From contig NZ_QWBW01000041.1 of NCBI RefSeq assembly GCF_004117855.1, forward strand, positions 1 to 38,609: DNA of 38,609 nucleotides, in the 5' to 3' direction. Source of the stretch: Modicisalibacter coralii. Its GTDB lineage: Bacteria > Pseudomonadota > Gammaproteobacteria > Pseudomonadales > Halomonadaceae. Positions 1 to 38,609 of this stretch are shown one piece after another. Position numbers and translations under genes: made by a program. Position 1 is the first letter of the stretch, and each line of letters opens with the position of its first letter. The notes beneath the pieces are model-generated. The model saw nothing but the letters and a program-made list of their open reading frames with translations. It had not been told where the DNA came from and made no database searches.

Positions 1-59
1 GGCGGCTCGGCGGCTCGCCGAACACGATGCCGGGACGGAGAGAGCATGCGAGCCTTCAT
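1..59 (-). CDS. Start of a further iron-uptake gene (partial)
   Basis: Only 19 codons are visible, beginning with ATG at 59 and running off the left edge (MKARMLSPSRHRVRRAAEP). A second in-frame ATG at 48 is an alternative start. It begins 4 bases after the stop codon of the FecCD permease on the same strand, so it is probably the next gene of the same transport operon. From family knowledge that would be the second permease subunit or the ATPase, but the visible basic leader is too short to decide. Confidence 0.45.
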   Translation of the reverse strand, partial: MKARMLSPSRHRVRRAAEP

Positions 60-63
60 GACC

Positions 64-1077
64 CTACACCGCCGGCAGTCGATGGGCGCGGACGACCGCG
101 ATCAGCACCGGCGCGCCGACCAGCGCCGTGATCACCCCGAGCGGCATCTCCGAGGGTGCCACCAGCAGTCTCGACAGCACGTCCGCCCCGAGTATCAGGA
201 TCGGCCCCAGCGGCAGGGCCAGCCACAGCGTGCGGCGAATGTCCGGTCCGGCGAGCGCTCGCGCCGCGAACGGCACCACCAGACCGACGAAGGCGATGGG
301 CCCCGCGACCGCCGTCGCCGCTCCGACCAGCAGCGCGACGGCGACGACCGTCAGCAGGCGTACCAGGCGCGGGCGATGCCCGAGACCGACGGCGACCCGT
401 TCTCCCAGCGCCAGTGCCGCCAGCGGTCGCGCCACGGCGAGCGTGATCGCCCCCGCCGCCGCCAGGCTTGGCAGGATTGCCCGCAGATCCTCGAGCCGGC
501 GCCCGGCCAGACTGCCGACGATCCAGAAGCGGATCTCGTCGGCGGAGCGCTGGTCGACCAGCAGGATCAGCGAGGTCAGTGCCCCCAGCAGCCCGGAGAG
601 CACGGCGCCGGCGAGTACCAGCCGTACCGGATCGCCACCGACGCCGTTGAGCCGGGCCGCCGCCAGCACGAAAAGACACCCGGCCAGCGCGCCCAACTGC
701 GCGACCGAGACGCGCAGCGTGGCAGCGCTCGCCCCGAGCATCAGCGCCACGGCCACCGCCAGGGCGCTGCCGGCGCTGACGCCGAGCAGCCCGGGCTCGG
801 CCAGCGGGTTGCGCGCCGCCGCCTGGATCAGGGCGCCGGCGACGCCGAGTGCGATGCCGACACCGACGCCGACCGCCGTGCGTGGCGCGCGCAGCGACTC
901 GACCAGGAAGCGCGCCTCGGCATCGCCGTTGCCGGTCAACACCGACCAGGCGTCGGCTGGGCCGATCTCGCCGGCACCGAAGAGCAGGCTCGCTAGCGTC
1001 ATCAGGGCGAGACAAAGCAGCAGCCCCAGCATCAGCCGGGGCAGCGGGTAACGGTGCGAAGCGGCTGAATCAGTCAC
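64..1077 (-). CDS. FecCD-family iron-siderophore ABC transporter permease
   Basis: This is a 337-residue inner-membrane permease of the FecCD/BtuC family, which moves ferric-siderophore (or corrinoid) from a periplasmic binding protein to the cytoplasm. The protein is almost entirely hydrophobic segments, with the family-typical stretches RAPRTAVGVGVGIALGVAGA (about residues 44-63), ARNPLAEPGLLGVSAG (about 88-103) and AGPIAFVGLVVPFAARAL (about 258-275). Length is normal for the family. The start is a GTG at 1077 with no good ribosome binding site; an ATG at 1090 sits behind a better purine stretch but is out of frame because of a 13-bp near-duplication. It lies 25 bp after the binding-protein gene, so the two are probably co-transcribed with the receptor upstream. 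The substrate is inferred from context. Confidence 0.9.
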   Translation of the reverse strand: MTDSAASHRYPLPRLMLGLLLCLALMTLASLLFGAGEIGPADAWSVLTGNGDAEARFLVESLRAPRTAVGVGVGIALGVAGALIQAAARNPLAEPGLLGVSAGSALAVAVALMLGASAATLRVSVAQLGALAGCLFVLAAARLNGVGGDPVRLVLAGAVLSGLLGALTSLILLVDQRSADEIRFWIVGSLAGRRLEDLRAILPSLAAAGAITLAVARPLAALALGERVAVGLGHRPRLVRLLTVVAVALLVGAATAVAGPIAFVGLVVPFAARALAGPDIRRTLWLALPLGPILILGADVLSRLLVAPSEMPLGVITALVGAPVLIAVVRAHRLPAV

Positions 1078-1089
1078 GGGAATCAGTCA
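1067..1089 (-). repeat. 13-bp offset direct repeat at the permease start
   Basis: The 10-mer GAATCAGTCA occurs at 1067-1076 and again at 1080-1089. On the coding strand this gives ATGACTGATTC followed 13 bases later by GTGACTGATTC. The first copy has the better ribosome binding region but runs into a stop after six codons; only the second is in frame with the permease. Confidence 0.8.
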
Positions 1090-1102
1090 TCGTCTTTCCA
1101 AC

Positions 1103-2041
1103 TCATGGCGCCAGGGCGGCTTCGATATCGTCCAGCACCCGAGAGGCCGCCATCGGACCGGACGCGCTGGTCCAGAGTTGGCCATCCACGGGAACGACGC
1201 GGTCGTGCTGCACCACGTCGAGACGCGCAAAGGCCGGTGACTGACGGGCTTTCTCCAGCGCCGCCTCGCCCTCGGCGTTGAGCGTGGCGAGGAACAGCCA
1301 GTCGTTGTCGATGCGTGCCAGGTTCTCCAGGCTCAGCGGATCGCTGTGCGGACGGTCGTCTTTGACCACGCCGCCGTCCTCGACCGTGAAGCCGGCGGCG
1401 GCGAGCAGGCCGGTGGCGAACAGCCGTGTGGACATTACCATCGGCCCATTCGGCATCCAGCGCGCCAGCGTCACCTCGGGCGCGGGTTGCGGCTGACGCT
1501 TGGCCAGCGAATGTGAGCGATTATCAATTTCATCAAGCGCGCTGTCCACCGGTGTTTCCCGGCCCAGGGCCCTGGCGAACAGGCGGGCCTCGTCCTTCCA
1601 GGCGTCCGGCTCGAAGCCCTGGGTCGTCGGGACGATGGTCGGCGCCAAGCGCGAGAGCAGCGCGTACTGCGCCTGCGGCAGGCGCGGTGGGGCGAGGATC
1701 AGGTCGGGACGCAGGGCGACGACCGCCTCCATGTTGGTCTCGCGGGCGGTGCCGACGATGGCGATGCCTTCGGCGGCATCGCCGAGATAGGCGGCGACGC
1801 CGTCACCGCCCCGCGTCGCCACCGCACCCAGCGGCGTGATGCCGGCGGTCAGGGCGGTGTCCAGCGCCCCTTCGTAGAGCGTGACCACGCGCGCCGGCTG
1901 GCCGTCGACGTCGACCTCGCCGTAGGCGGTTTCCAGCGTGCGCGCCTGGACGGCACTGGCCATGCCGCCCTGTGCCAGCGTTGCCAGGGCCAGCACCGCG
2001 CAGAACCGCGAGATGCCGGGGGGTAGAAAACGCAGTTGCAT
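1103..2041 (-). CDS. Periplasmic iron-siderophore-binding protein (ABC transporter)
   Basis: This 312-residue protein is a substrate-binding component of the FhuD/BtuF/FepB type. It begins with a signal peptide (basic MQLRFLPPGISR, a hydrophobic stretch, then cleavage near SAVQA at about residue 32). The mature part shows the family pattern: ARVVTLYEG near the start of lobe 1, VVALRPDLILAP, LARIDNDWLFLATLN, and HDRVVPVDGQLWTSASGP near the C terminus. The ATG at 2041 was chosen because AAGGGAG lies just upstream and the signal peptide starts there; the frame stays open further upstream. It sits between the TonB-dependent receptor and the FecCD permease on the same strand, so it should hand the ligand from receptor to permease. 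Ligand identity cannot be read from the sequence. Confidence 0.9.
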   Translation of the reverse strand: MQLRFLPPGISRFCAVLALATLAQGGMASAVQARTLETAYGEVDVDGQPARVVTLYEGALDTALTAGITPLGAVATRGGDGVAAYLGDAAEGIAIVGTARETNMEAVVALRPDLILAPPRLPQAQYALLSRLAPTIVPTTQGFEPDAWKDEARLFARALGRETPVDSALDEIDNRSHSLAKRQPQPAPEVTLARWMPNGPMVMSTRLFATGLLAAAGFTVEDGGVVKDDRPHSDPLSLENLARIDNDWLFLATLNAEGEAALEKARQSPAFARLDVVQHDRVVPVDGQLWTSASGPMAASRVLDDIEAALAP

Positions 2042-2149
2042 GAAAGTCTCCCTTGCGTCGTCGAGACGGCGCCGCGTCGTTTGCGCCGCCGTCCGGGTTG
2101 ATGATCCGTGATGCGGGATGAGCGAGAGGCCCGGCCGGCAGCGTCGCCA

Positions 2150-2168
2150 GCGGGGATGACGTCCCCGC
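2150..2168 (-). terminator. Hairpin just after the receptor gene
   Basis: GCGGGGA and TCCCCGC form a perfect 7-bp stem around a 5-base loop, 3 bases beyond the receptor stop codon. There is no T-run on the minus strand, so it is more likely an mRNA-stabilising or attenuating hairpin between receptor and binding-protein genes than a full intrinsic terminator. Confidence 0.4.
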
Positions 2169-2171
2169 GCC

Positions 2172-4133
2172 TCAGAACTCGAGATTGATGCCGACCCAGT
2201 AGCGGCGGCCATCCTCGACCAGACCGTAGTCGTCGTAGTCCACGTCCTTGTCGAAGATGTTGTAGACACCGAACAGGAAATGGGCCTGCGGTGCGATCGC
2301 CCAGCTGCCGCCGGCATCGACGAAGGTATAGGACGGTGCCTGCAGCGAGCTGGCGGAGCGCCCCCCGGTCGGCTCGCTCTCCTCGCCGCGGTAGGTGACG
2401 CGCGACCAGCCGCTGAAGCGACCGCTGGGGTTCCAGTCGAGCGTGGCGGTCGCCAGGTGCTTGGGCAGCTTGGTCAGCGGCCGGCCCTCGTACTCGCCGG
2501 ATTTCTGTTCGGAGTCGGTGAAGGTGTAACTCGACGTCAGCGACAATGACTCGGTCAGCGGCGTGGCCAGCGAGAGTTCGACGCCCTGCGTGGTCGCCTC
2601 GTCGACGTTGACGCGATAGGTGGGGTCGGCTCCAAAACTATTCTGCCCGTCCGTACAGATATCGACCGGGCAACCGACACGGGTGATCTTGTCCTCGAAC
2701 GCGTTGTAGAACAGCGTCGCGCTGGCGCTCGTGCCGTCGTCGCCGCTGTAGACCAGCCCAAGCTCGTGATTGAGCGAGGTTTCCGGCTCGAGATCCGGAT
2801 TGCCGTAGATATTCCCGCCACGGCTGACCTGGCCCCAGCCCGGGGTGATCTCGCGCAGCGCGGGAGACCGGTAGCCGGAGGAGACGCCGCCCTTGAGCGT
2901 CCAGTTCGGCGCCATGCTCCAGACGCCGTAGAGGCGTGGGCTGACGTGACTGCCGAAGTTCTCGTTGTCGTCCATGCGCACGCCGCCGGTCAGCGAGAAG
3001 CTGTCGGTCAACGACCATTCGTCCTCGACGAACAGTGCCCACTGATAGACGTCGATGTTGTCGATGCCGGTATCGAGGTCATTGCTGGTCGAGTCGTCCA
3101 GCTCCTGCTTTTCGTAGTTGGCGCCGACGGTCAGGATATGCGAGGCGAACGGCATCACCAGGCGCGAGTCGGCCACCGTGTTGGTGATCTCCATGTCGCG
3201 AGACTTGTTCTCCGCGGTCTCGCGCTGTACGTAGGAGTCGCTGGTGCCGATACCCCAGCGCCCGGTATGCGTGATGGTGAAGTGCTCACGGTTGAAATCG
3301 TTGTCGGAGTCCGTGCACGGCCCGCGGCAGCCGGTTTCGGACGCCGACACGCCCACGTGCGACTGGCGCTCCTGCTCGGTGCGCCCGGCCTCGAAGGTGA
3401 AATCGTGGTTTTCGCCCGGCGTCAGTGACAGTCGCACCGTACCGTTACGCAGCTCCTTGTCTTCGTAACCATCGATGATGTGGTCTTCGTCCCGCGTGGA
3501 ATAGCGCCCGTTCACCTGCAGGCCGAGGAGCCCCTCCTTGAGTGGGCCGGCCACGTAGAACTGGGTCTGCTGTTCGTTGCCGGAATCGCGGTCTTCCTGA
3601 ATGGTGGTGTCGACCTGGAGATTGCCGTGCCACTCGTCGGCCACCTTGCGCGTGATGATGTTGATGACCCCACCAATGGCATCGGAGCCGTAGAGCGTCG
3701 ACATCGGCCCGCGGATTACCTCGATACGGTCGATTGCCTGCAACGGTGGCAACCAGTCCTGCTCGAAGCCGGCACTGCCGTTGGGACGGGTCTCGCGGGT
3801 GGACTGTCGCCGACCGTCGACCAGAATCAGCGTGTACTGTGCCGGCATGCCGCGAATGCTGATGTCGGCGCCGTTGTCGCCCGCCCCGCCGCCGGTCACG
3901 ATGACGCCGGGCACGTTGCGCAGGGCATCGGTGACGTCTCGGTACTGGTGATCCTCCAGCGCCTCGCGCGTGACCACGCTGATCGAGGCCGGAGCTCTGG
4001 CGACCTGCTGGGCGTAGCCGGCGGCGGTGACGACCATCGGATCGAGTGACTCCTGGGCCTGACTGCTGCCGGCAAACCCGGCGACACCGGCCACTGCGAG
4101 AGTGGAGAGGCGGAATGGCGTTGACAACATCAT
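2172..4133 (-). CDS. TonB-dependent siderophore receptor
   Basis: This 653-residue outer-membrane receptor imports ferric-siderophore using TonB energy. It starts with a signal peptide (MMLSTPFRLSTLAVAGVAG, cleavage near SSQA). A TonB-box-like DPMVVTA follows at about residues 31-37, then the plug domain (ASISVVTREALEDHQYRDVT, ISIRGMPAQYTLILVDG, IEVIRGPMSTLYGSDAIGG) to about residue 160. The rest is a 22-strand-type barrel ending in the aromatic residue of GINLEF, as expected for BAM recognition. It is most like the catecholate-receptor group (CirA/IrgA/FepA); this subgroup call is from memory. The tandem ATG at 4133/4130 follows AAGGGAA, so the longer upstream reading was dropped. It is the first gene of the minus-strand uptake cluster and is divergent from a LysR gene. 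Confidence 0.93.
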   Translation of the reverse strand: MMLSTPFRLSTLAVAGVAGFAGSSQAQESLDPMVVTAAGYAQQVARAPASISVVTREALEDHQYRDVTDALRNVPGVIVTGGGAGDNGADISIRGMPAQYTLILVDGRRQSTRETRPNGSAGFEQDWLPPLQAIDRIEVIRGPMSTLYGSDAIGGVINIITRKVADEWHGNLQVDTTIQEDRDSGNEQQTQFYVAGPLKEGLLGLQVNGRYSTRDEDHIIDGYEDKELRNGTVRLSLTPGENHDFTFEAGRTEQERQSHVGVSASETGCRGPCTDSDNDFNREHFTITHTGRWGIGTSDSYVQRETAENKSRDMEITNTVADSRLVMPFASHILTVGANYEKQELDDSTSNDLDTGIDNIDVYQWALFVEDEWSLTDSFSLTGGVRMDDNENFGSHVSPRLYGVWSMAPNWTLKGGVSSGYRSPALREITPGWGQVSRGGNIYGNPDLEPETSLNHELGLVYSGDDGTSASATLFYNAFEDKITRVGCPVDICTDGQNSFGADPTYRVNVDEATTQGVELSLATPLTESLSLTSSYTFTDSEQKSGEYEGRPLTKLPKHLATATLDWNPSGRFSGWSRVTYRGEESEPTGGRSASSLQAPSYTFVDAGGSWAIAPQAHFLFGVYNIFDKDVDYDDYGLVEDGRRYWVGINLEF

Positions 4134-4190
4134 TGGGTTCCCTTGTAAGACGAGCCCCCGGGCGGGGCGATTTCTCACGGTCGAGAAATT

Positions 4191-4212
4191 CAATACGAAT
4201 ATTTATCATTTA
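4191..4212 (-). promoter_or_regulatory. Possible Fur box / AT-rich promoter of the receptor gene
   Basis: An unusually AT-rich block stands just upstream of the receptor start. On the minus strand it reads AAATGATAAATATTCGTATT. Against the 7-1-7 Fur inverted repeat TGATAAT-N-ATTATCA it matches about 10 of 14 positions. Iron-siderophore genes are classic Fur targets, which supports the call, but the match is imperfect and could be only a promoter. Confidence 0.4.
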
Positions 4213-4236
4213 GATTCTTCCACATTCTTCTGATAA

Positions 4237-4270
4237 CGTTGCGAGACAACGCGTTGCGCTTTGCGCAACG
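4237..4270. promoter_or_regulatory. Inverted-repeat operator candidate between receptor and LysR gene
   Basis: CGTTGCGC (4252-4259) and GCGCAACG (4263-4270) form a perfect 8-bp inverted repeat around TTT. A further CGTTGCG copy at 4237-4243 pairs with CAACG at 4247-4251. The arrangement of one strong dyad plus an adjacent half site, in a short divergent promoter region next to a LysR gene, is what LysR-type recognition and activation sites look like. Confidence 0.5.
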
Positions 4271-4348
4271 TCGAATCGATTCCAGTTAGTTCGGGCGGCA
4301 TGCTTCCCCGCGCCGCCCGAATGACTGTCTCCCCGGGAGCGGTATCGC

Positions 4349-5254
4349 ATGTACGATCTCGACGCCTTGGCAACCTTCGCCGAGGTCATGCGCAGCGGCA
4401 GCCTGACCTCGAGCGCCCGGCGTCTGGGTGTCGCCAAGTCGACCCTGAGTCGACGCATCGCGCATCTCGAGGCCCAACTGGAGCAGCCGTTGCTGAGGCG
4501 CCAGGCCAACCGGCTGCTGCCGACCGAGGCCGGCAGCCTGTTTCTGGACTACGCCTGGGAAATGTTGCGGCTTGCCGAATGTAGCCATCGGGCGCTGGAC
4601 GACCTCCGGGCGGAGGTCAGCGGCCAGGTGGTGATCAAGGTGCACTCGGCGCTTGCGCGCGGCTGGATGGCACGTCAGGCCGAGGACTTTCTGGCGCGAC
4701 ATCCGCAGGCGCGGATTGTTCTGCATACCCTGCAGGCGCCGCCGGTCGCGCCGGATGCCAACGCCATCCATGTCTGGCTGGGAGAGATCGGCGAGTGCGG
4801 GTTGCGTCAGGAGCGTCTCGGCTGGTTGACCTACGGTATCTATGCCAGCCCCGAACACCTCGAGCGCCACGGGGCGCCGCGCCATCCGCGGGATTTGCGT
4901 CAGTACCGCTGGATCGATCGCCTCGGTGATATCGAGGATGGGCTGACACTGAGCCACCCGGAGCAGGGCGAGCATCCGCTACCGGCAACGACCTCGCGCC
5001 TGCAGGTCGACCAACTGGTGCTGCATGCCGATGCCATCGTCCGTGGCCAGGGGCTCGGACTGATGCCTCACTGGATGGCCGAAGAGCGCCTGCGCCACCA
5101 CCCGGGGGCGCTGGTACCCTGCCTGGCCGACTGGCAGGCCCCGGCGCAACCCATTGCCCTGCTTTATCCTCATGGCCATCTGCCGCGCAAGGTGGCCGTC
5201 CTGTTGGAGCATTTGCGGCAGGGTGTTCCGGACGTCTGGCGAAAACCTCCCTAG
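4349..5254 (+). CDS. LysR-family transcriptional regulator
   Basis: This 301-residue LysR-type regulator has an N-terminal winged helix-turn-helix (about residues 1-60; SGSLTSSARRLGVAKSTLSR is the recognition region) and a C-terminal effector-binding domain of periplasmic-binding-protein fold (about 90-295). Length is typical. The ATG at 4349 follows GGGAGC by 8 bases. It is transcribed divergently from the siderophore receptor across a 215-bp region containing a strong dyad, so the simplest inference is that it controls itself and the receptor cluster. Its effector cannot be deduced. It belongs to the CrgA-like broad group rather than a named regulator, as far as I can tell. Confidence 0.9.
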   Translation: MYDLDALATFAEVMRSGSLTSSARRLGVAKSTLSRRIAHLEAQLEQPLLRRQANRLLPTEAGSLFLDYAWEMLRLAECSHRALDDLRAEVSGQVVIKVHSALARGWMARQAEDFLARHPQARIVLHTLQAPPVAPDANAIHVWLGEIGECGLRQERLGWLTYGIYASPEHLERHGAPRHPRDLRQYRWIDRLGDIEDGLTLSHPEQGEHPLPATTSRLQVDQLVLHADAIVRGQGLGLMPHWMAEERLRHHPGALVPCLADWQAPAQPIALLYPHGHLPRKVAVLLEHLRQGVPDVWRKPP

Positions 5255-5585
5255 TACGCCCACGGCATGACTGCTCCGTGGAAACCTGAAGCCGATCAAG
5301 CGCGGGCCAGATTGTCACGCCGCGCTGACGATACCGTCTTCCTTGCTGATGCAACCTGCACTGTCGGGCCCTTCGAGACGGGCGATCAGTGGCACTCGGA
5401 GGAAATTCCCGATACCCGCCACCTCGATCTCTGAGGCAAATCCGTGGGTCCGAGGTGTGGATTTAATGATCCCCGTCAAGGCAGGCGTGTGGGCCCCGGT
5501 CTATACCGCACAAGGTGCTCCGGTAAGGGGGGAGAAGCTGGAGTTTTGGCGATTTTCCACGTGTTTTCGTAACAGGGGGAGCGAC
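5255..5585. other. Gene-free stretch before the phasin-like gene
   Basis: No convincing gene is seen in these 331 bases. A 6-bp stem (CCACGG 5260-5265 with CCGTGG 5276-5281) just after the LysR stop could help to end that transcript, but it lacks a T-run. The last 60 bases become AT-richer (TTTTGGCGATTTTCC) and end in a strong ribosome binding site, so the promoter of the phasin-like gene probably lies there; I cannot place its -10 and -35 boxes. Confidence 0.4.
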
Positions 5586-6089
5586 ATGAGTCACCAAACG
5601 GCAACGAACCAATATGACGCCCGGATGCGGGATCTCTGGGAGACCTGGTCGAGCTTCAATCCGTGGCTGCGCGTCGGCCAGACGATGGCCGACGGCCTCG
5701 AGCAGGCGATGCAGCATCAACTCGATGCCCTGCAGCGCTACAGTCAGATGAGTGCCCGGTGTCTGCGTGCGGCCAACGATATCCAGGATGCCGACGACAT
5801 GCAGCGTTTTCTGTCGCAGCAGGTCGAATGGCTGAGCGAATGGACCGATCAGTTGATGGAGGACGCCCGGATGATGGCCGAGATCGGCCAGGGCTGCGGC
5901 CGGGATCTCACCCAGGCCTTCTCCGAGACCGGCGAGGCGCTCAACCAACGCATCGACGAGACCGCGCGCCAGGTCGGCAAGGTCGGTCTGGAGGCCGTCG
6001 AGCGCACCACCGCAGGCGCCGTCAACGATCCGGGCGACACCATCGGCAAGGCAGCGGGCACGACGCGCAGCAAGAGCCGGGCTTCCTAG
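5586..6089 (+). CDS. Phasin-family-like protein
   Basis: This is a 167-residue, alpha-helical, soluble protein without signal peptide. The N-terminal two thirds carries amphipathic helices (DLWETWSSFNPWLRVGQTM, HQLDALQRYSQMSARCLRAA, FLSQQVEWLSEWTDQLMEDA) followed by a low-complexity tail rich in Ala, Thr, Arg and Ser. That pattern is typical of phasins, which coat polyhydroxyalkanoate granules; Halomonas species commonly make such granules. The ATG at 5586 was chosen because GGGGGAG sits 5 bases upstream; the frame is open further upstream but without support. No pha synthase gene is nearby, so the role rests on helix pattern and size. A general coiled-coil protein remains possible. Confidence 0.6.
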   Translation: MSHQTATNQYDARMRDLWETWSSFNPWLRVGQTMADGLEQAMQHQLDALQRYSQMSARCLRAANDIQDADDMQRFLSQQVEWLSEWTDQLMEDARMMAEIGQGCGRDLTQAFSETGEALNQRIDETARQVGKVGLEAVERTTAGAVNDPGDTIGKAAGTTRSKSRAS

Positions 6090-6294
6090 GGAGCTGCCTC
6101 GGCGCCCGACGGTCGCGTATGGCGGGTCGGGAAACGGTCGGCTCCCGGCGACTTAACAGCGTCGCGTCTAGCGTCTACCTTGAGAGCGTCAGGACCGCAA
6201 GGCTGACCGCGCGTCCCGCCAAGGGATGCCCGGGACGGGGCGTCCGGGACGCGCCTTCACGCACGGAAACGCCATGCACGACACAGGAGGCATC

Positions 6295-6549
6295 ATGGCC
6301 AGCGAGACACTCGACAAGGATCAGGCGAAGGACATCATCAGCCGCGCGGTGCACCCCTACGTGTGCAAGTTCCACGAGGAGAAGGGCGAGAATTTCGACC
6401 GCTTCACCGTCGACATGGATGACGAGACCCAGGAATTCGAGATCGACCCCGCCACCTGGCAGGACAGGGCGGCACTGCTCGAGCGCCTGGAAATGGTCCG
6501 CACACGGCTGGTGGGGCGCGGCGGCAAGGTCGCCGACTTCACGCCCTGA
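6295..6549 (+). CDS. Small acidic protein of unknown function (84 residues)
   Basis: I do not recognise this gene. The product is small, soluble and acidic (SRAVHPYVCKFHEEKGENFD, VDMDDETQEFEIDPATW, LERLEMVRTRLVGRGG), with no signal peptide or membrane segment. A single Cys sits in the motif VCKFHEEKG. The ATG at 6295 is supported by a strong AGGAGG 5 bases upstream; an ATG at 6274 lacks this. It lies between a phasin-like gene and a carboxymuconolactone-decarboxylase-like gene, 35 bp ahead of the latter, so the two are probably co-transcribed. Third-position GC and the good ribosome binding site support a real gene. Confidence 0.7.
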   Translation: MASETLDKDQAKDIISRAVHPYVCKFHEEKGENFDRFTVDMDDETQEFEIDPATWQDRAALLERLEMVRTRLVGRGGKVADFTP

Positions 6550-6584
6550 AACGCCCGGGCGCGATAACCGCGAGGAGATCACGC

Positions 6585-6902
6585 ATGTCACGTCAGCAGC
6601 TGCCCGCCGGTGCCGCCCGGCTCGCCGAACAGTACCCGGAAGTCTGGGACGCCTACGCCGGGCTCGGCGAGGCCTGTGCCGAGGCCGGCCCGCTGGATGC
6701 GCGGACCCGACGTCTGATCAAGCTGGCCCTGGCGGTGGGCACGCGCTCCGAGGGCGCGGTGCACTCCCATGTGCGCCGTGCCCGGGCCGAGGGCATCGAC
6801 GACGAATCGCTCAAGCAGGTGGCCCTGCTGGCGATTCCCACGCTGGGCTTTCCCAATGCGATTGCCGCGTTGACCTGGGTCGAGGATCTGCTCGACGAGT
6901 GA
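6585..6902 (+). CDS. Carboxymuconolactone decarboxylase / AhpD-like protein
   Basis: This 105-residue protein has the compact all-helical CMD fold pattern: LDARTRRLIKLALAVGT, then SEGAVHSHVRRARAEGIDDESLKQVALLAIPTLG. In AhpD-type members the segment after ALAVG carries a CxxC or CxxxH redox motif. Here it reads GAVHSHVRRA, so both cysteines are missing and only histidines remain, which argues against peroxidase or alkylhydroperoxidase activity. Non-cysteine CMD proteins do occur, but their function is mostly unknown. The ATG at 6585 follows GAGGAG by 7 bases. It sits 35 bp after the unknown 84-residue gene and ends at the left arm of a large palindrome. Confidence 0.8.
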   Translation: MSRQQLPAGAARLAEQYPEVWDAYAGLGEACAEAGPLDARTRRLIKLALAVGTRSEGAVHSHVRRARAEGIDDESLKQVALLAIPTLGFPNAIAALTWVEDLLDE

Positions 6903-7043
6903 GAGGGTGCTTACAAAATGCCTGCGCTCGACAATACGGCGTTAAAATCGGCCTCAAAATGCTCATTTACCTCGGTAAACTCCGCTTTTTCGCCCGATTT
7001 TGCCTTGTCTTGTCTTCGCTCGCCGAATTTGTAAAACACCCTC
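6903..7043. repeat. 141-bp imperfect palindrome between convergent genes
   Basis: The left arm (6903-6971) and the inverse complement of the right arm (6974-7043) align almost end to end. Both begin GAGGGTG, continue through TTACAAA, GCGAGCG/GCGCTCG-like, GACAA, and AAAATCGG blocks, and end in TTTACC. The centre is TTTACC-TC-GGTAAA at 6966-6979. The symmetry axis of the outer ends (6973) and of the core (6972.5) coincide. It fills the gap between two convergent genes, so it could end transcription from both sides. The outline resembles a REP- or MITE-like element; no transposase is present. Confidence 0.8.
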
Positions 7044-7059
7044 TGAGCTCGGGCCTCGA

Positions 7060-7434
7060 TCAGCTCAGGGCCAGCCACGAACGCGGGTCGTGGGCGACGG
7101 CCGCCCCCACGATGTAGGCGAAGACCACGAGCGCGGCCAGCGCCGCCGCGGCGCGCCCGCGGCGGATGGCGACGCTGCCGAGGCCGATGTAGACCACCAG
7201 GCCGACCAGCTTGGCCGCCAGCCAGGGCTGGCGCGTGGGCCAGGCCTGCAGCATGACCATCAGGGTGACCCCTGCCGCCAATAGCAGGGTATCGATCAGG
7301 TGCGGCACGATACGGACCCAGGGGCGTCGCAGCGCCGTCGAGCCGGTGGCCGACCACCAGGCGCGCAGGCCGAACAGCGTCACGCTGAGGGCGGCCGCGG
7401 CCATGTGGATGTGCTTGATCAGCGTATAGTCCAT
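7060..7434 (-). CDS. SirB2-family membrane protein
   Basis: This 124-residue protein has four hydrophobic segments and the SirB2 family pattern: HIHMAAAALSVTLFGLRAWW at the N terminus, RIVPHLIDTLLLAAGVTLMV, then QPWLAAKLVGLVVYIGLGSVAIRRGR and a final helix. SirB2 proteins are small integral membrane proteins of unclear function, some in respiratory or haem-related contexts. The ATG at 7434 gives the normal family length. It lies 72 bp after the AcvB/VirJ-like gene on the same strand, so read-through from the mprF operon is possible; it may equally have its own promoter. Confidence 0.85.
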   Translation of the reverse strand: MDYTLIKHIHMAAAALSVTLFGLRAWWSATGSTALRRPWVRIVPHLIDTLLLAAGVTLMVMLQAWPTRQPWLAAKLVGLVVYIGLGSVAIRRGRAAAALAALVVFAYIVGAAVAHDPRSWLALS

Positions 7435-7506
7435 GTTCCTTCCCCCAGGTTCGACCCGATGGTACGCGAGTCGCTCGTTACCGGTCGACGAGGGGGCTGC
7501 GTGTCG

Positions 7507-8232
7507 CTATTCGATGCCATCCAGGATGCGTCGTGCCAGGGCGGCATAGTCGCCATCGAAATGGTGCCCGCCTCGGGTCTCGATTCTCTCCGCACTATCG
7601 AAAACGGCCGCCGGACACGCGCTGTCCGACTCTTCTTCCCCGTAGAAGCACTGGACCTTGCCGAGGTCGAGCCGACTCACCTCGGGCAGCAGGGGGCGTG
7701 CGTCCTGACTCGAATGGCCCAGGAGCTTGTCGGCGACATGGATGCCGAAGGTGGCATCCCGCGCCACTCCCAGCAGTGAAATGCGCACGATATGGCGTTT
7801 CACGTCGCCGGGGAGGCGGTTGACCGCAAAGGGCATGATGTCGGCACCGAAGGAATAACCGACGAGTATCACCCGGGACCGCCCCCACGCCGCGCGATAA
7901 TGGCGGAGGATGGCCGCGAGATCCGTGGCGATCCGCTCGGGCGTCTTTTCATGCCAGAAGTAACGCAAGGAGTCGACACCGACCACGGGGATTCCCTGGC
8001 GCTGCAGATCCTCGCCGATGGTCTTGTCGAGATCCCGCCAGCCACCGTCACCCGACCAGATCACCGCCATGAGATCGCCTTTCCCCGCCACGGGAAGCTC
8101 GGTCAGCGGCAGGGTCGCCAGTGCCGTGTCGGGCTCGCGTGATACATCCCCTGTCTGCGCCAGCAGAGTATGGCTGGCCATCATGATGACCAGCGCCAAT
8201 AGCCAGGCCTGGAGTCTGCGCGTCGGTTTCAT
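7507..8232 (-). CDS. AcvB/VirJ-like lysyl-phosphatidylglycerol hydrolase
   Basis: This 241-residue protein has a signal peptide (basic MKPTRRLQ, hydrophobic WLLALVIMMAS, cleavage near LAQ) and a single alpha/beta-hydrolase domain. It shows VIWSGDGGWRDLDK (about residues 57-70), the nucleophile elbow GYSFG (Ser at about 126) and GGHHFDGDY with the likely catalytic His near 223, the pattern of AcvB/VirJ proteins. Agrobacterium AcvB is known to hydrolyse lysyl-phosphatidylglycerol. Here the start codon overlaps the stop of mprF by 4 bases (ATGA), so one mRNA makes both the lipid-modifying and the lipid-hydrolysing enzyme. This gene has one hydrolase domain only, unlike the two-domain Agrobacterium AcvB. 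Confidence 0.85.
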   Translation of the reverse strand: MKPTRRLQAWLLALVIMMASHTLLAQTGDVSREPDTALATLPLTELPVAGKGDLMAVIWSGDGGWRDLDKTIGEDLQRQGIPVVGVDSLRYFWHEKTPERIATDLAAILRHYRAAWGRSRVILVGYSFGADIMPFAVNRLPGDVKRHIVRISLLGVARDATFGIHVADKLLGHSSQDARPLLPEVSRLDLGKVQCFYGEEESDSACPAAVFDSAERIETRGGHHFDGDYAALARRILDGIE

Positions 8233-10817
8233 TTGCTGATCAGCCCCTTTATGCCACCACTGATGAGTAACGCCGTATCACCCAGCGTGCGTGTCATCTC
8301 GATTCCGGGGCGTGCCGCCAGGTAGCGGGGACGCCAGACCGGATCGAACTTGGCCTTGTAGGCCCGCAGGCCCTGGAAGTTGTAGAAGTGTTCGGCATGG
8401 CGGAACATCAGCGCGCCGGCTCGGCTGAGTGCGGGCGCCAGGGCACGCGCTTCCAGCCCCGCCATCGGTGCCATGCCCAGATCGAATTCGACGTACCCCG
8501 CTTCACGCCCCCATAGCATCAGCTCGATGAACAGCTGATCCATCACGCCGTTGGGGGCATCGTCGCGATGGCGCATCAGGTCAATGGAAAGCTCGCGCCG
8601 ATCGGGCGACGCGCACAGCGTGGCGAATGCCAGCAGGCGCCCCTCTAGCCGGATCGTCGCCACGGGAAAGTGGCGGATATAGTCACGGTCGAAACGCCCG
8701 ATGGAAAAGCCCTTTTCCTTGACGTTCTTGGCATTCAGCCACTGATCCGAGACGACCTGCAGCTCGTCGATGATCGTCGGCACGCTGGCGCGGGGGACGA
8801 CCGTGAAGGCGAGCTTCCCGCGCCGTCCCCGGTTCCAGGTCTGGCGCAACTTGGCTCTCGCGGCCCCTTGCAGGTCGAAGTCGCCGAGTGGCACGTAGGC
8901 TTGCTCCCCCAGCTTCTGAAACGCCAGGCCCGCCTCGGCGAACATCGGCATGGTGTCGGCGGAGATCTGGTAGAACGACGGGCGTCCGCCGTTTTGACGG
9001 CAGGTCTCCAGGAACGTCCACACCAGCTCGTGGCGTTCATCCAGGCGGCCGACCGGCTCGCCCATGGCGATCCAGCTCTTGCCCTGCAGGCCGAACATGA
9101 TGAAGCTCTCGCCGCTTTGGCTGAACAGCAGATGCTTGTCACCGAGCAGCGCCAGCCAGGCCGCCGAGCCGACGTTCTGCGCCCCTTGAATGACGCGCTC
9201 GGCGCGCGCCAGATCCGCCGAAGCCGGCAGGGCCAGCGCCGAGGGCGACAGGGCGGGACGCAGGGCCAGACGCAGGGCCACCAGCGCCAGCACGGCCACC
9301 ATGCCCAGACTCGCGCGCAAAAAGCGCGGCGCCCCCTGATCGAGGACGAAGGTCCACCACAGCTCATTGGTGTATTCGACATGCCGGTAGGCAAAGAAGC
9401 CCAGCCACAGGTAAGCGGTGACGACGGCGGTGCTGACGATCAGCCAACTGACCGACGGCGTCAGGGCGAGCAGGCGGGCCTTGCGATCGAAGGCGCGACG
9501 ACAGGCGGCGAGCGGGACCAGGGTCATGGCGAGCGCCAGCACTTGCGTCCACTCCGCGCCCCGGAACAGCGAGAAGAGGATGCCGCCGACGAGGCAGCCG
9601 CAAGCCAGCAGCCAGGCCCCGTTGAGCCGGTGACGCAGCCCGTCGGCGACCAGCAGCAGTGTCACGCCCAGCACGCTGCCCGCGAAGTGCGAGACCTCGA
9701 TGACGCCGAGCGGTGCCAGGGCGGCCAGCCAGTCCGTGGCCGTGTCGTTGCGGGGTATCGCGCCCGAGACGAGCAGCACGATGCCCGAGGCGAAGACCAG
9801 CACGGCGAACAGTGACGGCGCCAGGGGCAGGGTCCAGGTCACGAGCCCCCGGGCCGGGCGTCGCAGGGTATGCCAGGCGAGCATCAGTCCGGCCAGGAAC
9901 AGGGGGAGCAGGTAGTAGATGACGCGATAGGTCACCAGTGCGGCAATCGTGGCCGTCTTGGCCTCTTGCGGGACGGCGAGGAGAATCACCGCCTCGAAGA
10001 CGCCGACGCCGCCGGGCACGTAACTGAGCAGGCCGATGGTGTTGGCAACGACGAACAGCCCCAGGAAACCCAGCGGCCCGAACCCGGCATGATCGGGCAT
10101 GAGACTGTAGAGCGCCATCGCGGCAAGGGTGTGATCGACGAGCGCAATCCCTATCTGGCCGGCCGCCAGGGGCAGGCTCGGCACGCTCAGCGCATGGCCA
10201 CGCCAGGTCAGGCGCCGGATATCGAGGGCGGCCAGCAGCAGCCATGCCACGGGGATGCCCAGCAGAGCGCACCCGAGAAGGGGGCCGAACCATGTCGGCA
10301 ACGTCACCAACGCCGTCAGGCGCTGGCCCTCGCCGAGGATGGCGACGCCGAAGAGGGTCGTGAGCCCCAGCATCGTGGTCAGGGTGACGAAGCCGATGAT
10401 CTTGGCGATTTCCAGGGCGCTCAGGCCCCAGCTCCCGTAGATCTTGTAGCGTAAGGCGCCCCCGCTGAGCATGTTCAGCCCCACGCTGTACGATAGGGCA
10501 TAGGCGGTGAACGACGCAAAGGCGATGCGCCGATAGGGCAACGAGCGTTCGATCCAGCGAAACGCCAGGCGGTCGTGTGCCGAGAGTGCCAGATAGCTGC
10601 CCGCCGTGGCCGCGAGGGCCAACAGCAGGGCCGTGGGCGACTGGGCGGCGAGTTGTCGCTGAATCGTCCGCAGGTCGAACTGCGCCAATTCGCGGTGAAT
10701 GAACACCAGGGCCAGCCCGAACAAGGCCAGGCCGATGAACATGGGCACCGCGTATCGCAAGCGACCCCGAAGGTGGGCCCGCCACGCGAGAAGGCGCGCC
10801 AGCCGGTCAGTCGGCAT
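8229..10817 (-). CDS. mprF: MprF, lysyl-phosphatidylglycerol synthase/flippase
   Basis: This 862-residue membrane protein transfers an amino acid (usually lysine from Lys-tRNA) to phosphatidylglycerol and flips the product outward, lowering surface negative charge and raising resistance to cationic peptides. The N-terminal part (to about residue 520) has some 14 hydrophobic segments, with the flippase stretch LLSYVPGGVGVFEAVIL. The C-terminal DUF2156/GNAT-like part (about 540-850) contains GLQGKSWIAMGEPVGR, ISADTMPMFAEAG, FSIGRFDRDYI, LMRHRDDAPNGVMDQLFIEL and FDLGMAPMAGL. Length is normal. ATG at 10817 has only a weak ribosome binding site. It is followed with 4-bp overlap by the AcvB/VirJ-like gene. 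Confidence 0.95.
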   Translation of the reverse strand: MPTDRLARLLAWRAHLRGRLRYAVPMFIGLALFGLALVFIHRELAQFDLRTIQRQLAAQSPTALLLALAATAGSYLALSAHDRLAFRWIERSLPYRRIAFASFTAYALSYSVGLNMLSGGALRYKIYGSWGLSALEIAKIIGFVTLTTMLGLTTLFGVAILGEGQRLTALVTLPTWFGPLLGCALLGIPVAWLLLAALDIRRLTWRGHALSVPSLPLAAGQIGIALVDHTLAAMALYSLMPDHAGFGPLGFLGLFVVANTIGLLSYVPGGVGVFEAVILLAVPQEAKTATIAALVTYRVIYYLLPLFLAGLMLAWHTLRRPARGLVTWTLPLAPSLFAVLVFASGIVLLVSGAIPRNDTATDWLAALAPLGVIEVSHFAGSVLGVTLLLVADGLRHRLNGAWLLACGCLVGGILFSLFRGAEWTQVLALAMTLVPLAACRRAFDRKARLLALTPSVSWLIVSTAVVTAYLWLGFFAYRHVEYTNELWWTFVLDQGAPRFLRASLGMVAVLALVALRLALRPALSPSALALPASADLARAERVIQGAQNVGSAAWLALLGDKHLLFSQSGESFIMFGLQGKSWIAMGEPVGRLDERHELVWTFLETCRQNGGRPSFYQISADTMPMFAEAGLAFQKLGEQAYVPLGDFDLQGAARAKLRQTWNRGRRGKLAFTVVPRASVPTIIDELQVVSDQWLNAKNVKEKGFSIGRFDRDYIRHFPVATIRLEGRLLAFATLCASPDRRELSIDLMRHRDDAPNGVMDQLFIELMLWGREAGYVEFDLGMAPMAGLEARALAPALSRAGALMFRHAEHFYNFQGLRAYKAKFDPVWRPRYLAARPGIEMTRTLGDTALLISGGIKGLISK

Positions 10818-10989
10818 GGTCGACGGTCACCATGGCACGACGCCGTGAAGACGCGCCAACGCCTCTGGCGTCGGCAGGGGGCGATGGCAACGCGAGCCGT
10901 CTCGGATGGGGCATTCTAGTGGTCTCTGACCGGGCGAGGGGGTGGCCATGGGCCGACTCTCGCTCTGAGTCGCTCCCCCGCGTTTTGGT

Positions 10990-12096
10990 TCACTCGTCGG
11001 GGGCGATAAATGCATCGCGGTGATAGGCCGCGGCGGCGGCGACCTCGGCGACGCCGCTGATTCCCGGCGTCGGCGGCTCGCCACCGGCGAGGACCTCGAG
11101 CACAGCGTGCACCCCGCGCGGCAGCGAGGTCAGGTTGTAGCCGCCCTCCAGCACGAAGGCCAGCCGTCCCTGGCAGTGGCGCCGGGCCAGTGCCTGCAAC
11201 CGGCCGGTCAGCGCGCCGAAGCCTTCGTAGGTGACGTTCAGGGCCAGGTCGTTCCAGTGCGGGTCGAAGCCCGCCGAGACCAGGATCAGGTCGGGCCGGA
11301 ACCACTCGGCGGCGGGGGCGAGGATCTCGTCGAAGGCCTTGAGAAAGGCCGCGTCCCCGGCGCCGGCGGGCAGCGGTACGTTGACGGTGGTGCCTTCGCC
11401 CAGTCCCACGCCGACCTCCTCGAGCCGGCCGGAGCCGGGAAAGTAGGGCGGGGCGCGGTGGATGTCGAAGAACAGCACGCTGGGATCGGCCCAGAAGATC
11501 TCCTGGGTGCCGTTGCCGTGGTGGGCGTCCCAGTCGACGATCAGCACCCGTTCGCAGCCCAGCTCGGCGCGGGCGTGGGCGGCGGCCACTGCCACGTTGT
11601 TGAACAGGCAGAAGCCGCGTGCGCGGACCGGCTCGGCATGGTGGCCGGGCGGGCGGACCAGGGCGAAGGCGCTGGCGGTGCGCCCCGCGACGACGGCTTC
11701 CACCGCGGCGATGGCGGTGCCGGCGGCGACTTCGGCGGCCTCGGCGCTGCCCGGCGAGACCGCGGTGGTATCGACGTCCAGCCAGGCGCTCTTGCCGCGC
11801 AGCTCGAGGATGTTGGCGACGTAGGAGGAGGTATGCACCCGGCAGAGCTGTTCGCGGGTGGCGGCCTGGCCGGTCTCGAACGTCACCCCGGCGATCGGCT
11901 CGCTGTCCAGCAACTGCTTGATGACGGTCAGCCGCCCCGGATGCTCCGGATACTGCCAGGTGACGTCGAGGCTCGAGAGAATCTGGCGCAGGTGGCGGTC
12001 CAGGCGTGAGGAGAGCAGCGGCACGTTGCCGTCGGGCTGGTGGGCCAGAACCCGCTCATCGTAGAACACGGTGACAGATGCATCTGGTGCGGTCAC
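10990..12096 (-). CDS. Histone-deacetylase-family zinc hydrolase
   Basis: This 368-residue protein belongs to the arginase/deacetylase superfamily (class II HDAC-like, acetylpolyamine amidohydrolase relatives), which remove acetyl groups from lysine or polyamine substrates. Catalytic motifs are complete: [47 protein letters not shown] and LEGGYN. I chose the GTG start at 12096 because GGGAGG lies 4 bases upstream and the family N terminus begins near [17 protein letters not shown]; the longer open frame (to 12249) would overlap the antiporter stop and has no family support. It lies 149 bp after the antiporter gene and 172 bp before mprF. The biological substrate is unknown. Confidence 0.9.
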
Positions 12097-12245
12097 GAGG
12101 CCTCCCGGAATGTCGAACGCTGTTCTTCTTGGTGTCGTCACTGACAACCATAGCCTACCCGGGGGCTTGCGAAAGGGCGTGATGACCGGCAGCGGTGCGG
12201 GGCGGGATATCCGCTCGGCACCGTTGCCGGTCGTCGCGCCCGGCG

Positions 12246-13865
12246 TCACGACAGGGACGCTTCCTCGTAGTCGAGCTCGCGGATCAGCGTCTGCAGCATC
12301 GGTTCGTCGATGCGGCGGCGCTTGCGCAGGCGGTAGAGTTCCTGACGCTGCACGGCGATCGCCTGGCGGCGCAGCTCGGTTTCCAGGGTATGGTGACGGC
12401 GCGCCTGCTCGGCGCGTTCATCGCGCTCCAGGGTCATCGCCTGGAGTTCCTGGCGGTAGGATTCGATGAGATGCGCGGCGATCGAGCGATGCAGTTCGGC
12501 TTCTTCTTCGTCGGTCGCGGCCGCCCGGTTCTCCAGCCAGTCGAGGGCGGACTGGGTGGCCGCCTGGCGGGCGCGAACCAGTTCGCGCTCGTGCTGAGCC
12601 AGGTCGTCGAGCGACAGGAAGCGCATGAAATAGGGCACCCCCAGCGCGCCGATCAGCAGCGACAGGATGATCACCGCCGCGGCGATGAAGATCATCAGGT
12701 CGCGGCCCGGGAAGGGCGCGCCGTTGATCAGCAGCGGCACCGAGAGCACGCCCGCCAGGGTGATCGCCCCGCGCACGCCGGCCACCGAGCTCAGTGCCGT
12801 GACCAGCAGGCGCGGCTGGCTCTCGGCGGACTTGCCGCGCAGCCGGAGAATGCGCTCCTCGGCCCAGTGGTAGACGTAGACGAAGGCGAAGCGGATCACC
12901 AGCAGCACGCCCATCAGCGCCAGGGCATAGCCGCTCAGCGTGACGATGCCCAGCTCCTGCGGGCCGGCGGACGACCAGACGCGCTCGACGATGCCCGGGA
13001 ACTGCAGGCCCAGCAGCAGGAACACCGCGCCGTTGAAGCAGAAGTCGAGCATCTCCCAGATGCTGCGGTTGAGGATGCGCGTGCTGGTCTTGACCGGCAG
13101 CATGTCGACGCGGCTCTGCACCATGCCGGCGGCCACCGCGGACAGGATCCCCGACATGCCGGCGTGCTCGGCGAGGAAGAACGCCGCGAACGGCAGCAGC
13201 AGGATGGTGACCACGTAGGTGGCCGAATCGTAGAGGTGGCGGGCGGTCATCCACTGCTTGAACTTGCCCACCAGCCAGCTCAGCCCGCCGCCGATCAACA
13301 GCCCGCCCAGCGCCACCACCAGGAATTCCCCGGAGACGGTGAGCAGCGAGAAGCTGCCGGTGACGGCGGCGGCGATGGCGAACTTGAACGACACCAGGCC
13401 GGTGGCGTCGTTCATCATCGCCTCGCCCTCGAGCTGATGCGCCATGTGGCGCGGCAGTCGACCCTGGGCGATGGCGATCACCGCCAGGGCGTCGGTGGGC
13501 GAGAGGATGGCCGCCAGGGCGAAGCTGGCGGCCATCGGGATCGTCGGCAGTAGCCAGTGGATGACGTAGCCGACCACGGCCACCGTGAGCAGCACCAGCA
13601 GCAGCGACATGGCGGCGATCTGGCCGCCGTACTCGGTGAACTCCTTCTTGGGGATCTTCCAGCCGTCATAGAACAGCAGCGGCGGAATGAACAGCATCAT
13701 GAAGATCTCCGGGTCCAGCTCCACCGTCATGCCCAGCGGCGGCAGGGCCAGCACACTGCCCATCAGGATCTGCAGGATCGGCAGCGGCAGGGGGATGAGG
13801 TTGGCGAGCGGACGACTGGCGGCGACCGCCAGCGTCAACAGGAAGATCAGATTGAGGATGTCCAT
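12246..13865 (-). CDS. CPA1-family Na+/H+ antiporter
   Basis: This 539-residue inner-membrane protein has about 12 hydrophobic segments (to about residue 410) and a charged cytoplasmic tail of about 130 residues ([19 protein letters not shown] onward). CPA1/NhaP-type motifs are present: [11 protein letters not shown] (about 59-69), [32 protein letters not shown] with the ion-binding Asn-Asp pair, and [12 protein letters not shown]. It exchanges sodium or potassium for protons and fits a salt-tolerant host. The ATG at 13865 begins the first membrane helix. It is divergent from nnrS across 410 bases. Which cation it prefers cannot be read from sequence. Confidence 0.92.
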
Positions 13866-14275
13866 GGGGGGCCCGGTAACGACGTTTCGAAAGCGATGTT
13901 ACAAGATTATCGGCGGAAACGGTGTTTTCTTCAGCGCCTTGCAGGGCCGCAAGGCTGCCCCGAAACACTTCATTTAATCTTTTTAAAACAATGGCTTGTC
14001 GTTTTATTGGTGGTTGCTGCACCGCCGAAGACGGCGGGCGATCTGCGGCCGGCTTGATGTGAATCAAGTCACGATGGCGGCCAGCGAGTCAGGTGTTGCG
14101 TGTCATTCCGACAGCCTTTGTCCGCCATTGTCTTATCGACTCGAATTTTATTGTCATTTTGATCCTCAACGTTGCCCCCGGCCCGCTGTACGCCCTGCCT
14201 GGCGGGGATTTCAGCACGATCGATGGCTGGCACGCAGATTGCCGTAGTGAAGAAAACCGTGCGGAGGATCGAGTG
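13866..14275. other. Divergent control region between antiporter gene and nnrS
   Basis: No gene is supported here. It contains a perfect 7-bp stem GCCTTGC / GCAAGGC (13936-13942 and 13949-13955) close to the antiporter start, an AT-rich block (about 13972-13998), and a perfect FNR-type box at 14054-14067. The nnrS leader after the box is about 200 bases and AT-rich around 14140-14165. Confidence 0.5.
14054..14067 (+). promoter_or_regulatory. FNR/ANR/DNR-type box upstream of nnrS
   Basis: TTGATGTGAATCAA matches the FNR consensus TTGAT-N4-ATCAA at all ten fixed positions. It lies 208 bases before the nnrS start codon. The CRP/FNR family members FNR, ANR and the NO-responsive DNR/NnrR share this site, and nnrS is a typical target of such regulators. 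It could also affect the divergent antiporter gene. Confidence 0.8.
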
Positions 14276-15472
14276 ATGTCGCTGTCCAGGCAACTGACCC
14301 ATCGGGCGCCGCTATGGCGATTGGCGTTTCGTCCCTTCTTTCTGCTTGCTGCGACGTTCGCGCTGCTGGCGATGCTGGTCTGGGGCGGCGTGTGGAACGG
14401 CTATGTGGTGCTCGCTCCCTACGGCGGGCTGATGTGGTGGCACCCGCACGAGATGCTGTTCGGTTTCGCCGCGGCGGTGGTGGTGGGGTTTCTGCTCACC
14501 GCGGTACGGAACTGGACCGGACAGCCGGGGATCGCCGGGTTGCCGCTGCTGGGGCTCGCCGCCCTCTGGCTGGCGGCGCGGCTGTTGATTGCCTTCCCCC
14601 AGGGAATGCCGGCGGTGGGCGTGGCGGTCGTCGATATCGCCTTCCTGCCGCTCGCCGCGGTGCTGCTGGCCCGGCCGGTGATCCGTTGCCGCCAGTGGCG
14701 CAACCTGATCTTCGTGCCGGTACTCGCGCTGCTCGCCGTGGCCAACCTGGCCACGCACCTGGCGCTGTATGGCGCCGCGCCGGAACTGCTGGGCGGTGGC
14801 GAGCACCTGGCCGTGTTGTTGATCACGCTGCTGATGGTGATCCTCGGCGGCCGGGTGATCCCCTTCTTCACCGCACGGCGGCTCGGCTTGTCCCAGGCGA
14901 GCCGGCCGGTGGTGCTGGAGGCGCTGGCGATCGGTGGCGCCGCGGCGTTGGTTGGCCTGCAACTGGCCGCCCTCTTGGGGGGCGAGGTACCGGCCGGCAT
15001 CGGGGGCGTGGTCGCCGGGGTGGCGGCGCTCGCCAATCTCGTGCGCTGGCTGCGCTGGGCGGGTTGGCACGGCTGGCGCGATCCGCTGCTGTGGAGCCTG
15101 CACCTGAGCTATGGCTTCGTCTGCCTGGGGCTGTCGATGTGGGCGCTGGCGGCCTGGCATATCGTGAGCCTGTCGCTGGCGGTTCATGCGCTGACCGTGG
15201 GCGGCATGGCCAGCATGATGCTGGCGATGATGGCGCGGGTGGCGCTGGGGCATACCGGGCGGCCGATCGTCGCGCCACGGGGCATTGGCACGGCCCTGGC
15301 ACTGATGCTGTTGGCCGGTGTCGCGCGCGCCCTGTTGCCGGCCCTCTGGCCGCAGAGCCTGCCCGTTGCGCTGGACCTCGCCGTGTTCGCCTGGTGCCTG
15401 GCGTTCGCCCTCTACCTGGCACGCTACGCGCCGGTGCTGGTGCGGGCCCGGGCCGACGGCGGCGATGGCTGA
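14276..15472 (+). CDS. nnrS: NnrS family protein
   Basis: This 398-residue integral membrane protein has about 12 hydrophobic helices and the NnrS pattern: LWRLAFRPFFLLAATFALLA at the N terminus, WHPHEMLFGFAAAVVVGFLLTA (about 58-79), LGGRVIPFFTARRLG and HALTVGGMASMMLAMMARV ALGHTGRP near residues 302-330. The conserved histidines are thought to bind haem and copper; NnrS protects against nitric oxide stress in denitrifiers and in Vibrio. ATG at 14276 has AGGA 7 bases upstream; a GTG immediately before it is less well spaced. It is preceded by a perfect FNR-type box and ends 12 bp from the convergent narL stop, fitting its place next to the nitrate-reduction genes. Confidence 0.93.
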   Translation: MSLSRQLTHRAPLWRLAFRPFFLLAATFALLAMLVWGGVWNGYVVLAPYGGLMWWHPHEMLFGFAAAVVVGFLLTAVRNWTGQPGIAGLPLLGLAALWLAARLLIAFPQGMPAVGVAVVDIAFLPLAAVLLARPVIRCRQWRNLIFVPVLALLAVANLATHLALYGAAPELLGGGEHLAVLLITLLMVILGGRVIPFFTARRLGLSQASRPVVLEALAIGGAAALVGLQLAALLGGEVPAGIGGVVAGVAALANLVRWLRWAGWHGWRDPLLWSLHLSYGFVCLGLSMWALAAWHIVSLSLAVHALTVGGMASMMLAMMARVALGHTGRPIVAPRGIGTALALMLLAGVARALLPALWPQSLPVALDLAVFAWCLAFALYLARYAPVLVRARADGGDG

Positions 15473-15484
15473 GGCGATGACCGG

Positions 15485-16126
15485 TCAGCCCAGGTCGTGG
15501 TTGACCGCCCAGACCGCGGCCTCGACCCGCGAGCGCAGACCGAGCTTCTTGAGCAGGTTCCTGACGTGGACCTTGACCGTGCCCTCGCTGATCGTCAGCC
15601 GGCGGGCGATCAGCTTGTTGCTCATGCCGCGGGCCAGGGCGCGCAGGATCTCGCCCTCGCGGGCGGTCAGCGAGGCCAGCACGTCTTCGCCCGGTGCCGC
15701 ACGCGGGCCGCTCAGGGCCCGCGCCAGCAGGCCGGCGAGTCGCGGGCTGATCGCCATCTGGCCCTCGGCGGCCTCCTTGATCGCCGCCAGCAGGTCCTCG
15801 GGCTCCATGTCCTTGAGCAGGTAGCCATCGGCGCCGGCGCGCAGGGCGGCGACCACGTCCTCCTCGGCGTCGGAGACGGTGAGCATGACGATGCGCGCCT
15901 CGACGTCGGCTTCGCGCAGTGCCTTCAGCGCGCCCAGGCCATCCAGCCGGGCCATGTTCATGTCCATCAGGATCAACGCCGGTTCCAGGCGCACGGCGGC
16001 CTCGAGCGCCGCCTCGCCGTCGGCGGCCTCGCCGGCGACCGCTAGGGCCGGGTCCATCTCGAGCAACTGGCGCACGCCGCGGCGAAACAGCGGATGGTCG
16101 TCGACGATCAGGATCGCAGGGGTCAT
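15485..16126 (-). CDS. narL: NarL nitrate/nitrite response regulator
   Basis: This 213-residue two-component regulator has a receiver domain (residues 1-120; acidic pocket D9/D10, phospho-acceptor D55 in LMDMNM, T83, K105) and a LuxR/NarL helix-turn-helix (about 145-205; LTAREGEILRALARGMSNKL, ISEGTVKVHVRNLLKKLG). Once phosphorylated by NarX it should bind TACYYMT heptamers, often as 7-2-7 pairs; such a site is present ahead of narK. ATG at 16126 overlaps the narX stop by 4 bases (ATGA), so narXL is one translationally coupled unit. The longer upstream frame lies inside narX and was rejected. Confidence 0.94.
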   Translation of the reverse strand: MTPAILIVDDHPLFRRGVRQLLEMDPALAVAGEAADGEAALEAAVRLEPALILMDMNMARLDGLGALKALREADVEARIVMLTVSDAEEDVVAALRAGADGYLLKDMEPEDLLAAIKEAAEGQMAISPRLAGLLARALSGPRAAPGEDVLASLTAREGEILRALARGMSNKLIARRLTISEGTVKVHVRNLLKKLGLRSRVEAAVWAVNHDLG

Positions 16127-17985
16127 CGGACATCTCCCGGCAGTGGCAGGGCAGTGGCTTTCTGGTGGAGTTGCGGCGTGAAGCAAAGATGCACCTCGGT
16201 GCCGCCCCCGGGGGGCTCGCGCAGCTCTAGCCGGCCGTTCAGGCTCGCGGCGCGCTCGCGCATGATGATGGTGCCGTAGTGGTTGGGCTGGCTGTCCTGC
16301 CCGCCGAAACCGACCCCGTCGTCGCGAACGCTCACCGCTACCTGCCCCTGGTCGTCGGTGGCCAGACTGACTTCGCAGTGGCTCGCCCGGGCATGGTGGA
16401 CGACGTTGGACAACGCCTCACGGACGATCTGCAGCGTGTGCACTTCCTCGTTGGGTGACAGCGGGCAATGGCCGAGGCGGTAAGCGAGGTGGATCATCGG
16501 CTCGCCGCGGCGCTCGAATTCGCGCACCGTCTCTTCCAGGGCGGCTTCCAGCCCCGGTTCGTTCATCTTCAGGCGGAACGTATTGAGCAGTTCGCGCAGT
16601 TGCCGGTAGGCGGCGTTGAGGCCCTCGCGCAGTTCGTCGACGATCGCCTCGGTGTCGGCATCGGAGCCGGTGCGACGCGCCTGGGCCTGGAGGCGAGCGA
16701 CTTGGATCTTCAGATAGGAGAGCGCCTGGGCCAGCGAGTCGTGAAGTTCGCGGGCGATCACCGCGCGCTCGTCCATCAGCGCCAGGCGGCGTTGCTCGGC
16801 GTAGCCCTGGGCCAGCGAGATCGAGGTGCCGATCAGCCCGGCGATGGTCTCCACCAGGTCGCGCTGCCAGCGCCGGGGCGGGGAGTCGGGGGGATACTGC
16901 AGCAACAGCACGCCGAACTCGCGCCCGGCCTCGCTCACCGGCACCCGGTACACCCAGGGAGCGGTGTCATCGCTGCCGTCGAGGCAGGGCTTGCAGGCCG
17001 GCGCCCGGCAGAAGTCGGGACAGTCGCCGGGCTTGGTGGACAGGCGCAGGTAGGCGCGCTCGGCATCGGCCTGGGCCAGGCACAGGGTGATCGGCCCCAG
17101 CCCGGAGACCGCGGCGAGCTGCTCGAGCACGCGGCGATACCTGGCGTCGCCGGCGGGGGCCCCGTTGAGCTGGCGGGCCGTTTGATAGAGCAGGTTGAGC
17201 GTCTCGTTGCTGCGCTGGAGCTCGGCGGTCTTGGCCTCGACCCGTGCCTCGAGTTCGCCATAGATCTGCGACAGGCTCTCGTTCATCTGGTTGATGGTGC
17301 GCGACAGCAGGCCCAGTTCGTCGCCGGCGGTGTAGTGGGTGCGCCCGGCGAAGTCGCCGCGCCGCGAGCGGTCGACCACCTTGAGCAGGTCGCGCAGCGG
17401 CGGCATCACCTCGGTGGCCAGCTTGTACATGGTCAGGAACACCAGGCCCAGCGTCAAAAACAGGATGACGCCCTGAAACAGGCGCAGCAGCTGGATGCGC
17501 GACTCCGCCTCGCGCTGTAGTTGACCGACCAGCCGGTCGACCTGATCGACGAAGCCGCCGATCCGGCGGGTGGCGATCGACGGCGGAGTCGATGCGTCCT
17601 GCATCAGCGGACGCAGCCGGTCGCGCCACTGCTCGACGACCGAGCGGTACTGCCGGGTCAACGGGTGCTGTCGGTCGTCCGGCAGGCGTTCGGTGATCAC
17701 CGGCGAGGTCAGGCTGCGGTCGAGTGCGGCGATCTGCGCCGCCGGCTGCCCGGGCGTGGCTCCGGACTGCAGGCGCGTGGCGAGCAGCCGGTAGGCCTGC
17801 ATGCGCAGGGCGCCGGCCTGGTTGATCGCCGCCGCGTCGCCGCTGGCGGTCTCGGCGATGACGATCGAGCCGAGCATGCTGGTCAGCGCCAGCAGCACGA
17901 TGCCGGCCATCGCCAGGCCGGCGCGGAAGGTCAGGGAACGGGTAATCGCGTGGGCCATGGGCTGTCGGGCGCTGCCTACCTCCAA
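16123..17985 (-). CDS. narX: NarX nitrate/nitrite sensor histidine kinase
   Basis: This 620-residue inner-membrane kinase senses periplasmic nitrate and nitrite and phosphorylates NarL. Order of parts: TM1 (about 21-45), periplasmic domain starting with the ligand-binding P-box INQAGALRMQAYRLLA (about 54-69), TM2 (about 163-187), HAMP (about 190-245), a central module with the Cys cluster DCPDFCRAPACKPC (about 325-340), the H-box RELHDSLAQALSYLK (His about 415) and a HATPase_c domain with DDGVGFG near 565. The start is uncertain: TTG at 17985 has GAGG 7 bases upstream, whereas the ATG at 17958 lacks a usable site. narL follows with a 4-bp overlap. Confidence 0.93.
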   Translation of the reverse strand: MEVGSARQPMAHAITRSLTFRAGLAMAGIVLLALTSMLGSIVIAETASGDAAAINQAGALRMQAYRLLATRLQSGATPGQPAAQIAALDRSLTSPVITERLPDDRQHPLTRQYRSVVEQWRDRLRPLMQDASTPPSIATRRIGGFVDQVDRLVGQLQREAESRIQLLRLFQGVILFLTLGLVFLTMYKLATEVMPPLRDLLKVVDRSRRGDFAGRTHYTAGDELGLLSRTINQMNESLSQIYGELEARVEAKTAELQRSNETLNLLYQTARQLNGAPAGDARYRRVLEQLAAVSGLGPITLCLAQADAERAYLRLSTKPGDCPDFCRAPACKPCLDGSDDTAPWVYRVPVSEAGREFGVLLLQYPPDSPPRRWQRDLVETIAGLIGTSISLAQGYAEQRRLALMDERAVIARELHDSLAQALSYLKIQVARLQAQARRTGSDADTEAIVDELREGLNAAYRQLRELLNTFRLKMNEPGLEAALEETVREFERRGEPMIHLAYRLGHCPLSPNEEVHTLQIVREALSNVVHHARASHCEVSLATDDQGQVAVSVRDDGVGFGGQDSQPNHYGTIIMRERAASLNGRLELREPPGGGTEVHLCFTPQLHQKATALPLPGDVR

Positions 17986-18073
17986 TGAATCGCCTCTGTC
18001 CCCGCCCCTCGCGTCTCCCCGGGCGGCTGGAAAAAAGAGGCGTCGAATCAGTGGCTTGTCGAAATCTGCCGGC

Positions 18074-18089
18074 TACCTCGAAAGAGGTA
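18074..18089 (+). promoter_or_regulatory. NarL 7-2-7 binding site
   Basis: TACCTCG-AA-AGAGGTA is an inverted pair of NarL heptamers with the 2-base gap preferred by NarL/NarP. The right half fits the complement of TACYYMT at 7 of 7, the left half at 6 of 7. It is 285 bases before narK and 89 bases before the narX start, centred 52 bases upstream of the FNR-like box. Confidence 0.75.
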
Positions 18090-18126
18090 GTCCCCGCCAG
18101 GGTCGGTGATGACCGCCCGGGGCGTC

Positions 18127-18140
18127 TTGATCCAGGTCAA
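18127..18140 (+). promoter_or_regulatory. FNR/ANR-like box upstream of narK
   Basis: TTGATCCAGGTCAA matches TTGAT-N4-ATCAA at 9 of 10 fixed positions (A to G in the right half). A TATAGC hexamer follows at 18158-18163, somewhat closer than in classical class II FNR promoters. FNR-type control of nar operons is well established. Confidence 0.7.
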
Positions 18141-18213
18141 CGGGCCTCCCGGCCCACTATAGCAAGGTCCGCTCAGAGCTCCTTCCAGAGCCTCACGGGT
18201 GACGGTGGGGTCT

Positions 18214-18308
18214 GCCGCGGCAAGCCTTCGCGAGGGCGCTGTAAACCCTTCCTTGGGCGCTACTTTTGCCATCCATGGCAAAAGACCCTCGCTCCGGCTT
18301 GCCCCGGC
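18214..18308 (+). repeat. Cloverleaf-shaped intergenic repeat, copy A
   Basis: An outer stem (GGCAAGCC 18219-18226 with GGCTTGCC 18296-18303, extended by GCCG/CGGC beyond one mismatch), an inner stem (GCGAGGG 18230-18236 with CCCTCGC 18286-18292) and two hairpins (CCC/GGG at 18246-18257, and the 10-bp stem CTTTTGCCAT / ATGGCAAAAG at 18263-18284) form a multi-branch junction. A second copy lies in opposite orientation at 27940-28034 with compensated stem changes. The unpaired core GCGCTGTAAACCC and GGGCGCTAC is identical in both. Confidence 0.85.
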
Positions 18309-18373
18309 AACCTTTCATCCCGCTTCTGGAATGGCGCTCCTCGTGAGGTTTCACCGAGCCAGAGGGGACGACC

Positions 18374-21070
18374 ATGGCCAACGACCACAACCCGGCGAGA
18401 CGCGAACAGAATCGCGCCCTGGGACTCTCGACGGTCGCCTTCACCGCCTGCTTCGCGGTGTGGACGCTGTTTTCCATTCTCGGTCTGCAGATCAAGCAGG
18501 AGTTCGCCCTGTCGGACACCCAGCTCGGCCTGCTGATGGCGACACCGGTGCTCACCGGGTCGATCAGCCGACTGTTCCTGGGCATCCTCACCGACCGCTT
18601 CGGCGGGCGCTGGGTGTTCAGCCTGCTGATGCTGGCCACCGCCGGCTGTGTCTATCTGCTGACCTTCGCCACCAGCTACCCCCTGCTGCTGCTCGGCGCC
18701 CTGGGCATCGGCCTGGCCGGCGGCTCGTTCATCGTCGGCGTGGCCTACACCTCGGCGTGGTTCGAGCCCGAGCGCCAGGGTACCGCATTGGGCATCTTCG
18801 GCGCCGGCAACGTCGGCGCGGCGGTGACCAACTTCGGCGCGCCCTTCCTGCTGCTGGCGCTGGGCTGGCAGGGCGCGGCCCTGGTCTACGCCACGGTCAT
18901 GGCGGCGATGGGCGTGGCCTTCCTGCTGCTGGCGCGCACCGACCCGCAGAGCGCCCAGCGTCGCACCGACGCCGTACCGCTCAAGCAGCAACTGGAGCCG
19001 CTGGTCGAACTGCGGGTGTGGCGCTTCTCGCTGTACTACTTCTTCGTCTTCGGCGGCTTCGTCGCCCTGGCGCTGTGGCTGCCGCACTACCTGGTCGAGG
19101 TCTACGGCCTGAGCATCACCGCCGCGGGTATCGTCGCTGCACTGTACACCATCCCGGCGTCGCTGTTTCGCATCCTCGGCGGCTGGCTCTCCGATCGCTA
19201 CGGCGCGCGGCGGGTGATGTACGCCACGCTGATCGCCTCGGTGGTCTGCACCTTCCTGCTCAGCTACCCGCCGACCCATTACCGTGTGCAGGGCGTCGAC
19301 GGCACGCTGGAGTTCTCGTTCGCCATGAACCTGATCGGCTTCGTCGCGCTGATCATGGTGCTGGGCTTCTTCATGTCGCTGGGCAAGGCGGCGGTGTTCA
19401 AGCACATCCCCAGCTACTACCCGCAGCACGTCGGCGCGGTGGGCGGCGTGGTGGGCATGATCGGCGGTCTGGGCGGCTTCTTCCTGCCGCTGACCTTCGG
19501 CATGCTCAACGACGTGGTGGGCATCTGGCAGAGCTGCTTCATGCTGCTGCTGCTGGTCTCCGGCGCGGCGCTGGCGTGGATGCATTACGCGATCCTGCGC
19601 GCCAGCCGTGAGGAATGGCGGGACGGCCGCGAGGTCCGCGATCTGCCGGAGCTGTCCACCCCCAGCCGCTTCGTGCTCCAGGACTGGCGCCCCGAGGACC
19701 CGGACTTCTGGGCCGAGAAGGGCAGGCGCATCGCCACCCGCAACCTGTGGATCTCGATCCCCAACCTGCTGCTGGCCTTCGCGGTGTGGATGGTCTGGTC
19801 GGTGGTGGTCGCCAAGCTGCCCCAGGTGGGCTTCGACTACACCTCCAACCAGCTGTTCTGGCTGGCCGCGCTGCCGGGGCTGTCCGGCGCCACGCTGCGC
19901 ATCTTCTACAGCTTCATGGTGCCGATCGTCGGCGGGCGGCGCTTCACCGCGCTGTCCACCGCCTCGCTGGCGCTGCCGGCGCTGTGGATCGGCTTCGCCG
20001 TGCAGAATCCCGAGACCCCCTACCTGGTGATGCTGATCCTGGCGCTGCTGTGCGGCTTCGGTGGCGGCAACTTCGCCTCGAGCATGGCCAACATCTCGTT
20101 CTTCTATCCCAAGCGCGAGAAGGGCAACGCCCTGGCGCTCAACGCCGGCCTGGGCAACCTGGGCGTCAGCGTCATGCAGTTCCTGATTCCGCTGGCGATC
20201 ACCGCCGGGGTGTTCGGCGCGCTGGGCGGCGAGCCGCAGGCCCTCGACGACGGTCAGCGCCTGTGGCTGCAGAACGCCGGCTTCGTGTGGGTGCCGTTCA
20301 TCCTGATCGGCGCGGTGGCGGCCTGGTTCGGCATGAACGACATCGCCAGTGCCCGGTCCTCGTTCAAGGATCAGGCGGTGATCTTCAAGCGCAAGCACAA
20401 CTGGCTGATGTGCGTGCTCTACACCGGCACCTTCGGCAGCTTCATCGGCTACTCCGCGGGCTTCCCGCTGCTGGCTTCCAACCAGTTCCCCGAGGTCGAC
20501 GTGCTGCAGTTCGCCTTCCTGGGGCCGCTGGTGGGCGCGCTGTCCCGCGCCGGCACCGGCTGGATCTCGGACCGCTTCGGCGGCGCCCGGGTCACCCTGT
20601 GGGTGTTCGCGGCGATGATCGCCTGCGTGGCCGGGGTGCTGTTCTTCCTCGGCATCAAGGACCAGCCGGGCGCGTTCTGGGGCTTCTTCGCGATGTTCCT
20701 GCTGCTGTTCTTCTTCACCGGGGTGGGCAACGCCAGCACCTTCCAGATGATCCCCGAGATCTTCCGCCAGGAAGTGGCGCGACTGATGCCATCACTCGAC
20801 GCCGCGGCGCAGCGCCAGCAGAGCGACAAGGAATCCGCGGCGACCATCGGCTTCACCTCGGCGATCGCCGCCTACGGTGCCTTCTTCATTCCCAAGACCT
20901 TCGGCAGCTCCATCGCCCTGACCGGCGGGGCCGAGCTGGCGCTGTACGGCTTCATCGCCTTCTACGCGATCTGCGTGGCCCTGACCTGGTTCTACTACAC
21001 CCGCGCCAACGCCGAGATCCGTTTTCAGGAGCCCGGGCGGGCGACGCCGGCACAGACCGCGTCGTCATGA
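18374..21070 (+). CDS. narK: NarK1-NarK2 fused nitrate/nitrite transporter
   Basis: This 898-residue protein joins two complete major-facilitator transporters. The first (about residues 1-430) has FGAGNVGAAVTNFGAPFLL and GGVVGMIGGLGGFFLP, the nitrate-signature stretches of NarK proteins. The second (about 450-885) has GGGNFASSMANISFFYPKRE, LNAGLGNLGVSVMQFLIPL and ATIGFTSAIAAYGAFFIPK. In fused NarK proteins such as that of Paracoccus, the NarK1 half is a proton-nitrate symporter and the NarK2 half a nitrate/nitrite exchanger. ATG at 18374 follows AGAGGGG. narG starts 27 bp downstream, so narK is the first gene of narKGHJI, divergent from narXL. Confidence 0.95.
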   Translation: MANDHNPARREQNRALGLSTVAFTACFAVWTLFSILGLQIKQEFALSDTQLGLLMATPVLTGSISRLFLGILTDRFGGRWVFSLLMLATAGCVYLLTFATSYPLLLLGALGIGLAGGSFIVGVAYTSAWFEPERQGTALGIFGAGNVGAAVTNFGAPFLLLALGWQGAALVYATVMAAMGVAFLLLARTDPQSAQRRTDAVPLKQQLEPLVELRVWRFSLYYFFVFGGFVALALWLPHYLVEVYGLSITAAGIVAALYTIPASLFRILGGWLSDRYGARRVMYATLIASVVCTFLLSYPPTHYRVQGVDGTLEFSFAMNLIGFVALIMVLGFFMSLGKAAVFKHIPSYYPQHVGAVGGVVGMIGGLGGFFLPLTFGMLNDVVGIWQSCFMLLLLVSGAALAWMHYAILRASREEWRDGREVRDLPELSTPSRFVLQDWRPEDPDFWAEKGRRIATRNLWISIPNLLLAFAVWMVWSVVVAKLPQVGFDYTSNQLFWLAALPGLSGATLRIFYSFMVPIVGGRRFTALSTASLALPALWIGFAVQNPETPYLVMLILALLCGFGGGNFASSMANISFFYPKREKGNALALNAGLGNLGVSVMQFLIPLAITAGVFGALGGEPQALDDGQRLWLQNAGFVWVPFILIGAVAAWFGMNDIASARSSFKDQAVIFKRKHNWLMCVLYTGTFGSFIGYSAGFPLLASNQFPEVDVLQFAFLGPLVGALSRAGTGWISDRFGGARVTLWVFAAMIACVAGVLFFLGIKDQPGAFWGFFAMFLLLFFFTGVGNASTFQMIPEIFRQEVARLMPSLDAAAQRQQSDKESAATIGFTSAIAAYGAFFIPKTFGSSIALTGGAELALYGFIAFYAICVALTWFYYTRANAEIRFQEPGRATPAQTASS

Positions 21071-21097
21071 ACCCGCGCCGTTGAGGAGAAAAATCCC

Positions 21098-24000
21098 ATG
21101 AGTCATTTTCTGGACCGTCTGAAATACCTGACCCGCCGCCCCGAACACTTCGCCGAGGGGCACGGCGAGACCCGCGACGAGACCCGCGACTGGGAGGACG
21201 GCTATCGGGCCCGCTGGCAGCACGACAAGATCGTGCGCTCCACCCATGGCGTGAACTGCACCGGTTCGTGCAGCTGGAAGATCTACGTCAAGAACGGCCT
21301 GGTCACCTGGGAGACCCAGCAGACCGACTACCCGCGCACCCGGCCGGATCTGCCCAACCACGAGCCGCGCGGCTGCCCGCGCGGGGCCAGCTACTCCTGG
21401 TACCTGTACAGCGCCAACCGGCTCAAGTACCCCTTGATCCGCAAGCCGCTGCTGGCGCTGTGGCGCGAGGCGCTCGCCGAGCACGCCGATCCGGTCGACG
21501 CCTGGGCGTCGATCGTCGAGGACCCGGCGAAGGCGGCCCGCTACAAGAAGGCCCGCGGTCTGGGCGGCTTCGTGCGCGCCGACTGGGAAGAGATGGAGAC
21601 ATTGATCGCCGCCTCCAACGTTTATACCGCCAAGCAGTACGGCCCGGACCGGATCATCGGCTTCTCGCCGATCCCCGCCATGTCGATGGTCAGCTACGCC
21701 GCCGGGGCCCGCTACCTGTCGCTGATCGGCGGGGTCTGCCTGTCGTTCTACGACTGGTACTGCGACCTGCCGCCGGCCTCGCCGATGACCTGGGGTGAGC
21801 AGACCGACGTGCCGGAATCCGCCGACTGGTACAACTCGGGCTACCTGATCGCCTGGGGCTCCAACGTGCCCCAGACCCGCACCCCGGACGCCCACTTCTT
21901 CACCGAGGTGCGCTACAAGGGCACCAAGACCGTCGCCATCACCCCGGACTATGCCGAGGTGGCCAAGCTCGCCGACGAGTGGCTGTCCGCCAAGCAGGGC
22001 ACCGACGCCGCGCTGGCGATGGCCATGGGCCACGTGATCCTCAAGGAGTTCCACCTCGAGCGCCAGGACCCCTACTTCACCGACTACGTGCGCCGCTACA
22101 CCGACATGCCGATGCTGGTCGAGCTCGAGCCCCGCGAGGACGGCAGCTACGTCCCCGGGCGCCAGTTGCGCGCCAGCGACTTCAGCGAGGCCCTCGGCCA
22201 GGCCAACAACCCCGAGTGGAAGACCGTCGCCTGGGACGTCACGAGCGACCGGCTGGTGGTGCCGCGTGGCTCGATCGGTTTCCGCTGGGGCCAGGACGGC
22301 GTCGAGGCCGACCGGGGCAAGTGGAACCTCGAGCCGCTGGACGCCGAGGGCCGCGAGATCGAGCCGCTGCTCACCCTCGCCGAGCACCACGATGCCGTGG
22401 CACGGGTCGCCTTTCCCTACTTCGGCGGCATCGAGCACGAACACTTCGCCCACGTCGCCGGTGACGACGTGCTTCATCACAACCTGCCGGTCAAGCGCCT
22501 GACCCGTGGCGACGGCAGCACGGTGCTGGCGGTCACGGTGTTCGACCTGACCTGCGCCAACTACGGCATCGACCGCGGTTTCAGCGGTAACGAGGGCGCG
22601 GCGGACGACGGCGCCACCGCCTACGACCAGGTGCGCCCCTACACCCCGGCCTGGCAGGAGCAGATCACCGGCGTGCCCGCCGCGCAGTGCCTGCGTATCG
22701 CCCGCGAATTCGCCGACAACGCGTCCAGGACCCATGGCCGCAGCATGATCATCGTCGGCGCCGGGATGAACCACTGGTACCACATGGACATGAGCTATCG
22801 CGGGCTGATCAACATGCTCATCCTGTGTGGCTGCGTGGGCCAGAGCGGCGGCGGCTGGGCGCATTACGTCGGCCAGGAGAAGCTGCGCCCGCAGACCGGC
22901 TGGCTGCCGCTGGCCTTCGGCCTCGACTGGACGCGGCCGCCGCGCCAGATGAACGGCACCTCGTTCTTCTACAACCACTCCAGCCAGTGGCGCTACGAGA
23001 AGCTCGAGATCCAGGAGATCCTCTCGCCGCTGGCCGATCCCAAGCAGTACGGCGGCAGCCTGATCGACTACAACGTGCGCGCCGAGCGCATGGGCTGGCT
23101 GCCATCGGCGCCACAGCTCGGTACCAACCCGCTGCGCCTGGCCGCGGCCGCCGAGGCGGCCGGGCTGTCCACCAGGGACTACGCCGTACAGCAGCTCAAG
23201 GCGGGCAAGCTTGCCTTCGCCGCCGAGGACCCGGACGACCCGCAGAACTTCCCGCGCAACCTGTTCATCTGGCGCTCCAACCTGCTGGGCAGCTCCGGCA
23301 AGGGCCACGACTACCTGCTCAAGTACCTGCTGGGCGCCAACCACGGCGTGCAGGGCAAGGACCTGGGCAGCATGGACGGCGTCAAGCCCGAGGAGGTGGC
23401 GTGGCGCGACGAGGCCGCCGAGGGCAAGCTCGACCTGCTGGTGACCCTGGACTTCCGCATGTCCACCACCTGCCTGTACTCGGACATCGTGTTGCCCACC
23501 GCGACCTGGTACGAGAAGGACGACCTCAACACCTCGGACATGCATCCGTTCATCCACCCGCTGACCGCGGCCACCGACCCGGCCTGGGAATCGCGCAGCG
23601 ACTGGGAGATCTACAAGAGCATCGCCAGGGCGTTCTCGCGGGTCTGCCCGGGACATCTCGGCGAGGAGACCGATCTGGTCACCCTGCCGCTGCAGCACGA
23701 CTCCCCGGGGGAGCTCGCCCAGCTCGACGTCAAGGACTGGAAGCGCGGCGAGTGCGAGCCGGTCCCCGGCCGGACCATGCCCAATCTGGTCGAGGTCAAG
23801 CGCGACTACCCGGCCACCTATGAGCGGTTCACCTCGCTGGGGCCGGCGCTCGAGGCGCTCGGCAACGGCAGCAAGGGCATCAACTGGACGACCGACAAGG
23901 AGGTGGAACTGCTCGGCCGGCTCAATCGCCGCAAGCTCGACGGCGCCGCCAAGGGCCGCCCGTGCATCGAGAGCGCCATCGACGCCGCCGAGACCATCCT

Positions 24001-24874
24001 CTCGCTGGCCCCGGAGACCAACGGTCAGGTGGCGGTGCGCGCCTGGGAGTCGCTGTCGAAGGTGACCGGCCGCGACCATGCCCATCTGGCGCGGCCCAAG
24101 GAGGAGGAGAAGATCCGCTTCCGCGACGTGGTCGCCCAGCCGCGCAAGATCATCTCCAGCCCCACCTGGTCGGGGCTCGAGGACGAGCACGTTTCCTACA
24201 ACGCCGGCTACACCAACGTCCACGAGCTGATCCCCTGGCGCACCGTCAGCGGCCGCCAGCAGCTCTACCAGGATCACCCCTGGATGCGCGCCTTCGGCGA
24301 GAGCCTGCTCGCCTACCGCCCGCCGATCGACACCAAGGCGGTGGCCAGTGTCCATGCGCCCAGGTCCAACGGCAACCCGGAGATCGCGCTCAACTGGATC
24401 ACCCCGCACCAGAAGTGGGGCATCCACTCCACCTATTCGGACAACCTGCTGATGCAGACCCTGTCCCGCGGCGGGCCGATCGTCTGGCTCTCCGAGGAGG
24501 ACGCCCGTGCCATCGGTGTCGAGGACAACGACTGGCTCGAGCTCTACAACGCCAACGGTGCGATCACCGCCCGTGCGGTGGTCAGCCAGCGGGTCAAGAC
24601 CGGCATGGCGATGATGTACCACGCCCAGGAGCGGCTGGTGAACATTCCCGGTTCGGAGATTTCCGGCACCCGCGGCGGTATCCACAACTCGGTGACCCGC
24701 ATCTGCCCCAAGCCGACCCACATGATCGGCGGCTACGGCCAGCTGGCCTACGGCTTCAACTACTACGGCACCGTGGGTTCCAACCGTGACGAATTCGTCG
24801 TCGTGCGCAAGATGAAGCGGGTCGACTGGCTGGACGGCGAAGGCAACGACTACGAACAGGAGGCCGTGAAATGA
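21098..24874 (+). CDS. narG: Respiratory nitrate reductase alpha subunit NarG
   Basis: This 1258-residue catalytic subunit reduces nitrate to nitrite at a molybdenum bis-MGD centre on the cytoplasmic side of the membrane. The N-terminal FS0 cluster ligands are intact: H50, C54, C58 and C93 (HGVNCTGSCSW and RGCPRGAS). The Mo ligand is D223 in YCDLPPASPMTWGEQTD; all are one position later than in E. coli, and length is normal. ATG at 21098 follows GAGGAG. narH overlaps the end by 4 bases. No Tat leader is expected and none is present beyond the usual short vestige. Expression should follow the FNR-like and NarL sites ahead of narK. Confidence 0.97.
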   Translation: MSHFLDRLKYLTRRPEHFAEGHGETRDETRDWEDGYRARWQHDKIVRSTHGVNCTGSCSWKIYVKNGLVTWETQQTDYPRTRPDLPNHEPRGCPRGASYSWYLYSANRLKYPLIRKPLLALWREALAEHADPVDAWASIVEDPAKAARYKKARGLGGFVRADWEEMETLIAASNVYTAKQYGPDRIIGFSPIPAMSMVSYAAGARYLSLIGGVCLSFYDWYCDLPPASPMTWGEQTDVPESADWYNSGYLIAWGSNVPQTRTPDAHFFTEVRYKGTKTVAITPDYAEVAKLADEWLSAKQGTDAALAMAMGHVILKEFHLERQDPYFTDYVRRYTDMPMLVELEPREDGSYVPGRQLRASDFSEALGQANNPEWKTVAWDVTSDRLVVPRGSIGFRWGQDGVEADRGKWNLEPLDAEGREIEPLLTLAEHHDAVARVAFPYFGGIEHEHFAHVAGDDVLHHNLPVKRLTRGDGSTVLAVTVFDLTCANYGIDRGFSGNEGAADDGATAYDQVRPYTPAWQEQITGVPAAQCLRIAREFADNASRTHGRSMIIVGAGMNHWYHMDMSYRGLINMLILCGCVGQSGGGWAHYVGQEKLRPQTGWLPLAFGLDWTRPPRQMNGTSFFYNHSSQWRYEKLEIQEILSPLADPKQYGGSLIDYNVRAERMGWLPSAPQLGTNPLRLAAAAEAAGLSTRDYAVQQLKAGKLAFAAEDPDDPQNFPRNLFIWRSNLLGSSGKGHDYLLKYLLGANHGVQGKDLGSMDGVKPEEVAWRDEAAEGKLDLLVTLDFRMSTTCLYSDIVLPTATWYEKDDLNTSDMHPFIHPLTAATDPAWESRSDWEIYKSIARAFSRVCPGHLGEETDLVTLPLQHDSPGELAQLDVKDWKRGECEPVPGRTMPNLVEVKRDYPATYERFTSLGPALEALGNGSKGINWTTDKEVELLGRLNRRKLDGAAKGRPCIESAIDAAETILSLAPETNGQVAVRAWESLSKVTGRDHAHLARPKEEEKIRFRDVVAQPRKIISSPTWSGLEDEHVSYNAGYTNVHELIPWRTVSGRQQLYQDHPWMRAFGESLLAYRPPIDTKAVASVHAPRSNGNPEIALNWITPHQKWGIHSTYSDNLLMQTLSRGGPIVWLSEEDARAIGVEDNDWLELYNANGAITARAVVSQRVKTGMAMMYHAQERLVNIPGSEISGTRGGIHNSVTRICPKPTHMIGGYGQLAYGFNYYGTVGSNRDEFVVVRKMKRVDWLDGEGNDYEQEAVK

Positions 24875-26430
24875 AGATTCGTTCCCAGGTCGGCATGGTG
24901 CTCAACCTCGACAAGTGCATCGGCTGTCATACCTGCTCGGTCACCTGCAAGAACGTCTGGACCAGCCGTGAAGGCGTCGAGTATGCCTGGTTCAACAACG
25001 TCGAGACCAAGCCCGGCATCGGCTACCCCAAGGAGTGGGAGAACCAGGCCAAGTGGAAGGGTGGCTGGCTGCGCCGCAAGGATGGCCACATCGAGCCGCG
25101 CATCGGCGGCAAGTGGCGGGTGCTGGCGAACATCTTCGCCAACCCCGACCTGCCGGAGATCGACGACTACTACGAGCCGTTCACCTTCGACTACCAGCAC
25201 CTGCACACCGCCAAGCAGGGCCAGCACCAGCCCATCGCGCGGCCGCGCTCGCTGATCTCCGGCGAACGCATGAAGACCATCGAATGGGGGCCCAACTGGG
25301 AGGAGATCCTCGGCACCGAGTTCGCCAAGCGGCGGCGCGACGCCAACTTCGCGCAGATCGAGGCCGATATCTACGGCCAGTTCGAGAACACCTTCATGAT
25401 GTACCTGCCGCGGCTGTGCGAGCACTGCCTCAACCCGGCGTGCGTGGCGTCGTGCCCGAGTGGCGCGATCTACAAGCGCGAGGAGGACGGCATCGTACTG
25501 ATCGACCAGGACAAGTGCCGCGGCTGGCGGATGTGCGTCTCCGGCTGTCCGTACAAGAAGATCTACTACAACTGGAAGTCCGGCAAGTCCGAGAAGTGCA
25601 TCTTCTGCTATCCGCGTATCGAGGCCGGCCAGCCGACGGTGTGCTCCGAGACCTGCGTGGGGCGCATCCGCTACCTGGGCGTGCTGCTCTACGACGCCGA
25701 CCGCATCGAGGAGGTCGCCGCCTCCGCCGACGAGCGCGACCTCTACCGTCGCCAGTGCGAGATCTTCCTCGACCCCAACGACCCCGAGGTGATCGCCCAG
25801 GCGCGGCGTGACGGCATTCCCGACAACGTGATCCAGGCCGCCCAGGCCTCGCCGGTCTACAAGCTGGCCATGGACTGGCAGTTGGCGCTGCCGCTGCATC
25901 CGGAGTACCGCACCCTGCCGATGGTCTGGTACGTGCCGCCGCTGTCGCCGATCCAGTCGGCGGCCGAAGCCGGGCACATCGAGGACGACGGCGTGCTGCC
26001 GAAGATCGAGTCGCTGCGCATCCCGGTCCAGTATCTGGCCAACCTGCTCACCGCCGGCGACGAGGGCCCCGTGGTGCTGGCGCTCAAGCGGCTGATGGCG
26101 ATGCGCGTCTACATGCGCGGCAAGCACGTCGACGGCGAGGCGAACCAGGCCGTGCTCGACGCCGTGGGGCTCAGCGAAGCCCAGGTCGAGGCGATGTACC
26201 GCTACCTGGCGATCGCCGACTACGAAGACCGCTTCGTGGTACCCACCAGTCACCGCGAACTGGCCCGCGAGGCCTTCCCCGAGCGCGGCGGCTGCGGCTT
26301 CAGCTTCGGCAACGGCTGCCAGGGTGGTGACAACGAGACCAGCCTGTTCGGTGGCCGCAAGCAGACCACCACCCTGGTCAAGCCGGTGAACGTCTACGAT
26401 CCGCACGTCGAGGAGACCGCCCGTGACTGA
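24871..26430 (+). CDS. narH: Respiratory nitrate reductase beta subunit NarH
   Basis: This 519-residue electron-transfer subunit carries iron-sulfur clusters FS1-FS4 that pass electrons from NarI to NarG. Four Cys groups are visible: CIGCHTCSVTC (C16, C19, C22, C26), CEHCLNPACVASCPSGAIYK, CRGWRMCVSGC and the pair KCIFC and CSETCVG. The Trp in CRGWRMC replaces a Cys, the known signature of the 3Fe-4S cluster in NarH. The start ATG overlaps the narG stop (ATGA), indicating translational coupling; AGGAGG lies upstream. narJ begins 8 bases before its stop. Confidence 0.97.
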   Translation: MKIRSQVGMVLNLDKCIGCHTCSVTCKNVWTSREGVEYAWFNNVETKPGIGYPKEWENQAKWKGGWLRRKDGHIEPRIGGKWRVLANIFANPDLPEIDDYYEPFTFDYQHLHTAKQGQHQPIARPRSLISGERMKTIEWGPNWEEILGTEFAKRRRDANFAQIEADIYGQFENTFMMYLPRLCEHCLNPACVASCPSGAIYKREEDGIVLIDQDKCRGWRMCVSGCPYKKIYYNWKSGKSEKCIFCYPRIEAGQPTVCSETCVGRIRYLGVLLYDADRIEEVAASADERDLYRRQCEIFLDPNDPEVIAQARRDGIPDNVIQAAQASPVYKLAMDWQLALPLHPEYRTLPMVWYVPPLSPIQSAAEAGHIEDDGVLPKIESLRIPVQYLANLLTAGDEGPVVLALKRLMAMRVYMRGKHVDGEANQAVLDAVGLSEAQVEAMYRYLAIADYEDRFVVPTSHRELAREAFPERGGCGFSFGNGCQGGDNETSLFGGRKQTTTLVKPVNVYDPHVEETARD

Positions 26431-27181
26431 CACCACCCGCCGCAGCCTGCTCGCCCTGGCGCGGCTGCTCGACTATCCCGAGGCCGAATTGCGTCTCGCC
26501 GCCGACGAGCTGGTGGCGATATTCCTCGCCGAGCGCCGCCTGCCGGCGGCGCTGCGCGAGGCGCTCGTCGGCTGGTGCCGGCGGCTCGCCGCCACGCCGC
26601 TGCTCGATCTGCAGGCCGACTATGTGGCGTTGTTCGACAAGGGCCGGGCCACCTCGCTGCTGCTCTTCGAGCACGTCCACGGCGAGTCCCGCGATCGCGG
26701 CCAGGCGATGGTCGACCTGCTCGCCGAGTACCGTGCCGCCGGCTTCGAACTCGACGCCCGCGAGCTGCCCGACCATCTGCCGCTGTTCCTCGAGTACCTG
26801 TCCACCCGCGACGACGCCGAGATCGGTCGCTGGCTCGGCGAGATCCGTCACATCCTGGCGCGGCTCGCCGCCCGGCTCGAGGAGCGCGAGGCCGGCCACG
26901 CCCTGGTGCCGCTGGCGCTGCTGGCGCTGATCGGCGCCGAGGGGGATGTCGCCGTCCACCGTGAACCGGCGAAGCAGGAGCCCCGCGACGACACCCCGGC
27001 GGCGCTGGACGCCGTCTGGGAGGAGGAGGCGGTGCGCTTCTCCGCCGCCTCCGACGAGGACTGCGCGCTGCAGTCCGCCGAAGGCCGGCGCCTCGCCGAA
27101 CGCAAGCGCGCCACGCCGCAGGAGGCGGTGCGCATCCTCGATCCCGTCAGCGTCTCAGCGTCATTCGGAGAGCCGTCATGA
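26423..27181 (+). CDS. narJ: Nitrate reductase molybdenum cofactor assembly chaperone NarJ
   Basis: This 252-residue chaperone binds the NarG N terminus and allows cofactor insertion and membrane attachment of the complex; it is not part of the final enzyme. Family features include LARLLDYPEAELR near the N terminus, LQADYVALFDKGRATSLLLFEHVHGESRDRGQAM (about residues 65-98) and LPDHLPLFLEYLS. The start is GTG at 26423 behind GAGGAG and overlaps narH by 8 bases; narI overlaps its end by 4. The Ala/Glu-rich C-terminal tail is weakly conserved in the family. Confidence 0.95.
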   Translation: MTDTTRRSLLALARLLDYPEAELRLAADELVAIFLAERRLPAALREALVGWCRRLAATPLLDLQADYVALFDKGRATSLLLFEHVHGESRDRGQAMVDLLAEYRAAGFELDARELPDHLPLFLEYLSTRDDAEIGRWLGEIRHILARLAARLEEREAGHALVPLALLALIGAEGDVAVHREPAKQEPRDDTPAALDAVWEEEAVRFSAASDEDCALQSAEGRRLAERKRATPQEAVRILDPVSVSASFGEPS

Positions 27182-27855
27182 ACTATCTCGATACCCTGTT
27201 GTTCGGCCTGTACCCCTATCTCGCCGGCAGCGTCTTCCTGATCGGCAGCCTGCTGCGCTTCGACCACGGCCAGTACACCTGGAAGACCGGCTCCAGTCAG
27301 TTGCTCTCGCGGCGGCGCCTGCGCCTGGGCAGCAATCTCTTCCACATCGGGGTGCTGACGATCTTCTTCGGCCACCTGGTGGGGCTGCTGACGCCGCACT
27401 GGGTCTACGCGCCCTTCATGGCCGCCGGCACCAAGCAACTCGTCGCCATCGTGGTCGGCGGGGTGGCCGGCGTCCTGTGTCTGATCGGCGGAGCGATCCT
27501 GCTGTACCGCCGGTTCTTCGACTCACGGGTGCGCGCCTCGTCGAGTGTCAGCGACAACCTGATCCTGAGCCTGCTGCTGGTGCAGGTCATGCTGGGGCTG
27601 GGCACCATCGGTTCGGCCGTGCATCACCTGGACGGCGGCGTGATGCTGCGGCTCGCCGAGTGGGCGCAGTCGATCGTCTTCTTCAAGGGCGACGCCGCCG
27701 CGCACCTCGCCGGGGTGGGCTGGATCTACCGGCTGCACATCCTGCTGGGGCTGACCATCGTGCTGATCTTCCCCTTTACCCGGTTGGTGCACGTATGGAG
27801 CGCGCCGCTGGGGTATCTGGGGCGGCGGTATCAGATTGTCCGGCGCCGGGCCTGA
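27178..27855 (+). CDS. narI: Respiratory nitrate reductase gamma subunit NarI
   Basis: This 225-residue membrane cytochrome b oxidises quinol and anchors NarGH. Five hydrophobic helices are visible. The four haem-ligand histidines fall at exactly the E. coli positions: H56 and H66 (LFHIGVLTIFFGHLVG), H187 (YRLHILLGL) and H205 (TRLVHVWSAPLGY). ATG at 27178 overlaps the narJ stop. After its stop there is a 254-bp gap containing a cloverleaf repeat before ppiC. Confidence 0.97.
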   Translation: MNYLDTLLFGLYPYLAGSVFLIGSLLRFDHGQYTWKTGSSQLLSRRRLRLGSNLFHIGVLTIFFGHLVGLLTPHWVYAPFMAAGTKQLVAIVVGGVAGVLCLIGGAILLYRRFFDSRVRASSSVSDNLILSLLLVQVMLGLGTIGSAVHHLDGGVMLRLAEWAQSIVFFKGDAAAHLAGVGWIYRLHILLGLTIVLIFPFTRLVHVWSAPLGYLGRRYQIVRRRA

Positions 27856-27865
27856 GGGTCTGCCG

Positions 27866-27912
27866 CAAAATGCCTGCGCTCGGCGATTTTTCAGACAAGG
27901 CCGAGGGGATAT
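27866..27912 (+). repeat. Remnant sharing a 17-mer with the large palindrome
   Basis: CAAAATGCCTGCGCTCG (27866-27882) is identical to 6914-6930 in the left arm of the 141-bp palindrome. The following bases include CAGACAAGGC, similar to the opposite arm, but the long symmetrical arms are lost. It appears to be a decayed or shortened copy next to cloverleaf copy B. Confidence 0.55.
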
Positions 27913-27939
27913 CTGGCTGGGCGTGCGGGACGAGGGGCG

Positions 27940-28034
27940 CCGGAGGCAGGCCGTAGAGGAGGTCCTACGCCATGGAAGGCGTAGGTAGCGCCCATGGATG
28001 GGTTTACAGCGCCTCCTCGCAGGCCTGCCGCCGG
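27940..28034 (-). repeat. Cloverleaf-shaped intergenic repeat, copy B
   Basis: This is the inverted partner of the repeat ahead of narK. Outer stem GGCAGGCC (27945-27952) with GGCCTGCC (28022-28029), extended by CCGG on both sides beyond one mismatch; inner stem GAGGAGG (27956-27962) with CCTCCTC (28012-28018); hairpin CCTACGCC / GGCGTAGG (27964-27971, 27978-27985) and hairpin CCCAT / ATGGG (27991-28002). On the plus strand, the direction of narI and ppiC, the loops read ATGGAA and GG within ATGGAT, so GGA lies in or near both loops. Confidence 0.85.
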
Positions 28035-28109
28035 TTCAGCCCCGAGTGACCGTGAGATGGTTACATCCTCGCTGGACGATACAGCACGCCCAAAGACATT
28101 GAGAGAGTC

Positions 28110-28910
28110 ATGACCATGCAACAGATTGCCATCGAAACCCTGCCGGGCGGCGGCGTGCCGATCCGCGTCGGCGAGGTCGCCATCGACGAAGCCGAGATCG
28201 CCCGCGAGATGCAGCACCACCCGGCCGACAGCGCCGACGATGCCCGCGAGGGGGCGCTGCGGGCCCTGGTGATCCGCGAGCTGCTGCGCCAGCGGGCGCA
28301 GGAGCTGGGCCTGGACGGCGACGACGAGGCCGCCGTCGCCGCCCTGCTGGAAGACGAGCTGACGATTCCCGAGCCCGACGAGGCCGACTGCCGGCGTTAT
28401 TTCGACGCCCACCGCGAGCGCTTCGGCGAACCGGCGCGGCTGTCGGTGCGTCACATCCTGCTGGCGGCGGCCCCGGACGACGCCGAGGGTCGCGATGCCG
28501 GCTACCGCCGGGGCACGGCGTTGATCGACGAACTCGCCGAGAACCCCGAACGCTTCACCGATCTGGCCCGGCAGCACTCCGCCTGCCCCACGAAGGAAAG
28601 CGGCGGTGAACTGGGCTGGCTCACCCCGGGCCAGACCGTCGCCGAACTCGACCGCGCGCTGCAGACCCTGCCCGAGGGCCTGCACGACCGACCGCTGGCT
28701 TCGCGTTACGGCTGGCACGTGGTGTGTATCGATGAGCGCCGCGACGCTCGCCCGCTGCCCTTCGAGGCGGTCGCCGAGCGCGTCCGCCATACCCTGCGCG
28801 AACAGGCCACGCGGCGTGCCCTGCGGCACTACCTGCTGGCCCTGGAAGCCGAGATCGGCGTCACCGGCTTTCGCCTCGACGACGACGCGGCGGGTGCGCT
28901 GATGCAGTAG
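28110..28910 (+). CDS. PpiC-type (parvulin) peptidyl-prolyl isomerase
   Basis: This 266-residue protein has a NifM/SurA-like helical N-terminal part and a parvulin domain at about residues 105-205: LSVRHILLAA, ERFTDLARQHSACPTKESGG, LGWLTPGQ, LASRYGWHVVCIDER. It has no signal peptide, so it should act in the cytoplasm. A similar gene follows narI in Pseudomonas nar operons, where a role in maturation of the nitrate reductase is assumed. ATG at 28110 (or 28116) follows a weak GAGAG. The 254-bp gap to narI with a structured repeat leaves it open whether it is co-transcribed. Confidence 0.88.
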   Translation: MTMQQIAIETLPGGGVPIRVGEVAIDEAEIAREMQHHPADSADDAREGALRALVIRELLRQRAQELGLDGDDEAAVAALLEDELTIPEPDEADCRRYFDAHRERFGEPARLSVRHILLAAAPDDAEGRDAGYRRGTALIDELAENPERFTDLARQHSACPTKESGGELGWLTPGQTVAELDRALQTLPEGLHDRPLASRYGWHVVCIDERRDARPLPFEAVAERVRHTLREQATRRALRHYLLALEAEIGVTGFRLDDDAAGALMQ

Positions 28911-28942
28911 CCCGGCGATCCCCGGCGAGGTGTGATGAACCC

Positions 28943-28975
28943 AAAAAAAGCGCCCTGCCAATGATGGCAGGGCGC
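28943..28975 (-). terminator. Intrinsic terminator of the CsrB/RsmZ-like RNA
   Basis: An 11-bp perfect stem (GCGCCCTGCCA 28950-28960 with TGGCAGGGCGC 28965-28975, loop ATGA) is followed, reading the minus strand, by seven T residues (28949 down to 28943). There is no T-run on the plus side, so it ends a minus-strand transcript and does not primarily serve ppiC. Confidence 0.92.
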
Positions 28976-29117
28976 ATACGCAGGGATCGTCTGTACAGGT
29001 CGTCTTTCCTGACGAGGGACATCGTGTCCTTCCCGCGCCTTCCTGGCGGCGGGACGGCCATCCTAGCCGAAAGCTTCCTTGCTTGCCTCGCGATCCTCCT
29101 GATCGCGAAGACGGGGT
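28943..29117 (-). ncRNA. CsrB/RsmZ-like small RNA (CsrA/RsmA sponge)
   Basis: On the minus strand, about 175 bases end at a strong intrinsic terminator and contain eight GGA motifs. Five sit in hairpin loops: AGGAG closed by the 8-bp stem 29088-29095/29101-29108; AAGGAA closed by AAGC/GCTT (29071-29084); TAGGATG closed by CGGC/GCCG (29055-29069); AGGAA closed by CGCC/GGCG (29036-29048); AGGAAA closed by CGTC/GACG (29001-29014). Multiple GGA-loop hairpins plus terminator are the hallmark of the CsrB/CsrC/RsmX/Y/Z RNAs, which bind and titrate the translational regulator CsrA/RsmA. No open reading frame of note lies on this strand. The 5' end is inferred to be just before the first stem, near 29117. 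Confidence 0.85.
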
Positions 29118-29292
29118 TACACTAGAACACAAAATTTAACAATGTGCCAGTTTCACCCTGCGCTCATGGGGGAAAACGTCGACGAACCGGTTTCGCCAGC
29201 GGCCCATTGGCCTGCGACCGGTGAATGGGGGCAGCCCCGATTGCAGGTCATCAGGGACTGCCGAAGCATTGCCTATCCTTGCCGTTTCTCAC
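29118..29292 (-). promoter_or_regulatory. Presumed promoter region of the CsrB/RsmZ-like RNA
   Basis: The first 30 bases are AT-rich (minus strand CATTGTTAAATTTTGTG, then TTCTAGTGTAAC), in contrast to the surroundings, and probably hold the promoter; I cannot fix the -10 and -35 boxes (TGTAAC with TTGTTA is 15 bp apart). The rest of this 175-bp stretch shows no gene and no clear intrinsic terminator on the minus strand, so read-through from the repeat array upstream is possible. Confidence 0.45.
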
Positions 29293-29637
29293 GGGCGTCC
29301 TGCCCGTCCATCCCTGGTAGTTCCAGCGAGCATCCTGCTCGCCCATCCCTGGATTCTGCCGGGCGTCCTGCCCGTCCATCCCTGGCAATTCCAGCGAGCA
29401 TCCTGCTCGCCCATCCCTGGATGCTGCCGGGCGTCCTGCCCGTCCGTCCCTGGTAGTTCCAGCGAGCATCCTGCTCGCCCATCCGTGGATGCTTCTGGGC
29501 GTCCTGCCCGTCCGTCCCTGGTAGTTCCAGCGAGCATCCTGCTCGCCCATCCCTGGATGCTTCCGGGCGTCCTGCCCGTCGTCCCTGGTTGCCGAGCCAT
29601 CCGTGGCTCGTCTTCCCTGGCGGGCCTCCTCTGCCCG
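29293..29637 (-). repeat. 68-bp tandem array of hairpins with GGA loops on the minus strand
   Basis: Four exact-length 68-bp units start at 29293, 29361, 29429 and 29497; a fifth, diverged and shortened, starts at 29565. Every full unit has GGGC-GTCCT-GCCC and GCGAGC-ATCCT-GCTCGC, plus two short CCR/TGG mini-stems with TCCC-type loops. Read on the minus strand these loops are AGGAC, AGGAT and GGGA. I count 30 GGA triplets on the minus strand in 345 bases. The fifth unit has different stems (CGAGCCA/TGGCTCG at 29593-29610, CGGGC/GCCCG at 29621-29637) but keeps GGA in the loop. The period is not a multiple of three, so it is not coding. It may itself be a regulatory RNA. Confidence 0.85.
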
Positions 29638-29655
29638 ATGCCGCACACGGTGACA

Positions 29656-29719
29656 GCTATAGCAGGGTGTCTATATAACTCATGTTATCAACACAAAGAA
29701 AAGTTCGTGATTTCTTACA
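29656..29719 (-). promoter_or_regulatory. AT-rich promoter candidate with GacA-box-like sequence
   Basis: This AT-rich block stands directly upstream of the array on the minus strand. It contains TGTAAG-N6-CGAACT (29719 down to 29702), which matches the GacA/UvrY box TGTAAG-N6-CTTACA at 9 of 12 fixed positions, with the central AT also seen in the consensus. Possible -10 boxes on the minus strand are TATATA (29672-29677) and TATAGC (29656-29661); no convincing -35 was found, which is common for activator-dependent promoters. Confidence 0.4.
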
Positions 29720-29758
29720 ATCAGTAATTTGCCTTGGATTGAGTGAGACAATCCGTGG

Positions 29759-30313
29759 CTATCTCAGCAGCGACTCGAGGGCGAAGACATGGGCGTCCTC
29801 GTGGCCCATGTCGCGCAGCGCCGCGGCGAGCTTCAGCAGATACTCGCGGTTGGCGCCGCTGGGCCCACGGGCGGTGTCGATCAGCCGGGCGATCTCGGGC
29901 TCCGGGGCCGGGCCGGCGAAGGCGGCGTTGTCCTCGCTGGCGATATAGACCAGCCCTTCATGCGTGGTGCCGTCGTCGAGATGCAGTTCGGTCACCACGC
30001 GGCGATAGCCGTTCTTCTCGCGATGATCGAGCGGAGCGAGCGTCTCGGGGGTGATCCGGTAGGCCATGCCGTGACAGTGCTCGCCCGGCGACTCGACCAG
30101 GGTGGCCACCCGTCCCGGTGCCTCGGGCGTGCCGCGATGGTCGTGGGAGGCCTGCCAGAAGCGCCGGGTCCAGCCGACGATATGCGCCGGGCAGCGCTCG
30201 AGATAGGCAAAGTCGGCCTTCCAGATCAACGAGCCATAGCCGAACAGCCAGAAGTCCTCGTGGGCGTCGAAATGGGTCATCCGGCGGTTGAGTGCGGTGG
30301 TGTCGAGGGACAT
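29759..30313 (-). CDS. ChaC-like gamma-glutamylcyclotransferase
   Basis: This 184-residue cytoplasmic protein has the gamma-glutamylcyclotransferase fold, ChaC group, which cleaves glutathione into 5-oxoproline and Cys-Gly. Visible motifs are DFWLFGYGSLIWK (about 23-35, the substrate-binding YGSL loop), RRFWQASHDHRGTPEAPGRVATL, GMAYRITPETLAPLDHREKNGYRR, with the likely catalytic Glu in LDHREKNGY, and GLVYIASEDNAAFAG. ATG at 30313 was chosen for family length; the reading frame extends further upstream into the end of ftsH without support. The ribosome binding site is weak. It follows ftsH by 68 bp on the same strand, so co-transcription is possible. Confidence 0.9.
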   Translation of the reverse strand: MSLDTTALNRRMTHFDAHEDFWLFGYGSLIWKADFAYLERCPAHIVGWTRRFWQASHDHRGTPEAPGRVATLVESPGEHCHGMAYRITPETLAPLDHREKNGYRRVVTELHLDDGTTHEGLVYIASEDNAAFAGPAPEPEIARLIDTARGPSGANREYLLKLAAALRDMGHEDAHVFALESLLR

Positions 30314-30381
30314 GACGGGGTCCGTATCGGGGGTTCGTCGGGGATATGCGGCCGCCCCGGCGGCGTCGCAACCCCGGCCGC

Positions 30382-32262
<1,881 letters not shown>

Positions 32263-32704
32263 GACACCCCCACGGCCGGCATTGCCTCCAGTGTATCCCA
32301 GCATTCGCGCCGACGAGGCGTTCCCACGTCATCCCGTGACCGACATCAAGTCGAGCGACGCTGGCCCGATCGCTTCGGCTGTCGGTAAATGCTTGTCAGG
32401 CATAAAGGAAAGCGGGTCGTCAGGGCTGAGCGAATGGCCGTGAGTTGCCCGGATAATGCCCATTGTCAGGCTATGTGAGGCTTTCGTCACGGATTGTTTC
32501 ATTCGAAAAAGGTTGAGCCAGGTCACATTTTTCTTAGGGAATTATGCCTGTAGCGCTAAATCGGCGACGGATCGTGCCGATGGAGTCTTGTCCCCGGAAG
32601 ATGCGCCGGTCGGGGGGCTTCCACTTCCGGGCGCCGGAAGGAATCGCCGGCAACCGCGATGCCGAAACTACACAGCACAACGAGCAGGAACGGGGTTGGG
32701 AAAC
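32263..32704. other. ftsH-chemosensory divergent control region
   Basis: No gene is supported in these 442 bases. The central part (about 32385-32560) is richer in A and T than its surroundings, and should hold the promoters in both directions. A sigma-28-type promoter toward the chemosensory genes lies at 32557-32583. I see no clear intrinsic terminator or repeat here. Confidence 0.5.
32557..32583 (+). promoter_or_regulatory. Sigma-28 (FliA)-type promoter of the chemosensory operon
   Basis: TAAA (32557-32560), exactly 15 bases, then GCCGATGG (32576-32583) match the flagellar/chemotaxis consensus TAAA-N15-GCCGATAA at 10 of 12 fixed positions with ideal spacing. It lies about 120 bases before the first MCP-like gene, so the operon would be co-expressed with late flagellar genes. 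Confidence 0.7.
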
Positions 32705-33940
32705 ATGGCGAGACACGCGAAACACGATGGGGCGGCCGCGCTTCCCCTGCTTCAAGGCACACTGGCCCGTGCCGGGCTGGCGCTGGGCGCCTTGCTGCTC
32801 CTGTTGCCGGTCGTCGCCGCGCTGCTGGCCACGGGGCGCGTGCTGCTCGCCCTGGCGGCGGCGGTGCCGTTGGCGGTTGTCGTGGTCGGGGTGACGGCCG
32901 TCGTCCGCCGGGTCTGGCGGCGTCTGCCCGGTACCGGGCGTCAGCGGTTGAGTAGCGAGCTTGGCGTGGTGACCGCCGAGACCCTGCGCCGCCAGGGGCT
33001 GCTCGTCGACTCGACGGCCGAGCTTCTCCCGCTGTGGACGAGCGTCATCGAGGGCGGGCGCGGCAGCATGGAAGAGGCCGTCACCTCGTTGGCGCGTCAC
33101 TTCGATGCCATGCATCAGCAGCTCGACGTGGCGCTCAATGCCGGCGACGAAACCGACATGCAGGCCAAGCAGCACGCCCTGCAGGCGGTGACCGCCACCA
33201 CGCAGCAGGCGTTCGGGGAACTCTGGGCGTCACTGGACGCCTCCGCGGTGCGGGATGCCGAGACCCTGCAGTTGATCGGCGACCTGGCCGAACAGAACGC
33301 GGCCCTGGTGGGGCTGTCCGGGGAGATTCGTGACATCGCCCTGCAGATCAAGCTGCTGGCGCTCAACGCCGCCATCGAAGCGGCGAGAGCGGGCGCGGCG
33401 GGGCGCGGCTTCGCGGTGGTCGCCGGCGAGGTTCGTAACCTGGCGATCCGCTCCGCGGAGGCGGGCGATCAGGTGCACGATACCGTCGCCCGGGTCAACG
33501 GGCGTATCCAGACGGTCGTCGAGCAAGTCCAGCGCAACGTCGAACTGTCCCGCGAGTCCCGCGAGCACAACCAGCGCACCATCGGCGAGGCGACGCACAA
33601 CGTGACCCGCCGGGCCGAGAGCATGGCCGAGGATGCCCAGGCACTGATGCGCGTCAGATCGGACATCGAGGCCCAGGTCAACGAGGTCATCGTCAAGCTG
33701 CAATTCCAGGATCATCTCAGTCAGGTGCTGGACCACACCACCCAGGCGATGGACGACCTGGGCACGGCGCTGTGCCCGACCGTCGACGAACCGAGCGACG
33801 CGCTGGCGGCACGCCTGGCCAGTCTGCGCGAGCGCATGAGCCGGCGCGCGACCACCGATTTCGAACGCCGGGTCCTGACGACCGAGTCGGGCGCCCCGGA
33901 CGAGACCCAAGACACGGCAAGTGAACTGACTTTCTTCTGA
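32705..33940 (+). CDS. MCP-like protein with CheZ-like DxxxQ motif
   Basis: This 411-residue protein has two N-terminal membrane helices with almost no periplasmic part (about residues 20-65) and a long helical cytoplasmic domain resembling a methyl-accepting chemotaxis domain (tip [20 protein letters not shown] at 217-236). Two usually invariant parts of the tip differ: QTN is QIK (214-216) and the Glu of RAGE is Ala (231). Near the C terminus [13 protein letters not shown] holds D336 and Q340 in the same spacing as D143 and Q147 of E. coli CheZ (FQDLTGQVI), the catalytic pair of CheY-P phosphatase. The next gene is cheY, 13 bp away. ATG at 32705 is the best start. The CheZ-like role is inference. 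Confidence 0.85.
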
Positions 33941-33953
33941 GAGGGATGAACCC

Positions 33954-34316
33954 ATGAGCAAAACGATTCTGGTCGTCGACGATTCCGCTTCCGTGCGCCA
34001 GGTGGTGGGCATGGCGCTGCGCGGTGCCGGGCATTCGGTGATCGAGGCCGTCGACGGTCGCGATGCCCTGAACAAGCTCGATGGCGGCAAGCTCAACCTG
34101 GTGGTCTGCGACGTCAACATGCCCAACCTGGACGGTATCGGCTTCGTGCGTGAGCTCAAGCAGAAGCCGGCCTACCGCTTCACACCGGTGCTGATGCTGA
34201 CCACCGAGTCCGAGGAAGCCAAGAAGCAGGAAGGCAAGGCGGCCGGTGCCAAGGCCTGGCTGGTCAAGCCCTTCAAGCCCGACGTGCTGCTCGCGGCCGT
34301 GGCGAAACTGGCCTGA
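33954..34316 (+). CDS. cheY: CheY-like response regulator
   Basis: This 120-residue single-domain receiver has all active-site residues: D9 and D10 (ILVVDDSAS), phospho-acceptor D53 (VVCDVNMPNLDG), T83/T84 (MLTTES) and K105 (LVKPF). No output domain is attached, as in CheY. It should be phosphorylated by the CheA encoded two genes downstream, and the upstream MCP-like protein may help dephosphorylate it. ATG at 33954 follows GAGAGGGATG; it is 13 bp from the preceding gene. Whether it acts on the flagellar switch or elsewhere is not shown by the sequence. Confidence 0.93.
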   Translation: MSKTILVVDDSASVRQVVGMALRGAGHSVIEAVDGRDALNKLDGGKLNLVVCDVNMPNLDGIGFVRELKQKPAYRFTPVLMLTTESEEAKKQEGKAAGAKAWLVKPFKPDVLLAAVAKLA

Positions 34317-34329
34317 GGCGAGGTGCAGG

Positions 34330-34647
34330 GTGGAAGCACAGACGACGACCCCGCGTGACTGGCAGGCGCCGGCGGCGCTGACCATCTACGACGTCGCGGC
34401 GCTGGAGCGGGACATCGGATCGCTCGACCCGGCCGCCGGCGACTGGCGGGTGGACGTGAGCGCCGTCCGCGAACTGGATGGCGCCGGTATCCAGTGGCTG
34501 CTGGCGCTGCAGGCCCGGCTGGAAAGCATCGGCCGTCGCCTGACGCTGACCGGGGGCAACCCCCTGGTCAGCGAGTGTCTGGCGTGTCTGGGAGTCAGCC
34601 ATCGACTGGCGGCGCCCGGCGAGCCGTGTGAGGTGAGCGATGATTGA
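34330..34647 (+). CDS. STAS-domain protein of the chemosensory operon
   Basis: This 105-residue protein is a lone STAS domain, the fold of anti-sigma-factor antagonists: LTIYDVAALERDIGSL, WRVDVSAVRELDGAGIQWLLALQ, IGRRLTLTGGNPLVSECLACLG. In SpoIIAA-type proteins a Ser or Thr follows the Asp before AG (DSAG); here the position is Gly51 (LDGAG), so the usual phosphorylation site is missing. STAS proteins next to cheA are known in some chemosensory systems with unknown role. The start is GTG at 34330; it overlaps the cheA start by 8 bases, indicating coupling. Confidence 0.88.
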   Translation: MEAQTTTPRDWQAPAALTIYDVAALERDIGSLDPAAGDWRVDVSAVRELDGAGIQWLLALQARLESIGRRLTLTGGNPLVSECLACLGVSHRLAAPGEPCEVSDD

Positions 34648-36679
34648 TCCGGCAGCGGTCTTTCGCGACGAGGCCCACGAGCATCTCCAGGTGCTGGAGA
34701 CGGCCCTGCTCGAACTCGAGAGGCGGCCTGGCGACGCCAAACAGATCGTGCTGGCGTTTCGCGCCATGCACACCATCAAGGGGGCGGCGGGGATGGTGGG
34801 TTTCGACCACCTCTCGGCGTTCACGCATCACCTGGAAACCCTCTTCGACGAGGTCCGCAACGCGCGTCTCTCGCTCGGCCCCGAGGCGATCAGTCTGGTG
34901 CTGGAGTCCCGCGACCACATCGAGACGCTGCTGGTCGATCCCGAGCCCGACGCCGGGCAACTGGCCACCAGCGCACGGCTGCAGGCACGGTTCCTGGCGC
35001 TGATGGGCGAGGCTCGGGCGCAGCCCGCAGCGGCGGAGGCGGCCGTCGACGACGAGGGCCGGCCGACGGCCTATGCGCTGCGCATCGTGCCGTCCGCCGA
35101 GGCCTTTGCCGACGGCTTCGATCCATTACCGGTGCTGCGCGAGCTGAGTGGGCTCGGCGAGTGCCATGCCGTCACCACGCTGAGCGACGCGTTCGACCCC
35201 GACGCCTTCGACCCCGAGCGGTGCCATTTGACCAGCCGGGTGCTGCTGGTCACCGCTGCTCCCCGCGAGAGCCTGGATGACGTCTTCATCTTCGTCGCGG
35301 ACGACTGGCGGATCACCATCGAGGCGCTCGATGGCGAGGCGTTGGACGCGATGACCGAGCTCCTGGTCGCCGAGGGTGCCCTGTCGGCGGCGGCACGGGA
35401 GGCCCTGCGTGGCGCCCTGGCGGTGCCGGCGGTCGAATCCGGCGTGCCGGCGGCCGGGGCCCCGGCGCACGCGGGCGAGGGCGGCCCCGCGCCAGGCGCC
35501 AAGAGCCCGGCGCCGTCCAGCGAGCCGACCGTCAAGGTGCCGCAGGGCAAGCTGGACAGCCTGCTCGATCAGGTCGCCGAACTGGTGATTCTCCAGGCGC
35601 GGCTCGAACAACTCGGTCTCGAGCGCGAGGACGAGGCCCTCGACGAGCTGGCCGAGGAGATGGGCCGGTTGACCACCGGACTGCGCGATACCGCCTTCGA
35701 CATTCGCATGTTGCCGATCGGCTCGACGTTCGGCCGCTTCCGGCGCCTGGTGCGCGACCTGTCCCGGGAACTGGGCAAGGACGTGGTACTGGAAACCGAC
35801 GGCGCCGACACCGAGCTCGACAAGCTGATGCTCGATCGCCTGGGCGACCCGCTGGTGCATCTCCTGCGCAACAGTCTCGACCATGGCATCGAGTCTCCCG
35901 AGGCACGGGTGGCGGCCGGCAAGCCGGCGCGCGGCACGCTGCGGCTGGCCGCGGGGCACCAGCAGGGCCGGGTGATCATCACCCTCGGTGACGACGGTGC
36001 GGGGCTGGACGGTGCGCGCATTCTGGCCAAGGCCGTCGAGCAGGGCCTGGTACGCGCGGATACCCCGCTCGACGAGCACGAGATCCATCAGTTGATCTTC
36101 GAGCCGGGCTTCTCGACCGCCGCGCGGGTATCCGACGTCTCCGGCCGCGGCGTGGGCATGGACGTGGTCAAGAGCTCCATCGAGAGCCTGCAGGGCCGGG
36201 TGACCATCGACAGCCGGCCCGGCGAGGGCACCACGGTGCGCATCGAGCTGCCGATGACCCTGGCGATCATCGATGGATTGATGGTGGCGGTGGACGAGCG
36301 CCGTTACGTGGTACCGCTGAGCGTCGTCGAGGAGTGCATCGAGACCACCGGTGAAGCCGCCGGTCAGCGCGGTGGCGTGAGGCTGGTGGAGCACCGCGGG
36401 AGCCTCATGCCCTGCCTGCGGCTGCGCGAGCACTTCGCGGTGGCCGGTCCCGCGCCGGCCATCGAACAGAGTGTCGTCGTCAGGGTGGGCGAGGCGTTCC
36501 TCGGCCTGACGGTGGATGCGGTGATCGGTCATTTCCAGACCGTGATCAAGGGCCTGGGGCGACTCTATCAGGGGACACCGGGCGTCATGGGGGCAACCAT
36601 CATGGGGAACGGCGAGATCGCCATGATCCTGGATGTCGCGGAACTGTTTGCGGAGACCCGGCCTGACCGCGGTCGATGA
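34640..36679 (+). CDS. cheA: Chemotaxis histidine kinase CheA
   Basis: This 679-residue kinase has an N-terminal HPt domain with H44 ([12 protein letters not shown]), a middle region (about 135-230) like a CheY/CheB-binding or P2 module, a Pro/Ala linker (about 270-295), the dimerisation domain ([20 protein letters not shown]), the ATPase domain (N-box [13 protein letters not shown]1 DDGAGLD, G2 [11 protein letters not shown]) and a C-terminal CheW-like domain (about 540-675). The ATG at 34640 overlaps the STAS gene. It should phosphorylate the CheY in the same operon in response to the MCPs on both sides. Confidence 0.95.
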
Positions 36680-36704
36680 AGAATTCCAACGAAGGGCGAG
36701 CACG

Positions 36705-38399
36705 ATGAATCGCATCACCATCAAGACATTGCTGTATACCGGCTTTTTCGTACTACTGGCGCTGCTGGCCACGACCAGCTACATGGGGCTGCATGCCCTG
36801 GAGAGGGCCCAGCAGCGGCTCGACGACACGGTTCAAGGCCCGGCGCAGCAGGTCCGGCTGTCGGGCCAGATGCGTGCCTACCTGCTGGAAAAGGATCGTC
36901 TGGCCAAGAACTACGTGCTGGCCAAGACGCCGGCGCGCAAGGAGGCGGTGCTCGAGCAGCTCAAGGCGGCTCAGACCAGGCTCGAGACGTATCGCGATGA
37001 ACTCGCCGACCTGACGACCGACGACGGGGACCAGGCGATCAGTGCCTTCGATGCGGCCCACGCCGATTATCAGCGCTCGATCGACCGGGTGCTCGACATC
37101 GCCCGGCTCACCGAAGCGGCGGGGGCGACGCCGGAGGCGGTCATCGAGGCGACCCGTCAGGCCAACGCCCTCATGGAGTCCGAGACCAGCGTGGCGCTGG
37201 ACGAGGCCGAGTCGCGCCTGCGGCATGTGCGTGACATGAGTGATGCCGCCATGGCAGCGGCCACCGAGCAGGCGGCCCGCAATTACCAGACGGCCCGCAA
37301 CCAGTTGCTGACGATCCTGGGTGCGGCGCTGGTCATCGGGCTGCTCGTCGCCATCCTGGTGATCCGGCGCATCAACCTGGTGAGTCGCCTCGCCACGCAG
37401 ATCGGCGAGGGCAACCTCGACCAGCGTTTCGACGCCAGGGTCAGCGACAGCGATCTCTACGGCGTGCTGCGCAACATGAACGCCCGGTTGCGCGAGATCG
37501 TCAGCGACATCAAGGAGGCTTCCGGCAACGTGGCCGCGGGCAGCATGCAACTGAGCAGCACCGGCCAGCAGATCGCCCAGGGGGCCACCGAACAGGCGGC
37601 GTCGCTCGAGGAGGTCTCCTCGTCGATGGAGGAGATGAGCGCCAACGTCTCGCAGACCGCCGACAATGCCCGCCAGACCGAGCAGATCGCCCGTCAGGCG
37701 GCGCAGGACGCCCAGGCCTCGGGGGACGCGGTGCACCAGTCGGTATCGGCGATGCAGCACATCGCCGAGAAGATCGGCATCATCGAGGAGATCGCCCGGC
37801 AGACCAACCTGCTGGCGTTGAACGCGGCCATCGAGGCGGCACGTGCCGGCGAGCACGGCAAGGGCTTCACGGTGGTGGCCGCCGAGGTACGCAAGCTGGC
37901 CGAGCGCAGCCAGAAGGCCGCCGGCGAGATCGTCGAGCTGTCGCGCGACAGCCTGGGCGTCTCCGAGCGGGCGGGCGAGATGCTGGCCGCGCTGGTGCCC
38001 GGCATCCAGCGTACCTCGGAACTGGTTCAGGAAATCAGTGCCGCCTCCGTCGAACAGGACAAGGGCGCCGGCGAGATCAACAAGGCCCTGCAGCAGCTCG
38101 ATCAGGTGGTCCAGCAGTCCGCCGCCTCGGCCGAGGAAATGGCGGCGACTTCCGAGGAGCTCTCCGCTCAGGCCGAGCAGATGAACGCCACCATTGGCTT
38201 CTTCAGGATCGACGAGCGGGCGGCCACGACCACCAAGCGGCCGGCGAAGGCCGCCGACGAGTCGACCGGCAAGGCATCCGTGGCGGACCGGCAGGCGTCG
38301 AAAAGCCCGGTATCGCGCTCGGCGGCCCGGCAGCCGGCCCTGGCCGGGGACGGCGTGTCGATCGACCTGGACGGCGACGATGGCTTCGTCCGCTACTGA
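36705..38399 (+). CDS. Methyl-accepting chemotaxis protein
   Basis: This 564-residue transmembrane chemoreceptor has TM1 (about 8-28), a helical periplasmic ligand domain of four-helix-bundle type (about 30-200), TM2 (about 205-225), HAMP (about 226-280) and a classical signalling domain with canonical tip [28 protein letters not shown]. The Ala/Lys/Ser-rich tail ends in a short acidic motif [13 protein letters not shown], not the CheR-binding pentapeptide. ATG at 36705 follows GGGCGAG. It lies between cheA and cheW, so it should work with this CheA. Its ligand is unknown. Confidence 0.94.
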
Positions 38400-38407
38400 G
38401 GTGTGCC

Positions 38408-38609
38408 ATGGAAACGCGTAACGACATGTCGCCGGCCGCGGGTGGTTTCCAGGTCCTGACCTTCGTGCTCGACGATGAAGGGTTCGGCGTGGAGATCCAC
38501 GACATCCAGGAGGTGATCGAGTACCGGGCGGTGACGCCGGTACCCCGCACCCCCGACTTCATGCTGGGCGTGATCAACCTGCGCGGCAAGGTGATACCGG
38601 TGGTCGATC
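38408..38609 (+). CDS. cheW: CheW coupling protein (partial)
   Basis: The first 67 codons are in the window. METRNDMSPAAGGFQVLTFVLDDEGFGVEIHDIQEVIEYRAVTPVPRTPDFMLGVINLRGKVIPVVD shows the CheW beta-barrel start with the GVINLRGKVIPVVD signature that contacts CheA and receptor tips. ATG at 38408 lies 8 bp after the MCP stop codon. The gene runs off the right edge. Confidence 0.93.
   Translation, partial: METRNDMSPAAGGFQVLTFVLDDEGFGVEIHDIQEVIEYRAVTPVPRTPDFMLGVINLRGKVIPVVD

Follow-up and report, generated by a model that had tools for sequence, protein, structure and literature searches.

A tandemly multiplied two-hairpin module in a probable CsrA sponge RNA gene of Modicisalibacter coralii

The window analysed here, a 38,609-nt stretch of the Modicisalibacter coralii genome (contig NZ_QWBW01000041.1), contains a tandem array of 68-bp units that is, in all likelihood, the body of a Csr/Rsm-type sponge RNA gene, enlarged by multiplication of a module of two hairpins. 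The GGA hairpins of CsrB/Rsm RNAs bind CsrA dimers, and in this way free the mRNAs that CsrA targets. The most likely role for the RNA specified by the array is that of a high-capacity CsrA sponge, a reading in which transcription, CsrA binding, capacity, regulation and benefit are all inferred from the DNA. An earlier note on this DNA had proposed an expanded CsrA sponge, and that proposal still appears to fit best: it is supported by short, syntenic orthologues, by matches to an RNA family model at both ends of the array, and by the presence in the same genome of CsrA and of a UvrY/GacA relative.

Organization of the array

A repeat of period 68 bp, with 4.4 copies and 94% matches, is reported by TRF at 29292–29589 on the minus strand, where the earlier note had placed its array. 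The units had been described as exact, but they are not. The four are 67, 68, 68 and 68 nt long, and any two are identical at 63–65 of 68 positions, which points to a rather recent multiplication event. Each unit comprises two modules: a CCAGGGA linker followed by a CGGGC-AGGAC-GCCC(G) hairpin (A), and another CCAGGGA linker (CCACGGA in one instance) followed by a GCGAGC-AGGAU-GCUCGC hairpin (B). A fifth A-type hairpin closes the array. By motif there are about 11 hairpins, including two upstream of the units, and nine CAGGA(U/C)G hairpin loops; counted automatically on the predicted fold, GGA hairpins number nine. The features of the locus are these:

29702–29719, minus strand: degenerate GacA/UvrY-type box (TGTAAGAAATCACGAACT), agreeing at 12 of 16 informative positions
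29671–29686, minus strand: putative –10 region block (AACATGAGTTATATAG), placed by orthologue alignment and by a layout common to family members
29621–29637, minus strand: original hairpin 1, GGA in the loop, within the match to model R1 at 29539–29640
29594–29609, minus strand: original hairpin 2, CGGA-containing loop, within the same R1 match, 29539–29640
29522–29588, minus strand: array unit 1 (67 nt), in which a CCAGGGA linker and hairpin A (with AGGAC in its loop) precede a further linker and hairpin B (with AGGAU in its loop)
29454–29521, minus strand: array unit 2 (68 nt)
29386–29453, minus strand: array unit 3 (68 nt)
29318–29385, minus strand: array unit 4 (68 nt)
29271–29317, minus strand: last hairpin A and original 3' tail (GGCAAGGATAGGC), within the R1 match at 29264–29377 (E 3.1e-10)
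29168–29222, minus strand: possible weak terminator in the predicted fold, an imperfect stem, several bases, then TTTT
28943–29115, minus strand: second GGA-rich RNA, CsrB-like, its start putative; 8 GGA in 29112–28943, strong terminator at 28975–28943

Recounting confirmed 30 GGA triplets on the minus strand of 29293–29637, against four on the plus. The chance expectation of about five quoted in the earlier note assumed equal use of the bases; calculated from the actual base content, in which 142 of the 345 are G, it rises to 13.5, and from dinucleotides to 18. The array region as a whole has 31 GGA in 426 nt. The element CAGGA(A/C/U)G, named for CsrB in a part of PMC7652899, occurs nine times in the 345-nt array range—the same number as in Escherichia coli csrB—and, in the remaining 38,264 bases of the window, 21 times on the minus strand and 15 times on the plus. 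As expected of a Csr/Rsm RNA, GGA motifs are numerous both in the loops of the hairpins and in the linkers, with partial predicted exposure of the loops. The array occupies a single site in its own 4.44 Mb genome, with a copy number taken from a draft assembly of 74 contigs, and the expansion is known from this one genome.

Unexpanded orthologues at the same place

When 28935–29720 was used as the query in a search of the genus, 8 of 14 genomes matched, the query genome itself counted. At two loci, L003 and L004 (genomes G011 and G005), identity is 78–79% across query positions 6–157, which run from the promoter region as far as hairpin 3. The downstream CsrB-like RNA, which follows in the same order, is matched in part, at 69%. 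Both loci are flanked by FtsH and PpiC, 89–91% identical to the proteins of the window. In the window a ChaC gene separates ftsH from the RNA; the stretches examined at the two orthologous loci gave no match to this gene. The first RNA of G005 and G011 is short. It has three hairpins by reading, or four GGA hairpins by the automatic count (on the G011 cluster), and in the orthologue L003 (G011) it has seven GGA over its length. Aligned with its orthologue, the window matches from the promoter region into hairpin 3, and diverges where the array begins.

The segment 29589–29640, which the earlier note took for a diverged fifth unit, aligns to the unexpanded orthologues and is the gene's original 5' part. 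Its differences are therefore not evidence of selection among units, and the suggestion that changes on both sides of its stems reflected selection for structure lapses, since the segment is not a repeat unit at all. The best reading of the array is that a short RNA gene has been enlarged, its promoter region, 5' end and 3' tail remaining while the two-hairpin module between them was multiplied. The direction of change was probably expansion here rather than loss in the relatives, to judge from two orthologues that closely resemble each other.

A family of short RNAs in the Halomonadaceae

A covariance model, R1, was built from 12 short RNAs, among them the orthologue L003 but no sequence from the window. 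It matches both ends of the array over model positions 1–108, at 29640–29539 (E 2.5e-11) and at 29377–29264. This match places the array in the Halomonadaceae family that R1 describes, and so does the syntenic position of an unexpanded orthologue. Within the genus, 9 of 14 genomes matched R1 at E<=0.01, and eight of them encode 17, 13, 12, 7, 6, 5, 4 and 3 such transcripts when the threshold is E<=5e-6 and neighbours are merged. The highest counts belong to genomes of the Modicisalibacter group, G002 (17), G012 (13) and G007 (12). In five genus genomes (G001, G003, G004, G006 and G010) csrA is present and R1 finds nothing at E<=0.01; these genomes may have other Csr RNAs, or may have lost theirs. 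In a sample of the wider family, 49 of 121 genomes matched at 1e-6 under stricter filters.

Removal of repeat places, and of second matches within one transcript, reduced 89 R1 matches from 77 of 153 loci to 68 places, in which related sequences are counted at full weight. Upstream boxes were scored against what we take to be the Rsm-type consensus. At least 12 of 16 positions agree in 41 of the 68 places; of 1360 shuffles 12 score as high, and of the 68 stretches taken downstream 2 do. A terminator follows 52 of the 68 places, and the two control stretches give counts of 3 and 5 of 68. The genome of the array itself has five family places. Two of these have a box at or above 12/16 (the array and C7:246179) and one has a strict terminator (C7:246179), the array and three of the other four failing this test. 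All 7 pairs of the family's hairpin 3 show changes on both sides, and 96% of the cells are paired over 69 distinct rows, in an alignment fitted to that very structure; in an unfitted alignment of 12 rows, both sides have changed in 3 of 7. From the unfitted rows RNAalifold recovered hairpin 3 but not hairpins 1 and 2, and drew a long-range helix in place of these two.

The core of these RNAs usually has 6–7 GGA (57 of the 68 places), in about three hairpins, and the array, with 31, lies far outside this range. The next-largest GGA cluster among the loci examined has 13. Relatives of intermediate size do occur (L007, L015, L119 at 672–870, and L030). L119 has a 35-bp repeat in 3.2 copies, L030 has the 13-GGA cluster, and two RNAs of double length have 14 and 15 GGA. 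These relatives look as though hairpin modules had been gained repeatedly. Elsewhere, locus L126 (G012:C30:4600-9000) has four matches to Csr-type small RNAs on one strand within about 3.1 kb.

At Rfam gathering thresholds nothing was detected in the window, nor in 12 loci with short relatives. Below them, the CsrB model (RF00018) scores 13.7 bits on the array against a gathering threshold of 71, the RsmY model (RF00195) scores 20.4 against 57 on its 3' end, and the rsmX model scores 18.2 against 56 on the downstream RNA. By these scores the array falls outside both the CsrB and the RsmY sequence families. Counts of up to 17 transcripts in a genome, together with the lack of a gathering-level match in those 12 loci, suggest that sponge RNAs are numerous and variable in this group.

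Predicted fold

Folding of 29250–29660 is stronger than that of shuffled sequences (z –4.89). Hairpins with AGGAC and AGGAU loops alternate as the earlier note had described, but its word for their stems, 'firm', is too strong: the inner-pair probabilities of the nine local stems range from 0.10 to 0.92 in the unrestricted full-length fold, and from 0.10 to 1.0 when spans are limited to 60 nt. In the predicted fold these local stems compete with pairing between units. In the unrestricted fold, the probability of being unpaired averages 0.59 across the bases of all 31 GGA; in the nine loop GGA it is at least 0.98 for the second and third bases, and goes down to 0.14 for the first G. A 60-nt limit on spans leaves one loop GGA with an open probability of just 0.36. 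CsrA binding is possibly weaker on very stable stems, according to a portion of PMC7652899, and this calls for some caution here.

Promoter side, 3' end and downstream RNA

A generic scan found no sigma-70 promoter at the array. The upstream box of the array is separated by 15 nt from an AAC-N4-GTTA block. In six other family members the interval between the box and an AAC-N4-[GT]TTA block is 9 nt, and so the array is 6 nt off. The best upstream box scores in the orthologues L003 and L004 reach 8 of 16. An imperfect inverted repeat, CACGAACTTTTCTTTGTG, lies at 29692–29709 and is perfect, by eye, in both orthologues (CACGAATTTTTCTTCGTG). It is possibly the site of another regulator and overlaps the place of the GacA box, near where relatives have theirs, so that GacA may or may not control the array.

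Strict tests detected no terminator 3' of the array, and the orthologues L003 and L004 fail these tests also. The CsrB-like RNA that the earlier note had seen nearby does lie just downstream on the same strand, GGA-rich and with a strong terminator. Beyond the array there is no Pfam-matching gene on the minus strand of which it could form the leader, ppiC being on the plus, and a minus-strand open reading frame that overlaps the downstream RNA, 27891–29132, has no Pfam match.

Alternative explanations

Regular palindromic units in an intergenic location are what a neutral family of REP-like palindromes, unconnected with CsrA, might present. Such a family would be expected at many unrelated sites, the very outcome that the earlier note had named as its refutation. 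That outcome did not occur: the array is found at one place only in its genome, and both of its ends and its upstream flank are homologous to a short, syntenic RNA. We rejected a REP-like repeat and regard it as extremely improbable. The chance that the repeat encodes protein seems next to nil. Reading frames of 104–168 aa do overlap the array on both strands (29221–29727 and 29142–29456 on the plus, 29251–29646 and 29289–29648 on the minus), but none of the four has a Pfam match at E<=1, for which we rejected this reading too; the period of 68 is not divisible by three, and the relatives of the array are short RNAs, mostly with terminators.

Two further explanations accept that the gene is a Csr RNA. 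According to one, the gene is genuine but its units were multiplied by replication slippage and make at most a slight contribution to the titration of CsrA. This agrees with the recency of the event that the similarity of the units suggests, with the possibility of pairing between units, and with the outcome of a pattern search that showed a Csr-type array in one genome among 275 of the Halomonadaceae. It accords less well with the units themselves, all four of which retain their hairpin loops and linker GGA, and whose differences fall mostly outside the stems and GGA: 2 of 8 variable columns lie among the 44 of 68 that form these elements (P 0.019, with the column set chosen post hoc). We consider such a neutral expansion unlikely. 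The other explanation, compatible with a role as a sponge, is that the array has no 3' end of its own and is transcribed with its neighbour to 28943, as a single double sponge. No strict terminator separates the two RNAs, either in the window or at the orthologous loci; their synteny extends to three genomes, the downstream member having been kept in both G005 and G011; and the stretch 29675–28943, 733 nt, would carry 39 GGA. Set against this are an AT-rich, promoter-like block that precedes the downstream RNA in all three genomes, by eye, and the imperfect stem with TTTT at 29222–29168. A joint transcript of this kind is a real possibility, though somewhat less likely than not.

Proposed function of the expanded RNA

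If the array is an enlarged sponge RNA gene, as we favour, transcription of the minus strand would begin at about 29665, and an RNA of the three-hairpin, ancestral type would have become one of about 11 GGA hairpins joined by CCAGGGA linkers. CsrA dimers would bind to these hairpins and be withheld from target mRNAs, so that each array transcript should titrate several-fold more CsrA than does a short RNA. The transcript may end at the weak terminator, or else read through into its CsrB-like neighbour to form a double sponge of about 730 nt. A more elaborate idea, about which we are doubtful, is that the sponge is adjustable in length, slippage by 68 bp shifting the heritable set-point of CsrA among cells of the same species, with the array and the downstream RNA forming one double sponge. 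Were that so, gain or loss of a unit would alter the number of CsrA dimers removed per transcript. One locus, with three hairpins in two genomes versus about 11 in a third, offers a comparison within a single gene, and allows a direct test of how CsrA activity is set by the sites that one transcript carries, as distinct from how abundant the transcript is.

Comparison with known systems

Like the array, CsrB and CsrC of E. coli are non-coding, are rich in GGA in the linkers as well as in the loops of their hairpins, and are proposed to titrate CsrA. E. coli csrB has 22 GGA in 369 nt, compared with 31 in the 426 nt of the array region, but TRF finds no tandem array in it; its best self-match is 0.32 (lags 15–119), whereas the array range reaches 0.83 at lag 68. 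RsmX, RsmY and RsmZ of Pseudomonas are closer in form to the short relatives of the array, being short GGA-hairpin RNAs, several to a genome, with an 18-bp upstream box. The upstream activating sequence of rsmY is TGTAAGCATTCTCTTACA, one of two such boxes printed in a section of PMC4353343, and the same section gives RsmY and RsmZ of strain SS101 eight GGA each, against the 31 of the array. The short R1 RNAs share with the array their 5' and 3' ends, their linkers and the layout of their hairpins, and differ in having about three hairpins rather than about 11.

Csr sponges have been enlarged elsewhere by other means. In Vibrio, as an excerpt of PMC6262261 relates, several csrB copies arose by duplication of the whole gene; in the array a module was multiplied within one gene. 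Both enlarge the number of sponge sites, so that capacity raised elsewhere by extra genes is here raised, it would seem, from inside one. A Pseudoalteromonas Csr RNA is reported to have 25 GGA, and the several-copy cases named are of 2 to 4 copies, in the portion of PMC11882849 that covers them; the names of P. syringae RNAs, where listed, reach RsmX5, in addition to RsmY and RsmZ. Searches of open-licence PubMed Central papers listed no title or opening of an abstract that mentions a Csr RNA with an internal tandem array.

A search of Halomonadaceae genomes used one pattern, three hairpins with GCAGGANGC three times at a fixed range of spacings, which misses other stem sequences. It matched 21 of 275 genomes. 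It recovered the array (the matches listed in G000 are the array), but no other Csr-type array by this one pattern. Among the matches listed, which are the first places of each genome, G007 and G012 have one different GGA-rich place each and G200 has a single match; most of the others look like coding-type repeats of 42 bp or shorter, or like microsatellites. One form of the array module, sought as an exact pattern in named genomes, gave no match, in a collection that may omit the genome itself and those very near it. A further TRF array, in Modicisalibacter luteus (L109 3514–3880), was set aside for want of CAGGA hairpins of the array kind. Its units, of 55 bp and 33 bp, are palindromic in places; it adjoins repeats of TTGGTAGAAAC type, and is apparently unrelated.

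CsrA and regulator proteins

The genome that carries the array encodes one CsrA, identical at 54 of 60 residues to a CsrA of solved structure, and with the RNA-binding residues L4 and R44 both present, which are named in a CsrA figure legend of PMC7652899. It also encodes a relative of UvrY/GacA, which scores 290 bits against a curated cut-off of 280. Eleven of the 14 genomes of the genus have one csrA copy apiece, versus three in G002, two in G012 and three in G007, and these three are the same three that have the most R1 small RNAs. The extra csrA copies include some that lie beside small RNAs of the Csr type, at G002:C12:20966-22014, G012:C28:327578-327997 and G007:C23:225923-226941.
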